A stretch of 64,000 bases of DNA, taken from positions 124,001-188,000 of the forward strand of contig BPJV01000003.1 in the NCBI GenBank assembly GCA_026004795.1, read 5' to 3'. Position numbers and translations under genes: made by a program. Source of the DNA: Pirellulaceae bacterium. Lineage in GTDB: Bacteria > Planctomycetota > Planctomycetia > Pirellulales > Pirellulaceae. Shown one piece after another: positions 1 through 64,000 of the stretch (the stretch's first letter is position 1; each line of letters opens with the position of its first letter). The notes under the pieces are model-generated. The model was given only the letters and a program-made list of their open reading frames with translations. It had not been told where the DNA came from and searched no databases.

Positions 1-104
1 AGGGAATAATGATCGGGCATCAGGGCAGGGGAGGGCGGGGGACTTTGACAATCTCCGCGAAAAGGGGACATGGTTCGGTGGAGATCAGAAACAGACAAAG
101 ATCG

Positions 105-1157
105 ATGCATAGGACTCGCTCGGCCATATCGCGGCGGCGAATGCTACAATTGGCAGTGGCGAGCACGGCCGCTTGCGCGTGGCGCCCCGCGCAAGGGCGA
201 CCGTCGCGGAGCGATCCACGCTGGGAACAGTCGATTCGCGCTGGATTGGACTACCTCGCGCGGACTCAGAACACGCGTGGGCAATGGAATACCCCTCCCT
301 ATCACACCGCCCTGGCCGCCCTGGCCGGTACGGCACTAATCTGTTCCGGTTCTACCACGACTCAGGGGCCGTACGCCAAGCAGATCGCCCGCTGTACCGA
401 TTTTCTGATCTCCAAAAGTCGCCCCAACGGATTGATCGGTGACCCGGCGACGGACACTCGTTACACCTACGGTCATGGCTTCTCCATGCTCATGCTCAGC
501 CAGGTGTTGGGGGAAGAAGGGTACGCCGATCGACGGCGAGAATTGATCGACGTCCTGAATCGGGCCGTCACCTTCTGCAGCAACGCTCAAACCGATGCCG
601 GCGGTTGGGGATACGTCAGTGCCAAGGACGGCGCTAACTACGACGAAGGTTCGACTACCGTCACGCAAGTACAGGGGTTGCGAGGTTGCCGCAATGCAGG
701 TATTCCTGTCCCCGCCGAAGTGATCGAACGCGCCAAGAATTACATCTATCGATGCAAGAACGATGACGGCGGCATTAGCTACTCGAGCAAGCAGATGGGG
801 ACTTCTCGCCCGGCAATCACTGCGGCAGCGCTTGCCGCCCTGTACAATGCGGGCGATTACGACAGTCAACACGTGCCAGAGATGTTGCGTTACGTGCGTG
901 AGAAACTGCACAGCCTCACCGATGAGGCATCCGCCTTCGGCCATTGGCATTACACGTACCTGTACTACGCGCAGGTCGTCTATCGCCAGGGCGACGAGGA
1001 GTGGCTTCCTTTCCGCGACCAACTCTACAACCGTATCGTCAGCGAGCAAAACAGTGATGGCTCATGGGATGGCCAAATCCATCCCGTCTACATCACTGCC
1101 TGCAACCTGATCATGTTGCAATTGGATCGCGGTTTGCTTCCCATCTACCAACGCTGA
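105..1157 (+). CDS. Tat-exported prenyltransferase/squalene-cyclase repeat protein
   Basis: About 350 residues. The start at 105 is chosen because it gives a twin-arginine-type leader (SRRRMLQLAVAS) near the N-terminus; the longer reading from position 9 adds only an unlikely basic stretch. The mature part has alpha/alpha-barrel repeats like those of squalene cyclases and prenyltransferases, with repeat-type motifs such as GGWGY and DGSWDG. The acidic DxDD catalytic motif of true squalene-hopene cyclases is not seen, so enzymatic cyclase activity is unlikely. Such proteins are common in planctomycetes and are usually of unknown role. It probably acts outside the cytoplasmic membrane. The downstream gene is convergent, 22 bases away. 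Confidence 0.75.
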   Translation: MHRTRSAISRRRMLQLAVASTAACAWRPAQGRPSRSDPRWEQSIRAGLDYLARTQNTRGQWNTPPYHTALAALAGTALICSGSTTTQGPYAKQIARCTDFLISKSRPNGLIGDPATDTRYTYGHGFSMLMLSQVLGEEGYADRRRELIDVLNRAVTFCSNAQTDAGGWGYVSAKDGANYDEGSTTVTQVQGLRGCRNAGIPVPAEVIERAKNYIYRCKNDDGGISYSSKQMGTSRPAITAAALAALYNAGDYDSQHVPEMLRYVREKLHSLTDEASAFGHWHYTYLYYAQVVYRQGDEEWLPFRDQLYNRIVSEQNSDGSWDGQIHPVYITACNLIMLQLDRGLLPIYQR

Positions 1158-1179
1158 TCGCCCGATCGCTGACGCACCA

Positions 1180-1932
1180 CTAAGGCTCATCGGGAAACTT
1201 CACCGACACGACATGCCAGATCGCCACCGGAGCTTCATTCGGCTGACGCACCACCTGCCCTTCACTCCGCTGCAACTCGACCCAAACTCGATCGCGCTTT
1301 CCTCGGGCCCGCTCGTTGCGCACCTCCACCGTTACCGTTGCCCGCGAACCGTACTCGCGGACGCTGATGCCACGCACGAATTTCCATTGTGCGTCAGGAC
1401 CTTGAGCCATCACGAACTTGGTGACCTCATCCCGCAAAAAGCTCTCCGCAACCTCACGCGTCTCTGGCTCCGCCTCCTGGTAGTAGCGCGCGAGATCCGT
1501 GCCGGTCACCTTTCGATCATGCTCCGGTCGCATCAATTCCAGCGCCACGTACTTCTGTCCGGAAGCCAAGGTAGTAAGAAAATCCTCCGCATGCTGCGCC
1601 GCCACCTGATATAAATAGCGGTGGTGTCCATTGAGAGAGGTAAGCGACCAAGTGGCGCTGAGCACGCTGAGAGCCAAACCGGTCTGGGCCAGGGCGCGTC
1701 CACGTACTGCTTGATTCCGATCGATATACCACAGGGTGACGGCGGAGAACACCGCTGCGATCACGCACAACGGCACGAGAAGACTGGAGAAGATGGAAAA
1801 AGATGCCAAAACACCCACCAAAAGGGAGAAAACCGCCATGCGGCTCAAAGGTGGTATATCTTCACCGACATTCAACTCACCGTGCAGTACAGGCCGATCC
1901 GTTGCCACGTCGTTCATCGCCATTTCTGCCAC
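1180..1932 (-). CDS. Membrane protein with DUF4190-like N-terminal region
   Basis: 250 residues. Two hydrophobic helices (roughly residues 32-70) are followed by a turn and a soluble C-terminal half of about 150 residues. The membrane part, with its basic 'RGRALAQTGL' turn between hydrophobic stretches, resembles DUF4190-type small membrane domains; the C-terminal half has no clear relative to me. It is the last gene of a minus-strand set after pilT and the pseudo-ATPase, 60 bases downstream of the latter, so it may belong to the same pilus-type machine. That link is inference from position only. Confidence 0.6.
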   Translation of the reverse strand: MAEMAMNDVATDRPVLHGELNVGEDIPPLSRMAVFSLLVGVLASFSIFSSLLVPLCVIAAVFSAVTLWYIDRNQAVRGRALAQTGLALSVLSATWSLTSLNGHHRYLYQVAAQHAEDFLTTLASGQKYVALELMRPEHDRKVTGTDLARYYQEAEPETREVAESFLRDEVTKFVMAQGPDAQWKFVRGISVREYGSRATVTVEVRNERARGKRDRVWVELQRSEGQVVRQPNEAPVAIWHVVSVKFPDEP

Positions 1933-1992
1933 CGGTTCTATTCTCCTTCTCGTGCACTACTTGGCCCCGTGGTGATCGTCTCCCGGTCGGCA

Positions 1993-3360
1993 CTAGGCCT
2001 TTTTGGGAGGCGTTAAAATCCGCTGCAATTCCTGCAAACTTGTCATTCCGGTCGCCACCGCCAGGATACCTTCCTCCTGAAGCGTAAGAAAACCGTTCTT
2101 TCTCGCCACGGCTAATACGGACGCAGGTCGCGGATCGTTCAATATGGCCTTGCGAATTTCATCGTTGATCACCAACAGTTCGAAAATGGCTGCGCGCCCA
2201 TAATAGCCACGTCCACCACACTTACCGCAGATCTCGATCTCGATCGGCCTGCCGTTGGCATCGACCCGTTTTTCCGGCGGTGGAGCGATCGTCGGCTGGT
2301 AAAGCGTCTGCACGCGGCCTGGAGGAATCCCCAATTTTTGCAACAACTGGGGCGACGGTTGAAACGGCTTCCGACACTCGACACACAGTCGACGCAACAA
2401 ACGCTGATTCAACACGCCGGACGTGATCTTGACCAGATCCTTGGAGCAGCTCTTGAAACGGGCCAACAACTTCAACAGTGCTTCGACCGCCGATGCGGCT
2501 TGCAGGCGCGTGATGACGGTTCTCCCTTCCTCCTTCACCTCCCCGCACATCAATTGGCACACTTCCTCGTTGACCAGATCGGGAAACACCAACACATCGG
2601 GCTGTTTCAACAGCAGGCTCTTGAGCACCTTCATCGGCGTCTCTCCTGCCTGCGAGTCATAAAGATGCTTGGTGATGTTGATCAACTCCGGCTCGCGCAG
2701 GTGCACGTCCTCCACACTGTGGAAGTCGCGTACAAATCGATCGGCCGCCTCCAAACCTACCCGCCAGGTCGTCGGCAAGCCATGGCCGGGAGGAGCGCTG
2801 AACAAGAACAGATGTTCCGAAGCATTAAGCAGATCGCGCAACTGATCTTGCATCTTCTTGCGCATCCCCAAATCGGCCAGCGTCGTCAACACCGGCTTTT
2901 TAGGCTCCAGCCGCAACAGCACGCGTTCCCCCGTGGGCACCCCTTGGCTGGTGAAGTCCATCAACCAGTCCACTCCCTTGTACTTCAGCGGCAGCACCGC
3001 CTGCTGCTTCGATCGACGATCGGCCGGATTCAGATCGCACAATTTTTTTAGCGCCACTAAGACGCCATCACCGGTCGGTCGATCCATCGGCGGCAGCGCC
3101 TCCCACAGACCATCGATCCGCAACCGCACCGCCACCGCCTGTTTGGAATAGTCCAATAAGATCTGTTCGGCTCGATTATCAATCGCTTGGGCAAGCAGGG
3201 TCAAAGTGGCCGGCCACTGGGGCATGCTGCGGCAAGCGATCAATACGCCCTGTTCGACCTGTTTGTCCGCAATGGGCGGTTTGAAATCAATCTTTGGCAA
3301 TTCACTGACATCACTACCGGATGCCCCGGAACCGGTCTTCTTATTCTTTCGACGCAGCAT
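1993..3360 (-). CDS. Degenerate PilB/PilT-family ATPase (pseudo-ATPase)
   Basis: 455 residues from the ATG at 3360, which has a GAGG ribosome site 8 bases upstream; an ATG at 3414 (AAGG 6 bases upstream) would add 18 residues and overlap pilT by 26 bases. The fold follows GspE/PilB: an N-terminal domain, a nucleotide-binding core, and a C-terminal four-cysteine site (CVEC near 330, then CGKCGGRGYYGRA). The core motifs are broken. The Walker A position reads APPGHGLPTT (about 189-198), so the lysine and serine/threonine are gone, and the Walker B GE pair is replaced by PD (VFPDLVNEE). It is therefore probably a non-hydrolysing partner of the PilT encoded just upstream. Family membership is fairly clear; the role is inferred. 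Confidence 0.8.
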   Translation of the reverse strand: MLRRKNKKTGSGASGSDVSELPKIDFKPPIADKQVEQGVLIACRSMPQWPATLTLLAQAIDNRAEQILLDYSKQAVAVRLRIDGLWEALPPMDRPTGDGVLVALKKLCDLNPADRRSKQQAVLPLKYKGVDWLMDFTSQGVPTGERVLLRLEPKKPVLTTLADLGMRKKMQDQLRDLLNASEHLFLFSAPPGHGLPTTWRVGLEAADRFVRDFHSVEDVHLREPELINITKHLYDSQAGETPMKVLKSLLLKQPDVLVFPDLVNEEVCQLMCGEVKEEGRTVITRLQAASAVEALLKLLARFKSCSKDLVKITSGVLNQRLLRRLCVECRKPFQPSPQLLQKLGIPPGRVQTLYQPTIAPPPEKRVDANGRPIEIEICGKCGGRGYYGRAAIFELLVINDEIRKAILNDPRPASVLAVARKNGFLTLQEEGILAVATGMTSLQELQRILTPPKKA

Positions 3361-3388
3361 AAACAATGCCTCGCTGGGTAATTCACCG

Positions 3389-4570
3389 TTAGATAATGCC
3401 TGGCTGGCTGACATCGATGCCCTTGAGCGCCATCTTCAAGGCATCCTTGTTCGGCGCCACGGCAAAGGCGGTAGGGCGGTCGATCAATTCGTCATCGATC
3501 AACTGTTTCAAACTCATAGTAAAATCTTGCATGCCTTCAGCAGCACCGATGCGAATCGCATCCGGGAGTTTCGAATCGTGCCCCTCCAGGACCAACTTCT
3601 GAATCATCGGCGTGAACGTCATGATCTCCACGGTGGGCACGCGTCCTACTCCCGGCTTGATCGACTTGAGCAATTTCTGGGCAATGATCGCTTTCATGTT
3701 GAACGCGATCGCCGATCGGATCGCGCCATGCATCTCCTCAGGAAACAGGTCGAGAATACGACCGATGGTTGTGGGCGCACTGGAGGCGTGGATCGTACCA
3801 AAAACCAAGTGCCCGGTTTCGGCGGCATGGATCGCCGTCATAAACGTTTCCTGGTCGCGCATCTCACCAACCAGAATGATGTCGGGGTCTTCCCGCACCG
3901 CATGCTTCATGCCGATTTCGAAGTTCCTGACGTCCTCGCCGATCTCCCGCTGGTTGATCAAGCACTTGTCCTCCTTGAACACGAACTCGATCGGATCCTC
4001 CAGCGTAAGAATGTGCTTTGAATAGATCGAGTTGATGTAGTTCAACATCGACCCGATGGTGGTGCTCTTTCCCGAACCGGTTACCCCGGCCAGTAGAATC
4101 ATCCCCTGGTCGAAATGACAGAGTTTTTCGATCGACGCCGGCAAGTACAGCCCTTCGAAGGGCGGAATGAAGTTGTTCACCCGTCGAGCCACCAAGCCGA
4201 TTTTGCCCAACTGCTTGAGCATGTTCACGCGAAAGCGCCAGTCCTCCCCGTCGACGTTGACCACGTAGGCGAAGTCGCAGCCACCATCTTCCTCAAAGAT
4301 GCGCCGCGCCCGATCATCCATCATCGGCACCAGCAAACGCACCATCTCCTCGTTCTCGATCGGCGGACGGTTGAGAGGCTTGAGAGTGCCGTGGACCCGC
4401 ACAATGGGAGGCTGCCCCACTTTCATGTGCAAGTCACTTCCTTGCAGCTTAACCAACGCACGGAAGTACTTGTCAACTTCCAACTCCTTGCGTTCCTTTA
4501 GCAGGCCCCGCATTAGTCGGTCGACCGTTGCGTCACCCGATGGGGGATTCTTGCTCTCCGCGGTTGCCAC
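3389..4570 (-). CDS. pilT: PilT-family twitching/retraction ATPase
   Basis: 393 residues. PilT-type hexameric ATPases power pilus retraction at the cytoplasmic base of type IV pili. Seen here: an N-terminal domain beginning near residue 40 (GSDLHMKVGQPP), Walker A GVTGSGKSTT (about 162-171), an Asp box (TLEDPIEF), Walker B DIILVGEMRD, and the His box around TGHLVFGTIH. Unlike the following gene, all catalytic motifs are intact. The start is GTG at 4570 with a GGAGGAGG ribosome site upstream. It heads a minus-strand set with the pseudo-ATPase and a membrane protein. No other pilus assembly gene adjoins it; a GspE/GspF island lies 9 kb away. Confidence 0.92.
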   Translation of the reverse strand: MATAESKNPPSGDATVDRLMRGLLKERKELEVDKYFRALVKLQGSDLHMKVGQPPIVRVHGTLKPLNRPPIENEEMVRLLVPMMDDRARRIFEEDGGCDFAYVVNVDGEDWRFRVNMLKQLGKIGLVARRVNNFIPPFEGLYLPASIEKLCHFDQGMILLAGVTGSGKSTTIGSMLNYINSIYSKHILTLEDPIEFVFKEDKCLINQREIGEDVRNFEIGMKHAVREDPDIILVGEMRDQETFMTAIHAAETGHLVFGTIHASSAPTTIGRILDLFPEEMHGAIRSAIAFNMKAIIAQKLLKSIKPGVGRVPTVEIMTFTPMIQKLVLEGHDSKLPDAIRIGAAEGMQDFTMSLKQLIDDELIDRPTAFAVAPNKDALKMALKGIDVSQPGII

Positions 4571-4691
4571 TATTGTCTTCCTCCTCCGGTAACGTCACTC
4601 GAATCCAACGATGTCAACTATCTTAGTTACACGATGAGAAACGTCGATTCTTTTGGAAAGATCGCCTCGCTGAAACCGACGTCGTTGCCCC

Positions 4692-5462
4692 TCACAACCG
4701 CACCGCGATCCCGCGGGCGGCCATGATCCTCTTGGTTTCTTCTATTGTATACTGACCAAAGTGAAAAATACTTGCTGCCAATGCAGCATCAGCGTGGCCA
4801 AACTGAATCACATCGGCCAAGTGCTCAGGTCTGCCCGCTCCGCCACTGGCAACGACGGGAATGGAGACCGCCTTACTGACGGCGGCGGTAATCTCGATGT
4901 CGTAGCCATCGCAGGTGCCATCGCGATCCATGCTCGTCAACACGATCTCGCCGGCACCCAATGACTCCACTTGCTGCGCCCAGGTGACCGCCTCCAGACC
5001 GGTGGGTGTTCGCCCGCCATGGATATGAACTTCCCAACGCTCGCCCCCATCCTCAGTGCGCACGCGTTTCGGATCAATATTCACCACAATACACTGGCTG
5101 CCAAATCGACGAGCGGCCTGTTCGACTAGCTCGGGGTTCTTGCAAGCTGCCGTGTTGATCGAAACCTTGTCACAACCGGCTTGCAACAATTGGCGGATGT
5201 CCTCCAATGACCGCACCCCGCCGCCCACGGTCAAGGGCATGAACACTTGTTCGGCCGTTCGCCGCACCACGTCCAACATGATCCCGCGCTGCTCATGACT
5301 GGCCGTGATATCGAGAAAAACAAGTTCGTCCGCTCCTTCACGTTCGTATCGCGCTGCGACCTCGACCGGATCGCCTGCATCCCGCAAATTGACGAAGTTC
5401 GTTCCTTTGACCACGCGGCCCCGATCAACGTCCAAACAGGGGATAATTCGCTTTGCTAACAT
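4692..5462 (-). CDS. hisF: Imidazole glycerol phosphate synthase, cyclase subunit HisF
   Basis: 256 residues, the normal HisF length, from the ATG at 5462, where the conserved N-terminus [12 protein letters not shown] begins. The longer open frame to 5600 has no family match. HisF converts PRFAR plus ammonia supplied by HisH into imidazole glycerol phosphate and AICAR in histidine synthesis. The two catalytic aspartates are visible (CLDVD near residue 10 and VVNIDPK near 130), as are the phosphate-binding loops (TVGGGVRS and [11 protein letters not shown]). No other his gene adjoins it. An AGGAAG stretch lies 12 bases upstream of the start. Confidence 0.96.
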
Positions 5463-5702
5463 GTTTCGGTTTCGCTTCCTTCTCGGGACAAACGCCAAGC
5501 GGCGGAGGGCTGGCCCTCCAGGGCAAGCACGTCTCGCCATGCTACCACTCCCGTCTCCACCGTCCAGATAGCCATCGCCGGTTGCTCTCGGCTCGGCCAA
5601 ATTACCCAGCTTTTCTTATGCTAGACAGGCGTTTACGCCACAATCGAGGGGAATCGCATTCGCCATCCTCGCTGGCCATGAAGGGAATAAGGAGCGTCTG
5701 GA

Positions 5703-6758
5703 GTGCTGCCACACACATCCCCTATCTCCGCGCGCCGTCTGGTGCAGCACCTGTACCGTCACGTCCGACAGGTGATGGAGGCCATGTTGGCAGCCGGTCG
5801 CCGGTGGGTGGAAGATGACGGCAGCACTTTAGCCGCAGCCGTGGCCTACTACCTCGCTCTATCCCTTTTTCCGCTGCTGTTGGTTGTCTCCAGCGGTTTC
5901 GGCCTGTTTTTAAAGTACACTCACCTGGGTCATGATGCCGAGCAACTGTTCCTCGACATTGTGGCCGAACATTGCTCCCCAGCCCTCGAAGTACAAATCC
6001 GTAGACTGTGGGTGCAGATCCGCGATCAATCCATCCTGGGATGCCCCATCGGTTTGGGTACCGCCCTCATGACCGCCCTCGGGGTGTTCACCCAGTTAGA
6101 ACGAGCACTCGACCGCATTTGGCGACAACCATCCGCAGCCAATCGGTCTTGGTGGAACACAGCCATCAGAGTCGTCAACCAACGCCTCACTGCCTTCCTA
6201 TTGCTGTTGGGAGTCGGCGGAGCCTTGGCAACCATTACTGTGGCAGGATGCGTTTTCGCCTGGATTCGTCACTGGATGAATCAACTCGATTTGCCCGGTA
6301 CCACCATCATTGCGACGTTGGAAGCCTCCACGACCATGGTTTTCAACGCCGCCATATTCTCGGTCCTGTACCGTTGGTTGCCCAAACAAACCGTGCTGTG
6401 GTCCGAGGCATGTCGCGCCGGACTACTCGTGGCGATCGCCTGGGAAGTCGGCCGCCAAATACTGAGCATCTGTTTGATGACCACCCCATACGCCACGACT
6501 TATGGTGCTATCGGGTCGTTCATTCTCGTACTGCTATGGTTCTATTGGGGAGTTTCACTGATCCTATTCGGTGCGGAATACCTATACGCCCTGACGCGCA
6601 AGCGCCTCTCGGCCTCTCCCTCTTCCCGATCCCCGCGGTCACCCTCCGCCTCTCCAATCCAGTCGCCCCACCCGTCTCCGCCCCTATCTACGACATTACC
6701 TCTACCGCAACCCAGCGCCACCCCTGCCCCCCGTTCGCGCCCCCGTCGCGCAGCGTGA
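5703..6758 (+). CDS. YihY/BrkB-family inner membrane protein
   Basis: 351 residues from a GTG at 5703 with AAGGAG 8 bases upstream. The body matches the YihY/virulence factor BrkB family: an N-terminal DDGSTLAAAVAYYLALSLFPLLL signature (in two parts: DDGSTLAAAVAYY and LALSLFPLLL) and about six membrane helices ending with YGAIGSFILVLLWFYW. Family members are integral membrane proteins of unsettled function, once misannotated as RNase BN. The last 55 residues are a serine/proline/arginine-rich low-complexity tail, probably cytoplasmic and disordered. It is divergent from hisF across 240 bases. Confidence 0.88.
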   Translation: MLPHTSPISARRLVQHLYRHVRQVMEAMLAAGRRWVEDDGSTLAAAVAYYLALSLFPLLLVVSSGFGLFLKYTHLGHDAEQLFLDIVAEHCSPALEVQIRRLWVQIRDQSILGCPIGLGTALMTALGVFTQLERALDRIWRQPSAANRSWWNTAIRVVNQRLTAFLLLLGVGGALATITVAGCVFAWIRHWMNQLDLPGTTIIATLEASTTMVFNAAIFSVLYRWLPKQTVLWSEACRAGLLVAIAWEVGRQILSICLMTTPYATTYGAIGSFILVLLWFYWGVSLILFGAEYLYALTRKRLSASPSSRSPRSPSASPIQSPHPSPPLSTTLPLPQPSATPAPRSRPRRAA

Positions 6759-6818
6759 ATCATGAACTCTGCGCGCACTCGAACCGTTCCGGAGGGTCGA
6801 CGATCTGCAACCTGTAAA

Positions 6819-6879
6819 TGGAATTCGCCAGAATTCCCATATACAACCAGTAGTGGAATTCGCCAGAATTCCCATATAC
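6819..6879. repeat. Two copies of a 26-bp palindromic repeat
   Basis: Identical 26-base copies lie at 6819-6844 and 6854-6879, 35 bases apart. Each holds the inverted repeat GGAATTCgccaGAATTCC, so each can fold into a 7-bp stem with a four-base loop. They sit just after the YihY-type gene and have no terminator-like T run. Confidence 0.85.
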
Positions 6880-6891
6880 TCAATACGACCT

Positions 6892-7494
6892 CAGGGACGG
6901 CATGCATCCGCTCCTAGCTGCAATGGTGATCCTTGCCGATCCGCCTGCGGGGCGTCGCACAATCGTCGGGGCCGCAATTCGCTCCGAAGGGGCAGCGCCA
7001 GGAAAGCTCAGGGCAGAGCGAAGCGCCGCCCTGGGAACACGAACGACCAAGCCCTGAAAGGGCGATCCAATTCTGCCTTACGTCCGGGACGTACATAGAA
7101 ACCGTAGCCGCCGCCAGAGGACGATCAAGCCGCCGCCACCGCGCCGGCCCTGGTTGACGTCGCGTAGCGACGCCGTGATGGTAGCCCGGTCATTCATGAC
7201 CGGGACGTCGGGGCCCGCAATCCCTCCCTACGCGTCGCGTAGCGACGCGGTGTGGCGCTGTCTGGCGATGTCTGGCGATGTGCAGGCAGAGCCTGTAAGG
7301 CATTGAGTTCCCAAGCGGAGCCTGGGAACCAGAAACTCATTTCAGCCGCAGACGGGCGGGATGATCTAGCTCCGGGCGTGAGCCCGGAGTTGGATAGCAC
7401 ATTGTTTCCCACCAGTCCCGCAGGGACGGCATGAGCACACCCAAGCCCTGAAAGGGCGCCCCAGTTTTCTCAACAGTCCCGCAGGGACGGCATG
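6892..7494. repeat. Gene-free block of interspersed palindromic repeats
   Basis: The interval between 6759 and 7777 has no believable gene. Several short families alternate here. AGTCCCGCAGGGACGGCATG is found at 7414-7433 and 7475-7494, with a partial copy at 6892-6904. AGCCCTGAAAGGGCG is found at 7050-7064 and 7444-7458. GTCGCGTAGCGACGC is found at 7159-7173 and 7234-7248. Hairpins are formed by CCGGTCATTCATGACCGG and by CTCCGGGCGTGAGCCCGGAG. A CAGGGC/GCCCTGGG stem lies near 7011-7034. The same AGCCCTGAAAGGGCG unit recurs at the far end of the window. This looks like a planctomycete REP-type element cluster. Confidence 0.8.
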
Positions 7495-7777
7495 CTGAAG
7501 CCACGGCTCACCAACCCGTGGGCCCTAACCTGTTACCGCAGAAACACTTGTGTCAAGCCAAGTGATGGGTGGCACCATACTGCTCAATAGGTTGGCACGG
7601 TCAGCGACCTGCAAATGCACCCACCTCCGCAGAAGTTCCGTGGTGACCTGGCCGGCATGCGACGCTTACTTCTCATGCAATCGCCGCTTTACCTCGCGTC
7701 ATGCAGGTGGAGTGTCCACGATACAGAGACCATTTGTTCACAAGCCCCTTGCATCCGGTCGATGGACATCGTTCCGC

Positions 7778-8323
7778 TTAATGGCGCGCCGCAGGCGGGA
7801 TCAGCTCACCACTGGGATTTAGGGAGCTGATAAGGGGCAGGAGTTCATCGCCCTCCCACTGCTTGATGGCTCTTGCGCCCGAGGGGAGTTGGGCATAGAC
7901 GGTCAAATGGGTCATCGGCCAATCCTCAGGATGATAGACGGTGCTTCCCTTGGTATGAAAGAACTTCAACGGAATCACCACCTCCTGGCCAGGCTCGATC
8001 GTCCCTGGATGGTAGTAGAAGTACTGTTCGTTGATCGCCACATTGACATTGCGCCACGTTTCCTCGGTTGGATTGCGCAAGATGATGCAAGGTACCAACC
8101 TTGCGTCGGGCGAACTATCACTCGGCCACGCACGTGGTCCGACCTGGACCTCCACCTTCAATTCGGGATCACGGTGGTCAGGAGTTGCAAAATAGAGGAT
8201 GACGACGAGCAAAAAAGGGACCAGGGTGACGACCGCCAGGATCAGCGTCAGTTGTCCTTTGGTCAAAGTCTCGTGCGGTTGTTCTCCAGTTTCTCCATGG
8301 TGTTCGGCTTGTGGATGATCCAT
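7778..8323 (-). CDS. Hypothetical single-pass membrane protein
   Basis: 181 residues: a short acidic/histidine-rich cytoplasmic N-terminus, one membrane helix (about residues 26-46, LILAVVTLVPFLLVVILYF), and an outer domain of about 130 residues with beta-rich character (CIILRNPTEETWRNVNVAIN). The outer part reads like an immunoglobulin-like or FixG-type beta-sandwich, but I do not recognise a named family. It is 34 bases downstream of the DUF1501 gene on the same strand, so it is probably cotranscribed with the DUF1501/PSD1 pair. Confidence 0.65.
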   Translation of the reverse strand: MDHPQAEHHGETGEQPHETLTKGQLTLILAVVTLVPFLLVVILYFATPDHRDPELKVEVQVGPRAWPSDSSPDARLVPCIILRNPTEETWRNVNVAINEQYFYYHPGTIEPGQEVVIPLKFFHTKGSTVYHPEDWPMTHLTVYAQLPSGARAIKQWEGDELLPLISSLNPSGELIPPAARH

Positions 8324-8357
8324 CGGGTATCCCTGAAAAGTTCCTGCTGGCGGGCTA

Positions 8358-9752
8358 TCAAGCGATCAATTCGGTGATCACCGAACCGCCGAACTGCGAC
8401 AACTGTTTGAAACGCCCGGCATGGTAGTAGGTCAAGCGGTTGTCATCCAGCCCCAGCAGGTGAAGCAGCGTGACATGAAAGTCGCGAATCGGGTGGACGC
8501 ACTCCACGGCCGTGGCACCCAATTCATCGGTTGCGCCGATCGTGTGTCCGGCGCGCACCCCGCCACCGGCCATCCACACGGTCATGGCGTCGGCATTGTG
8601 GTCGCGTCCATACGCGATACCTCCTCGCACCCCGTTATCGGGACTGCGGCCAAATTCCCCGCACCATACGATCAACGTTTCGTCCAGCATGCCGCGACGT
8701 CGCAAATCCTGGATCAGGGCAGCAATTGGCCGGTCGACCGCCCGAATCAGCTGGCCGTGCGCCTTCTCCAGATAATCGTGGGAATCCCACGTGCCGGCGT
8801 ACAGTTGCACAAATCGAACACCGTGTTCGACCAACCGGCGGGCCATCAAGCATTTCTTCCCGAATTTAGCAGTCGCCGGATCATGCAACCCGTACTCGTC
8901 CAAGGTACGTGCGTCCTCGCGGCTGAGATCCAACACCGACGGAACATCCGCTTGCATCCGAAACGCCAGTTCGTAGCTTTGCATCCGCGCCTTCAACAAC
9001 TCCGCATCGGGATGATCGGTCCAGTGATCCTCATTGAGTTTCTTCAGCAGTTCGAGATGGGTCCGTTGATGGGCCCTGGTGATCCCCTCCGGCGGCGTCA
9101 AGTTGAGAATGGGGGAACCTTCGGGGCGGAGGGCTGTCCCTTGATATTGTGCCGGGAGAAATCCATTGCCCCAATTGGCAGCACCTCCCTGAGGGTAAGA
9201 CAATTCGGGCAGCACGACAAAGCCGGGCAGATTCTCATTTTCCGTGCCTAATCCGTAGTTGACCCACGCCCCAACCGCCGGATCGCCCCCGAATCGATTG
9301 CCGCAATTGATGTGGTACAGGGCGGTAGGGTGATTTACCGACTCCGCCTGCATGCCACGATAGAAGCATATTTCATCGGCCACCTTGGGCAAATGTTCCC
9401 ATCGATCGCACATCCATGCACCGGATTGTCCCACCTGCCGAAAACGGAAGGGACTTTGGACATAATACCGTTTGCCGCTGGCCATGGCCGACGCCTTTTC
9501 GTCGTGCCGCTGGAACTCTTGCAAATGCATCTGCTTCAATCGCGGCTTGGGATCGAAGGTATCGATATGGCTGGGGCCTCCTTCCATGGTCAAAAAGATG
9601 CATCGTGTGGCTCGCGGTCGATGATGCGGGCCACGAGCGAACGTAGTTTCCTCGGCACCTCGGCTTTCACGCGAAAGCATCCACTGGAAAGCGATCGCCC
9701 CCAGCGATGCGGTCATGCCATATAAACTTTCACGTCGCCACATCTGGTCCAC
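8358..9752 (-). CDS. DUF1501 family protein
   Basis: 464 residues from a GTG at 9752; an ATG three codons later (9743) is an equal candidate. DUF1501 proteins share the alkaline phosphatase/sulfatase fold and are expanded in planctomycetes. Characteristic stretches are seen: IFLTMEGGPSHIDTFDPKP near the N-terminus, PALYHINCGNRFGGDPAVG, and near the C-terminus LIVWCGEFGRSPDNG and GRDHNADAM. An N-terminal hydrophobic segment suggests export. It lies 9 bases after the cytochrome-type PSD1 gene, the standard planctomycete pairing. The substrate is unknown. Confidence 0.92.
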   Translation of the reverse strand: MDQMWRRESLYGMTASLGAIAFQWMLSRESRGAEETTFARGPHHRPRATRCIFLTMEGGPSHIDTFDPKPRLKQMHLQEFQRHDEKASAMASGKRYYVQSPFRFRQVGQSGAWMCDRWEHLPKVADEICFYRGMQAESVNHPTALYHINCGNRFGGDPAVGAWVNYGLGTENENLPGFVVLPELSYPQGGAANWGNGFLPAQYQGTALRPEGSPILNLTPPEGITRAHQRTHLELLKKLNEDHWTDHPDAELLKARMQSYELAFRMQADVPSVLDLSREDARTLDEYGLHDPATAKFGKKCLMARRLVEHGVRFVQLYAGTWDSHDYLEKAHGQLIRAVDRPIAALIQDLRRRGMLDETLIVWCGEFGRSPDNGVRGGIAYGRDHNADAMTVWMAGGGVRAGHTIGATDELGATAVECVHPIRDFHVTLLHLLGLDDNRLTYYHAGRFKQLSQFGGSVITELIA

Positions 9753-9761
9753 TCGCTTTGT

Positions 9762-12449
9762 TTAGGGAACGTAAAGGAATTCATTGCTGGAGAGCAAAAC
9801 CAGGCAAATATCGGCCAGACCGCGGATCTCGGGAGCAAGCTGCGACAGATGGACATCGGGCTGATAATCGCGATTCTGCTCCAATGGTTCAGTAAAAGAG
9901 AAAGGTTCGCCTGTATTCTCGTCGACGAAGGTTCGTGTCACTTCCGACGGAGGCAATACATCTTGCATGCGGGTCGCCTGGTGGAATTCGGTGGCCCGTT
10001 GCCAATGCTCGATGATCCACTGCCGCTGCTGTCTGTCAGGGTGGCGACCATAGACCAAGGAAAACAAGCGATCGACCATGCGCTCGCATACTTGCCGGTC
10101 CTGAGTAGCAAGCCGCCAAGTGAATTGGCGCTGCTCAGACTCGGTATCAGCAGTAGAGGCTTCCGGGGAAGCCGCCGCCAGGCAATTGGTTTCCGCCGCC
10201 ACCCGTAAGGCAAGCGCCGCCGCCCGGTTATAGGAAAAGGGACTGTTCATCAGAGTCAACGATTGCGGAGCGACCGTCGAACTTTCCCGCAACTCGCACG
10301 GACGATCCGATGACGGCTGGTTGAACACCTCCAGCATCGGATCGGGTAGACCACGCAAGCGCAATGCGTAGAGCGACCGGCGATGGCGATCGGCCGGATC
10401 GGGAGAGGGTTGATAGACCGGTGCGTAGGTCCCCATGATTTGCCGAGGTTGGACAGCCACCTCGTGATTCAAATCCGGACGACATGGAATGCCCCCGACT
10501 TGCCGATTCAGCAGTCCGCTGGTCGCCAGCACCGCATCGCGAAGTTCCTCGGCCGCCAGACGCCGGATACGCCGTCGGGCATAGGAATTCCCCTCAGGAT
10601 CGCGTTGAGCCAATATCGCCTCCTGCCGCGCGGAATCCTCTCGGTAGCGGATGTCACGGCAATAGGCGTCGCTGGTCAAGATCAGACGATGGATCCGTTT
10701 GCTACTCCACCCTCCACGGATCAATTCGACCGCCAGAAATTCCAACAATTCCGGATGGGTCGGTTTGGCCCCCGCGGTTCCAAAGTTGTTGGGAGTTGCC
10801 ACAATCCCCTGCCCGAAGTAGTGCAACCAGATTCGGTTGACCAACACGCGCGGGGTCAGTGGATTGCGGTGCGGATCGGTAAGCCACTGGGCGAACTCGG
10901 TGCGCCGCCCGGCTACCTCGGTCGTCACGGCCGCCGTTTCGTCCAGGTGTTCCGGGGCTACCATTCCGGCCACGGCGGATAGAATGCCTGGCGTCACTGG
11001 TTGCGTCGCCGAAAAGGGATCGCCACCGGCGAGAATCGCCGTTTGCTCGACTTTGCCCGACCTAGCGATATCTGCGGGGATTTTCAGCCGTGATCGGACA
11101 CTCTTGCGCGACGGGGTGGGGCCACTGTAGACGCTCAGGGCGATTGGCCGAAAACGATCGAGTTCCCAGCGGTGCCGCTCCAGGTACTTGCGCGCGATGC
11201 GCTCCGCACCCAAATCCGCGGCGGTCAATCCATAATGGCGGGGAACGACCTCCGACTCCGGAACTCCCTGTTGCAACTTTTCGTTGCGCGGCGCGTAGGC
11301 AAGACCGCGCTGAGCGTACCACTGGCGCGCCATCCGCTCCTCTTTCTCCCGCAGTCGCTCGAGCACCGACTCGAAAAACTGGATTCGCTGCTGAAGATAG
11401 GCCCGCTGCTTGTCGAATCCCTGCCGGTTTTCGCCCTCGACCCACGCTGCATCCGGTTCGGCGAATTGTGTGGTCGCAAACACGGCCTGCATCCGGTAGT
11501 AATCTCGCGTGGGAACAGGATCGAATTTGTGATCGTGACAGCGAGCGCATTGCAGTGGGTGGGCCAAAAACGCCTGGCCGATCATGTCGGTCACGTCATC
11601 GAGAAACTGCTGCCGGGTGATCCGATCAACACTCATCGCCGTCTGCTCCCACGGCCCCATGCGCAGCATGCCCACGGCGATCCAGGATTCCGGGTCGTGA
11701 GGCGCCATTTCGTCCCCGGCGATCTGCTGACGAATGAACTCGTCCAGCGGTCGATCCGCGTTCAATTGCCGAACCACATAGTCGCGGTATCGCCAGGCAT
11801 TGGGACGCTCGTAATCGTTGGCCAGACCAGCCGAGTCGGCGTAACGGACGACATCGAGCCAATGACGGGCCCACTGTTCGCCAAAATGGGGCGACGCCAA
11901 GAACCGATCCACCAGGCGTTCCCACGCCTCCTCGTCCGCACAAGGATCATTGACGAAGGCCGTTACTTGTTCAGGAGTGGGCGGTAGACCGGTGGTATCG
12001 AAACTGAGACGGCGAATCAAGGTCCGCCGATCGGCGCGCGGAGCCGCTGGTATCCCCAACTTCTTCAATCTCGCTTCGATGAACGCATCGATGGGGTTGC
12101 CAGATGAATGGGGCGTCGCCGGGACCTTGACATCAAGATCCAGGGGACGATAAGCCCACAAGGAACCTGGCTCGTAACGTCGTTGATCCCACTGGGGACT
12201 CAAGCCACCGCTGGTCGGCACGATGACGCCGCTGGCCAAACGCTGACGAATCCTCTCCACTCGTTGAGCGTCGGGCCAAGGAGCTCCTAGATCAATCCAC
12301 CGTCCCAACGCCTCGAGTTGCTCGCCGGTCAAACGATCGTTCTCCTTCGGCGGCATCTGCAATTCGTCCTGTTCCCAAGAGGCGGCCAAGTACAACCAAC
12401 TGGAGCGGCGATCACCGGGGGACGAGCACCGGATAACCGGCATCCCCAC
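9762..12449 (-). CDS. DUF1549/DUF1553 (PSD1) protein, main part of a frameshifted gene
   Basis: About 890 residues holding the end of a planctomycete cytochrome C domain (QMPPKENDRLTGEQ, ALGRWIDLGAPWPDA), a DUF1549 (PSCyt2) domain (GNPIDAFIEARLKKLG near the start; SFDTTGLPPTPEQV) and a C-terminal DUF1553 (PSD1) domain (NPLTPRVLVNRIWLHYFGQG). The reading starts in the wrong place: the family's haem-binding N-terminus lies in another frame at 12412-12858, and the two join if one base is removed from the G run at 12417-12421. These proteins are probably exported and act with DUF1501 partners; the exact reaction is not known. Confidence 0.9.
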   Translation of the reverse strand: MGMPVIRCSSPGDRRSSWLYLAASWEQDELQMPPKENDRLTGEQLEALGRWIDLGAPWPDAQRVERIRQRLASGVIVPTSGGLSPQWDQRRYEPGSLWAYRPLDLDVKVPATPHSSGNPIDAFIEARLKKLGIPAAPRADRRTLIRRLSFDTTGLPPTPEQVTAFVNDPCADEEAWERLVDRFLASPHFGEQWARHWLDVVRYADSAGLANDYERPNAWRYRDYVVRQLNADRPLDEFIRQQIAGDEMAPHDPESWIAVGMLRMGPWEQTAMSVDRITRQQFLDDVTDMIGQAFLAHPLQCARCHDHKFDPVPTRDYYRMQAVFATTQFAEPDAAWVEGENRQGFDKQRAYLQQRIQFFESVLERLREKEERMARQWYAQRGLAYAPRNEKLQQGVPESEVVPRHYGLTAADLGAERIARKYLERHRWELDRFRPIALSVYSGPTPSRKSVRSRLKIPADIARSGKVEQTAILAGGDPFSATQPVTPGILSAVAGMVAPEHLDETAAVTTEVAGRRTEFAQWLTDPHRNPLTPRVLVNRIWLHYFGQGIVATPNNFGTAGAKPTHPELLEFLAVELIRGGWSSKRIHRLILTSDAYCRDIRYREDSARQEAILAQRDPEGNSYARRRIRRLAAEELRDAVLATSGLLNRQVGGIPCRPDLNHEVAVQPRQIMGTYAPVYQPSPDPADRHRRSLYALRLRGLPDPMLEVFNQPSSDRPCELRESSTVAPQSLTLMNSPFSYNRAAALALRVAAETNCLAAASPEASTADTESEQRQFTWRLATQDRQVCERMVDRLFSLVYGRHPDRQQRQWIIEHWQRATEFHQATRMQDVLPPSEVTRTFVDENTGEPFSFTEPLEQNRDYQPDVHLSQLAPEIRGLADICLVLLSSNEFLYVP

Positions 12450-12858
12450 CCTCGATAGTGGCCGCCAAGCTGGTCAAGTCCAGTCCCGATTCGATGGCTC
12501 GACGATCTCCGCCGTGGCAGGCGAAGCATTTCGCCTCCAGGGTGGGAAAAACTTCTAAGGCAAACAGTCGCTCCCCCTCACCTACCTCCAACCACTGGTC
12601 CGCCCCCTCGGCGGAACTACCATCGGAGGAACCGGCGGCCGCATTCCTCGTCCCAGAGTCGGCCACTGCTGCTTGTTGAGCGGCTGGTTTGTCATCGACT
12701 GTCGGTAGTGCCGATGGCGGGGGAGCGGCAGGAAGATCGGAAAGAGTCCAAGTCAGGGGCCATGCAACGAGGAGGATGGCGACCCTCGCGCCTCGGCTGG
12801 ATACGAAACGCCACCCCATGCACCGTAGAAACCATAGCAAGCATCGGGAGGAGGACAT
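12412..12858 (-). CDS. N-terminal haem-binding part of the frameshifted PSD1 protein
   Basis: 148 residues: a signal-peptide-like hydrophobic N-terminus (VAILLVAWPLTWTLSDLPAA) followed by a planctomycete cytochrome C (PSCyt1) start with the haem motif CFACHGGDRRAIESGLDLTS. The frame ends abruptly after GGDAGYPVLVP, exactly where family members continue with GDP-x-SS; that continuation, PGDRRSSWLYL, is present one frame over in the 9762-12449 reading. Together they make a protein of about 1,031 residues. The shift is one extra G on the plus strand in the run 12417-12421. Confidence 0.8.
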   Translation of the reverse strand: MSSSRCLLWFLRCMGWRFVSSRGARVAILLVAWPLTWTLSDLPAAPPPSALPTVDDKPAAQQAAVADSGTRNAAAGSSDGSSAEGADQWLEVGEGERLFALEVFPTLEAKCFACHGGDRRAIESGLDLTSLAATIEGGDAGYPVLVPR

Positions 12859-13071
12859 GATCGGCTGGCTGGGAGGAAGGAAAGGCAGAAGAAGGAATAT
12901 AGCCCATTATGAATCGGCTAACGGGGAACTTCCCTCAATTGTAGACCAAACAGATCGCCGCCGAAAACCCGTCGCTAATCGTCCAGCCCCCCCGGTTGTT
13001 GATGGCCCCCGATTGCGCGACTTTCCTCCTTCGACAAGCGGCTCGCTGTTTCCGCGGCGCGCTGATGTGAG

Positions 13072-14082
13072 TCAATAAGTGGCGGGGTCGACTACGTCGC
13101 GCAACATGTTGACCCAGGGAAAATAAACCAGTCCGACATAGGTAAAGAGGATCGTCATCCCCGCAATGCCTGCCATCACCATGGGCAAACGCCGCCCACG
13201 TCGATGGTCGATGGCGGCTGCTTGATCGCGGAACTGGACGGCCATTTCTTGGAGCAGCTCGACGGCTCGGTCCCCGGCGACGACTCCCCCATGCAACGCC
13301 CGGAAGACCATGTTGAGGTTTGGCCCCAGAAGAGGGACCGCCCGTTGCTGGCGAATCGCCTCGAAGGCGACAGCTGCTTCCTCCACCGTGGCGCCGGATG
13401 CCAGGGTAGCCAAGCGGACCACTTCCTTCAACGGCTGGCGATTCTGCAACATTCGCGCGCTGACCTCGGCCGCCATCGACCACCTGCGACAACGCCTGGC
13501 CCCATTGCGCGGTAATCGATCACCACCGATCCCCGTCGTGCGATAGGCGTAGACGGCGGCGGGAACCAACATGGCCAAGCCGACGATCATCAGGGTACTC
13601 ACATGGTGACGGTGCACCATGTTCAATACCTTCAACCAGGCTGGTTGGGTGCGCCACATCTGCTCATAGAAATCCAGAATCAACGGTACATTCCGCCGCA
13701 ACACCAGCCCCATGACCAGCCACCCTAGAACCATGAACAGCGCTGGGTACCAGAGCGCCAGCCACAGTCGTCGCCCCGCGTTAACCCGTTGCACCATCAA
13801 CTCGGTCCACCACTGCACTGGTCCGGCCAAATCACCAGTGGCTTCACCACATTCGATGGCCGCACGCAGCATGCGAGCGTGCTCGCTCTCCCCGTCGGCC
13901 AAGACATCCACCAACGGCTTTCCGGACTCCACAGCCTCCACCACTTCTCGGACCGGATCGTCATCGTGCGGCATCGCCTGTTTCCAAGCGACGGTCCATG
14001 CGGAGCGTGCGGCGGCGAAATGGGCAATGCGGCGACAGACGTCAATCCGTTTCGACAACGAGCGATCCGCAGTTTCAGCCAT
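13072..14082 (-). CDS. GspF/PilC-like inner membrane protein
   Basis: 336 residues. The layout of the type II secretion F family is visible: a cytoplasmic helical part (MLRAAIECGEATGDL; MVQRVNAGRRLWLALWYP just before the first membrane helix), two central helices, a second cytoplasmic part (MAAEVSARMLQNRQPLKEVV) and a last membrane helix (MVMAGIAGMTILFTYVGLVY). F proteins form the membrane platform on which the E-type ATPase acts. It is the next minus-strand gene after gspE, 190 bases away, which is the usual E-F order. Sequence identity to classical GspF is low, but the pattern is clear. Confidence 0.75.
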   Translation of the reverse strand: MAETADRSLSKRIDVCRRIAHFAAARSAWTVAWKQAMPHDDDPVREVVEAVESGKPLVDVLADGESEHARMLRAAIECGEATGDLAGPVQWWTELMVQRVNAGRRLWLALWYPALFMVLGWLVMGLVLRRNVPLILDFYEQMWRTQPAWLKVLNMVHRHHVSTLMIVGLAMLVPAAVYAYRTTGIGGDRLPRNGARRCRRWSMAAEVSARMLQNRQPLKEVVRLATLASGATVEEAAVAFEAIRQQRAVPLLGPNLNMVFRALHGGVVAGDRAVELLQEMAVQFRDQAAAIDHRRGRRLPMVMAGIAGMTILFTYVGLVYFPWVNMLRDVVDPATY

Positions 14083-14272
14083 GGTTCATCGCATTGCAAA
14101 ATGGCGCCACCGTTATGTCGCTGCAGCAGCCCACGTTCACTTGCCGATACACCGGCCTGGCATCGAGTCGTCTGCTACCACGTCTGGACAGGACGGAAAT
14201 GAGTATGCCGCATCGCGCGAAGAATTGCCAGTAGCGTCCGATTCCATGGTGTTCCCTATCTGGCATTCCTCA

Positions 14273-15448
14273 TCATGCCTCCCATGGCAGCAGCGGTGAC
14301 ACGATGCGCCGTTGCACCGCATCGGCCACCAATTCCTCGATCGTCTGCATTCCCACAGCTTGGCACGTCGCCAGCATACGGCGCGTATCGGCGACTTCCA
14401 TTACATCGGCCGCCAGTGGCCCATCCAACACCGGCAGTACTTCAGCCAACACCACTCGGCCGGCAATCCCTGTGCCGTGGCAGAACGAACAGGTCGCAAC
14501 CGGTTGCCCCTGAGCGGCACGCCCGACGTGGGACGGTACCTGCTGCGTTTCCGTCCCCTCGGCCGAAGTGGACCGACAGTCGCAGCAACGCGGGAGAAGA
14601 CGCTGGTTGATCAGCAATTCCAAACAGGCCAACAGATGGTGGGGCGAGACATCCAGGTCGATCAAGCGGCGCAGGGCGGCGACCGCGGATCGCGCATGAA
14701 GGGTCGCTACAACCTGCTGGCCCGTCAACGCCGCCTGGAAAATGACTTTCGCCGTTTCTGAATCGCGCACCTCCCCGATCATGAGCACCTCCGCATCCTG
14801 ACGGAGAATCGCTCGCAAGCCTTCGGTCCAAGTGAATCCTGAGTGGGTATCGATTTGTGCCTGGTCGGCTTGAGGAATCGTCTGCTCGACGGGATCCTCC
14901 AACGTCACCACGCTGGCCGTCGTGTCGCGGGCGAGGATGGAGCGGAGGCAAGCATAGGCCGTCGTCGTTTTGCCGCTACCGGCTGGCCCGGTGATGAGAA
15001 TCACTCCGGCGCGTTGCTGCAACGCCGCGTCGAGCCGTTGCGTCACGGACGCCGGTAAGCCAAGGTCGGTTATCTGCCACGGATGGGCCGTTGGTGCAGC
15101 AAGGCGCAACACAAGCCGCTCTCCGAAAACCGTAGGCAGGCACACCACGCGGGCGTCGATGCCCAGCTTACGCTCGACCAATCGTCCTTCCTGCGGAACC
15201 GTGCGTACATAAGTGGCCAACCCCGCCATGGCCTTCAAGCGGCTGAGAATGCCACTCCGTTGCCCCTCGGGCAACTGCCCCACTTCGACCAAGCGGCCAT
15301 CGACCCGCATGCGCAAATACACCATTTGGGTGCGCAGTGCCACATGCACATCACTGGCGCGAGCCGCTCGTGCATGGCGCAATAACCGTTCGACGACCTC
15401 GACGGCATAACCTTCGTCGGATGGGTTCAAATCATCCGTGGAAAACAT
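14273..15448 (-). CDS. gspE: GspE/PilB-type secretion or pilus assembly ATPase
   Basis: 391 residues from the ATG at 15448, with GGAGG 4 bases upstream; this start decides against the longer frame at 15466. Intact motifs: Walker A GPAGSGKT (about 154-161), Asp box (VVTLEDPVEQ), Walker B VLMIGEVRDSET, His box (VVATLHARSA), and a zinc site made by CCDC near 300 and CSFCHGTG near 330. It lacks the long N1E domain that binds GspL or PilB partners, so it is shorter than typical GspE (about 500). It likely powers pseudopilus assembly with the GspF-like proteins encoded around it. Confidence 0.9.
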   Translation of the reverse strand: MFSTDDLNPSDEGYAVEVVERLLRHARAARASDVHVALRTQMVYLRMRVDGRLVEVGQLPEGQRSGILSRLKAMAGLATYVRTVPQEGRLVERKLGIDARVVCLPTVFGERLVLRLAAPTAHPWQITDLGLPASVTQRLDAALQQRAGVILITGPAGSGKTTTAYACLRSILARDTTASVVTLEDPVEQTIPQADQAQIDTHSGFTWTEGLRAILRQDAEVLMIGEVRDSETAKVIFQAALTGQQVVATLHARSAVAALRRLIDLDVSPHHLLACLELLINQRLLPRCCDCRSTSAEGTETQQVPSHVGRAAQGQPVATCSFCHGTGIAGRVVLAEVLPVLDGPLAADVMEVADTRRMLATCQAVGMQTIEELVADAVQRRIVSPLLPWEA

Positions 15449-15703
15449 CGTTCCTCCTCCCTCCACCTATCGCCTCTGCTCGTCGTTTCGTGCCACCGTG
15501 GATTTCCTACCAAGCTTTGCTTTGAGGACCGTTGCATCACCATCGTACGGCACGATCGTCAAGGGGATGAGATGAAATGCGATCACCATTTCGGTTACAC
15601 TATCGATTGCCGCTGCGGCACCCGCAGCGTTGACAATCTATCACGCATCTTATCACTGATCGACCATTCCCCGTGGGGATACTCCTCTCGTGAGCACGTG
15701 AAG

Positions 15704-16747
15704 ATGGACGAATCCTCGGCGTTCGATCCACAACTTGAATCCGTCCAGCCAGTGGAGGCAGTGGGAGCCGCCACCTTGGATCAAATCCGCTTACGCCTGG
15801 CGGTGGAGCTGGCACCGGCTCGCTGGCGGCGGAGCCTGCGCGCGTGGGAAGCGCTTATCGCGGCAGGGCACCCATGGGAACAATGCCTCGCCGAGCTTCG
15901 GCCACGCATGCCACGGGAGCTTTTTTCACTGTGTACGCAGGCCCAGCATACGCCGCGTCCCAGTGAACTCCTATTGCGGATAGCCATGGCACACCGCGAA
16001 CAGCAGCAGCAATGGCAGAGCTTTAAGCAAGCGATTGCTTATCCACTGTTTCTCATGTACGCCGCCGTTGTGTTGGCCGCAGTGTTCAACTGGTCGCTGT
16101 CGCAGATGATCGAGCTCGGATGGGTGGAAAACCTGCAGCTCGACGATGCCGTGGGGCTGATCAACGTACAGCGCGACGAGGTACAGGCCGTGTGGAGCCT
16201 CTGTATCCTCACGTTGTGGTTGGGCGCCGTCGGCTGCTGCCTACGTTGGCTGGGCCCAAGATGGTGTCTACTGGCAGTGGTCAGTGGCCTGGGCGTCGTC
16301 GGTCGTCCCGTGCGGCATACTGCCCTCAGCAAACTGCTCCGTTATCTCGCCCTGTTTTTGGAGGGAGGAATCCGCCCTGGCGAGTTGGTGCCGGCCGTCG
16401 CCCGCAGCCTTCAGGGAACAGAACTGGAAATCGTCGCCCAGCACGTCAACCGTCGAGTCATCGAGGGCATGCCGTTGGGAGAAGCCTTGGCCCAGTCGGT
16501 CATCGCGGATGCCTTTACACGCCCTTTGTTACGAGGATTGGATTACAACCACCCGCGCGATTTTTCCGGTGTCTTGCACGAACTTTCCCACGCGCTTGAC
16601 CGCATGGCTGATGCGGATATTCAGATGCTACGACGTGTTCTGCCGCCACTACTGATCTTCTTGATTGTCGCTCTGATGTGGGGGGCTCTCATGAACTATG
16701 CCGCCACGCTCGTCCCCCTCCTGCGCGCGATTGCGCTATTTGCATGA
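15704..16747 (+). CDS. GspF/PilC-like membrane protein (second copy)
   Basis: About 347 residues from the ATG at 15704; the open frame extends to 15572, but that extension has no family likeness. Two F-type halves are visible: a first cytoplasmic part (LRAWEALIAAGHPWEQCL; LLLRIAMAHREQQQQWQSF), two membrane helices, a second cytoplasmic part (KLLRYLALFLEGGIRPGELV; VARSLQGTELEIVAQHVNRR) and a C-terminal helix pair (VLPPLLIFLIVALMWGALMN). It is divergent from gspE and opens a plus-strand operon of secretion/pilin-like genes, with its stop overlapping the next start (ATGA). Confidence 0.7.
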   Translation: MDESSAFDPQLESVQPVEAVGAATLDQIRLRLAVELAPARWRRSLRAWEALIAAGHPWEQCLAELRPRMPRELFSLCTQAQHTPRPSELLLRIAMAHREQQQQWQSFKQAIAYPLFLMYAAVVLAAVFNWSLSQMIELGWVENLQLDDAVGLINVQRDEVQAVWSLCILTLWLGAVGCCLRWLGPRWCLLAVVSGLGVVGRPVRHTALSKLLRYLALFLEGGIRPGELVPAVARSLQGTELEIVAQHVNRRVIEGMPLGEALAQSVIADAFTRPLLRGLDYNHPRDFSGVLHELSHALDRMADADIQMLRRVLPPLLIFLIVALMWGALMNYAATLVPLLRAIALFA

Positions 16748-18123
16748 CTCCATATTCACTGGCCTTTCGACACAGACTGTTACTCGTCTCCCTGAGAACT
16801 CGCCACACCATGCCGATGCACACGTCCAATTGGTTCTTATTCGCCCCCTTGGTCACGGCGATGTTCATCGCCATGCGACTCACTCAAGGACGACGTGATG
16901 AGGGGACTACGTCCAGCTTGTTTGGATGGGTCCACGGTCTGCTGGCAACCGCTTGCGTATTTGTGCTTCTGGCCACAATCCTGCGGCTCACGTTGTTGTC
17001 GCTGATATGGGTTCCCGTGCTGATCCTGTTGATGCTCTTGGTGGTCAATCGCATGTGGCGGTGTCGACGCAAACTATTGCTGGAAATGCTTACTGCGCAC
17101 GCGGATCGCAACCGGTTGGCAACCACAATCATGCTCATGACCGGCGAACCTGGTTGGATCGGCCGTGTGGGGCGTTTCCTGGAGTGGGCGTGGAAGCAAA
17201 CGCCGGTCGTCGAGAAATTGGCAGCAGCAAGTCGACTGATGCCGGGCCCGATCGGCAGAATCCGCTGGCATCTTTTCATCCGATACGGCCAATCGCCAGC
17301 GTTGCTACCGCGATCCGGTTCGGTTGGCGCACCCTCGCCGCCCCAGTGGACGCTCACCGCAGTCGGTGAGGAGCTGGAACGCATCGCCGGGCGGTTGTTC
17401 GTGCTGGCACCACTGATGGTATTTCACCTACCAGTTTTGGCATTAATCCGCATCGTTCTGCCAGTGGTCGACCAGTTGGCGGCAGAACTGGCTGGTAGCA
17501 ACTCCGCGCCAACCGAGTGGACTTCCACCAAGCTCGACTCCCTCGTGCCTGCCGCCCATCCGCTTGCCTCCCTCCTGCGCGCGTTGGACGTCCGTTACCT
17601 GTCGGTGTTGTTGACGATCTTCGTGATGAGCCTGCTGACGGCAGTCCTGTTCATGCTGATTTTTCCTGGCCTGCTGCGATTTCCCGGTCTGCGATGGCTG
17701 CGTAAGGGCTACGACCAGGCCCTTGCGTGGTCCGCGCTCACTGCTGTACTCCCGCAGGAGCAGGATATCGCCACCGCCTTGGAACAAGCGGCTGCGATCG
17801 TCGGCCCCTCGTGCGTAGCTCCACGCTTCCACCGCTCCGCTGACCTACTGCGGCAGGGAGTAGCACTTCCTCACGCCTTGGTTCAGGGACGCGTCGTCTC
17901 ACGGGCAGAAAGCCAATTGCTTTACGGCGTGGACTCAGCCGCTACGCTAGAATGGTGCCTCAACCACCTGGCTCAACGAAAATGCGAACTTCTGATCCGA
18001 CGTGCCTCCGTATTTGTTCAGCTAACGATCGTCATCGTCACTGCCCTCGGCGGCTTGATCGTCTTCTGGGGGTGTTACCAACTGTTTCAAATGTTGTCCC
18101 AATCCCTCTACCAGTTGCTTTGA
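16744..18123 (+). CDS. GspF-like membrane protein (third copy, divergent)
   Basis: About 459 residues starting in an ATGA overlap with the previous stop, which implies coupled translation. The N-terminus carries several hydrophobic helices, unlike ordinary GspF. The C-terminal half is F-like: membrane helices (LLTIFVMSLLTAVLFMLIFP), a cytoplasmic part (WSALTAVLPQEQDIATALEQ; ADLLRQGVALPHALVQG; QLLYGVDSAATLEWCL) and a last helix (FVQLTIVIVTALGGLIVFWG). Having three F-like proteins around one E ATPase is unusual. A specialised partner role is inference. Confidence 0.62.
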   Translation: MTPYSLAFRHRLLLVSLRTRHTMPMHTSNWFLFAPLVTAMFIAMRLTQGRRDEGTTSSLFGWVHGLLATACVFVLLATILRLTLLSLIWVPVLILLMLLVVNRMWRCRRKLLLEMLTAHADRNRLATTIMLMTGEPGWIGRVGRFLEWAWKQTPVVEKLAAASRLMPGPIGRIRWHLFIRYGQSPALLPRSGSVGAPSPPQWTLTAVGEELERIAGRLFVLAPLMVFHLPVLALIRIVLPVVDQLAAELAGSNSAPTEWTSTKLDSLVPAAHPLASLLRALDVRYLSVLLTIFVMSLLTAVLFMLIFPGLLRFPGLRWLRKGYDQALAWSALTAVLPQEQDIATALEQAAAIVGPSCVAPRFHRSADLLRQGVALPHALVQGRVVSRAESQLLYGVDSAATLEWCLNHLAQRKCELLIRRASVFVQLTIVIVTALGGLIVFWGCYQLFQMLSQSLYQLL

Positions 18124-18149
18124 CTCCTCGTCGAGGTGGCCATCGTTTC

Positions 18150-18644
18150 ATGTTCCAACGGCTCTCCACTTTATTCTTTCTGTCCCCCTGGCTAGCCCCT
18201 GTGCCACCGGCACGGAGGTCCAAGGCGGGCCTGTCGCGGCAGCGATGTGGAATCAGTGTGATGGAGCTTATCGCCGCGATGGTGCTCTTATCAGCCGCGC
18301 TGGCGATGGTTACCATTGTGAGCAGACGGATCGCCGACCAATGCCGTACGAGCGATTGGCGCGAGCGGTTGGCCTGGGAGGCGTTGAACATGGAACAGCG
18401 TCTGCGTGGGCTTCCTCCCGACCAAATCACTGCGGAAAGCATCGAGAGCGTGCCAGTTCACGGTTGGTTGAACATCGCGCCGGACGCGGCCCGCTGGCAC
18501 GCCGAGGTTACGGAAATCAACGTCCCTGTACGTTGCCTGCGTATCACGTTGCAATTAACCGGGCGGCGTCAAGACGTTCCATGGACATCGTCCCCATACA
18601 CCTTTTGGATTCCCTTGGAGGCGCCCCGTGTACCCCATCCCTAG
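18150..18644 (+). CDS. Type II pseudopilin-like protein (GspI/GspJ-like)
   Basis: 164 residues from the ATG at 18150, with GAGGTGG about 11 bases upstream. It has a prepilin-type N-terminus after a basic leader: cleavage after G in RCG|ISVMELIAAMVLLSAAL, with glutamate at mature position 5 as in functional pilins. The remaining 120 residues are soluble and not conserved enough to name. Its place after three F-like genes and before two more pilin-like genes suggests a minor pseudopilin. Confidence 0.6.
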   Translation: MFQRLSTLFFLSPWLAPVPPARRSKAGLSRQRCGISVMELIAAMVLLSAALAMVTIVSRRIADQCRTSDWRERLAWEALNMEQRLRGLPPDQITAESIESVPVHGWLNIAPDAARWHAEVTEINVPVRCLRITLQLTGRRQDVPWTSSPYTFWIPLEAPRVPHP

Positions 18645-19278
18645 GTCCCGTGGCACCTGCGGGCCACCACGGAAGCTTTCGCCCCATCGGGGCTTCTCGT
18701 TGGTGCACATGATTACGACGTTGGCGATATCCACGTCATTGATGGCGATCACCGCTCGGCTGTTGTGGACCGGACACCACCTGACCACCGACAGTATGGT
18801 CGCCCGGTTGCGGATGGAAGACCTCTGGCGTGCCCACCATCGATGCCAGCAGGACATCGGCGATGCGTTGGAGGCCTCTATTGTCAACAACGAGTTGGTA
18901 TTGCGGCAGCGCGACGGTAGCCACATCGTCTACCGCGTCGAATCCTCACGTTGGCTGCGGGAGGCCGCGCGGCCAAACACCTCGACGCCGCTGGTGCAAC
19001 CTCTGCTCGTCACGGCAGTCGACCTGGTTACCTGGCATGCCGAGGAAACATCACGCGGACTGCTGCTGCAGGCCGATGTGGTGTTGGAATCGACCACCGC
19101 TCGCCCCACGTTGGCTCCCTACCACTGGGAATTCCATCTCATGCTTCCCCCGCACGTCGGGCAATCTCCCTCGTCGGCTAGCATCGGCGAGCCACCGCGT
19201 CCCGAGAGCGACCCCACTGCGGAGCTGCCGTCCAATCCTACCGTGCGTTCCAGCGAGGCGAAGAATGGAGGATCCTAA
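18628..19278 (+). CDS. Pseudopilin-like protein lacking Glu5
   Basis: 216 residues from a GTG at 18628 that overlaps the previous gene by 17 bases. The prepilin pattern RG|FSLVHMITTLAISTSLM is present, but histidine replaces the glutamate expected at mature position 5. The globular part (for example RLRMEDLWRAHHRCQQDI, then YHWEFHLML) resembles GspJ-type minor pseudopilins in length and position. The C-terminal 40 residues are proline/serine-rich. Confidence 0.55.
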   Translation: MYPIPRSRGTCGPPRKLSPHRGFSLVHMITTLAISTSLMAITARLLWTGHHLTTDSMVARLRMEDLWRAHHRCQQDIGDALEASIVNNELVLRQRDGSHIVYRVESSRWLREAARPNTSTPLVQPLLVTAVDLVTWHAEETSRGLLLQADVVLESTTARPTLAPYHWEFHLMLPPHVGQSPSSASIGEPPRPESDPTAELPSNPTVRSSEAKNGGS

Positions 19279-19281
19279 CAC

Positions 19282-19728
19282 ATGAGCTTGAGGAACCGAT
19301 TCGTGCTGCGCGAAACGCCCGTCCCGTCGGCCCGTCGACTGTGTCGGAAGATCCCGAGCAAGCGACATGGCGTCACCCTGTTGGCTACCCTGGTAACCGT
19401 TAGTGTGGTCATGTCGATGTGCTGGCAGGCAACTCGCTCGGCCGTGTTGTTCTCTGCAGCACGTCATCGCCACGAATTGGTGCAACAAGGCCGAGCGGTA
19501 CTGGAAGTGGCGCGCATTGCCTTGTTGCGCGACGGCCACCTTCCCCACTCCCGCACGTACGAGGTGGCACTCGGAGAAACCGGCACGGCCACGGTTCAGC
19601 TACTCCCCGTCACTCAGCATGAAAAGGCCAGCAATAGCCAACAGGTGCGCCTCATCGTCCACTTGTCCCGGGCGCCAGAGATACAGGTCAGCCAGATCGT
19701 CACCTTGGCCAACACCCCAGAAACGTAA
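19282..19728 (+). CDS. Pilin-like protein lacking Glu5 (GspK-position)
   Basis: 148 residues, 3 bases after the previous gene. A basic leader followed by RHG|VTLLATLVTVSVVMSM gives a prepilin-like hydrophobic N-terminus with alanine in place of Glu5. Loss of Glu5 is typical of GspK, which caps the pseudopilus, but true GspK is about twice this length. The rest has no recognised domain. It is probably the last minor pseudopilin of this operon. Confidence 0.5.
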   Translation: MSLRNRFVLRETPVPSARRLCRKIPSKRHGVTLLATLVTVSVVMSMCWQATRSAVLFSAARHRHELVQQGRAVLEVARIALLRDGHLPHSRTYEVALGETGTATVQLLPVTQHEKASNSQQVRLIVHLSRAPEIQVSQIVTLANTPET

Positions 19729-19812
19729 GCCTCGCCATGCCGAGACGGAAATAATTCCTTGTTCTAACTTAGGGCTGAAACCCCCATCACCTGCGGAGAG
19801 GAGTCCCCGTCG

Positions 19813-20904
19813 ATGTACGCAACCGTTCGGAGCCGTCGCGGCTTTACTTTGGTGGAATTGCTAGTGGTAATCTCCATCATCGGCATCCTAATCGGCCTGC
19901 TCCTCCCGGCAGTTCAAGCGGCGCGGGAGGCGGCGCGGCGCATGCAATGTTCCAACCATCTGGCCCAAATTGGGATCGCCTTGCACAATTACGAGCTTGC
20001 TCACGGCACGTTTCCTCCCGGTACGATCGACCAGCAAGGTCCTGTGTTCCACCTGCCAATCGGTTTTCACCATAACTGGATCGTCCAGATTCTCCCCATG
20101 GCAGACGAACGCGTCACCTACAGCCGAGTTGACCATAGCCTATCGATCTACCACCTGAAGAACTTTCCCGTTCGCGCTCGCGTCATCCCCTGGGCACTGT
20201 GCCCGTCCATCCCCATAGCATCCCTTCCGTATTCAAGCTACGCAGGCGTCTATGACAGTCGCGAAGTTCCCATCGACGTCGATAACAACGGTACCTTTTT
20301 TCTCAACAGTCAGGTCGCGATCGATGCCATCTCCGATGGACTTTCATCGACGGTAATCGTCGGCGAAAAACTACCCGATTTAACGGAACTGGGATGGGCC
20401 AGTGGCACTAGAGCCTCGTTGCGCAACCTAGGCTCCCCCATCAATGGCGGCTGGGGCGCCGGCGCGGCGGGCGTAGGTGGCAGCATTCCCTCCAGCCCCC
20501 CACCAGGATTCGTGGACGGATTCACTTCCTCCAGCGTCGAATCAATGTCAGAGCTGACTCCGCAGGCAGCTCCCACGGATGCTCAGGCCCCCCAGGCAGC
20601 ACGGGCCATCTTGCCCGACCAAGTCCTGGAGGAGGATCTTACCAATCGATATGCCGATATCGAGTTCATTCCTCTCCGGGACGTGCCACCGGAACGGTGG
20701 TTGGTCGTGGCAGATCTTCCTTCCATCATTCCTGGACGCGCTAATAACGGAACCCACAGCGGTGGGTTCTCCAGCACTCACATGGGAGGCGCCCAGTTCC
20801 TGTTGGCCGATGGCGCCATCCGCTTTCTATCGAACAACCTGGATCGCGTCCTTGCGCAACGATTAGCTAACCGACAAGACAAGACGTACGCCAACGATTT
20901 TTAG
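19813..20904 (+). CDS. DUF1559 prepilin-type protein (H-X9-DG)
   Basis: 363 residues with a strong GGAGAGGAG ribosome site. The N-terminus is a classical class III prepilin signal ([20 protein letters not shown]) followed by the DUF1559 hallmark [18 protein letters not shown] and [12 protein letters not shown]. Near the C-terminus is the family H-x9-DG motif ([16 protein letters not shown]). DUF1559 proteins are hugely expanded in planctomycetes and are thought to be pilin-like surface or pseudopilus proteins. It lies 84 bases after the pseudopilin genes, so it may be the major pilin of this system. Confidence 0.93.
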
Positions 20905-20967
20905 ACGGTGAAGGACCTCTAGCCCTAACGTCCTTGTCCTCTCAACTCTTACTAACGCAGAACCACC

Positions 20968-21444
20968 ATGAACCAACAGGCCAATGCCACCCCACTTCGG
21001 ACCGGCGAGTCCGCGCCGGCGGGAACCGCCAGGGAACACCGTCAGCCGGGCCGCTCCCGTGGAGTTTTTTCCCTCGGCCTGGTCCTCTACGTCGTCACCG
21101 TGTTGGCCATCTTCTTTTCGGCGTTTTCCGAACTGTCTGGTCTGCCAGAAGCCACATGGACCAGTCTATTCTTGCTGCTTAGCGTGGGAGGAGCAGTGGG
21201 GGCGTTGATCGGCCTGCTGTGCGGCGCTTGTCAAGGAAGAGGCTGGCGTCATACGATGTTGGTCGGTTTGGGGGGCATCCTCATCGGCGGTATGGCCAAC
21301 CTGCTGACGCTGCTTCCCATCGAGGAATCGGGACGAAGAAACGCGATTACTTATGGCGGTTTCGCCGTGCTGATCTGTTGGGTCTTGATCGCGGAGCGCT
21401 ATCGAGAGGCCGACGATGGCGCCCCGTCACCATGGACGGTATGA
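20968..21444 (+). CDS. Hypothetical small integral membrane protein
   Basis: 158 residues with a polar 30-residue N-terminus and four hydrophobic helices (starting near FSLGLVLYVVTVLAIFF, LFLLLSVGGAVGALIG, TMLVGLGGILIGGMANLL and YGGFAVLICWVLIAE). I do not recognise a family. It is in the same direction as the DUF1559 gene (63 bases upstream) and as the peptidase gene downstream. Confidence 0.6.
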   Translation: MNQQANATPLRTGESAPAGTAREHRQPGRSRGVFSLGLVLYVVTVLAIFFSAFSELSGLPEATWTSLFLLLSVGGAVGALIGLLCGACQGRGWRHTMLVGLGGILIGGMANLLTLLPIEESGRRNAITYGGFAVLICWVLIAERYREADDGAPSPWTV

Positions 21445-21535
21445 TTGAATCACCTCAACAGGACTGCGGGCGCAGCGACGTCGACCTACGGAGTACCGGT
21501 ACAGTGTCGAGAGAATTGCATGGAGCCGGGCGGTG

Positions 21536-22780
21536 ATGCGACGAATCGATTGCCTGCACCGCTTCCTTGTAGATCAAGAAGCGGCAATGCGTGAAGCGTT
21601 GCAGGAGATCGCCGAAATCAATTCCGGTTCCCGCAACCTGGCCGGCTTGCGTCTGGCGGCCGAGTGGCTCGGGCGGTACTTCGCCGACTTCCCGGCCGAT
21701 CGCCATATCGTCGAGCTGCCGCCCCGTGAGTTTGTTACCGACGGCGGCCTGGTAAGTAGGTGCCCCGTAGGCCCACTGCTACGGTGGGATTATCGGCCGC
21801 AAGCACAGCGCCGCGTGCTGTTGATGATCCACTACGACACCGTGTTCGGAGAGGACGATGCGTTTCAAACATGTTCCATTCCTACTCCTGCGAAGATGCA
21901 GGGACCAGGGGTAGCGGACGCCAAAGGAGGCATCATCGTATTGGCCGCCGCCTTGCGGGCGCTGCTGAATTGCAATTTGCTGCGCGAACATGGTTGGACC
22001 GTTCTGTTGAATCCCGATGAGGAACTAGGGTCTCCCAGCTCCGCCGCCTATCTCCAGCGCATCGCCAAGGAATTCGACTTCGGCCTGCTATTCGAACCGG
22101 CGTTACCCGATGGACGACTGGTCTCGGCACGAAAGGGCTCGGGCAACTTCACCCTGATCGTTCGCGGACGTGCGGCTCACGCGGGGCGTCATTTTGAGCA
22201 AGGACGCAACGCGATCGTGATGTTGGCTCGCTTGATCGACCAGCTCGATGCCCTCAATGGCCAGCGTCCGGGAACCACCATCAACGTAGGAATGATCAGT
22301 GGTGGCACGGCAGTAAACGTAGTCCCCGATGTGGCGGTAGCTCGGCTCAACGTCCGCTTCGCACGACCGGAGGATGGGCAATGGTTTTCCCAGGAACTCC
22401 AGCAGCGCGTGGCGAAGATTGCCCGTTGCGAGGGTTTCCAAGCGGAAGTCCACGGCGGTGTGCTTTCGCCGCCAAAATTGGTTACCCCCGCCATGGAACA
22501 GTTGATGCATGGCATCGAGTTAGCAGGCCGTACCATTGCCTCGCCCCCAGCCGGTTGGCGAGAGACGGGAGGTGTATGCGATGGCAATAAGCTGGCTGCC
22601 GCTGGGTTGCCCAATGTCGACACGATGGGCCCGATAGGCGATGGTCTTCATAGCCGCCAAGAGTGGGTCGATCTCGAATCGCTCCCTACCAAAGCCCTGT
22701 TGGTGGCGGAATTGCTGGCCGGATGGGAAGCTGGCGACTACGACCTTCCGCAGCGCCCTCATCCGGCTTCCGCGAGTTGA
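21536..22780 (+). CDS. M20-family metallopeptidase
   Basis: About 414 residues; the start is ATG at 21536 or the adjoining GTG at 21533. M20 peptidases and amidohydrolases (carboxypeptidase G2, ArgE, DapE relatives) use two zinc ions. The metal and catalytic motifs are all visible: MIHYDTVF, GPGVADAKGG, LNPDEELGSPSS, the dimerisation segment RGRAAHAGRHFEQGRNAI, and the C-terminal DTMGPIGDGLHSRQEWV. It looks closest to the CPG2-type branch. The substrate cannot be told from the sequence. No signal peptide, so it is cytoplasmic. Confidence 0.9.
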   Translation: MRRIDCLHRFLVDQEAAMREALQEIAEINSGSRNLAGLRLAAEWLGRYFADFPADRHIVELPPREFVTDGGLVSRCPVGPLLRWDYRPQAQRRVLLMIHYDTVFGEDDAFQTCSIPTPAKMQGPGVADAKGGIIVLAAALRALLNCNLLREHGWTVLLNPDEELGSPSSAAYLQRIAKEFDFGLLFEPALPDGRLVSARKGSGNFTLIVRGRAAHAGRHFEQGRNAIVMLARLIDQLDALNGQRPGTTINVGMISGGTAVNVVPDVAVARLNVRFARPEDGQWFSQELQQRVAKIARCEGFQAEVHGGVLSPPKLVTPAMEQLMHGIELAGRTIASPPAGWRETGGVCDGNKLAAAGLPNVDTMGPIGDGLHSRQEWVDLESLPTKALLVAELLAGWEAGDYDLPQRPHPASAS

Positions 22781-22870
22781 CGGACGTCCTCTGGTAACGA
22801 CGGCTTCGGCTCAGGGCGGCGATTAGGATGCGGGTGCCGATATTGCCAACCTTGCCACCGCTACCGAAAG

Positions 22871-22942
22871 CAACGGTCGGTACCGTTGTGGCGGCGCGGG
22901 CAGTCATTCACTGGGGAAATCCCCCCACTGGCGGTTGCCCGC
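22871..22942 (+). other. Two adjacent hairpin-forming palindromes before the c-di-GMP gene
   Basis: The 320-base gap between the peptidase and the GGDEF-EAL gene holds CAACGGTcggtACCGTTG (22871-22888, a 7-bp stem with a four-base loop) and a longer imperfect hairpin with arms GCGGGCA (22896-22902) and TGCCCGC (22936-22942). No T run follows, so a plain intrinsic terminator is unlikely. It could be a leader structure or attenuator. Confidence 0.4.
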
Positions 22943-23103
22943 ACCAATTCTCTGTCCCATTCTTCTTTGCCGCCAAGGAGCGATGCAGGACACGCCCACC
23001 GAGATCTCTGGTACCCGCAAATGGCCTTGCCGGGATGGTAACCAAGACCAGACGACCTGCTACCTTTGCCGTGCGTGCTACCTACGATGTTTCAGGAGGA
23101 TCC

Positions 23104-25071
23104 ATGTCTGAGCAAACGACTTCCGAACAACCAACTACTTTTTCCCGCGTGTTGGTAATCGACGACAATCCCAAGCTGCACGACGATTTCGAAAAGATTC
23201 TACATCGCGGCGATGATTCCGACTGCGATTCGTTGGCGGCTAGTCTATTCGGCGATACCACAACCGTGGAAACCTCGAACCGCTTCCTGATCGAACACGC
23301 CTATCAGGGCGAGGAGGGGGTGCAGTTGGTTGAACGGTCGTTGCGTCAGAACACACCCTACGGTGTAGCGTTTGTCGACGTGCGGATGCCACCGGGCATC
23401 GATGGTATCGAGACGATTGAGCGAATGTGGAAGTTGGATCCCAAGTTGCTTTGCGTGGTGTGCACCGCATTTTCCGATTATTCCTTGAATGACATGCGAC
23501 GCCGCTTGGAAGGCAAAGGGCACTTCCTGCTTCTGAAGAAACCCTTCGACCCAGTGGAAGTGCAACAACTTGCCTCGACCCTGTCGGAGATGCGACGCCT
23601 GGAGGCGGAAGCCCATGTGCAAAAATGCGAACTGGAAAAGCGTGTCGCCGAGCGGACTGCGCAGTTGCGTGCCTTGGCCGAGACCGACCCCCTAACACAA
23701 CTTCCCAACCGTTCCTCATTCTTGGATGCTCTCGAAAAGTGCGTGCGGCAAAAATCGCCGCCGCCGTACCTTTCCGCCGTACTGTTCATCGATTTGGATA
23801 ATTTCAAACTCATCAATGACACCATGGGGCACAGTGCCGGCGATTTGCTATTGACCGAAATCGCTACCCGTATTCGCACTCATGTGCGCCAGCAGGATCA
23901 AGTATTCTCCATTGGCGGTTCCCTGCCGGCTCGACTGGGAGGCGACGAGTTTGCCATTCTCATTCGTGGCCTGATGAATGTGGAACAAGCCCAGGACATT
24001 GCCACACGCTTGCAACAGGTATTGCAAGACCCGATCGAGCTGTTGGGACGCCAACTGTTCGTATCGTCCTCCATCGGTCTAGCCGTGATCGATGAGCACA
24101 CTTCCGATTCCTTCGAAGTCTTGCGCAATGCAGACACCGCCATGTATGCGGCCAAGCGGGCCGGCAAGAATCAAGTTCGCCGATTCGTCAACGGCATGCA
24201 ACTCGATGCCGATCATCGCTTGACCCTGGAGACGAATCTTCATCTGGCATTGCAGCGCAACGAGTTCGAGCTGTTCTTCCAACCGATCGTGCGTCTGGCG
24301 GACATGCAGTGCACCGGTTTCGAGGTGTTATTGCGGTGGCGAGGAGCCGATGGACGCCTGCGCCTCCCCGGCGAATTCATCGCCTCGACCGAAGAATCCG
24401 GCTTGATCGTTCCCATCGGCGGGTGGGTACTCGACCATGCCTGTCGCTTGCTCCACGAGCACCATGAACGCACCGGCCAGTTTTTGCACTTGAGCATTAA
24501 CGTATCGCGACGTCAAATGATCGAACCGCGATTCGTTGATGAGGTGAAGAAGGCCCTGACAGCCCATCGGATCGACCCCAGTTACCTTCATCTGGAAATC
24601 ACCGAGTCGGCCATGATCGCCGACGCTCGCATCGCTTATGAAACCTTGAGCGAATTGCGACGATTGGGCGTGGGAATTCATCTGGATGATTTCGGCGTCG
24701 GCATGTCGTCCTTGAGTAGTTTGCGGACCTTCCCGATTACCGCGATTAAGATCGATCGCTGCTTCATCTCCGGCCCGCAGGGGTTGTGTGACATGGCCCT
24801 TGTCGAAGCCATCCAGAGCATTGCCGACGCGATGAACCTGGAGGTCATCGCCGAGGGCATCGAACGCCGAGAACAACTCGATGCCTTGCGATCGATGGGA
24901 TGCCCCTACGGACAAGGGCACTTACTAGGTGAACCGAAACCGGCCGAGCAGGCGATTCGTGAGTACTGGCAAGCCCCTGAGCAACGATCGGTGGAAGTAA
25001 ACTCGACACTCCCCCGGCTGTCTACGCCGCTGCTGACTGACGCAGACCCCACATCACCGCTACCTGGCTGA
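23104..25071 (+). CDS. Receiver-GGDEF-EAL cyclic-di-GMP signalling protein
   Basis: 655 residues; the ATG at 23104 has a perfect AGGAGG 4 bases upstream, so the longer frame from 22828 is rejected. Domains in order: an N-terminal receiver (VLVIDDNP, phosphoacceptor D92 in FVDVRMPPGIDG, lysine in LLLKKPFDP), a coiled-coil linker (about 165-190), a GGDEF domain with an intact active site (LGGDEFA near 279) and an EAL domain with a slightly changed signature (EVLLRW near 407) but the other catalytic residues present (EITES, DDFGVG, AIKID, VIAEGIE). It may make and/or degrade c-di-GMP under control of a histidine kinase not encoded nearby. The receiver has an unusually long insert before the phosphoacceptor. 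Confidence 0.93.
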   Translation: MSEQTTSEQPTTFSRVLVIDDNPKLHDDFEKILHRGDDSDCDSLAASLFGDTTTVETSNRFLIEHAYQGEEGVQLVERSLRQNTPYGVAFVDVRMPPGIDGIETIERMWKLDPKLLCVVCTAFSDYSLNDMRRRLEGKGHFLLLKKPFDPVEVQQLASTLSEMRRLEAEAHVQKCELEKRVAERTAQLRALAETDPLTQLPNRSSFLDALEKCVRQKSPPPYLSAVLFIDLDNFKLINDTMGHSAGDLLLTEIATRIRTHVRQQDQVFSIGGSLPARLGGDEFAILIRGLMNVEQAQDIATRLQQVLQDPIELLGRQLFVSSSIGLAVIDEHTSDSFEVLRNADTAMYAAKRAGKNQVRRFVNGMQLDADHRLTLETNLHLALQRNEFELFFQPIVRLADMQCTGFEVLLRWRGADGRLRLPGEFIASTEESGLIVPIGGWVLDHACRLLHEHHERTGQFLHLSINVSRRQMIEPRFVDEVKKALTAHRIDPSYLHLEITESAMIADARIAYETLSELRRLGVGIHLDDFGVGMSSLSSLRTFPITAIKIDRCFISGPQGLCDMALVEAIQSIADAMNLEVIAEGIERREQLDALRSMGCPYGQGHLLGEPKPAEQAIREYWQAPEQRSVEVNSTLPRLSTPLLTDADPTSPLPG

Positions 25072-25243
25072 CCACCTGCCGGCAATTTCCCCGCGGTCCT
25101 GGTCGCCGTGAAGTGGATGATGCTGGCGTGCAGCTTGCGTCCTACACCAGCGAGCCGGATAATGGACGGCTGATCAGCCAGGTAATCCACATTATGTCGC
25201 ATCGGTCTTCGACACACCGGGCAGGGGAGTGGGTGCGGAAGCA

Positions 25244-25468
25244 ATGCAGTCCGTATCGAAAATAGGACGACTTTTTATCGGCGTCGTGCGTTTCTATCAG
25301 CGAGGGATTTCTCCCTTGTTGGGAATGAACTGCCGTTTCCATCCCACCTGCAGTCAATACATGATCGAATCGATTCGTAAGCATGGCGCTTTTCGAGGCA
25401 GCTGGCAGGGAATCCGCCGCTTGTTGCGCTGCCACCCGTTTCATCCTGGCGGTTACGACCCTCCTTGA
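25244..25468 (+). CDS. yidD: Membrane protein insertion efficiency factor YidD
   Basis: 74 residues from the ATG at 25244; an in-frame GTG at 25229 is possible. YidD helps YidC-dependent insertion of inner membrane proteins. The family signature is intact: [20 protein letters not shown] followed by [13 protein letters not shown], then [16 protein letters not shown]. The usual rnpA-yidD-yidC neighbourhood is absent; the gene stands between the c-di-GMP gene and an isomerase-like gene whose open frame touches its stop. Confidence 0.95.
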
Positions 25469-25518
25469 ATCGACTCTCCAGTGCAGTGTTTCCTGTCTAT
25501 TCAACTAGGCTCACGTCC

Positions 25519-26439
25519 ATGGCTCGCACACCATCTTCCCTTTTACGCCGTCGGTTTATTGCCGACCTGGTTACCTGGGCCGGAGCAACCATGGCAACTG
25601 CTCCGGCTACCGGTGCCACCGGTCCTGCCGACCAAGCCGCCCCGCCTCCCATCGCCGTGTTCATGAAACACCTCCAACCTTTAGGAGCAGCGGAGATCGC
25701 TCGGCGAATCGCTAGCCAACCTGTTGCCGGAATCGAGGCCACGTTGCGGAAAGGTGGTCTGATCGAACCGCATCGCCTGGCCGAAGAATTGCCTCGATTG
25801 TGCGAACTGTTGGCTCGCTACGATCGCCAGATCGTTATTGCCGCCAGTGACGTCACCAAGGTCGATGCGCAGACAGAGCGATATTTGCAATTACTTGCCC
25901 AGCACCAAATTCGTTATTTTCGTATGGGCTACTATCGCTACGACCTCACGCGCCCCCTTCTTCCGCAACTCGATCAATTCGCTCGGCAGGCCCGGCAAGT
26001 TGCGGACCTTGCGGTATCGCTGGGACTGATCGGTTTGTATCAGAATCACGCTGGGCCGCAGTACGCTGGAGCCGCTCTTTGGGATCTGCTGCACATCTTC
26101 CGAGGGATTCCCGTTGATCACCTAGCCGTTGCCGTGGACATTCGACATGCGGCCGTCGAATTGTCGCTGAGCTACCCGGCCGCCTTAGCCGCCATCGAGC
26201 CTCATCGCGGCGGCTTGTATGTCAAGGATTCCCGCTGGACGAATAATCGACCGGAAAACGTACCTTTGGGGCAGGGGATCGCCAAGCCGGTGTTCGATTT
26301 GGTGCGGCGTACCGGTTTACGTGGCCCCATCAGTTTGCACATGGAGTACACCGACCACCGGGACCCACAGCAGGTCGAAGCTAGCTGGCAGGCGATTTGC
26401 AATGACATTGCCACCCTGCAACAATGGTTGAATGGCTAA
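25519..26439 (+). CDS. Sugar phosphate isomerase/epimerase-like TIM-barrel protein, probably exported
   Basis: About 306 residues from the ATG at 25519; a TTG at 25465 overlapping the yidD stop is an alternative. The N-terminus has arginines before a hydrophobic stretch (SLLRRRFIADLVTWAGATMA), like a twin-arginine leader. The rest matches the AP endonuclease 2 / xylose isomerase-like barrel seen in many planctomycete 'sugar phosphate isomerase/epimerase' proteins (IRYFRMGYYRYD, YQNHAG, LAVAVDIRHA, YVKDSRW, ISLHMEY). The metal ligands seem partly conserved (H in NHAG, D in VDIRHA, E in MEY). The substrate is unknown. Confidence 0.72.
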   Translation: MARTPSSLLRRRFIADLVTWAGATMATAPATGATGPADQAAPPPIAVFMKHLQPLGAAEIARRIASQPVAGIEATLRKGGLIEPHRLAEELPRLCELLARYDRQIVIAASDVTKVDAQTERYLQLLAQHQIRYFRMGYYRYDLTRPLLPQLDQFARQARQVADLAVSLGLIGLYQNHAGPQYAGAALWDLLHIFRGIPVDHLAVAVDIRHAAVELSLSYPAALAAIEPHRGGLYVKDSRWTNNRPENVPLGQGIAKPVFDLVRRTGLRGPISLHMEYTDHRDPQQVEASWQAICNDIATLQQWLNG

Positions 26440-26531
26440 CAGACGTGGCAGCGCGACGGCCACTGCCCAGGGGCTGGTTGCTTGCCACATGCATCCCGCA
26501 AGCACCTGTGTTGGTGTGGGGAGGGAGAACC

Positions 26532-27071
26532 ATGGTGGAGCAACGAACCGAGGACCAACCACAACCTGAGAACATCCGTCCAGAGCTTCCGGACTGCGGT
26601 ACGTACCTGGCTTGGCCCACCGAAGGCGAGGCGTGGATTCACCCTGAGGATGTCGAGCAGGCCCGGCGACTCATTCCCAGCCGACGCGTCTTTTGGCGAA
26701 TCGATTGGGATGGGCAGTTCTACCATCTGGAATATGGAAGTTTATCGTTGCGCGTCCGCCCCGCTCTCTGGACTCCGGTGAGCGGGGTCGACCTGCACGT
26801 TGGCCAACAAATCGAAGTACTAGCCAACTTCGGGGAAAACGAAGGAGGCATCTACCGCATTGGCGACATTCTTTATCGTCCGGAGGTGGGCACCGCCGCC
26901 TATTATCTCCAACGAAATGGGATGCGACTCCAACGCCCGTGGGAACGCCGTGCCCTGCGGCCTCTAAAGGTAAAACATCACCTTCGTACTGGATTCTATT
27001 CCTATGATCCCCCACGACTTGACGACGAATCGGTGGATATCGACTTCCTCCACGTCGGGGATCTGGAGTAA
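26532..27071 (+). CDS. Hypothetical cytoplasmic protein
   Basis: 179 residues from the ATG at 26532, supported by GGGAGGGAG upstream. It has no signal peptide or membrane helix. The middle region is beta-rich with several tryptophans and tyrosines (VFWRIDWDGQFYHLEYGS; GENEGGIYRIGDILY). I do not recognise the family. Its 3' end overlaps the convergent lgt gene by 70 bases. Confidence 0.65.
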   Translation: MVEQRTEDQPQPENIRPELPDCGTYLAWPTEGEAWIHPEDVEQARRLIPSRRVFWRIDWDGQFYHLEYGSLSLRVRPALWTPVSGVDLHVGQQIEVLANFGENEGGIYRIGDILYRPEVGTAAYYLQRNGMRLQRPWERRALRPLKVKHHLRTGFYSYDPPRLDDESVDIDFLHVGDLE

Positions 27072-27778
27072 ACGTCGCCAGCGGACAACGACGCGCGATT
27101 GGCGGTGAACCATAACCCAGCGAAGACGGCGATTACGGCCAGCGAAAACCACTGGTAAGCCGTCCAGTCTCCCCAGTACACCGGTTCGGGGCGCAGGTAT
27201 TCGCTCGCAAGCCGATAGGAAGCGTAAGCAATCATGTAGGCCTTGAAGAGGTTCCCACGCCAGATTCCCAACCGTAACAACTGCCAGGCGATCAGGGCCA
27301 TCGATAGATGGAAAACGAATTCATACAATTGGGTGGGATGCCGCGGCAGGTTGTCGACTGCCGCACACGGCATGGCCCACGGCACCTCACTGGGAACCCC
27401 AAAACAACACCCTGCACTGAAGCAGCCTAAGCGTCCCACGGCGATTGCCAAGGCCACGGGAACGACGAACGCATCACCGGTCGAGGTACGCACCTGCAAA
27501 GCCCACTTCGCCCCCTCGACGGCAAGGTAGCCTCCTACCAACCCCGTTAAAATGGTTTTACCATTGGCAAACCATGCCGTCCCATCCAATAGCCCTCTCC
27601 AATCGGACAAGGCGAACGGGAGTTTAGCTCCGATCATGGCACCGCAAAATGCGGCCAACCCCAACGCGGCACGATGATCAGCCGTAAGCTCCAATTGCTG
27701 AATCGATCGACGCCACAACCAGCCCCCGAGCACGGCAGCGGCCAGAACGATCATCGGGTACAGCGTGATACTGCTCAT
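27002..27778 (-). CDS. lgt: Prolipoprotein diacylglyceryl transferase (Lgt)-like
   Basis: 258 residues from the ATG at 27778, inside an ATGA overlap with the cutA stop. Lgt transfers diacylglycerol from phosphatidylglycerol to the lipobox cysteine of prolipoproteins. Seen here: about seven membrane helices, a GRLGCFSAGCCFG signature, HPTQLYE, and a C-terminal RLASEYLRPEP. The family Arg and the H-x-TQLYE motif are intact. The protein has a non-standard N-terminus and a serine-rich tail that runs into the opposite gene. The lipoprotein at 49 kb would be a natural substrate. Confidence 0.85.
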   Translation of the reverse strand: MSSITLYPMIVLAAAVLGGWLWRRSIQQLELTADHRAALGLAAFCGAMIGAKLPFALSDWRGLLDGTAWFANGKTILTGLVGGYLAVEGAKWALQVRTSTGDAFVVPVALAIAVGRLGCFSAGCCFGVPSEVPWAMPCAAVDNLPRHPTQLYEFVFHLSMALIAWQLLRLGIWRGNLFKAYMIAYASYRLASEYLRPEPVYWGDWTAYQWFSLAVIAVFAGLWFTANRASLSAGDVYSRSPTWRKSISTDSSSSRGGS

Positions 27779-28146
27779 CCCCCCTCTACCTGCTGTGCCG
27801 CCCATTCGGCGTAGGATCGAAGCCCAACCTGCATCTCTACCTCCAGCACTTCGGGAACTTCGTAGGGATGGATGGCGACCAGCGCTTCGAGCAAACGGCC
27901 GCGCACCGCGGGCAAAGTCTTGATGGTCAGCCGATACTCGCTCGTCTCACAGAGTTCTTCCTGCCACACGTAGACGCTGGCGATCGGCCCATCGATCTGC
28001 ACACAAGCAGCCAGACGTTGCTCGATCAAATGACGGGCGATCTTTCTCGCCTGCTCTTGTTGATCGACCGTCGTTTGCACCATCAATAGGGATTTCGACG
28101 CTTCCCTTTCCATCGTCACCTCGATGAACATGCCAACACGCTTCAA
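27775..28146 (-). CDS. cutA: Divalent-cation tolerance protein CutA
   Basis: 123 residues; methionines at residues 6 and 12 are alternative starts. CutA1 proteins are small trimeric ferredoxin-like folds linked with copper tolerance. The conserved core is present: LLMVQTTVDQQEQARKIARH, LAACVQI, VYVWQEELCETSEYRLTIKT, and IHPYEVPEVLEVE. It is translationally coupled to lgt downstream. Confidence 0.92.
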   Translation of the reverse strand: MKRVGMFIEVTMEREASKSLLMVQTTVDQQEQARKIARHLIEQRLAACVQIDGPIASVYVWQEELCETSEYRLTIKTLPAVRGRLLEALVAIHPYEVPEVLEVEMQVGLRSYAEWAAQQVEGG

Positions 28147-28614
28147 CTTTCCCTCATCACGCTCCAGGCAGCCACCAACGCCGCTTGCCTGGCGAACGAC
28201 CGAGTATCGATCCTCACCTTACCTTCCCGACGTGGCGTTGACAATCGTTTCGGTAGGCCCGGTACGGTAGGCAGTGCGGAAGCTGGCCGGTGTGCAGTCA
28301 GGTACACGCGTCGCCTGGTCGTCGCTGGCATGGGGTGCTGCCGTCCAGCCGGCCACAGCGCAGCGGTTGGTCACCGAACTGAACTCCACCACCCTTCGGC
28401 AACTCGTCGCCAACCAAGCCTCCGGTAGCCTGGCGGAAACACCATGTACTGGCTACGCTACCGATGGGACCACCAGGCGGCGCCCCAAATGACGCTTTCA
28501 AAATGCTGCGGAACCACTTTTCCAGTGGCCATACGGACGGTCAGGCCAACGAGCATTGCGCGGCTCGGGGTGACCTTGGTACGATGCTTCACCTCACCAC
28601 GAGGACTTACCACA
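28147..28614. other. 468-base intergenic stretch, no gene recognised
   Basis: Between the divergent cutA and SRAP genes. Several short frames exist on both strands (for example 28143-28331 minus), but none shows a family likeness or a good ribosome site. The regulatory region for both genes must lie here; I see no clear promoter pair. Confidence 0.4.
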
Positions 28615-29301
28615 ATGTGCGGTCGGTTCACGCTCAAAACGCCACCGGACCAGTGGGGGCAAGTGCTCCTTCCGCCGGAGGACCGAAACCACCTTCTCAG
28701 CGACTGGAAACCCCGGTACAACATCGCGCCCAGTCAAGACATCTTGGCCGTGGTGCGTGTACCTGCAGCCGAGCTGGATTATGCCTGGTTACGTTGGGGG
28801 CTGATTCCCCCTTGGGCCGACGATCCGTCGATCGGAAACCGCATGATCAATGCCCGCAGCGAGACGGTGTTGGAAAAGCGCTCATTTATCGGACCCATGA
28901 AATCACGCCGATGTTTGATCCTTGCCGATGGTTATTACGAATGGAAGAAGACCGCGGTGGGAAAGCAGCCCTATTGGATCGCTCCGCGCGAGGGAGGAGC
29001 GATACAGTTTGCCGGCTTATGGGAAATCAATCGTAAACTGGGTCCCGCCCCCGTTTGCTCGTGCACGATCATCACCACCACGGCTACGCCGGAATTGGCC
29101 GAGTTGCATGACCGGATGCCTGTCCTATTACGGGATGAAGCGGCCGAACGTTGGATGGACCATCGACTGGCTCCCGCTGCGGCTCAGACGTTATTACGGC
29201 CCGCGCCGTCCGGTTGGCTAGCAGCTCGTCCGGTCACCAAGAAAGTCAACAACGCACGTTACGATACCCCCGATTGTCTCAGTCCTCCCGAGCAGCCCTA
29301 G
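28615..29301 (+). CDS. SOS response-associated peptidase (SRAP, YedK/HMCES family)
   Basis: 228 residues. The start at 28615 is fixed by the family's MCGRFTL N-terminus, because the cysteine at position 2 becomes the active-site residue after methionine removal. SRAP proteins covalently trap abasic sites in single-stranded DNA. Other conserved parts: YNIAPSQ, the LRWGLIPPWADDP stretch, MINARSETV, RCLILADGYYEWKK (active glutamate) and HDRMPVLL (active histidine). A GAGG lies 11 bases upstream. The open frame before 28615 is not part of the protein. Confidence 0.95.
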   Translation: MCGRFTLKTPPDQWGQVLLPPEDRNHLLSDWKPRYNIAPSQDILAVVRVPAAELDYAWLRWGLIPPWADDPSIGNRMINARSETVLEKRSFIGPMKSRRCLILADGYYEWKKTAVGKQPYWIAPREGGAIQFAGLWEINRKLGPAPVCSCTIITTTATPELAELHDRMPVLLRDEAAERWMDHRLAPAAAQTLLRPAPSGWLAARPVTKKVNNARYDTPDCLSPPEQP

Positions 29302-29331
29302 AGGTTTCATGGGGCGACATGGAGCCACACC

Positions 29332-30558
29332 TTGGTCGCATCGATCCCAGTGGTTTTTGCCATCGTCTATGTCGGCATGATGCTCGGCGGCTTGCCGGGA
29401 CTCGCACTAGATCGTACGGGAATTGCCCTCTTGGGTGCCATTGCCGTGGTGGTGATCGGTGCCGTTTCTCCGACCGATGCCTGGACCGCAATCGACGTGA
29501 CCACCATCGGTCTGCTGTTGGGCTTGATGATCCTCTCCGCCCAATTTCGACTGGGCGGATTCTACACCTGGTTTACCCAGCGATTGGCGGCTTTTCCGTG
29601 TAGTCCGCAACAGTTTCTGGCGGTGGTCATCTTCGCTGCCGGAGGTCTCTCTGCTCTGCTGTGCAATGATGTTATTTGCCTGGCGATGGCTCCTATTCTA
29701 GCCGAATCTTGTGGGCAGCGTCGTTTGAACCCCGTCCCCTACCTGCTGGGTCTGGCCTGCGCAGCCAACATCGGCTCGGCCGGGACACTCATTGGCAATC
29801 CACAAAACATGCTCATCGGGCAGGTCTTACAACTTCGGTTCGATGCGTACTTGCTACAAGCTTCCATTCCCACACTGCTCGGCCTAGTTTTGACCTGGTT
29901 GGTGATTGCCATTGTTCATCGAGGGCAGTGGCATGCAGGGAGGAAGATTGAGCCGTCGGCGCAGCGGCAATTGAATCGATGGCAAACCGCGAAGGCCCTT
30001 ATCGCGTTAACCGCGCTCACCGTGTTGTTGCTTTTCGGAACCTGGCCACGAGAATTGGTCGCGTTAGCCATTGCCGGCACGTTGCTTCTCAGTAGGCGAA
30101 TGGCTTCGGGGGAGATTTTGGAACTGGTAGACTGGCACCTACTCGTTCTATTCTCGGGATTGTTCGTCATCAACCACGCCATGGAGACCTCCGGATATCT
30201 GCAGGCATTGGTCGATTGGCTCGAACACCATCAAGTCGTTCTCGAGGATCCCACGACGTTGTTTGTTGCCAGCGCCGTCCTGTCGAATTTGGTATCCAAT
30301 GTACCAGCTACTATGCTCCTTCTCCCCTCGGCCACCCATCCGCTGGCCGGGCCCGCACTGGCCCTGTCGAGCACACTGGCCGGCAACATGCTGGTAGTCG
30401 GCAGTATCGCGAACATGATTGTTATCGATCAAGCCAAGCGTCTGGGCATCGCCATTTCCTGGTGGGAACACGCACGAGTAGGAGTCCCGATTACGCTAGC
30501 AACCCTGGTCACTGCAGCCGCTTGGCTCAAGATCTGGGCCATGTTCCTCGCGGGGTGA
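29332..30558 (+). CDS. SLC13/ArsB-NhaD-type anion transporter
   Basis: About 408 residues, probably starting at a TTG at 29332 (GGAG 8 bases upstream); there is no in-frame ATG before residue 16. It has about ten membrane helices in the ion transporter superfamily layout. Family stretches: GLLLGLMILSAQFRLGGFY, ALLCNDVICLAMAPIL, ANIGSAGTLIGNPQNMLIG, and near the C-terminus LSNLVSNVPATMLLLPSA. The paired SNxP/GNPQN loops are the substrate-binding hairpins of this fold. The substrate may be a dicarboxylate, sulfate, arsenite or sodium/proton exchange; the sequence does not decide. The next gene starts 3 bases downstream. Confidence 0.85.
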   Translation: MVASIPVVFAIVYVGMMLGGLPGLALDRTGIALLGAIAVVVIGAVSPTDAWTAIDVTTIGLLLGLMILSAQFRLGGFYTWFTQRLAAFPCSPQQFLAVVIFAAGGLSALLCNDVICLAMAPILAESCGQRRLNPVPYLLGLACAANIGSAGTLIGNPQNMLIGQVLQLRFDAYLLQASIPTLLGLVLTWLVIAIVHRGQWHAGRKIEPSAQRQLNRWQTAKALIALTALTVLLLFGTWPRELVALAIAGTLLLSRRMASGEILELVDWHLLVLFSGLFVINHAMETSGYLQALVDWLEHHQVVLEDPTTLFVASAVLSNLVSNVPATMLLLPSATHPLAGPALALSSTLAGNMLVVGSIANMIVIDQAKRLGIAISWWEHARVGVPITLATLVTAAAWLKIWAMFLAG

Positions 30559-30561
30559 TCC

Positions 30562-32091
30562 GTGACACGACAGGATGAACGGTTGGAACTAGGAAGGAAA
30601 CGCCGCGACGCGCCGCCTGGGCTTCCGCCATTGCGGCGAGATCTGCATGCCAGTTGTGGCGACGGCATCGCTTTCGGAGCCATGGTGGGGCTGGGTGAAA
30701 CCTATCTGGCGGCCTTCGCCTTGGCGATGGGAATGGGGGAGTGGACGGCCGGTCTGGTTGGTAGTGTTCCCATGCTCGCCGGGGGAATGATGCAGTTGGT
30801 TTCGCCGTGGGTGATTCGTCGGCTGCGTTCCCATAAGTGGTGGGTGGTGGCGTGCTGTGCCGTCCAAGCGGCCGCCTTTTTCCCTTTGGCGATCGCCGCC
30901 CTCACCGTTCGTTTGACGGCCGTAGAGCTGCTCACATTGGCCTCCCTCTACTGGGGTGCCGGCTTGGCGGCCGGGCCGGCATGGAATACGTGGATTGGTA
31001 CGGTAGTCCCCAAGCGGCTCCGGGCATCTTTCTTTTCGGCGCGCACACGAGCGTCGCAAGCTGCCGTCTTCTTGGGCTTTCTCGCCGCTGGCATCGCCTT
31101 GCAAGTAGCCGACGTTTACGGCACGGTGCTCGTCACCTACGCCGCCATTTTTTGCATCGCTGGCATGCTCCGCCTTGTCTCAGCGTGGTTTCTCATCCAG
31201 CAATCCGAACCCCAGCCGGTACCGTTGCACGGCGACCGCGTTCGCTGGCGTCTGCTGGGCTCTCTGCTGCGTGATCACCGTGGCGGCCGTTTGCTCGTCT
31301 ACTTGATCGTAGTCCAGTGCAGCCTGCAGATCGCCGGTCCTTACTTCACCCCGTTCATGTTCGAAAAACTCTCACTGGCTTATTCCCAGTTCGTGTGCCT
31401 GATCGCGGCCGCGTTCTTGTCCAAGGTCCTCGTCCTTCCCGCTTGGGGGCGAGTGGCCCAACGAATCGGGGCCTGGCGTCTCCTGTGGGTCGGGGGCATG
31501 GCCATCACGCCCCTATCGGCCGCATGGTTATTGTCGCAGAGCTTCTATTGGTTGCTGGTGGTTCAGATCGGCAGCGGCATGGCTTGGGCAGCATACGAAC
31601 TGGCCTTCTTCCTGCTATTCTTCGAATCGATCGACGAGCAAGACCGCGTCCCTTTGCTCACCATTTACAACCTGTTGAACAGCCTGGCTTGGATCATCGG
31701 AGCAGCCATCGGAGGAAGCATCCTGTGGGCACTTGATTTCCAGTTCCATGCCTACCTGCTGGTCTTCGCATTATCCTCCCTTGGTCGCGGTGCTGCGCTC
31801 GTGCTGCTCGCGCGCATCTCCCCGCGTGACGTTATCGCCGGCCAAGTGGCCCTCCGCCCGTTGGCGGTTCGCCCCAACGGCGCGTCGCTCGATGCCCCTG
31901 TGCTCCCCAGCCTGCCGGACCAGACGGAAGAAGGACTTGCACCGGCAACGAAGGTTCGAACCATCGCGGACGACGACCGTGCCATGACGTCGCCTGCCCC
32001 GGAAACCCCCATCACGCCCGTGGACGAGCCTCCGCCGCTGGGAGGGCAGGCAAGCACACGTCGATCAGGTCGCTCACGCCATCTCAGCTAG
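30562..32091 (+). CDS. Major facilitator superfamily transporter
   Basis: 509 residues from a GTG at 30562, 3 bases after the transporter gene upstream, so the two are likely cotranscribed. About eleven or twelve membrane helices with MFS-type loops (LVGSVPMLAGGMMQLVSPWV, WVIRRLRSHKWWVV, VPKRLRASFFSARTRASQ). The C-terminal 90 residues are proline-rich and cytoplasmic. Its last 18 bases overlap the convergent TerB-like gene. The substrate is unknown. Confidence 0.82.
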   Translation: MTRQDERLELGRKRRDAPPGLPPLRRDLHASCGDGIAFGAMVGLGETYLAAFALAMGMGEWTAGLVGSVPMLAGGMMQLVSPWVIRRLRSHKWWVVACCAVQAAAFFPLAIAALTVRLTAVELLTLASLYWGAGLAAGPAWNTWIGTVVPKRLRASFFSARTRASQAAVFLGFLAAGIALQVADVYGTVLVTYAAIFCIAGMLRLVSAWFLIQQSEPQPVPLHGDRVRWRLLGSLLRDHRGGRLLVYLIVVQCSLQIAGPYFTPFMFEKLSLAYSQFVCLIAAAFLSKVLVLPAWGRVAQRIGAWRLLWVGGMAITPLSAAWLLSQSFYWLLVVQIGSGMAWAAYELAFFLLFFESIDEQDRVPLLTIYNLLNSLAWIIGAAIGGSILWALDFQFHAYLLVFALSSLGRGAALVLLARISPRDVIAGQVALRPLAVRPNGASLDAPVLPSLPDQTEEGLAPATKVRTIADDDRAMTSPAPETPITPVDEPPPLGGQASTRRSGRSRHLS

Positions 32092-32469
32092 CAACCGATC
32101 AATCAGGGCGTCAAGTTCGTCCTTCGCGATTCCCATGCGCGCCGCGGCCAGAGCGAACAACCGCTTTTCCACTTCACGCAATTGTCCATCCGCAGCCATC
32201 ATGCGGATGAGGTCGGAGAGCATCTGGTCCTGCTCTTCACGATCGACGGGCAAACGCAAGGAAGCCTGCTCGCTCAGGGCAAACGCGATGGCCGATTCCA
32301 GATCCTCTTCTTGCAATCCTAGTTCACGGCAACGATCGATGAGCAAAGCGATCTCATTCTCGCTCAACGCCCCGTCGGCAGCAGCCATGATCACCAAGTT
32401 CTTCAAATGATCTAATCGTTGCACTAGCTTTCTCCAAAACGAAGGGAACCACACGCCCCGATCGGTCAA
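32074..32469 (-). CDS. TerB-like (tellurite resistance protein B domain) protein
   Basis: 131 residues or slightly fewer; the likely start is a TTG at 32469 in a TTGA overlap with the stop of the previous gene, and a GTG at 32454 is an alternative. The all-helical TerB pattern is visible as two related halves: LKNLVIMAAADGALSENEIA and LSDLIRMMAADGQLREVEKR, each with an acidic ADG loop that binds metal in TerB. TerB-like domains occur in stress- and membrane-linked complexes. It pairs with a large protein of unknown function directly upstream. Confidence 0.8.
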   Translation of the reverse strand: MTDRGVWFPSFWRKLVQRLDHLKNLVIMAAADGALSENEIALLIDRCRELGLQEEDLESAIAFALSEQASLRLPVDREEQDQMLSDLIRMMAADGQLREVEKRLFALAAARMGIAKDELDALIDRLLAEMA

Positions 32470-34367
32470 GGCTTGCGAATAAAATACTCGGCGATCGATC
32501 GCACATGAACCCCGTCCAACACATGAAACCGTCGCAATTGTTGTATGGCTGCATCGCTGAACGCTCCTAGAGGAACATGCACGAGTCGCTTTTTGAACCG
32601 CCGGGCGACCCGTCGCAATAGGGCACTGGGAGGCGCTGCACTGAGCACCGCAATGCTCGACTCACGAGCATGCAGACAACCTCCAGCCAGCAAACGTTCC
32701 TCCAGCGTTTCCCAGGCATCGAGTCGGCGATCGGTCCATATATCCGGGATGGCCACCGGGGGGAACAAGAACATGGCCCCACCGTAGGTGGCAGCCGCGA
32801 TCCCCGGCCCCACTACCTCTTGCCGAAAATCGGTGGCGAAGAAGGCCAGCGTCGACTCCTCATCATGTTCGGCGTAATACGTCGTCCGCCACGGGTATTC
32901 TCGCGGATCTGCCGGCGTATCGAACAACATCACCGTACAATCGATCGTGCCCATACTGGGCGGCAAGACTTTGACGTAGATGTCTCCGTCGTACCAGTGC
33001 CGCAATGTTTCACGGATGTCGATGCCATCTTTGATGCTGGTGGTAAACTTCTCGGATCGAGCCAGATCGGCCCCCATCAGCGTGCGTGCCCGCTCGGATA
33101 CTCGACTGCGAAAACTCTCAATCAACGTGTCCTCCGGCGGCCAAGAACACTGAGCGCGTGGATTCCAGCGTCGCCCGGCCCAACGTTCCAACTCCTCCCG
33201 GGATGGTCGCTTTTTCAATTCCAGCGTACGCCATTGCCGGGGCGGCCCCGGCAAGCGGCTCACCACATTGACAATCGCTCCGTCCGGAAGCCGCGCTTGA
33301 TCGATGCCCAATGACACAACTGGCTGCTCCGGAAAATCTTCGATGAAGGGATAGTTGCGCGCGGTCTCCACGAGGTGAATCGCCAGCTGATCTCCCAGGA
33401 TCTGCTTGGCAGCCACCGCGATGGTATACAGATCCGGGGTCATCCGATGCTCGATCAAGGTGAGATTGCGGATGTACTTCAAGCACTGTTTGAGCAGCAA
33501 TGGAGTGATCCGCCGTCCTCGCTTACCGAAATCCTGCAGATAACTGCTACGGGCCGACAACAATAAGTGTTTTACCCCATCGACGGCCAGGTTCGAATCA
33601 TCATCCAACGCCTCCCGGGCTTGCTCGTACAACCCCGTGATGAACGGCAACTCTCCGAACAAAAAGATGAGCGAGCTCGGATCGACCAACCAACGCTGCG
33701 GAGCGGGTACCTCGTCTCCCTCCGGGAGCGTGTCGGCAGGATGGTGATAAGCGTCTCGCAGCCACGGCCACTCGAGAATCGAACACAACACCACGATGTG
33801 CTCAAATCGGTGCTCGATCTGCCGCAGGCGATCCGCCATCCATTGCAACCGCCGCATCACGTGGTCATCGAACGGACGGGGAATGCTGGGGAGAATCGCC
33901 GTAGCAAACCGTTCCAACGAGACGGTCTTCAAGGCAAAAGCATCCGGCATGGAGGAGGAAAACGGTTGAAAAGAGCCGGTATCCAAATCCGCGAACTCGA
34001 CCTGCCAGTGCTCTCCCATGGCCATCCTCAGCGCCATGATGACCGGTTGGCACGGATCGATGGGAACGTAGCTATACGGCGCCGTCGCATCCTCCGCTTC
34101 TTCTTTATCTGGGTGCCAATCGAATGTCTGGTACGGATGATGGGGCGATTGGACTACAATCGACGGCGTCGGTAAACTCTCCACACCAGCCAACACCGGT
34201 TCGCGGAACGACTCGGGCAACGGCACCACCAGGCACTGGCAAGGATGTTCCAAGAGCCACTTCCGCAGCGCCACGGCACAATAGCCGCTGCCGTGGACCA
34301 CGGGGACGCATTGAATCCGTTCGCTGAGGCGAAAAGGGGAGAGTTGGCCAGTGTCGCGGCAATTCAT
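32466..34367 (-). CDS. Large protein of unknown function, coupled to a TerB-like protein
   Basis: 633 residues from the ATG at 34367. It is soluble, with no signal peptide or membrane helix. The N-terminus (VPVVHGSGYCAVALRKWLLE, then CLVVPLPESFREPVL) has an alternating strand/helix pattern. It loosely recalls the start of DUF5682-type or TraB/ChaN-like proteins, but I cannot confirm that. A tract of charged helices follows (VMRRLQWMADRLRQIEHRFE) and a C-terminal alpha/beta region (YPWRTTYYAEHDEESTLAFF). The stop overlaps the TerB-like start, implying that the two work together. Confidence 0.65.
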   Translation of the reverse strand: MNCRDTGQLSPFRLSERIQCVPVVHGSGYCAVALRKWLLEHPCQCLVVPLPESFREPVLAGVESLPTPSIVVQSPHHPYQTFDWHPDKEEAEDATAPYSYVPIDPCQPVIMALRMAMGEHWQVEFADLDTGSFQPFSSSMPDAFALKTVSLERFATAILPSIPRPFDDHVMRRLQWMADRLRQIEHRFEHIVVLCSILEWPWLRDAYHHPADTLPEGDEVPAPQRWLVDPSSLIFLFGELPFITGLYEQAREALDDDSNLAVDGVKHLLLSARSSYLQDFGKRGRRITPLLLKQCLKYIRNLTLIEHRMTPDLYTIAVAAKQILGDQLAIHLVETARNYPFIEDFPEQPVVSLGIDQARLPDGAIVNVVSRLPGPPRQWRTLELKKRPSREELERWAGRRWNPRAQCSWPPEDTLIESFRSRVSERARTLMGADLARSEKFTTSIKDGIDIRETLRHWYDGDIYVKVLPPSMGTIDCTVMLFDTPADPREYPWRTTYYAEHDEESTLAFFATDFRQEVVGPGIAAATYGGAMFLFPPVAIPDIWTDRRLDAWETLEERLLAGGCLHARESSIAVLSAAPPSALLRRVARRFKKRLVHVPLGAFSDAAIQQLRRFHVLDGVHVRSIAEYFIRKP

Positions 34368-34506
34368 GTCGATTATCCTACCCTCGAAGAAGTCGTGCGG
34401 CGGACCAGACCACTGGTTCACCCCGCTGAGACGGACGAACCTCACCTAGTACCGCTTGCCATTTTATCGCCATTCCGGTCCCTTTCGTTGCTCACCAAGG
34501 TGGTTT

Positions 34507-36672
34507 ATGCGTAGCTTGATCCAGCGCCTCGCTCCTTCCCCAGACTGCCGGTCCCTCCGATTCGCCATCCACGTCGTCCCCTACCGCCGCGGCACCATGC
34601 CGCTATCCCTTTTCATGATGATCGCGATTTGTTTCTGCGGTCCCATCATGTTGGTGGTCCCCGCTATGGCGCAACAGGACCGACTGCTGCCCGGCCAGGT
34701 CCAGTGTGAGACGATCAACCGTCGCGTCCCTCCGGCAGGTCAGGCACCTCCGCCAAGCCAACTTCAGCAGTGGGAAGAACGCCTAGCCGCAATGTGGCCA
34801 CGAATCGCTTCCCTTCCCTCACCGCATCGTGAGGATATCGAGGTGCTCGTCAAGGCATGCCGGTGGGCGATCGATTTCCATGAGTTTTACTCTCCCAAGG
34901 ATTTCTCCAAGGTGGACCGACTGCTCGATCTGGCCGACGCCAGGCTGGCGGCCGTCACCACCGACGCCACCCCCTCGCCAACCTTCGCCCCTCCATCATC
35001 CAGCTCCCCCCCTTCGTCCGTCTCGCCGGCGGTTGCTCTCCAGGGGCGCACGGTCCGCGGATTCCGCTCCCGCATCGATGGCTCCGTCCAGCCAGTTGGA
35101 CTGGTTTTCGGTAACGAGGTAGCCGAGACAAGTCGGCAGCGAAAAGTCCCACTTTACGTGTGGTTGCATGGCCGTGGCGACAAGGTGACCGATCTCCACT
35201 TCATTTGCCAACGCTTGGACAACGATGGACAGATCGCCCCGGCCGATGCGATCGTCGTCCATCCCTTCGGTCGGCAGTGTTTGGGGTACAAATCGGCCGG
35301 TGAAACCGATGTCATGGAAGCGATCGAGTTCGCGTGCACCCAGTACCCCGTCGACCGCTCACGCATCGTGTTGATGGGATTCTCCATGGGGGGCGCCGGC
35401 GTATGGCACTTGGCGGCCCATTATGCCGATCGCTTTGTGGCCGCCAGCCCCGGAGCCGGGTTCGCCGAAACGGCCCGCTACCAGCGTTTGACTCCCGACC
35501 AATATCCTCCACCATGGGTACAGATCTTGTGGAATGTTTACGACGTTCCGCCGTATACAAAAAATCTTTTCAACCTGCACCTGATCGCCTACAGCGGCGA
35601 ACTCGACAAACAGATCCAGGCCGCCCGCGTGATGGAGGAAGCCTTCCAACGTTACGGACGAACGCTTCATCACGTCATCGGTCCTGGGATGGGGCACAAG
35701 TACCATCCCGATTCACTGCGATCGATCCTGAAAGAAATGAACCAATGGGTCCAAAGTGGGCAACCGGCCGAACGGGATCGACTGTTCCTGCAGACACGGC
35801 ACCTGAGATACAACAAGATGCGCTGGCTAGAAATCGACGGATTGCAGTCCTTGTACGAGGATACGCAAGTCGAAGCGATGCGGGCACCCGAAGGCTTGTG
35901 GCGTCTAACCACGAAGAACGCCAGTCGCCTGGCGATCGACACTCGGGCGGCCAATGCCCCCTCAGGGACCGTGGCGATCGATGGCCAGCGTCTGGAACTG
36001 GCCCCCCAGAAGATCAATCGGCTGCAGCGGACCGAGGCCGGTGCGTGGCAGCTCGTCGAAGCGTTTCCCACGCTCCGCAAGCACCACGGTCTGTCCGGTC
36101 CGATGGACGACGCTTTCCTGGAACCTTTTTTGTTCGTGATCCCCACCGGCCAAAGCCACCATCGACGGATCGACCAGTGGGTCCAATGCGAATTGAATTA
36201 CTGGAGAAACCGATGGCGGTACCTCTTTCGCGGCCAAGTTCGCGAGAAGCAGGACGTCGATGTCACCGACGAAGACATGCAACGTTATCACCTCGTCTTG
36301 TGGGGAACTCCTGGCAGCAACGCGCTCCTGCGCCGACTGCTGGAACATCGAGGGGATGGTGCAGTGCCGATTCATTGGCACCAGGACCAGGTGAGGATCG
36401 GGCTGTGGTCTGCACCTGCCGACCGCTCGGTGCCCCTTGCCATCTACCCCAATCCCGCCGCCCCTCACCGCTACGTGGTCATCAATTCGGGCCCTACATT
36501 TCGTGACGCCCACGACCGAACCAACTCGCTCCAGAACCCGCAACTTCCCGATTGGGCCATCCTTTCCGTCGATCAGCCGCGGTCGGACGAATCGCCTGGT
36601 CGTGTGCTCCGTTGCGGCTTTTTCGATGATCAGTGGCAGATCACCCCCGCGCTCAGTTGGTCTTCAGAATGA
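34507..36672 (+). CDS. Secreted alpha/beta-hydrolase (prolyl oligopeptidase/esterase type)
   Basis: About 721 residues from the ATG at 34507 (AAGGTGG just upstream); another ATG at 34597 starts directly at the hydrophobic signal core (FMMIAICFCGPIMLVVPAMA). The hydrolase core shows the nucleophile elbow GFSMGGAGVWHLA near residue 295, the oxyanion segment WLHGRGDK, and a likely catalytic histidine in GMGHKYH. This resembles PHB-depolymerase/feruloyl-esterase type enzymes. The N-terminal and C-terminal thirds are beta-rich and not recognised; the C-terminal one is of the type seen in planctomycete peptidases. The product is exported; substrate unknown. Confidence 0.78.
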   Translation: MRSLIQRLAPSPDCRSLRFAIHVVPYRRGTMPLSLFMMIAICFCGPIMLVVPAMAQQDRLLPGQVQCETINRRVPPAGQAPPPSQLQQWEERLAAMWPRIASLPSPHREDIEVLVKACRWAIDFHEFYSPKDFSKVDRLLDLADARLAAVTTDATPSPTFAPPSSSSPPSSVSPAVALQGRTVRGFRSRIDGSVQPVGLVFGNEVAETSRQRKVPLYVWLHGRGDKVTDLHFICQRLDNDGQIAPADAIVVHPFGRQCLGYKSAGETDVMEAIEFACTQYPVDRSRIVLMGFSMGGAGVWHLAAHYADRFVAASPGAGFAETARYQRLTPDQYPPPWVQILWNVYDVPPYTKNLFNLHLIAYSGELDKQIQAARVMEEAFQRYGRTLHHVIGPGMGHKYHPDSLRSILKEMNQWVQSGQPAERDRLFLQTRHLRYNKMRWLEIDGLQSLYEDTQVEAMRAPEGLWRLTTKNASRLAIDTRAANAPSGTVAIDGQRLELAPQKINRLQRTEAGAWQLVEAFPTLRKHHGLSGPMDDAFLEPFLFVIPTGQSHHRRIDQWVQCELNYWRNRWRYLFRGQVREKQDVDVTDEDMQRYHLVLWGTPGSNALLRRLLEHRGDGAVPIHWHQDQVRIGLWSAPADRSVPLAIYPNPAAPHRYVVINSGPTFRDAHDRTNSLQNPQLPDWAILSVDQPRSDESPGRVLRCGFFDDQWQITPALSWSSE

Positions 36673-36761
36673 TCAAGCCGCTGAGAAACAGTAGCAGTTG
36701 CATCGCCCCTAGGGGCCTCCCTGTTGCCGATCCGAATGCCGAGTTCCCGTTTTGTGCTAGC

Positions 36762-36795
36762 TAAACGTTTACATCCCTTGGGTACTAGGTATACT
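36762..36795 (+). promoter_or_regulatory. Sigma-70-like promoter with LacI-type operator-like palindrome
   Basis: The -35 box TTTACA (36768-36773) and -10 box TATACT (36790-36795) are 16 bases apart, about 50 bases before the MFS gene. The -35 overlaps the perfect palindrome TAAACGTTTA (36762-36771) with a central CG, the core of LacI/GalR-family operators. Repression by a LacI-type regulator is inferred. Confidence 0.5.
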
Positions 36796-36848
36796 CGTTG
36801 CCGCACGAGTGGCGTGTTCTCGAACTGTACGAGCGGGATGAGGGCGAT

Positions 36849-38510
<1,662 letters not shown>

Positions 38511-38666
38511 TTGAGCCGGCGGCCACTCCGATAGGTCGCCGGCTGTCGCCTCACGCCACGTCGTGTGGTAGGAATTACCAGTTGCCGCGAGGGCAAGCTC
38601 GATGGTGTCCCTCGCGGCTTCGTCTTATGGCCGACGAACTCGCGTTTAACGACCAGGAGGAACAGG

Positions 38667-39768
38667 GTGGCTTCCTTGCGACTTTCGGTGCTAGTACTCG
38701 TGCTTTTTGCGGTGCTGACGGAGCAGGGACAGGCTCAGTTCCATCGCTTGGTGACCATTGCCGGCAATGGCCGCCCCGGTCCAGTCCTTTTCCACGGGAC
38801 CGGCGCTGGCGGTGCCTTTGGCCAATCCGTTCGGCGTTCAACCGGCCCCCGATGGCTCTTTAGTCATTGCCTCCTTCGATCACCATGCAATTTATCGCTT
38901 GGCAGCGGACAGGCAAACCATTGCGCGGATCGCGGGCACCGGCTCGGCAGGCGCCCTGGGGACCTCAGGAGCGTCGGCCCTGGAAGTTCAACTGAATCAC
39001 CCCCACGAGGTCCAAGTATTGGACAACGGCGACATTCTGGTTGCTGACACGAGCAATCACCGCGTCGGAAGAATCTCGGCGAAAGATGGCACCTGGACGA
39101 CCATCGTAGGCACTGGCCAGCCAGGTTTTGCAGGAGATGGTGGGCCCGCCAGCCGAGCGCAGCTGGACCAGGCCTACAGCATCGCCGTCGACGGTAACAA
39201 CTTGTGGATCTGCGACCTGGGCAACCATCGCATTCGGCACGTCGACCTCGAAACAATGCTCATTGGCACCGTATGTGGTACGGGACAGCGCGCCTTGCCG
39301 CGCGACGGGGCCCAGGCCCAGGGACAGCCGCTGGCCGGGCCACGATCCCTGGCGGTCGACGCCGACAACCTCTGGATTGTGCTACGGGAGGGCAACAGCG
39401 TGTGGCGGATCGATCGCGCTTCGGGCCACATTTTTCACGTCGCCGGTACCGGTGCCCAAGGAATGTCGGGCGACGGCGGACCAGCCACTGAGGCGACGCT
39501 TCGTGGCCCCAAGGGAATCGCCGTGTCGCCGGGAGACCAAAAGTTGTATGTCGCCGACACGGAGAATCATGCCATCCGTTGTGTCGATTTGACCACGGGA
39601 CGGATCAGCACCGCCATCAATCGCCAAGGGATACCTGGCTTCAACGGTGATGGCCCCGCCGTCGCTACCCGACAGCTCCGCCGTCCTCATGGCGTGTGCG
39701 TGCTCCCCGACGGAAGCCTGTTGATTGGGGATTCGGAAAACCACCGGCTACGGATGGCGATTCCATAG
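38667..39768 (+). CDS. Secreted NHL-repeat beta-propeller protein, frameshifted near the N-terminus
   Basis: The GTG at 38667 has AGGAGG 6 bases upstream and opens a clear signal peptide (LSVLVLVLFAVLTEQGQAQF). That frame then leaves the family pattern after VTIAGNGRPG, while the continuation (SFSTGPALAVPLANPFGVQP) is one frame over and runs to 39768. The two join if one base is dropped near 38775-38790. The body has about five NHL repeats (for example GTGQPGFAGDGGPASRAQL; GTGAQGMSGDGGPATEATL; LYVADTENHAIRCVD), forming a six-bladed propeller. Without the shift the product would be about 366 residues. An ATG at 38758 gives the 336-residue reading without a signal. Confidence 0.8.
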
Positions 39769-39900
39769 CGACGCTCGGCGGCCCTTCCGCCGGGATAGAG
39801 TCGACGATTTTCGCCCTTTCTTGCTGGACTTCAGGTAGGACAATGGCATAGGATAAAAGCGTCGGTTCGGGTACCGTGAGCAGAGGAGACGGTGTCGACA

Positions 39901-40182
39901 ATGCAGACTTTTCGGTTATGGGAAAATCCGCGTCTCCAGCAAGCGTTGCAGGATCACCCCATCCTGTTAGCCTCGCTCGGTATGTTTGCGTTGGTATTTA
40001 TCGGGATTGCGGCCATCAAGCGCTTACGTCCCACGACCCAAACATCCGGTATCAACGGAGACCAACTGGCTAAGAACTTTGAAGATCTCAGCCGGGAAGG
40101 TGTGATCGACGAAGCCGAACTCCGAAGAATAAAAGCGGTGCTTGGAGAAACGCAGGGTAAGCGACCAGGCGAATCGACCTGA
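39901..40182 (+). CDS. Small single-pass membrane protein with SHOCT-like tail
   Basis: 93 residues from the ATG at 39901, or 96 from the GTG at 39892 (AGGAG just upstream). One membrane helix (LLASLGMFALVFIGIAAI) is followed by a short amphipathic segment (LAKNFEDLSREGVIDEAELRR) that resembles the SHOCT motif, in which a helix-turn-helix ends with an acidic EAEL/EEF turn. It stands alone 270 bases before clpX. Function unknown. Confidence 0.6.
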   Translation: MQTFRLWENPRLQQALQDHPILLASLGMFALVFIGIAAIKRLRPTTQTSGINGDQLAKNFEDLSREGVIDEAELRRIKAVLGETQGKRPGEST

Positions 40183-40450
40183 GGCGGATGGCGAGCCATG
40201 GAAATCGCTCGTCGCAGGGAGAGAATTGCCTGAGCCGGTCTGGGAGGCTGGTGGTACTGGCACCACTTGAAAGTTTCCTTTTAGCTCGATCCCGAGGACA
40301 CGGATGCCCGGACTCGTTGCCGCAACCCTCGTGAATGGATCGGAGGGTTTGGTGCGAGGTTCCTCGAGCGATGTTTCGTGTTTGCCAACTTTCGTGACCT
40401 GAGGCGGCGACGCAAGGCAGGTCACGGTTATTCGAGCAAAGGAGTCGCGT

Positions 40451-41740
40451 ATGCCCTCTGGTAAAGACCTGGTCGCAGGTCGCCGTGGTGGGAATAGTGG
40501 AAGCAAGAAGAACGCCTTCTGTTCCTTTTGTCGCAAGAGCTATCGCGATGTCGGCCCGTTGGTGGAAGGTCCCGGCGACGTCTACATCTGCGGGGAATGC
40601 ATCGAGCTGTGCCAATCCATTCTGGATCAGGAGCAGCGTCGGCGAGGTCCCCAGAAGAATCCGTTCGGTGAGATACCTAGCCCGCGGGAAATCGTCGAGC
40701 ATCTCGACCAGTACGTCATCGGCCAAACGGCAGCCAAGCGTGTATTGGCGGTCGCCGTCCACAACCATTACAAGCGACTGACCAGCGCGTGGACCGGTTC
40801 GGATGTGGAAATCGAGAAGTCCAACATTCTGCTGGTCGGTCCCACCGGTAGCGGGAAGACGCTACTGGCGCGAACGCTGGCTAAAATGCTCAATGTTCCC
40901 TTTGCCATCGGTGATGCGACAACCTTGACCGAAGCAGGTTACGTCGGTGAGGACGTAGAAAACTTGCTGCTCAAACTGCTCCACGCCGCCGACTTTGATG
41001 TCGAAGCGGCTCAGCGAGGGATTCTGTATATCGATGAAATCGACAAAGTGGGCAAGACGAGCCACAACGTCTCGATCACGCGGGACGTCTCCGGTGAAGG
41101 AGTGCAGCAATCGCTGCTGAAAATGCTCGAGGGAACCATTGCCAACGTTCCACCGCAAGGCGGACGCAAGCACCCCGAGCAGCAATACATTCAAATGGAT
41201 ACGTCGAACATCTTGTTCATCTGCGGCGGCACGTTCGTCGGAATCGAGGAAATCGTGCGCAAGCGGTTGGGCAAGAAGACGCTCGGCTTCGGTGCCGGCG
41301 GTGGCCAACACGCCTCGGATATGCCCGTCGAGGAACTGATGGCCCATGTGACCAGCGACGATGTCCTGCAATTCGGGATGATTCCAGAGTTCGTCGGCCG
41401 CCTGCCGGTGATTTCCGCCTTGGCGCCGTTGGATGAAAACGCGTTGGTACGAGTACTGACCGAACCGAAGAACGCGCTGGTCAAACAGTTTCAGGCCCTA
41501 TTCGCCATGGAGGACTGCGAGTTGGAGTTCACCGACGCGGCCCTGCGAGCGATCGCCCATCAGGCGATTCAGAAGTCGGTCGGAGCTCGCGGACTGCGCG
41601 GCATCGTCGAAAACATCATGCTCGACGTGATGTTCGAACTGCCCGATCAACCTAAGGGTACGGTGGTCACCATCGATGTCGATGAACGGGGCATGATCAA
41701 GCCGTTCCACGCCTTGCCGAGCGAAAAGAAGACGGCCTAG
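40451..41740 (+). CDS. clpX: ATP-dependent Clp protease ATP-binding subunit ClpX
   Basis: 429 residues with AAAGGAG 7 bases upstream. ClpX is a AAA+ unfoldase that feeds tagged proteins to ClpP. Seen here: the N-terminal zinc-binding domain (CSFC near 24 and CGECIELC near 50), Walker A GPTGSGKT, the GYVGED pore loop, Walker [10 protein letters not shown], the RKH-type loop ([10 protein letters not shown]), and the C-terminal sensor region ([25 protein letters not shown]). No clpP is present in the window. An inverted repeat follows the gene. Confidence 0.97.
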
Positions 41741-41791
41741 AAGCGCCGTCATGCCGGGCGCTGACTCGGCCAGGAACCTCCGAATATCTCT

Positions 41792-41830
41792 CTGGAGCCG
41801 CAGGTGAATCTCCCTTCCCTGCGGCTCCAG
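41792..41830 (+). terminator. Perfect 13-bp inverted repeat after clpX
   Basis: CTGGAGCCGCAGG (41792-41804) and CCTGCGGCTCCAG (41818-41830) pair perfectly around a 13-base loop, 51 bases after the clpX stop. There is no T run after it, so it is a hairpin that may stop transcription or protect the 3' end, rather than a textbook intrinsic terminator. Confidence 0.5.
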
Positions 41831-42039
41831 TCGTTTCGGTCCACAACATTGTTGTGCTGCGCAAATGTACGGCACTCCGGTCGCGAAATCACTCCGCCAA
41901 GGCATCGTACTTTGGCGCTGAGAGTCCCCCTGAGGACACGCGTGCAAGGACACAGGAATTGATCGATAGGCGTGGGCACCTGCCGGACCACCACGATTTG
42001 TTCTCTTTTTCCCACGACGGCCTTAACCATATCCGTATA

Positions 42040-42073
42040 ATGGGGAGGAACGTCCCATGGGGAGGAACGTCCC
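42040..42073. repeat. 17-bp perfect tandem duplication
   Basis: ATGGGGAGGAACGTCCC occurs twice back to back (42040-42056 and 42057-42073), ending 36 bases before the ATP-grasp gene. It could be a duplicated regulator site or a slippage product. The rest of the gap 41741-42109 holds only the hairpin after clpX. Confidence 0.75.
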
Positions 42074-42109
42074 TGCGGTATCCTCGCATCTCTGGATGAC
42101 CAACACCTT

Positions 42110-43594
42110 ATGGCAGTGCAAGTTAAAGAAAAGGTTTCCAGCTCTGCTGCCGGCTTGTGGTCGAACTACAATGCCCGCGACTTCTACGACGAGCTGATTA
42201 CCCCAGGGGGAAGGCCGCGCAAGCACGCCCGCATTCTCTTGCGGTATCTCAAGTCGCTCACCCCCACGGACCTGTTCGAACGCCGTCAGGCGGCCGATTT
42301 TGCCATCGATGCGATGGGCATCACCTTCACGGTTTACTCCGAGGGTTCGAACATCGATCGCCGCTGGCCGTTCGACATCATCCCCCGCATCTTGCCGTCC
42401 AAGGAATGGACCAGGATCGAAGAGGGGCTGAAGCAACGGACGCAAGCATTGAACATGTTCATTGCTGACATTTACGGTGAACAACGCGTTGTAAAAGACA
42501 AAGTGTTTCCGCAAGAAGTCTTGGCGGGATCGCAAAACTTTCGGCCGCAATGCGTCGGCGTTCGCCCGCCGCTGGACGTATGGGCTCACATCTGTGGCTC
42601 GGATTTGGTGCGCAATCGCGACGGGACGATGTACGTGCTGGAGGACAACTTGCGTGTCCCCTCAGGTGTGTCCTACATGTTAGAGAATCGCCTGGTGACC
42701 AAACGTGTGTTTCCGGAGCTGTTTGCCGACTATCGCATCCAACCGGTCGACGACTACCCCAATCGCTTGTTCGACATGCTGGCATCGATGTCTCCCCGGC
42801 CGGCGGACTATCCGACAGTCGTCGTGCTGACACCTGGCATATTCAACTCAGCGTATTACGAGCACAGTTATCTGGCGCAGCAAATGGGTGCGGAGCTGGT
42901 TGAAGGTCGCGACTTGATTGTCGACGACGAGGATCGTGTTTTGATGCGCACCATCGGCGGATGGGAACAGGTGGATGTGATCTACCGCCGGATCGACGAC
43001 TTGTTTCTCGATCCTGAGGAGTTCAATCCCGATAGCCTGCTGGGGGTACCAGGGCTGATGCGGGCTTGGCGAGCGGGAAAGGTCGCCTTGGCCAATGCCC
43101 CCGGGGCCGGTGTAGCCGATGACAAGGTCGTGTACGCCTTCGTTCCGGAATTGATCCGCTATTACCTGGATGCTGATCCCATCCTGCCGAATGTACCTAC
43201 CTACCTCTGCATGCGCGACGATGAACGAGAACACGTCCTACAACACCTCAGCGAAATGGTAGTCAAACCGGCTAACGAATCGGGAGGCTACGGAATGCTT
43301 GTCGGACCACGTGCATCGGCCAGTGAACTGAAGAAGTTCGCCTCGTTGATTCGTAACAGTCCGCGCAACTACATTGCGCAACCAACTCTCTCTCTGTCCA
43401 CCGTCCCCACGTTAACCGACAGCGGCACCATCGAACCACGGCATGTCGACTTGCGGCCATTCGTACTGTCCGGCCCGAACAATTACGTTACTCGGGGAGG
43501 CCTGACTCGCGTCGCACTAAAGAAGGATTCTTTGATCGTTAATTCGTCGCAAGGCGGCGGCAGTAAAGACACCTGGATCGTGGAAGACTCCTGA
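42110..43594 (+). CDS. Circularly permuted ATP-grasp protein (DUF404/DUF407)
   Basis: 494 residues. Members of this family are circularly permuted ATP-grasp ligases, predicted to form peptide-like amide bonds. Conserved parts: the N-terminal half (PFDIIPRILPSKEWTRIEEG, LKQRTQALNMFIADIYGEQ, then HICGSDLVRNRDGTMYVLED and NLRVPSGVSYMLENR), a GTMYVLEDN metal/ATP segment, and a C-terminal YGMLVGPRASASEL. The alpha-E gene follows 11 bases downstream. In many bacteria this pair lies with transglutaminase-like proteases and zinc peptidases, and a zinc peptidase is indeed convergent here. Its substrate is unknown. Confidence 0.93.
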   Translation: MAVQVKEKVSSSAAGLWSNYNARDFYDELITPGGRPRKHARILLRYLKSLTPTDLFERRQAADFAIDAMGITFTVYSEGSNIDRRWPFDIIPRILPSKEWTRIEEGLKQRTQALNMFIADIYGEQRVVKDKVFPQEVLAGSQNFRPQCVGVRPPLDVWAHICGSDLVRNRDGTMYVLEDNLRVPSGVSYMLENRLVTKRVFPELFADYRIQPVDDYPNRLFDMLASMSPRPADYPTVVVLTPGIFNSAYYEHSYLAQQMGAELVEGRDLIVDDEDRVLMRTIGGWEQVDVIYRRIDDLFLDPEEFNPDSLLGVPGLMRAWRAGKVALANAPGAGVADDKVVYAFVPELIRYYLDADPILPNVPTYLCMRDDEREHVLQHLSEMVVKPANESGGYGMLVGPRASASELKKFASLIRNSPRNYIAQPTLSLSTVPTLTDSGTIEPRHVDLRPFVLSGPNNYVTRGGLTRVALKKDSLIVNSSQGGGSKDTWIVEDS

Positions 43595-43605
43595 GGCTGA
43601 CAACG

Positions 43606-44568
43606 ATGCTACTCTCACGCACAGCAGAAATCCTCTATTGGATGGCGCGGTACATCGAGCGGGCGGACGGCACCTCGCGATTGCTGCTCACCCACAGTGA
43701 TCTGGTCCTCGATTTACCGCCCGAACTATCTCCCGGATGGGAACCTTTGCTGGCACTTCCCGGCAGCCCTGACGTTTTCTTCCAGTTCTTTCAGGAGCCA
43801 ACCGAACGCAACGTGATGCGTTTTCTCATTGGGCACGACGGCAATCCAGGCTCGATACTCGCCTCGATCCGCATGGCACGTGAGAACGCTCGGATCAGTC
43901 GCGCCATCGTCCCCCGCGAAGTGTGGGAGAAACTCAATGATGTGTGGAGCTGGTCGCGCAACCGGATGAATGAAGGGCTGACCCGTAAAGGCAGGTATCC
44001 GTTTCTCCAGCAAATCGTCGCCGGTTGCGCCGAAGTCGTCGGCTATTTGCATGGCACGATGAGTCACGATACGCCCTTCGACTTCGTGCGCATGGGGCGC
44101 GATGTCGAAGCCGCCGACATGGCAGTCCGCATCCTTGATGTCCGCGCCCATCGTCTGCTGGGGGATGCCCATAACGAACTACGCCCCTATGACGATATTC
44201 AATGGAAGGCCGTGTTGCGGGCCCTGGCTTCCTTCCAGAACTATCGTCGCCATGTACACGTTCGCGTACGCGGAGGAGCCGTGCTGGGCTTTATGCTTCA
44301 GGACGAGCAATCGCCGCATTCGATGCTTTATTGCTTGGATTCTATCGAACATTCGCTGCGCAGACTCCCGCGCAACGAAGATCCTCTCCGAGCAATTGGG
44401 CATGCCAAACGCATGGTTCGCGACGCTAACCCCTACTCTCTGGCCCAAGCAGGCCTACGAGAATTTCTCGCCGAACTGAGCGCCGCATTGGCTTCGCTAC
44501 ACGAGGCGCTGCAGACCACCTACTTCTCCCTGGAGCCTTCGGCAGGGCAATCGCTGGCTTCCGCCTGA
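43606..44568 (+). CDS. Alpha-E domain protein (DUF403)
   Basis: 320 residues. The N-terminus MLLSRTAEILYWMARYIERA is the alpha-E family start; the whole protein is alpha-helical and rich in charged residues (ARENARISRAIVPREVWEKL, DVEAADMAVRILDVRAH). Alpha-E proteins are consistently encoded beside the permuted ATP-grasp proteins and are presumed partners. Gap to the ATP-grasp gene is 11 bases. Confidence 0.93.
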   Translation: MLLSRTAEILYWMARYIERADGTSRLLLTHSDLVLDLPPELSPGWEPLLALPGSPDVFFQFFQEPTERNVMRFLIGHDGNPGSILASIRMARENARISRAIVPREVWEKLNDVWSWSRNRMNEGLTRKGRYPFLQQIVAGCAEVVGYLHGTMSHDTPFDFVRMGRDVEAADMAVRILDVRAHRLLGDAHNELRPYDDIQWKAVLRALASFQNYRRHVHVRVRGGAVLGFMLQDEQSPHSMLYCLDSIEHSLRRLPRNEDPLRAIGHAKRMVRDANPYSLAQAGLREFLAELSAALASLHEALQTTYFSLEPSAGQSLASA

Positions 44569-44572
44569 ATCA

Positions 44573-45613
44573 TCATTCCTGCGGCACCGTTCCCCGTTGA
44601 CGTTGGACTACCAAGATGTGATCGACGAAGGCCAGTTTCTGTCGGGCAAGTGGCGATAGGACGAAAGGATAAGCGTCGGCAAGTCCCATGCTTCGGTTCA
44701 ATGAATTGAGCGCCACGGTCAGACTTTCCCAATGACGAAATCGTTCGTCGAAGGAGGCCGCCGCTGCCCCCGCAGGCACGAACCGATACTCCATCGCCGT
44801 TTCCAAAGTATCCGTCATGTGCAAGTAATGGCCCCACGTCTCGGCCCAGTCCTCCAGTGGGTGGGCACTAGCGTAAGCACTTACAAATCGTTGCTGCCAA
44901 TCGGCCACCGGCCCCGTGGCATAATAATCGCTCAATGCCTGGTCATAAGGGATCGACTCGTCGCCGAACAACCGGCGGAATCGCGTCAATACTTCCGGAT
45001 CATCCGCCACTAGACTCTGCCAGTAATAGTGACCGCTCTCATGGCGAAAATGCCCAAGTAGCGTTCGGTACGGCTCATTCATCGACTCCCGCATCGCCTC
45101 CCGCAAGGACGCATCCGCTTCGAGCACATTGATCGTAATAACCCCGCCGGCATGACCGGTGGTCACGAAGCCCTCGTCGACCTCTTCATCGGAACGCTTG
45201 TCCTCCAGAAAATCGAACCACAAGCCGTCCTCCGGGTCATCCCACTTGGAAACCAACCGCAGGCCGAGGCGTAGCAGGCTATACACCAACCGTCGTTTGG
45301 CCCGTTCCAATGCCTTCCAACGTTTGCGATTGACCGGTTTCTTCAAGTTGGGAATCGTACGGTTGCAACGACACGCAAGACACAATTCGGACTCCGATTG
45401 CGCATCGATCAGCCAGTTGCACGCGCCGTATAGCGACATGTTCCCGCAATAGCGCAGCTCCCGCTCGGCGAGCTGTCCAGGCGTTGCACCTCCCTCGAAC
45501 CAAGTAAACATGGCCAACGAGGAGGGATCAAATCCTACCTGACGCCCACACCCCTCGCACTTGTCGTTCTCGAAGAACAGTTCCTGTCCACACTCGCAAT
45601 AGAATCGCTTCAC
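44573..45613 (-). CDS. Zinc-ribbon zinc metallopeptidase (Peptidase_Mx type)
   Basis: 346 residues. Two N-terminal cysteine pairs form a zinc ribbon (CECG near 6 and CEGCGRQ near 19), and two more cysteine-rich places follow (CGNM, CLACRCNRTIPN). The peptidase core has HExxH (GHFRHESGHYYW near 190) and a downstream acidic/histidine helix (LEDWAETWGHYLHMTDTLET), typical of the putative zinc-binding Mx family. Such genes are often neighbours of the ATP-grasp/alpha-E pair, here convergent with only 4 bases between stops, which supports a joint peptide-handling system. Confidence 0.9.
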   Translation of the reverse strand: MKRFYCECGQELFFENDKCEGCGRQVGFDPSSLAMFTWFEGGATPGQLAERELRYCGNMSLYGACNWLIDAQSESELCLACRCNRTIPNLKKPVNRKRWKALERAKRRLVYSLLRLGLRLVSKWDDPEDGLWFDFLEDKRSDEEVDEGFVTTGHAGGVITINVLEADASLREAMRESMNEPYRTLLGHFRHESGHYYWQSLVADDPEVLTRFRRLFGDESIPYDQALSDYYATGPVADWQQRFVSAYASAHPLEDWAETWGHYLHMTDTLETAMEYRFVPAGAAAASFDERFRHWESLTVALNSLNRSMGLADAYPFVLSPLARQKLAFVDHILVVQRQRGTVPQE

Positions 45614-45806
45614 CGCCTCATCTCCGCCTCAGAGCTTGGGTCCACTGAACCCGGTAATCTAGCCGACCGTGGTCAGGTCGCCAAGCTGGACACTTCCCCA
45701 TGCCCCGCGGTACGGCAGCACCGCACCACAACCACTCTGGGTACGGCCCCCTTTTTCAAGCCAACATGAACAATCGGCAGCTCATCAGCCGACCGATATC
45801 GGCTAC

Positions 45807-46217
45807 TCAACTCGGATCCCGACAACTGAGCTCTTTCAGTACGCGACAGGCGGCCCGTGGCGAACCGGTTCGGCATTGGGCGAGCGCTGTCGTCAGCACT
45901 TGTCGGACCTCCTGCAAATCGCGCCATCGCCGGTCGATTTCCTCCAGCCGCTCCTCGATCAATTGCCGAACCTGCCCACACCTCGGCGACCGATCGCCCG
46001 CGCCGAGCAGCCGTTTGACGTCGTCCAGCGACAGCCCGATGGCCTGCGCCGCGCGGATAAAACGCAGCCGCCGTAACGAAGACTCCCCGTACAACCGGTA
46101 GTTCCCGCCACTCCGGTCCTCCGGCAGGATCAGCCCGATCCGTTCGTAGTACCGCACCGTCGTCACCGGTACGTCAGCCAGCCTGGCCAGTCGCCCAATG
46201 GTGTATTGCTCGGACAT
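45807..46217 (-). CDS. merR: Mercury-responsive transcription regulator MerR
   Basis: 136 residues from the ATG at 46217 (MSEQYTIGRLARLADV); the GTG at 46253 would add 12 unlikely residues. It has an N-terminal MerR winged helix (TTVRYYERIGLI, RSGGNYRLYGESSL) and a C-terminal dimer helix. Cysteines fall at 80, 115 and 124, spacing 35 and 9, the same as the Hg(II) triad C82/C117/C126 of classical MerR. So it most likely senses mercury. It is divergent from the mercury-transport fusion gene. Confidence 0.9.
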   Translation of the reverse strand: MSEQYTIGRLARLADVPVTTVRYYERIGLILPEDRSGGNYRLYGESSLRRLRFIRAAQAIGLSLDDVKRLLGAGDRSPRCGQVRQLIEERLEEIDRRWRDLQEVRQVLTTALAQCRTGSPRAACRVLKELSCRDPS

Positions 46218-46296
46218 TTCGCGATCGTGTTTTCGAAGTGGAAGGAGCCGCACGATGCAATGTCAGGTCACGCGGTGACGGTGCGTTTTCGTAATA

Positions 46297-46380
46297 ACAC
46301 TCGCTGGCGCGTCGTACTGGTAAAACACTCGCTGGCGCGTCGTGCTCGTAAGACACTCGCTGGCGCGTCGTGTTGGTAAA
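46297..46380. repeat. Three tandem copies of a 28-bp unit
   Basis: The 19-base core ACACTCGCTGGCGCGTCGT is identical at 46297-46315, 46325-46343 and 46353-46371, with exact 28-base spacing; the 9 bases between cores vary slightly. Read on the minus strand it encodes the familiar planctomycete 'HDAPASVL..RRASEC' pseudo-peptide, a known repeat-type artefact. It lies between merR and the mercury transport gene, whose intergenic gap (46218-46637) otherwise has the promoter below and no gene. Confidence 0.85.
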
Positions 46381-46553
46381 TAGTGGTTCGGCTCAATACT
46401 AGCCCGCAGCGCCAGCAAGGGAAATGCAGCATTAATCCGCACCGCGAATTAATCCCACGCCCGGTCGCGTTGATGGGGCGGTTTGAAACGCCGCATCGGG
46501 TCACCGCGAATTCCGCAAAATCGGGCGGGTTGAAAAAAAAACGACGATTGCGC

Positions 46554-46585
46554 TTGACATTATACCCAGGTGCAACCTCGATAAT
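46554..46585 (+). promoter_or_regulatory. MerR-type promoter/operator of the mercury transport gene
   Basis: The -35 box TTGACA (46554-46559) and -10-like GATAAT (46580-46585) are 20 bases apart, the overlong spacing that MerR-family activators correct. A dyad AGGTgcaACCT (46568-46578) lies in the spacer. It ends about 50 bases before the ATG at 46638. This is the expected structure for mercury-induced transcription. Confidence 0.75.
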
Positions 46586-46637
46586 AAGGTAAGAAGAGCT
46601 TCGGGTTTCAGGGCGACGATCGACGGGGACGTGACTC

Positions 46638-47852
46638 ATGAGTGCCGAAAACCACCCGCATACGACGGAACACTGCCCAGAATGTGGCCATAAGGGACGT
46701 CGAGTCGCTGAGGTCACCTTGGCGGCTCTGCTCCAACCACCGTGGGCTGCCGAGTTCGCTCGAGCGAGCGAGGATTGTTGCGGCCAGACGGGCGGCGAAC
46801 CGATCGGTTGCGCGCCCGCCCCGCGCGAAACGCCCTGGCGGTTCTGTGACTCGCCCGACTGCGACGTGGTTTATTACTCGATCAGAACCGGACGGACGTT
46901 CACCGGGTCACAGCTTCGCGTGCCCGTGGGGGTCAAGGAGCGGACTGGCGATCGGCCGCTGTGTTACTGCTTCGGGCATTCGATCGCCAGCATCAAAGAC
47001 GAACTGCGTCGCACGGGAACCACGACGGCGCTGGAGGATATTCGCGACAAGATGAAACGGATCGGCTGTCATTGTCCTACGTCGAATCCGTCCGGCGCAT
47101 GCTGTTTGGGCAGCGTGGCGCGGGGCATCGAAATCGCGCGGCGTGAATTGGAACAAGAAACGGCCACACCTCCATCGGCCATCACCAACCGGGCAGGGCG
47201 GGGACGCATCGAATTGATCGCCAGCGCGGGAGCGATCCTTTCGGCCGTATTGGCCTCGGCCTGCTGTTGGTTGCCATTGGTGTTGCTGGCGGGCGGCGTA
47301 TCTGGCGCCGCCGTCGCTTCGACGCTGGAAGCATACCGGCCCATCTTCATCGGCGTGGCCGTATTATTTCTCGGCGCGGCATTCTACGTCACCTATCGTC
47401 CACGGCGCGCAAGCGACGCTCAGGCGGATTGTTGCCCGTCCGACGGTGAAGCGGCCGCCACCTGTTGTCCGCCTGCGGGTCAACGGACGACGATGATGAC
47501 GGTGAACAAAGCCATGCTGTGGGTTGTCACCGCCCTAGTCGCGGCGTTCATCCTGTTCCCCAACTACGTCGGCGCTCTGCTGGGCGGCGGAACGTCCGGG
47601 GTTGTGTCGAGCGATGCACCGCAGCTCGAGTTGGTCGTCGAGGGGATGACGTGCGAGGGATGCGCGGCGATCGTCGAACAAGCCGTGCGGCAGGTTCCCG
47701 GCGTGCAGCACGTATCGGTCGACCATCAAACCGGCCGCGTCGTCGTCTCCGCCGAATCTTGTTGTCCCATCCCCACCGAACAAATCGTCTCAGCAATCGA
47801 ACAGGCCGGATACACTCCCCATTCCCACCCGCCGCATGAACCGCTTCGGTGA
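46638..47852 (+). CDS. CopZ-MerT-MerP mercury transport fusion
   Basis: 404 residues with three joined parts. Residues 1-165: a cysteine-rich domain like the CopZ N-terminal [2Fe-2S]/zinc domain (CPECG near 13, CDSPDC near 70, CYCFGHS near 109, CHCPTSNPSGACC at 144-156). Residues 190-315: MerT-like membrane helices with the Hg-binding pair ACCWLP (209-210) and two more CC pairs at 265-266 and 276-277. Residues 325-404: a MerP/HMA domain with GMTCEGC (336-342) and a further CC near the end. It would carry Hg(II) from outside to the cytoplasm. No mercuric reductase (merA) is present in the window. MerT-MerP fusions are known; the added CopZ domain is the unusual part. Confidence 0.88.
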   Translation: MSAENHPHTTEHCPECGHKGRRVAEVTLAALLQPPWAAEFARASEDCCGQTGGEPIGCAPAPRETPWRFCDSPDCDVVYYSIRTGRTFTGSQLRVPVGVKERTGDRPLCYCFGHSIASIKDELRRTGTTTALEDIRDKMKRIGCHCPTSNPSGACCLGSVARGIEIARRELEQETATPPSAITNRAGRGRIELIASAGAILSAVLASACCWLPLVLLAGGVSGAAVASTLEAYRPIFIGVAVLFLGAAFYVTYRPRRASDAQADCCPSDGEAAATCCPPAGQRTTMMTVNKAMLWVVTALVAAFILFPNYVGALLGGGTSGVVSSDAPQLELVVEGMTCEGCAAIVEQAVRQVPGVQHVSVDHQTGRVVVSAESCCPIPTEQIVSAIEQAGYTPHSHPPHEPLR

Positions 47853-48032
47853 AAGCTGCAATCCACGTGGCAGTCGGGAAGGCGTCGGCAGAACCTCGTG
47901 TATCTTTTGGCTTGGACTGACGATAAAATAATGATGTTTCTGACGCCTTTATAACTTGGAAGCTCGTTGCCTGTTTCCATGTGGGGCAAGGTAGTTCGTC
48001 CGGTTGGCCTCGAATTCTACGGAGTCTCCACC

Positions 48033-48440
48033 ATGCGGTACGTGATCTTATTCGCGATTCTGGTATCCCTTATCTGCAGTATGCCGGCCATGAAAAAAGT
48101 CCCAGCGACCGATAAGGAGGTGGCGGCTGGGCTGGAAGAGAAACTCGTCCAGTACTTTGTCTTGAAAACCCGGCTTAGCGGCAACCATCCGACCGTACAA
48201 CAATTAAGAAACGAGCTCGCCGGCCTGGCGTCGGCGGGTGGTCCTGTAGATCTTTCGCGACTCGAATCGATGCTCGACGAAGCTTATTTGCGGCACAAGG
48301 AATTGTCCAGTCAGTTTAGTCAGAGGCATCCAGAAGTGGTGCAGAACCTGGAGAAGCTCGCGATCATCGCCAAATTGCTTTCCTACGATTCACAGCACCT
48401 GCAGGAGAACTGGGACAGGATTGCCGACAAAACGTTTTAG
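48033..48440 (+). CDS. Hypothetical exported protein
   Basis: 135 residues from the ATG at 48033 (GGAG 9 bases upstream). It has a hydrophobic signal-like start (MRYVILFAILVSLICS) followed by a charged helical region (EEKLVQYFVLKTRLSG; LEKLAIIAKLLSYDSQHLQE). No family recognised. It stands between the mercury transport gene and the IS3 remnant. Confidence 0.55.
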   Translation: MRYVILFAILVSLICSMPAMKKVPATDKEVAAGLEEKLVQYFVLKTRLSGNHPTVQQLRNELAGLASAGGPVDLSRLESMLDEAYLRHKELSSQFSQRHPEVVQNLEKLAIIAKLLSYDSQHLQENWDRIADKTF

Positions 48441-48464
48441 GCTGATGGGGTGCTCCCCAAAAAA

Positions 48465-48516
48465 GTGATCCATTTGTTTTGAGCGGCTAAGTGATCCATT
48501 TGTTTTGAGCGGCTAA
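48465..48516. repeat. 26-bp perfect tandem repeat
   Basis: GTGATCCATTTGTTTTGAGC plus GGCTAA is repeated exactly (48465-48490 and 48491-48516) just before the IS3 remnant. It may mark the element's end or a duplicated flank. Confidence 0.75.
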
Positions 48517-48545
48517 CTGCGTGAACTTAGGCCAGGACGTCTCGC

Positions 48546-48961
48546 ATGAGAAGAAAGCGACACACACCGGAGCAGCTCATCAAGAAGCTTGGGAAAGCGG
48601 ATGCGATGCTGGCGGCCGACATTCTGGGAGTGTGGTGAACTGTCACCGCTTTCTCTTGACGACAATCGCGAAGAATGACAGTGGCCACCAGCGCGACGAG
48701 CTGTTCACTATCGAGCTGTTGTTGGTAACGAAGCACAAACTTGATGGCCTGGTGCCGGACGGACTGGTGTCACAGACGAATTAAATGCCATCGGAATGCA
48801 CAACCTGGCCGAGGCACGCCGGCTTTCCCGGCGTCGGCTCCACGAGCCCAACCACGAGCTACCGCACAGCAGCTTGGCCCCCCTCGGAGTTCGCCGCCGG
48901 TTGTGCCGCGGCTTCCGCTCCGGCAGCGCCTCCGCCGAGGAGAAGAATCTCTATTCGTTAA
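48546..48961 (+). mobile_element. Decayed IS3-family insertion sequence remnant
   Basis: At 48546 an IS3-type OrfA start is readable (MRRKRHTPEQLIKKLGKADA) but stops after 30 codons. At about 48855-48961 the C-terminal end of an IS3-type OrfB is readable across a frame change (PHSSL in one frame, then SEFAAGCAAASAPAAPPP in another, stop at 48959-48961). The bulk of the transposase, including the DDE core, is missing, so the element is dead. The gap 48441-49044 contains nothing else. Confidence 0.7.
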
Positions 48962-49044
48962 TCAACCCACACTCTCATAACGCCTAGTACAAAGCTTGGG
49001 CTATTTCACCACAATACGAAGGAAGCGAGTTCTGCAACTACCCT

Positions 49045-49542
49045 CTACTTTTCCAAGGCAAAGTCGAAAACATTTTCTCCTTCTTTTACTTCCGCCGTAA
49101 ACGGAGTATTTCTCGGCGATGCATATTTCTCTGGTAGGGCATTCTCAGCCTTCGCTTTCTCAGCCTTTTGCGTCTCAGCGTACTCATCATATCCATCAGG
49201 ATACTCATCACTGATATCGTAATCGGCATGCGTCTCACTAGACCCCGCGCTGCTCTCATACTGGGCTTCGTACTTAGCAACTGTAACTTTATACCTCCCC
49301 ACAACGGCACCATCCCCTTTCCGTCGAGTGGTCAACTCGTATTTCCCGCTCTCGTCGGTAACCCCTACAGCACTTGCTCCTCCCTCTTCCGGGATGAAAG
49401 AGACAGTAGCACCGGCAACGGGCTTACCATCCATAGTAACCGTGCCACGGACAGGATAAGTTCGCGGGCCGTCATCTCCCACACACCCCGAAAGCAAAAG
49501 CCATAGAACAAACAATCCACCATGAACAAATCGATTCATCAT
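49045..49542 (-). CDS. Lipoprotein with carboxypeptidase-regulatory-like domain
   Basis: 165 residues: a signal peptide ending in a lipobox (LLLSGC), then one beta-sandwich of the carboxypeptidase regulatory/Ig-like type (GTVTMDGKPVAGATVSFIPE; VTDESGKYELTTR) and an acidic, alanine/lysine-rich C-terminal tail. Lipoproteins of this type commonly sit beside DUF1559 genes in planctomycetes; here the DUF1559 gene is upstream on the same strand. Probably anchored at the cell surface. Confidence 0.8.
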   Translation of the reverse strand: MMNRFVHGGLFVLWLLLSGCVGDDGPRTYPVRGTVTMDGKPVAGATVSFIPEEGGASAVGVTDESGKYELTTRRKGDGAVVGRYKVTVAKYEAQYESSAGSSETHADYDISDEYPDGYDEYAETQKAEKAKAENALPEKYASPRNTPFTAEVKEGENVFDFALEK

Positions 49543-49630
49543 TAACTCACTGCTCCTTAAATATTATTTCAACCCCTTTAACGGAGTCCGCCACACCTAA
49601 TTGAATCGTGTCTTTCCCACTGGAAAGAGA

Positions 49631-49666
49631 AAAACGCTGTCCACACATGGAAGTGGCCAGCGTTTT
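49631..49666 (-). terminator. Intrinsic terminator after the DUF1559 gene
   Basis: On the minus strand AAAACGCTG and CAGCGTTTT pair (49658-49666 with 49631-49639), with an inner CCAC/GTGG extension, and a T-rich tract (TTTTTCTCTTT) follows. It lies just downstream of the DUF1559 stop at 49706. Confidence 0.7.
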
Positions 49667-49705
49667 CTCATACTTCCCACCAGCATAGGATGCGCACCAC
49701 TAAAC

Positions 49706-50854
49706 CTAAGGAAGTTGCGCTACCTCACCGCCGGCTCGAGATCCCAACGCCCCCCACACGCCGTAGACTGATGGCCCGACGAGCGTTTGACGAGCGTTCA
49801 AATTCCCGGAGTCGATGTTCTCCGACAGGAAGTGAGTTGAACCATCGACATAAACAGCATTGACTCCACCGGTATGACGACTCGCTGGTGGAATTACCAA
49901 GTGTGTCGAATCTCCGTAGCTTCCGCCGTCAGCACAAGCTGGGGAATTCGGAGGCAACACCGTGTTGAAGGCGACGTACATCGGCTGAGCATCTTGCCAT
50001 GCAACGCCGAACCTCGATTGGATCTGCGACCCATCAACGAAGTAGCGACCGTCGGTAACCGTCCGACACAGAGCTGGAGTATCGATCAATCCCGCAACGC
50101 GTGTGTGCACACCAAGCACATGCTCAACCGCATTGCCAGGTACGGTAACTGGATTTTGCCCTCGATATGGCGCCTTTGCTTGACATATCCGTTCGCTAAA
50201 CGCGATCGTATTACTCGTTCCATCGATTACATCGCGCATACCATACATGGTGTGCGGATTCCCTCGACTTCCTCGAGCCGCGAAGATTCCTCGCACTTGA
50301 CGTCCTGTGCCAATCCCGCTTACCAACGATTCCACCATATCCCCCATCGAGAACGCGTAGCTATTGAAGCGTCCCGTGCGCGAGGGGTAACCGTCGTCGG
50401 ACGGACACAACAAGGTATCTGGCGAGTCATTCCAGGGATCCCAACTACTCCAAGCCCTTGGCCCATGCGGAGGATTATTGGCGTCTCCTGCTTGAATTCT
50501 GCTGTACATGTTGCTCTGTTCCATGAAGGGAAGAAGCGGGATAAATCCGCTCAATCGGCCTCGGTTACTATCGAGCAAACCGCTTCCGGTTCCGTCGAAC
50601 GTGCCGCCGCTGCGATAAACAAACTTCTTGTAAGTGGACTCATAGTTGAGCAGAGCCAATCCCAATTGCCGCAAGTTGTTGGAACATTCCATACGTCGCG
50701 CAGCTTCTCGTGCCGCCTGAACCGCAGGAAGCAGCAAGCCAACAAGGACACCGATAATGGCAATAACAACCAGCAGTTCAACCAGCGTGAATCCCCGCTG
50801 CTGCTGCACTCCCGATTTACTCGGCTGACGTCTTACCCATCGGTGATTGCACAT
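49706..50854 (-). CDS. DUF1559 prepilin-type protein (H-X9-DG)
   Basis: 382 residues from the ATG at 50854, with AAGGAG about 8 bases upstream, which decides against 50887. N-terminal prepilin signal ([20 protein letters not shown]), the DUF1559 hallmark [20 protein letters not shown], and the C-terminal H-x9-DG motif (HTGGVNAVYVDGSTHF). The family is thought to form surface or pseudopilus structures. Regulated separately from the island at 13-21 kb, with its own promoter and terminator. Confidence 0.93.
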   Translation of the reverse strand: MCNHRWVRRQPSKSGVQQQRGFTLVELLVVIAIIGVLVGLLLPAVQAAREAARRMECSNNLRQLGLALLNYESTYKKFVYRSGGTFDGTGSGLLDSNRGRLSGFIPLLPFMEQSNMYSRIQAGDANNPPHGPRAWSSWDPWNDSPDTLLCPSDDGYPSRTGRFNSYAFSMGDMVESLVSGIGTGRQVRGIFAARGSRGNPHTMYGMRDVIDGTSNTIAFSERICQAKAPYRGQNPVTVPGNAVEHVLGVHTRVAGLIDTPALCRTVTDGRYFVDGSQIQSRFGVAWQDAQPMYVAFNTVLPPNSPACADGGSYGDSTHLVIPPASRHTGGVNAVYVDGSTHFLSENIDSGNLNARQTLVGPSVYGVWGALGSRAGGEVAQLP

Positions 50855-50906
50855 TGTTAAGTCTCCTTGAATAAGGACCACTGACACCTTGAGAGTCGGA
50901 TCCGAT

Positions 50907-50934
50907 ATTTTATAACCACCCCACCCATGGTCAA
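50907..50934 (-). promoter_or_regulatory. Likely promoter of the DUF1559 gene
   Basis: On the minus strand, TTGACC (50934-50929) and TAAAAT (50912-50907) are 16 bases apart, about 50 bases upstream of the start at 50854. Confidence 0.5.
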
Positions 50935-51690
50935 CTAAATTTACCTTAATTCACAAACAAGGTGAACCCTTAACCCATTGCAAGGTTCCGCCACTGACGA
51001 TAGCCCACCGTCCGAGGCCGCCAGCTGGTCAAACTGACCGATCTGCACCTGGATACCGATGGCAGAGAATCGTGCTGGTGGTAAGGAGAGGCTTCAGCAC
51101 GAGAAGGCACCCCCTCCGCCAACAGCAACGGCAGCCCGTTTTTTCAATGCCCTCGGACATGCCAGGCGATCTTTCGAATGGTTGCTGATGTAGCGTCGAT
51201 CCGAACCGTTGGGGCACTTAGTCCCTTGGGATGGCACGGCTCGGTAACTTCGGTAAAAGGATGCCGCCGGAACGGAAAACCGGCGACGCGGGCGCGACCA
51301 GTCGCTACGCAGGCCGAGCCTACGGGGGCGTGCGACAGTTCAGCAAACCTGTTTTCCAACAAGTGGGACAATGGTCGACTTAGTCAACCCGATCCTTAAC
51401 CGCCCGTATAGACCAACCTTTTCACTGCGCACCGTTGTCCCCATGATCGCCAAGAAATCTCGCATCATCGCCGGTGCGCAGCACAGACACGGCATCTTAA
51501 CTCAGAAAAATGCAACAGAAGTTGGCCACAGAAGGGGATTACAACTTGTCCCAACGATTGTTTCGCGACGATGGGTCACCGTGACAGCTTCCCTATGCTC
51601 GGCCTCTTACCGCTTCACTCCGTAGCCAGCCACCCCGTGCAAATCTCTTGGGAGGGGAGACCAACGGAATCTAAGTGGGCACATCGTACA
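50935..51690. other. About 750-base gene-free stretch
   Basis: Only short frames occur here on both strands (for example 51371-51625 plus), and none has a family likeness, a good ribosome site or codon use like that of the neighbours. I see no strong repeat. It may be a decayed region next to the IS3 remnant. Confidence 0.4.
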
Positions 51691-52467
51691 TTACCGAGGC
51701 CTGACGCTCGGCTGCCGAGAATGCATCGCCAACACGATGATTATCGGTGCACCAAGAAAACAGAGAGCCAACCACAGGACTCGCTCCGCACTCTCCAGCG
51801 GAATCAAAGCCGTGGTCAGTGCACGGGGGAAGAGCAATGCCACGGCGACAGGGTAAACAGAAGCTATCAATACTCCCGCCAAAGCACCACTAAGTAGTCC
51901 GACCAGCGAAGTACGCTTATCTGCCGAAACGACGAAAGTCAAGATCGCCCCAATTCCTGCTAACATCGGCCCCAACAAGGCAAGGTTGGTTAGAACAGCC
52001 TTCATCAGCTCCGACATGGAATGGCTGCGAGCCAGCGCGACGTGAAGCTCATGCCCAGCAAGGCCGCCAAACGCCCCAGCCACCACACTGGACACGGCAA
52101 CTACCGGAAGCCATGCCAGCCTGACACGACAGGATTTCTGCAGCAAGCACTCAACCCAGCTCAAGGAAATGCCCAAGACTCCCCCCAAGAGTGACATGAG
52201 CACGACCACATTCTTGCGATCGAGACGTTGCTGCAACTGTGGAGGCAAATACCCCAAATCATCCGCACCTTCATTCGTGTAAAAGAAAGGGTACCACTGG
52301 TCCATCAATAGGAAGACAATTGCCGCTGGCACGACCAGCATTATTGGCAGGAGCCACCATTTCGCTGTTACCTTTCCTGGAACCATATCCTGCCCACCGT
52401 TGCTACTCTCCGCCTCTGCGTGCCCCTCAACTCGTTGTAAAGCATTCGAATCCATATCGAGCTCCAT
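51691..52467 (-). CDS. Hypothetical integral membrane protein
   Basis: 258 residues from 52467; an ATG at 52455 with GGAG 6 bases upstream is an equal candidate. About five to six hydrophobic helices (WWLLPIMLVVPAAIVFLLM, VVVLMSLLGGVLGISLSWV, PVVAVSSVVAGAFGGLAG, LALLGPMLAGIGAILTFVV, LLSGALAGVLIASVYPVAV). No family recognised. Confidence 0.6.
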   Translation of the reverse strand: MELDMDSNALQRVEGHAEAESSNGGQDMVPGKVTAKWWLLPIMLVVPAAIVFLLMDQWYPFFYTNEGADDLGYLPPQLQQRLDRKNVVVLMSLLGGVLGISLSWVECLLQKSCRVRLAWLPVVAVSSVVAGAFGGLAGHELHVALARSHSMSELMKAVLTNLALLGPMLAGIGAILTFVVSADKRTSLVGLLSGALAGVLIASVYPVAVALLFPRALTTALIPLESAERVLWLALCFLGAPIIIVLAMHSRQPSVRPR

Positions 52468-53056
52468 AAAATGCCATCACCTGCAGAAAGCATCTTGACA
52501 ATGCGTGACTCTGCCCAGGAACAACATCCAGCTACGTTCGACAATCGGTGTTTACATTTCAACGCGCGATCACCACGCGGACGGTCGCCCAACAAACTCC
52601 GAAACCAACCTGTACCAGAGGGGCAAGATAAGAAAACCTCAGGAAACATGCAAGCAATCGCCTTCCTGGCCTCGGTCAACTGCCCCCAATTCCGGTGTGC
52701 CTCGATTTTACGGGCAGGTGTTGCTGTACAGGCTGAGTTTGCCAGGTGGGCCGACAGGGACGTACTTCTGAAAGCGCCCCCGGACAAGGGCGACATGGTT
52801 AACCCCCTGAGCATGCTGGTTTCAAGGCGTTGGCAGGCCGAGGCCATCGGTCGGGGGCCTGCTCGCCGCTGACTCGACATGCTTTCGGAATCTGCGACTT
52901 TTGAGCACTTCTCATTGGAATGCCGAGGCCTACAGTGCCTGGGAACGGTCGCTTCGATGTGCAGTTCACTGCTCGTCGGCTGACGTCCTGTACTCTTTGG
53001 TTGTCGACAGTATCCGATATCGGTGTTCGAGCTTCCACAAAGGTAAAACATAGGTA
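52468..53056. other. About 590-base gene-free stretch before the lipid operon
   Basis: The two long open frames here (52471-52872 plus, 52368-53171 minus) overlap each other and have no family likeness. The promoter of the desaturase operon must lie here, but I see no clear boxes. Confidence 0.35.
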
Positions 53057-53941
53057 ATGACGCAACCGGATTCTGTGCAATGGTGGCGGGTAACGCCGTT
53101 CTTCCTACTGCATGCAGCGGTCGGCCTGGTGGCCGTGGTCGGCTGGAGTCCGGCAGCCATCGTTGTGGCACTGCTGACCTATGCCGTACGAGTCTTCGCC
53201 CTGACCGCTTTCTACCACCGCTACTTCTCGCATCGGACGTTTCGCACGTCGCGCTTGGTTCAGTTCCTGGGAGCCTTCATCGGAGCGATGGCAACGCAGC
53301 GTGGCCCGATCTGGTGGGCCGCTCATCATCGCCATCACCACCGGGCTTCGGACACGCCCGACGACATTCACTCGCCCAAGCAACAAGGTTTCGCTTGGAG
53401 CCACATGTTGTGGTTCATGACTCGCAGTGGCTATCGGACCGATCCGCGTATGGTCAAGGATTGGCTGAAGTTCCCCGAGCTACGCTGGCTGGATCGCTGG
53501 GACTGGTTCGCGCCGGTCGTGTTGGCGGTCGGTTTGTTTCTGTTAGGGGAAGCGATTCGCGGTCTTCTTCCAACCACCAACACGTCGGGTTGGCAACTGG
53601 TCGTGTGGGGATACGTCGTGTCGACGATCGCCGTGTACCACGTGACGTTCTCGATCAATTCGTTGGCCCATCGCTTCGGCTCTCGTCGTTATCCGACGCG
53701 TGACGACAGCCGCAATAACTGGTGGCTGGCGCTGCTGACCTTCGGCGAAGGCTGGCACAACAACCATCATTATTTTCCCAACTCGGCCCGCCAAGGATTT
53801 CGCTGGTGGGAGATCGACCTGACCTTCTACATCCTGTGCGTTATGTCCTGGCTGGGCCTGGTATGGGACTTGAAACCCGTTCCATCGCACGTCGTTCGCC
53901 CCGACGCGCGGCAGCTCGAACCGGGAGCGGGCGTCGGATGA
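53057..53941 (+). CDS. Acyl-lipid/acyl-CoA delta-9-type fatty acid desaturase
   Basis: 294 residues. Membrane desaturase with all three histidine boxes of the di-iron site: HRYFSHRTF (near 53), HHRHHHRASD (near 90) and HNNHHYFPNSARQGF (near 235). Four or so membrane helices frame them. It introduces a double bond, probably at position 9, in a lipid-bound fatty acid. It is the first gene of a four-gene operon; its stop overlaps the next start (ATGA). Confidence 0.92.
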   Translation: MTQPDSVQWWRVTPFFLLHAAVGLVAVVGWSPAAIVVALLTYAVRVFALTAFYHRYFSHRTFRTSRLVQFLGAFIGAMATQRGPIWWAAHHRHHHRASDTPDDIHSPKQQGFAWSHMLWFMTRSGYRTDPRMVKDWLKFPELRWLDRWDWFAPVVLAVGLFLLGEAIRGLLPTTNTSGWQLVVWGYVVSTIAVYHVTFSINSLAHRFGSRRYPTRDDSRNNWWLALLTFGEGWHNNHHYFPNSARQGFRWWEIDLTFYILCVMSWLGLVWDLKPVPSHVVRPDARQLEPGAGVG

Positions 53942-55245
53942 GAATCGCAGTCGTTGGAGGTGGAATTAGCGGTGCGTTGGCTGCACGTCTTCTGGCCAGC
54001 CAGCATGACGTGACGCTGTTGGAAAGCAGCCACTATGTGGGCGGTCATGCCAACACCGTCGAAGTCCTTAGCGAGAACCAATCGGTCCCGGTCGACACCG
54101 GCTTCATGGTCTTCAACGATCAAACCTATCCGAACTTCTGCCGTCTCCTGCGGTTGCTCGACGTCCCGTCGCAACCGACAGACATGAGCTTCAGTGTTCG
54201 CTGCGACGCGACGTCACTCGAGTACCAAGGCAGCTCGCTGGACGGTCTGTTCGCCCAGCGGCGAAATCTTATGCGACCGCGATTTCTCAAGATGATCGCC
54301 GACATCCTGCGGTTCAATCGGTTGGCCACACGGGCCGTAACACGCGGTGACGTGGAACCGAATGCAACCGTGGGCGACTACCTCGATCGATGGCGGCTGG
54401 GACGAGAATTTCGCGATCACTACTTGCTGCCGATGGCCGCAGCCATTTGGTCGAGCTGCCCGGGCCGCGTGCACGATTTCCCAGCCCCCTTCTTTTTCGG
54501 GTTCTGCCATAATCACGGCCTGTTGAGAATCCTGGGCCGCCCGCAATGGCGGACGATCGTAGGAGGATCACGCGAGTATTTGAAAAAGCTGCTCGCACCA
54601 ATGGCGGATCGTGTCCGCACGGGCTGTGCGGTCCAATCCGTGCGGCGAACTTGCGATCACGTGGTGGTCGAACATTCGGGAACGTCGGTCGAGATCTTCG
54701 ACCAAGTCGTGCTGGCCTGCCATGCCGATCAAGCGCTTGAGGTCGTTCAGGATTTGGACGAAGATGAACGCGCCGTGCTGGCGTGCTTTCCATACCAACG
54801 GAATCATGCGGTCCTGCACACCGACACGAGCCAGTTGCCGCAGTGTCGCCGAGCTTGGGCTAGTTGGAATTACCGCATTGCCGGAGGCGACGAGAGGACC
54901 GCATGCGTGACTTATGACTTGACACGACTGCAGCGGTTGCCGAGCGGGGAGCGCATTCTGCTGACACTTAATCCAGTCCAGCCGATCGATCGGGCCAAAG
55001 TGCTGCGGCAGTTCGAGTACGCACACCCGGCTTACGGCAGAGACTCGGCAGCGGCGCAGCAGCGTTGGTCGGCCGTCAGTGGATGGCGAAGGCTGCATTT
55101 TTGCGGTGCCTACTGGGGCTACGGATTCCATGAAGACGGGGTGAACAGCGCTCTGGCAGTGGCAAGGAATTTCGGAATCGAGTTGAACGCATGCACAGTC
55201 GGATCTACCGTGGCTGGGTCAGCCACCATCGGTTCACCCCGGTGA
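53938..55245 (+). CDS. FAD-dependent amine oxidase-type oxidoreductase
   Basis: 435 residues from the ATG in the ATGA overlap with the desaturase stop; the frame before it is rejected. Rossmann FAD motif at the start ([18 protein letters not shown], then [15 protein letters not shown]), internal DTGFMVFND, and a C-terminal FAD-contact region ([19 protein letters not shown]). Related proteins are encoded next to DUF1365 and cyclopropane synthase-like genes, where an unsaturated acyl chain is thought to be oxidised or desaturated. The last 55 bases overlap DUF1365. Confidence 0.9.
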
Positions 55246-56183
55246 ACCATGGCTTTCGGTATCGCATCTACATGATGTATTTGGACCTGGCGGAAATCTC
55301 CGATCTGGTCGATCGCCGGCGTCTGCTCACGGCAACCCGTCGTGGGAGTTGTTCTTTTCTGCGCAGTGACCATTTGTTCCGGCGGGATTGCTCACTTGAC
55401 AGCGAAGTGCGCCAGCTTGTGCAGGACCGGACCGGGCGAATGCCTCGAGGTCCGATTCGCCTTTTAACGCAACTGCGTGTTCATGGATTCTTCATGAATC
55501 CGCTGGCGCTGTACTACGTTTTCGCCCCCGACGGGCAGTCGCTCGAGTGCGTCGTGGCCGAGGTCAACAACACGCCTTGGAACGAGCGGCATGCGTATGT
55601 CCTGTGGGATGGGAACCGGTTGTCGGCGGAGGAATGCTCGACACCAAATGCTCGGCGAGTTGACCGCTTCGAACATGCCAAAGCGTTTCACGTGTCGCCT
55701 TTCATGCCGATGGAACAAGCTTACCGATGGCAGCTTCCGTCGCCCAACGACGAGCTGTCGGTCGAGCTGGCCAATCTCGATCGCGGGGAGGAGGTTTTTC
55801 GCGCGTCGATGCACCTGCAGGCTCTGCCGCTCGACCGCCCCAACCTGCGCCGCATGGCCTGGACTTATCCCCTAATGCCCGCTCAGATTGCCGCGGGAAT
55901 CTACTGGCAAGCCCTCAAACTATGGTGGAAACGATGTCCCTTCTATCCGCACCCCGATCGAACGACCAACGGCGAATCGACCGCCCCGATCAGTCCGCAA
56001 TATTCCCAGCCGGTGGAATCGACCGTTCTGCCGCACACACCGATGGCCCGGTGGAGTCGCCCGAGCGAATCGCCGGCGGATCGGACAGCGCGGCCGGCGG
56101 AAAGCGGTCAGCGATGGCTGCCCACGGATGGTTGCGACGCGCCGTCCTCGGCCGCCTCGAGCACCTGCGATCCGGCACCTTGA
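55191..56183 (+). CDS. DUF1365 family protein
   Basis: 330 residues. The family signature is clear: [20 protein letters not shown] at the start, [62 protein letters not shown] and a final [23 protein letters not shown]1365 proteins accompany FAD oxidoreductases and cyclopropane synthases in lipid gene clusters; their reaction is unproved. The last 75 residues after PHPD are low-complexity and probably not part of the fold. It overlaps the next gene by 70 bases. Confidence 0.9.
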
Positions 56184-57349
56184 CGCTGTCCGAAAACGGC
56201 CGTTCGCATCGCTTCGGCCAAGCCAGAGGTTCTTCGGGCGAGGACGAACTGGCGGAAAATTCGATGGATTGCGGTGACCTGATCGTGCGCGACGGACGCT
56301 TTTACCGCACGGTGGCGCTGGGAGGCGGCTTGGGATTGGCTGAGGCTTACTTGCATGGTTACTGGGACACGCCCGACCTGGCCGCGGTGCTACGCGTGCT
56401 GGCTGCGAACCTGGAAGTGTTGACCCCCAGCGAGTCGACGTTGGCCCGCATGTGGAACCGTCAGAGAGCTTGGATCAATTGGCTGCGGCGCAACACTCGA
56501 CGCGGGAGTAAGCGCAACATCGCTGCGCACTACGACCTGAGCAACGACTTTTTCCGATTGTTTCTCGACCCGACGATGACCTATTCGGCCGGTTGGTTCG
56601 ACTCACCGGATGCCTCGATGGAACAAGCGTCGTTCGCCAAATACGATCGCATCGCCCGGAAGCTAGCACTAAGTCCGGAAGATCACGTGCTGGAGATCGG
56701 CACGGGATGGGGCGGTTTCGCTGTCCACGCGGCAGAGAATTACGGCTGCCGTGTAACCACGACCACGATTTCCGAACAACAGTTCAAGGTCGCGCAGCAA
56801 CGTGCTGCCAACTCTCCCGCCAGCGATCGCATCGAAGTACTGCTGCGTGACTATCGCGACTTGGAGGGCCAGTTCGATAAACTGGTTTCGATCGAAATGA
56901 TCGAAGCGGTCGGCGATCGATACCTGCCGCAGTTCTTTCGACAATGCTGCCAACTGCTGCGGCCGGGCGGACTGATGTGCCTGCAGGCGATCCTGATGCC
57001 CGGCCAACGATTCGCCGCGTATCGCCGAGGCATCGACTTCATCCAACGCTATGTGTTCCCCGGCGGCTTCCTGCCATCGATCGGCCGCATCGATGAGTGC
57101 GTTGGCCAAGCGACCGACCTGCGGTGGATCGGATTGGAAGACATGAGTCCTCACTACGCGGAAACGCTGCGGCGATGGTCCGCGGCATTCGAGCAGCAGA
57201 TCGAGCAAGTCCGACGCCTCGGTTTCGACGACCGATTCATCCGCCTGTGGCGTTATTACTTGGCGTACTGCGAAGCCGGCTTTGCCACCCGCCAGGTCAC
57301 CGTCGCACAACTGCAGTTTCAGCGCCCAACAGTGACAACCATCGGGTGA
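56114..57349 (+). CDS. cfa: Cyclopropane-fatty-acyl-phospholipid synthase-like methyltransferase
   Basis: 411 residues from the ATG at 56114; earlier starts at 55922 and 55934 would extend a low-complexity N-terminus inside the DUF1365 gene. CFA synthases add a methylene group from S-adenosylmethionine to a double bond in a phospholipid. The core has [25 protein letters not shown], the SAM-binding motif [26 protein letters not shown], and [12 protein letters not shown]. It may instead make a methylated or furan-type product. It is last in the lipid operon. Confidence 0.9.
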
Positions 57350-57392
57350 ACCGCCGTACGATATTCGTCGCTAGTCGTCGTAAGCGCGTCAG

Positions 57393-58637
57393 TTAGTCCC
57401 ACTGGAACACCTTGAGGGCCAGCAGGTCGCGGACGAAGACCAAATCGTCGACGACGGCCAGGTGAGCCCACGTGTCGGTGCCGACCTCGAGGCGGTCGAT
57501 GATGGTCGGCTTTTCGGTCGACGCTTCTAATAACAGCAGTTCCCCGCCTTCATCGAGAGCCAAGATGCGGCCAGCGTTGGCGACCATGCTCCAGTACTTG
57601 CCGAACGGCGTCGACGTCCAGTATTCATGGCCTGTCTCCGCATCGAGGCAAACGACGCGCTGGTTGCGCAGGTGCAGGTAAATTGCACCATCGACGACGA
57701 CCGGCGAAGACATGTAGCCTTGGGACTTGTGCTGCCACTTCCTCCGCACGTTCCATGCATCGCCATTGCGCTCGATGGCGTAAGCTTCGCTCTTGCCACC
57801 GTAACTGCTAGTAAACACGCTATCTCCAATGATGGTGGGCGTCAGGATATTCATGCCGCGGAAAGCCGTAACCGGCTGCTGCCATAACACCTGACCACTC
57901 TCCAGATCGATCCCTGCGAGCGCGGTGCGGGTCTGCACGACTAACTGACGAACTCCGCTCAGCTCGGCGATTACCGGCGAAGAGAATGCTCCGCCACTCA
58001 TGCCACCCGAATCCTTGAGCACGGTCCACACCGTACGGCCGCTGCCTTTGTCCAGGCGCGTGACGCCGCCGCCAGCCTGAATGTAAAGGGACTCGCCGTC
58101 GACCAACGGCGAACTAGCCAGTCCGAAAGCCGGCAACTGGCTGATCCCTTCGCCGACGAAGTCGCGACGCCAAACCTCGCGGCCATCTTCGACGCGAAGA
58201 CACACCACGACGTCACGCATGCCGCCGACGTAAAGATGTTCGAGGTCGCATGCGGGAGTCGAACGGATCCAGGAACCGTTAGCGGCAGCGAAGAAAGGGA
58301 CTTCCATCGCGCCCGGCCATTCGGTCTTCCACAGTCGTTTTCCGGATTGGCGGTCGAACGCAGTAACGACTTCGAAAGCTTTATCCCGCGTTTCGGTCAC
58401 CATCACGCGTTCATCGGTGACGATCGGCCCGGAGTAACTGGGCTGGAGCGGTACCTGCCACAAGGATCGAATTCGGCCATCGCTCAGCCGGTCGGGCCAA
58501 TCTTGGGGTGGGATCGTGCCATCACGCGACGGCCCACGCCACTGCAGCCACTGGCCGCCCCGCGTCGAGTCGCTGCCCAGCAACCAGGCTCCTATGCCTC
58601 CGCAACCGCCGATGAGCCACTGGCGTCGATCCACCAT
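57393..58637 (-). CDS. PQQ-like beta-propeller protein, exported
   Basis: 414 residues from the ATG at 58637 with GGAGG 7 bases upstream. An N-terminal hydrophobic segment (WLIGGCGGIGAWLLGSDS) suggests a signal or Tat-like leader (DRRQW). The rest is a WD/PQQ-type propeller of repeating tryptophan blades (QWLQWRGPSRDGTIPP, FDRQSGKRLWKTEWPG, VEDGREVWRRDFVGEG, IDLESGQVLWQQPV, LDAETGHEYWTSTPF), as in planctomycete BamB-like proteins. It converges on the lipid operon, so any link to it is by position only. Confidence 0.88.
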   Translation of the reverse strand: MVDRRQWLIGGCGGIGAWLLGSDSTRGGQWLQWRGPSRDGTIPPQDWPDRLSDGRIRSLWQVPLQPSYSGPIVTDERVMVTETRDKAFEVVTAFDRQSGKRLWKTEWPGAMEVPFFAAANGSWIRSTPACDLEHLYVGGMRDVVVCLRVEDGREVWRRDFVGEGISQLPAFGLASSPLVDGESLYIQAGGGVTRLDKGSGRTVWTVLKDSGGMSGGAFSSPVIAELSGVRQLVVQTRTALAGIDLESGQVLWQQPVTAFRGMNILTPTIIGDSVFTSSYGGKSEAYAIERNGDAWNVRRKWQHKSQGYMSSPVVVDGAIYLHLRNQRVVCLDAETGHEYWTSTPFGKYWSMVANAGRILALDEGGELLLLEASTEKPTIIDRLEVGTDTWAHLAVVDDLVFVRDLLALKVFQWD

Positions 58638-58747
58638 GAGTTTTCCTCCGTCAAAACGCACGATTACTCGCGTTCCGCGCAGAACGCTCCCGGGATCACT
58701 CTAGGGCATCGCGGTGGAATGCCAAGGATCGGCCGTAGCGGTTACGA

Positions 58748-59623
58748 TTAAGAACTCGTCGGATCGCCCGGATGAAGGGTGTTGGCGAAGTCTTCGAGGT
58801 GCTGCATGCTGTCGCAGAATGCGGAATAGTGAAGGCGTTTGCGGAGACCGGGATGGAGGGCTCGGCCGCCGAGCACAAACGCGATTTGTCCAGAGAATTC
58901 CTCGAACAACGCGTTGTACTCGGAAGCGAATCGATCTTCGTCGGCCAAATGGGAACAACTGAGCCAAAACAATTTCGGGCGATGCCGCAAAATGGCTGCT
59001 CGAAGCGTGGCGATAGGCAAGTTGTCTCCCAACGAGGTAGCCCGCCACTGGTTATCGCACAACACGAGTGCCGCCATGGCGGTCCCCAGGCTGTATTGAT
59101 CTCCTTCAGGGGCCGCACCAATGGCCAGGGGGCCCGATTCCGGGGGTGGCCGCATCAGCGACTCGAGGTCGTGCAGCGTTGCCAGAGCGACTTCACACGC
59201 CAGACGTTCCTGAAAGATTTCGGCTTCGCCGCAGGACCAGCGATCGCCGATTTCATGGAAAGCCGCAGCGATCACATCGTCGCAAATCGACGCTACGCGG
59301 TACTCGGCGAGGAAGAGATCAACGACGATCTGCCGCGAACGTTGCTTGTCACCGTCCAGCAAAGCAGCCACTAGCTGCTCTCGAGCCCTGCCGAGTAGCC
59401 GTTCGGTGCGACCGGTAGTGGAGGGGAGCCCCAAAGCCTCGGGATGTACGAGCTCGTGCTTGGACTGACGCAGGAATGCCGCCAGGTCAGAAAGGGCAAT
59501 GCGACGGTGTCCACCGGCTGTTTGGCTGGCGGGAATCACCCCTTTATCGCACCATCGTTTTACCGACGATTCGCTTACCCCTAACGCTTTGGCTACCTGT
59601 TTCGTAGTCAACAGCTCCCTCAC
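58748..59623 (-). CDS. CarH/LitR-like MerR-type regulator lacking cobalamin-ligand histidines
   Basis: 291 residues from a GTG at 59623 with an excellent AAGGAGG ribosome site. The N-terminal MerR-type helix-turn-helix is clear (LTTKQVAKALGVSESSVKRW, TAGGHRRI). The rest is the CarH-type helical cap plus Rossmann cobalamin-binding domain. In CarH the motifs are W-x9-EH and E-x-(Q)H-x2-G; here they read W129-x9-E139-R140 and E173-G-D-Q-Y177-SLG, so both histidines are lost. It probably does not bind B12 through the usual lower ligand and may sense something else. CarH/LitR regulators in other bacteria control lipid (desaturase/CFA) and photoprotection genes, which fits the operon next door. Confidence 0.85.
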   Translation of the reverse strand: MRELLTTKQVAKALGVSESSVKRWCDKGVIPASQTAGGHRRIALSDLAAFLRQSKHELVHPEALGLPSTTGRTERLLGRAREQLVAALLDGDKQRSRQIVVDLFLAEYRVASICDDVIAAAFHEIGDRWSCGEAEIFQERLACEVALATLHDLESLMRPPPESGPLAIGAAPEGDQYSLGTAMAALVLCDNQWRATSLGDNLPIATLRAAILRHRPKLFWLSCSHLADEDRFASEYNALFEEFSGQIAFVLGGRALHPGLRKRLHYSAFCDSMQHLEDFANTLHPGDPTSS

Positions 59624-60137
59624 GTTGCGTCCACCTCCTTAACATTGCCTAACAATTTCAAAACTGCTGAACAACTTGACTTGCCCGTTGCCCATTGTTT
59701 GATGCCCATTCTTTATCGACGTCGCGAAGCAGCAGGAACAGAGCGTTCCCCCGGCTACACCTCCCTGCCTGTAGCTGCAAACCGTGTGACGTCGTTTGTG
59801 GCCAACCGAGTGGGAAGAATTCTCCGCTCCGCATGCCCCGGCATGCTCGGCAACCATCCTGGTCAGCGAGCCCTGTCCGCTTCGCACGGAATGCACGTAT
59901 TTCATGCGTTCCGGCAGCGAAGGGAGACGCTTAGCAGCCCGAGTTTCTCCCTCCGCTCAATGACAGTGTAGCCCACTCGCAGCATCCGCTAACCCGCCAG
60001 GAAGGCAACTATCCTGCGTTCCCCTGCTTCAATTTTGACGAAAATGCACGATTTGCACGAATTTTGAGGTTGACCTGCCTCGGGTGAAGGCCAACAATGT
60101 GTATGAACGCTTTGAACGAATTTTTAAGGAGCCTGTC
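59624..60137. promoter_or_regulatory. Shared regulatory gap between the CarH-like regulator and the sigma factor
   Basis: About 510 bases with no convincing gene. For the sigma factor, TTGACC (60070-60075) and an AACAAT -10-like box (60093-60098), 17 bases apart, form a weak promoter candidate. Just upstream the sequence TGCACGATTTGCACGA holds a direct repeat of TGCACGA, a candidate regulator site. Confidence 0.35.
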
Positions 60138-61082
60138 ATGAATGCGATCGCGTTGCCAGCAGAGGATGTGCGTAGCACCTCTGCAGAAGGTCAGGTGGAA
60201 CTGGAGACACGATGGACACACTTTTTGAATCAAGACATCGATTTCATCGACAGTCCCGAGTTTGAAACTGGGTACGCGGGGGACGAAGCGTCGATCGACC
60301 AGCTTTTAGACGAGCTAGCGCGCGGTGACGTCAACTCGCCGACCGAACTTCCTTCCCATCTGTCTCAGATGTGCGAGTCTCCGTTGCTTTCCCCGGAGCA
60401 AGAGATGGAGTTGTTCCGCGAGATGAATTATCTCAAACGACGCGCCCATCACATCCAGCTCTTGGCCAAGGAGGGTTATCGGAGCTCTGACATGTTGATC
60501 ATCGCCGAGCGAGCGCTGCAGCGTTCCCAGCAGATTCGGGACAGCATTGTTCGGGCGAATTTGAGACTGGTTATCTCGATCGTTCGCCGCAGCAATTCCT
60601 CCGCCGTCTCTTTCGACGAACTGCTGAGCGAAGGCATTCTCGTGTTGATGCAAACAGTCGAGAAGTTCAATTACGTGAAGGGCTTCCGCTTCAGTACTTA
60701 TGCTTACCGCGCTATCACGCGTCACATTTACCGTTACGTCGTCAGTGTGGCTAAGGATCACCATCGAATGGTCAGCAACTGCGAGCAGAGCACCGTCGAG
60801 CATGCTGCTGATGAAGGATGTTCGCCAGCGGACGAGCGACTGTGGTCCAGCCTGAGAGCCATGTTGAACGAGTACATGCAGCACTTGGACCGTCGTGAGC
60901 AATTCGTTATCCGCTGCCGATACGCTTTGGGCCTGCACCGCCGTGTGCGTACCTTTCAATCGCTGGCCGACATCTTGGGCGTCTCCAAGGAACGGGTACG
61001 GCAACTCGAACAACGAGCGGTCCGCAAACTGCGCAGAATGGCGGAGCAATCGCAAATGGACAAACTGCAAGCCATCGCCTGA
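60138..61082 (+). CDS. Sigma-70 family RNA polymerase sigma factor without clear region 3
   Basis: 314 residues from the ATG at 60138 with AAGGAG 7 bases upstream; the frame to 60084 is rejected. Region 1.2 (SPLLSPEQEMELFREMNYLK), region 2 (IVRANLRLVISIVRRSNSS; FDELLSEGILVLMQTVEKFN; GFRFSTYAYRAITRHIYRY) and region 4 (FQSLADILGVSKERVRQLEQ, RAVRKLRRMA) are present. The 70-residue link between 2 and 4 has no recognisable region 3, and region 2.4 lacks the usual WW pair (AYRAITRHI). It may direct an alternative stress regulon, possibly with the nearby CarH-like regulator. Confidence 0.88.
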   Translation: MNAIALPAEDVRSTSAEGQVELETRWTHFLNQDIDFIDSPEFETGYAGDEASIDQLLDELARGDVNSPTELPSHLSQMCESPLLSPEQEMELFREMNYLKRRAHHIQLLAKEGYRSSDMLIIAERALQRSQQIRDSIVRANLRLVISIVRRSNSSAVSFDELLSEGILVLMQTVEKFNYVKGFRFSTYAYRAITRHIYRYVVSVAKDHHRMVSNCEQSTVEHAADEGCSPADERLWSSLRAMLNEYMQHLDRREQFVIRCRYALGLHRRVRTFQSLADILGVSKERVRQLEQRAVRKLRRMAEQSQMDKLQAIA

Positions 61083-61252
61083 TCATGGCGCGCCGCGATG
61101 CCCCGAAAAGTCTGTCGAGATTTCTGCCCCCAACACGGCCGCTCGCCTGCCCAGCCACCGCCGGCAATGCATTTTTCCTCCACAGTTCCGGTTCAACAAA
61201 ACACCGTTCACCAACCAACGATCGTCACACGACCAATTAATCGAGACGAGCT

Positions 61253-62149
61253 GTGAACGTGTTCATCAGCCACCACCGCCCCTTGCCCCTGTGGCCGGGC
61301 AGCAGGTTTCCCGTGGTGAAGTATGAATTGTTGCATCGCGTGCTCCAGCAGCATGCGGACTTGTTCCATATTCATCCAGCCCGACCGGTAGGCATGGAGG
61401 AGCTGTCCCTCGTCCACGACGACCGCTACATTCGGGCGGTCGTCCATGGCGACTTGGATCCTCAAGCACAGCGTCGTATTGGGTTTCCATGGACACCCGA
61501 CATGGTCGATCGCGTGCGACATTCGGTCGGTGGCACGCTCTCCGCCGCACGAGCGGCTTGGCGCGATGGAGTGTCTGGACATTTAGCAGGCGGTACGCAT
61601 CATGCGCACCGCTCCTATGGTCATGGCTATTGCGTCTTCAATGATGTGGCTGTCTCGATTCGGATCTTACAGGATGAGGGTAAGATTCGTCGGGCAACAG
61701 TCATCGACCTCGACGTCCATCACGGGGATGGTACCGCCGAACTGTTTGCGGATGATCCCACGGTGTTCACCTTCTCGATGCATGCAGCGAACAACTTTCC
61801 CCCGCACAAACCGCCCAGCAATCTGGACATCGCACTGCCGGACGGCACGGCAGACGCCCCCTACCTGGATCTGCTTCAGCAAGCTTTGGACGAGTCGATT
61901 CCGTGGGCCAGCACCGATATGGTTTTTTACATCGCTGGTGCCGATCCGTTTGCCCTTGACCGCATCGGCCGTCTAGCCTTGACAAAATCGGGCTTGAAAC
62001 AACGTGATGAATTGGTATTCGACTACTGCCAACACTATCGAATACCCATCGTCGTCGTGCTCGGCGGCGGTTACGGCCAGGATATCGCGGAGACCGTGGA
62101 CATTCATGCCGCCACGTTCTTCACTCTAGCCGCGTCCCCATCGGTCTGA
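61253..62149 (+). CDS. Histone-deacetylase-fold zinc hydrolase (HDAC family)
   Basis: 298 residues from a GTG at 61253. Zinc-dependent amidohydrolases of this fold remove acetyl groups from lysines or polyamines. Conserved parts: GTHHAHRSYGHGYCVFNDVA, IDLDVHHGDGTAELF (zinc ligands D and H), FYIAGADPFALDR (second aspartate) and VVVLGGGYGQD. All catalytic residues appear intact. The bacterial substrate cannot be told; acetylpolyamine amidohydrolase-like activity is a reasonable guess. It follows the sigma factor by 170 bases. Confidence 0.93.
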   Translation: MNVFISHHRPLPLWPGSRFPVVKYELLHRVLQQHADLFHIHPARPVGMEELSLVHDDRYIRAVVHGDLDPQAQRRIGFPWTPDMVDRVRHSVGGTLSAARAAWRDGVSGHLAGGTHHAHRSYGHGYCVFNDVAVSIRILQDEGKIRRATVIDLDVHHGDGTAELFADDPTVFTFSMHAANNFPPHKPPSNLDIALPDGTADAPYLDLLQQALDESIPWASTDMVFYIAGADPFALDRIGRLALTKSGLKQRDELVFDYCQHYRIPIVVVLGGGYGQDIAETVDIHAATFFTLAASPSV

Positions 62150-62361
62150 CGCCAATGGCCCAGCGGTCGCAGCTGGTGGCCATGTGCGCTGCCGATCAAT
62201 CGCCCTCTTCCAGTTCAACTTCTAGTTTTGTTCGTTCATCCGCTCAGTGCCGCTTGGCACCTGTCGATCGCAACCTACAGTGAGTTGAAGCGTCAGTCAT
62301 GGCCATGAGAACGCTGAGTCTGTTACAAACCATTGCGAGACCATTTTGGGAGTTGATGAAC

Positions 62362-63387
62362 ATGAGATGGCGACATTTAACCGCGGCCTTGTTAGCCGCA
62401 GTGACGGCGTGGGCAAGCATCAGTACGACGCACGCTCAGCAAAAAGACATCGTGGATACGGCTGTCGAGGCCGGTTCGTTTAAGACCTTGGTCGCTGCTG
62501 TGCAGGCCGCCGGTCTGGTCGACGCCTTAAAGTCCGACGGACCGTTCACTGTATTCGCGCCGACCGACGAAGCGTTCGCGAAACTTCCGGAAGGGACGGT
62601 CGAATCGTTGCTCAAGCCGGAGAACAAAGACAAGCTGAAGGCCGTGCTGCTGTACCATGTCGTTCCGGCCGCAGTCCCTTCGGCCAAGGTCACCGAGGTG
62701 CGTGGAGCCCGCACTTTGGCAGATCAACGCATTGACATCAAGGTCTCCGATCAGGGCGTTCAGGTCGATTCGGCCAACGTGATCAAGACGGACATTCAAT
62801 GCAGTAACGGCGTGATCCACGTGATCGATGCGGTGTTGCTCCCGGCGACGTCCCATTTGGTCGAAACCGCTAGCGACGCGGGGAACTTCAAGACATTGTT
62901 GGCTGCTGCCAAGGCAGCCGGACTGGCGGAAACTTTGGCCAATGGTGGACCATTTACCGTTTTCGCGCCGACCGACGAAGCTTTCGCGAAACTGCCGGAA
63001 GGGACGGTCGAATCGTTGCTCAAGCCGGAGAATAAAGACAAGTTGGCAGCGATTCTGAAGTACCACGTCGTGGCCGGACGTGTTTACTCGGATGACCTGA
63101 AAGACAATCAGCAAGTCGAGACGCTGTTGGGTCGTAAGGCGACCGTGCAGTTGACCGGCACGGGCTCCAAGATTGGTGCAGCCAGCATCATCGCGACCGA
63201 CATCGACGCGTCCAACGGGGTAATTCACGTCATCGATAGCGTGTTGTTGCCGCCGGAGAAGGAAAAGCATACGAGTACTGCGACATCGTCGAGCGGCTCA
63301 ACCTGCAGTTCGGTTCAATCGACGAATCAAGGAAGGGTGTCTTTCCATCAGCCCGCGCGTCGGATCCGCTTGTTTCGGCGGCATTAA
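62362..63387 (+). CDS. Secreted two-domain fasciclin (FAS1) protein
   Basis: About 341 residues from the ATG at 62362 (GGGAG 9 bases upstream); ATG codons at 62356 and 62299 are alternatives. A signal peptide ([16 protein letters not shown]) is followed by two FAS1 domains, each with [20 protein letters not shown] and a C-terminal [13 protein letters not shown]. The two domains come from a recent internal duplication: the DNA is nearly identical over about 100 bases at a 408-base offset (62554 versus 62962). FAS1 domains mediate cell-surface adhesion. The last 45 residues are serine/threonine-rich, then arginine-rich. Confidence 0.93.
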
Positions 63388-63440
63388 ATTCGAACGCTCG
63401 ACCCACGAGCGCTGGATGGGGCGTCAACTTGGAGCGGCTT

Positions 63441-63484
63441 AGGGCAGGGTATCGCGTATAGAACGCGATGCGCTGCCCTTTTTT
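63441..63484 (+). terminator. Rho-independent terminator of the fasciclin gene
   Basis: AGGGCAG (63441-63447) pairs with CTGCCCT (63473-63479) with an inner TCGCGT/ACGCGA stem, followed by six T's (63479-63484). It is 54 bases after the fasciclin stop. Confidence 0.85.
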
Positions 63485-63561
63485 CATACCGTTGGCCTGC
63501 TGGGCGAAGTACCATCATGACGATACCGCAATCGCCCCGGAGGAGCGCAACGGTCCCCCTA

Positions 63562-63981
63562 CGATTGACCTGTCGAATCGTCTCTTTACGCCCCGCAGGG
63601 GCAAGACTCCTCCTCTAGGAGGAGTGTTTGATCCGGAGGGTCCTTGCCGAACCGTCTCTCTACGCCCCGCAAGGGCAAGACGGTATTAGCATCCGATCGA
63701 TTGGGAGCATCACCGCGCGAACGCCCCAAAGTGGCAGGACGATAACCCCTCCGATTGACCTGCCGAATCATCGCGTCGATCGCCCCGAAGGCGCCCACCA
63801 ACCGCGCGGGCCCATGATCGCGACATTCACTTCCGGTTGATCCACCAAATTACTGCCCCGCAGGGGCCTGACCATACCAGCCCAGGGCAAGGCCCCGCGA
63901 GCCCCGCTCGCGCGCGGCCGCCGCCCTGGGTAACGATAGCGCAAATCCGCAATAGCCCTGAAAGGGCGCACCAACCGCGCG
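63562..63981. repeat. Second block of planctomycete-type interspersed repeats
   Basis: No gene is seen from 63485 to the window end. A 34-base unit is present at 63574-63607 and 63648-63681 with 3 mismatches. An 18-base unit (starting CGATTGACCTG) occurs at 63562-63579 and 63752-63769 with one mismatch. CACCAACCGCGCG occurs at 63796-63808 and 63969-63981. AGCCCTGAAAGGGCG at 63954-63968 is identical to copies at 7050-7064 and 7444-7458. A CAGGGC/GCCCTGGG hairpin is shared with the block near 7 kb. Confidence 0.8.
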
Positions 63982-64000
63982 CCATCATGCAGACATCATG

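Follow-up and report, generated by a model that had tools for sequence, protein, structure and literature searches.

Import of mercury into a cell that has no mercuric reductase should be harmful, and the locus described here raises the question of how such an arrangement could be tolerated. It lies in a 64,000-nucleotide stretch of a Pirellulaceae genome (contig BPJV01000003.1; hereafter the window), where a MerR-type regulator stands opposite a single gene in which a CopZ-type domain, a MerT membrane part and a MerP-like domain follow one another.

Architecture and regulation of the fusion

Features are given with window coordinates, strand and the evidence for each.

45807..46217, minus strand: merR-type regulator, 136 aa, Cys80/115/124, ATG at 46217 (profiles)
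46554..46585, plus strand: MerR-type promoter/operator with TTGACA, 20-bp spacer, GATAAT and central dyad (pattern conserved in relatives)
46638..47852, plus strand: triple-fusion gene CopZ-N/MerT/HMA, 404 aa (Pfam and NCBIfam profiles)
46668..47117, plus strand: CopZ-type N-domain, residues ~11-160 (profiles, 2hu9 alignment, model, cysteine conservation)
47196..47567, plus strand: MerT-like part, three membrane segments predicted, the first with C209/C210 (profile, model)
47397..47489, plus strand: cysteine-rich loop between membrane segments 2 and 3, C265/C266/C276/C277, predicted cytosolic (charge and cysteine counts)
47625..47816, plus strand: MerP-like HMA domain, residues 330-393, GMTCEGC, predicted periplasmic (profiles, model)

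As the original prediction had proposed, one gene encodes all three parts, each of which exceeds its curated Pfam cut-off: zf_CopZ (best stretch, residues 11-39), MerT (198-266) and HMA (334-393). The MerT match (PF02411; 44.2 bits, cut-off 32.9) places the protein among MerT/MerTP transporters. Residues 199-393 scored 111 bits against the MerTP_fusion model NF033556, below its cut-off of 180, and the protein is therefore not filed as a MerTP_fusion equivalog. The assignment of residues 1-170 to a CopZ-type domain also held: in addition to zf_CopZ, the N-terminal domain exceeds the cut-off of the NCBIfam model CopZ_Nterm_CC (NF047645; 106.7 bits, cut-off 100), and the structure of the N-domain of Archaeoglobus fulgidus CopZ (2hu9) aligns with residues 67-158 (E 3.7e-10). 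In this alignment C70, C75, C109, C111, C146, C155 and C156 are each opposite a cysteine; C13 and C16 are so only through a weak, 5.7-bit alignment piece. By correspondence with 2hu9, we take C13, C16, C70 and C75 to be the zinc ligands and C109, C111, C146 and C156 to be the [2Fe-2S] ligands.

Conservation likewise points to these ligand positions. We aligned the window protein with 53 of its 65 relatives encoded in one frame (54 rows; short, open-ended, duplicate and outlying rows omitted), and cysteine is kept in 54/54 proteins at positions 13, 109, 111, 146, 155 and 156, in 53 at positions 70 and 75, and in 43 at position 16. The cysteines typical of MerT and MerTP proteins are present as well, on sides of the membrane that are predicted. 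These are the vicinal pair of helix 1 (C209 and C210, 54/54), those between segments 2 and 3 (C265 in 51/54; C266, C276 and C277 each in 31-33 of 54) and the CxxC of the HMA domain (C339 and C342, 54/54). Over the 54 proteins, lysine plus arginine average 2.59 ahead of segment 1, 0.04 in loop 1-2, 4.87 in loop 2-3 (which also averages 3.28 cysteines) and 1.00 after segment 3. These charges predict an N-in/C-out topology that would place the N-domain and the cysteine-rich loop in the cytosol and the HMA domain in the periplasm.

An AlphaFold2 model built from the 54 sequences (mean pLDDT 80.2, pTM 0.52) contains helices at residues 190-218, 223-232 plus 234-253, and 283-306 of the MerT part. 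Its best PDB match is 2hu9 (E 5.6e-7, TM 0.81 by target length), and MerP (1osd) is among the next (E 1.5e-5). With a modest pTM, the model places the individual domains well, but not their mutual arrangement.

The window MerR has cysteines at positions 80, 115, 124 and 132, the first three in the 35/9 spacing originally reported for it. It scored 99.4 bits against the MerR model TIGR02051, short of the equivalog cut-off (150.85), and 97.3 bits against the zinc regulator model NF007069, likewise below cut-off and about equal to the first score. The 35/9 triad is also common to PbrR-type lead sensors; given this, and that the two profiles score alike, the triad by itself is no proof of mercury. 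When the window MerR was used as a query against plasmids, no particular metal was indicated: the 40 matches listed, of at least 5000, bear generic names or none.

The predicted promoter, with its 20-base spacer and central dyad, was confirmed at 46554-46585; a sigma-70 scan built for spacers of 16-18 bp misses it. Counting the window, 28 loci have a divergent merR, and the motif is present in 25 of them. The consensus over 24 different sequences, TTGACCTTGCACTCAGGTGCAAGGTCGATAAT, has 11/14 dyad pairs, and the window retains 8/14. The family pattern, derived from the relatives and the window itself, has one match in the window and 0 in 100 shuffles, and it identifies a single site in the whole genome at ≤3 mismatches. 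Among MerR genes beside relatives, the 35/9 triad occurs in 27/28 divergent (window included) and 24/30 codirectional ones. According to an excerpt of PMC5027573, the spacer of mer promoters is 19 bp long in Gram-negative bacteria and 20 bp long in Gram-positive ones, and Tn501 MerR uses Cys82/117/126. A separate feature of the intergenic region is a 28-bp tandem repeat (3.2 copies, 46291-46380) between merR and the operator. We rejected its reading as a REP-like element: the genome contains only two exact copies of its 20-base core, and both are here.

Distribution of the fusion and its link to mercury

The CopZ-fronted fusion proved less singular than first supposed when related genomes were surveyed. 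At the level of the order, 18/396 genomes contain a match at E ≤1e-20 (own genome included, some matches partial), with none in the other six listed genomes of the host genus. A draw of 392 genomes across the phylum contains 45 with a match to the family profile at E 1e-30, and in 27 of these (own included) the fusion is full length. A scan of named records yielded 206 matching stretches, of which 142 are relatives, and the best 80 of these 142 were kept as 76 loci. These loci are mostly from Planctomycetota, with others from Verrucomicrobiota, Acidobacteria and a few further groups; the labels Bacteroidales (L063), Quisquiliibacterium (L086) and Porticoccaceae (L109) on metagenome-assembled genomes may be binning errors. 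CopZ and MerT share one open frame in 65 of the 76 loci; the remaining 11 have a missing part, a frameshift, a stop, separate genes or no start found. A MerR gene is close upstream in 57/76. Some contigs appear both among the named loci and among the order relatives (L073 = L045; L111 = L050), and the two sets are therefore not summed. The fusion is thus recurrent, mercury-linked (see below) and undescribed as far as our literature searches reach. The original prediction would have counted as refuted had the architecture been both common and already characterised: common it is, and no characterisation, nor any description of the CopZ-N/MerT/HMA architecture or of merR-linked CopZ-N, was found in the literature searched, mainly abstract openings.

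The mobilizable plasmid pK2D_1 also bears the merR-fusion pair, with merR unannotated. In its record (CP036351.1, 37939-39174; L167) the triple fusion is called merA, Mercuric reductase, and the frame is that of the fusion along its length. Fusions so named in public records would mislead merA surveys. Several frames related or adjacent to the fusion contain in-frame TGA. One MerT-HMA relative (L057:9468-10040, genome G329), in which no CopZ part was matched, carries three TGA codons at functional cysteine positions (SSuCWLP, GMTuHTuV), and on this basis is perhaps a selenoprotein version. The stretch L044:9993-11240, directly past the fusion, contains a lipoprotein-like frame with an HMA-like GATuMLu motif, and thioredoxin-like frames with PGuPMC or kin and in-frame TGA occur there and, likewise past the fusion, in L043:10943-11348. 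An excerpt of PMC9312934 lists selenoprotein versions of both MerT and CopZ-like 2Fe-2S proteins.

We then considered the reductase itself. All 27 candidates in the host genome were scored with TIGR02053 and none exceeded the cut-off, which agrees with the reported lack of a mercuric reductase, runs against the suggestion that merA might lie elsewhere in the genome, and sets the locus apart from a complete mer operon. The assembly is 96.8% complete, and a merA-bearing plasmid may therefore be missing from it. The best candidate (404 bits, cut-off 454) was rejected as MerA; it belongs to the FAD oxidoreductase family PRK06370.1-3 (778 bits, cut-off 620) and has no C-terminal cysteine pair. The next two look like dihydrolipoamide dehydrogenases, judging by their sequences. 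No MerB exceeded the cut-off in the 18 genomes with the fusion (own included), one of which, G103, has a weak match.

Absence of merA is no peculiarity of the host; it proved to be the usual state of the family. A scan of up to 41 candidates per genome detected MerA in 2/26 other genomes with a full-length fusion, leaving 24/26 without. Among order relatives with whole or partial matches, it was present in 3/17, each time within ~1.3 kb of the gene, and absent from 14/17. The cultured planctomycete Rhodopirellula europaea 6C also has the fusion, and the stretch of its genome that was analysed contains no merA. Where MerA does occur, it accompanies the family. In the phylum set, with the best four candidates per genome scored, MerA exceeded the cut-off in 4/392 genomes, and all four are among the 45 with a family member (Fisher p 1.5e-4). 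Each of these four genes lies downstream on the strand of the family member, at a distance of 0.06-1.1 kb: 1.1 kb (G630) and 0.9 kb (G612) after full fusions, and 0.06 kb (G479) and 0.4 kb (G598) after MerT-HMA genes with no CopZ part at the cut-off used. Ten of the MerAs at 11 family-linked loci examined end in a vicinal cysteine pair, and the frame of the other (L068) is broken. In a tree of the window protein and 61 of the 65 one-frame relatives (L093, L129, L131 and L132 omitted), the window sits beside L081, which has an adjoining merA, with moderate support (83, unstarred). The doubt that mercury is the metal is thus partly answered by merA adjoining the gene in some relatives, and the mercury link of the family is good, though MerA is rare in genomes with the fusion.

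Two pairs of loci capture the relation between merA and the fusion. In L065/L068 and L074/L111, the DNA spanning merR, operator and fusion is 90-94% identical and the flanks are unlike, with identity ending within ~20 bases past the fusion. L068 and L111 have a merA match; L065 and L074 have none in the ~8 kb covered. The occurrence of a near-identical block with and without merA shows that merR and the fusion move as a unit and suggests that merA is optional.

Stand-alone CopZ-type domains on plasmids

A query with stand-alone CopZ-N identified 29 plasmid records, pK2D_1 among them, and we examined regions from 24 of the other 28 with 2.5-5 kb flanks. In 16/24 a merR-type gene precedes CopZ-N, directly or one to two genes apart. 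These are from Peribacillus, Cytobacillus (two), Cohnella, Stenotrophomonas, Deinococcus (seven), cyanobacteria (two) and Methylomonas (two). Within the 16, the CopZ-N stretch is no listed gene in two regions, and merR is in two pieces in one. No merA is annotated within any of these 16 regions, the sole one among the 24 being that of Halorussus; as the plasmid gene table is incomplete, this absence weighs less than a search would. The MerR beside plasmid CopZ-N has the 35/9 triad in 7/15 cases and not in 8/15 (Deinococcus, cyanobacteria). The association of stand-alone plasmid CopZ-N with merR, in two cases ahead of merB, is new in the present analysis.

The arrangements vary. In Methylomonas DH-1 separate genes occur in the order MerR-MerT-HMA-CopZN, and two plasmid CopZ-N genes come after an ArsR and P-type ATPase pair. 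Two Deinococcus plasmids have the order merR-copZN-merB (L168:4541-5970, L170:3541-4976) with no annotated merA there; an lpdA on the first is without the C-terminal cysteine pair. On two cyanobacterial plasmids (L173:3003-4417, L175:1448-2931), a thioredoxin, a MerR-type regulator, merF and CopZ-N are consecutive.

A candidate route for Hg(II) and its alternatives

We propose, at roughly even odds of being right, that merR and the fusion form a self-contained, two-gene mercury module under MerR control, with a cytosolic acceptor of its own in the place of MerA. In this proposal, Hg(II) would convert MerR into an activator of its single target gene. The C-terminal periplasmic HMA domain (C339/C342) would capture Hg(II), which would go next to C209/C210 in helix 1 of MerT and from there to the cysteine-rich cytosolic loop. 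The loop would deliver it to the CopZ-type Zn/[2Fe-2S] domain at the N-terminus, where it would be bound and possibly also reduced. The original prediction was right to ask whether this domain receives Hg(II). We infer Hg(II) as both inducer and cargo, the direction of flow and the acceptor role of CopZ-N. Computed support for the module comes from its domains and operator, the conserved cysteines, the charge-based topology, the joint transfer of merR and fusion, and the linkage to merA in some relatives. The merR-type genes ahead of plasmid CopZ-N, with merB right behind in two regions, also speak for it. The known relay runs from MerP to the helix-1 cysteines of MerT, then to a cytosolic MerT cysteine and on to MerA (excerpt of PMC5715351). 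As the predicted topology has the same order, the fusion would put a cytosolic cysteine domain at the point where MerA normally takes over. An acceptor that binds metal one to one would have little capacity unless it turns over, and this speaks against the acceptor reading. Further points against the module are the near-equal scores of the MerR and zinc-regulator profiles, the eight of 15 plasmid MerR proteins without the 35/9 triad, and the P-type ATPases near some plasmid CopZ-N genes and named loci. Reduction by CopZ-N would be a bolder step than acceptance. The idea derives from the reported reduction of Cu(II) by the Fe-S domain of A. fulgidus CopZ (excerpt of PMC7558416), together with MerA-independent reduction of Hg(II), which is presumed to involve low-potential ferredoxins (excerpt of PMC8261052).

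Three other explanations deserve consideration, each of which we regard as unlikely. CopZ-N might pass its metal on to an exporting P-type ATPase, in the way that CopZ chaperones supply CopA. A P-type ATPase match occurs in 10 of the 76 named loci (best 80 of 142 relatives) against a MerA match in six; in L069 and L129 such a gene immediately precedes the fusion in the same orientation, and the ArsR-ATPase-CopZN arrangement of two plasmids is of the same kind. However, window positions 36001-57000 contain no such match, the single genomic occurrence of the operator (≤3 mismatches) means that no ATPase shares it, and importing a metal only to export it would be futile. It is similarly improbable that the metal is not mercury and that a system for lead, cadmium or another soft metal was assembled from mercury parts. 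The triad shared with PbrR-type sensors, the similar scores of the MerR and zinc-regulator models, and a host genome with neither MerA over the cut-off nor a MerB match would fit this idea. Against it, a true MerA is next to the fusion in L073, L111 and L115, whose merR, operator and fusion are of the type seen here, and MerT and MerTP are mercury families.

The remaining explanation, to which we give as little credence as to the other two, is that CopZ-N replaces the delivering N-domain of MerA (NmerA); merA-less genomes would then have lost the gene, or their assemblies would miss its replicon. Consistent with this, no HMA-like CxxC precedes MerA in open frame at any of the 11 family-linked loci, and the merA label requires four changes on the tree, of which starred branches force three. 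However, an upstream CxxC is also lacking from the MerAs of G479 and G598, whose family members have no CopZ part at the cut-off, and this weakens the reading. Moreover, no MerA exceeds the cut-off in the 24/26 and 14/17 genomes noted above, several of them single-contig, and in other phyla CopZ-N accompanies merR where no merA is annotated.

The self-contained module may be one instance of something wider. CopZ-N comes in several arrangements (merR-copZN, merR-copZN-merB, merR-merT-merP-copZN and the triple fusion), and we tentatively speculate, with more doubt than for the module itself, that it is a MerA-independent end point for mercury, an Fe-S protein that accepts cytosolic Hg(II) and either reduces it to Hg(0) or holds it. 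A 2021 survey counted 906 genomes with MerB and without MerA, asked what handles Hg(II) in them, and lists one Planctomycetes genome with MerA (excerpt of PMC8261052). An Fe-S domain that recurs, often behind a merR-type gene, and that is fused to an importer or sits ahead of merB offers a specific and testable candidate for handling Hg(II) without merA. If the wider speculation is true, such an end point would be part of how bacteria with MerB or MerT and no MerA survive.

Several known systems resemble the module in part. Like the window protein, the MerTP fusion of NF033556 consists of a MerT membrane part followed by a MerP-like HMA domain, but its 186-position model has no CopZ-type N-domain. 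The MerT/CopZ fusion-like selenoprotein model NF045683 also joins MerT to a CopZ-like HMA, although this 235-position model is matched only in part (54.1 of 375 bits). With A. fulgidus CopZ (2hu9) and NF047645, the window protein shares the Zn/[2Fe-2S] N-domain and its ligand positions; A. fulgidus CopZ is a cytosolic copper chaperone in which an HMA is fused to the Fe-S domain (excerpt of PMC7558416), whereas the window CopZ-N is ahead of MerT and opposite merR. Another parallel is to the Tn501/Tn21 mer operon, which has the MerR cysteine triad, a long-spacer promoter and the MerP-MerT cysteine relay (excerpts of PMC5027573 and PMC5715351). Unlike that operon, the window has a promoter spacer of 20 rather than 19 bp and no merA, and unites the transport parts in one gene together with an extra domain.
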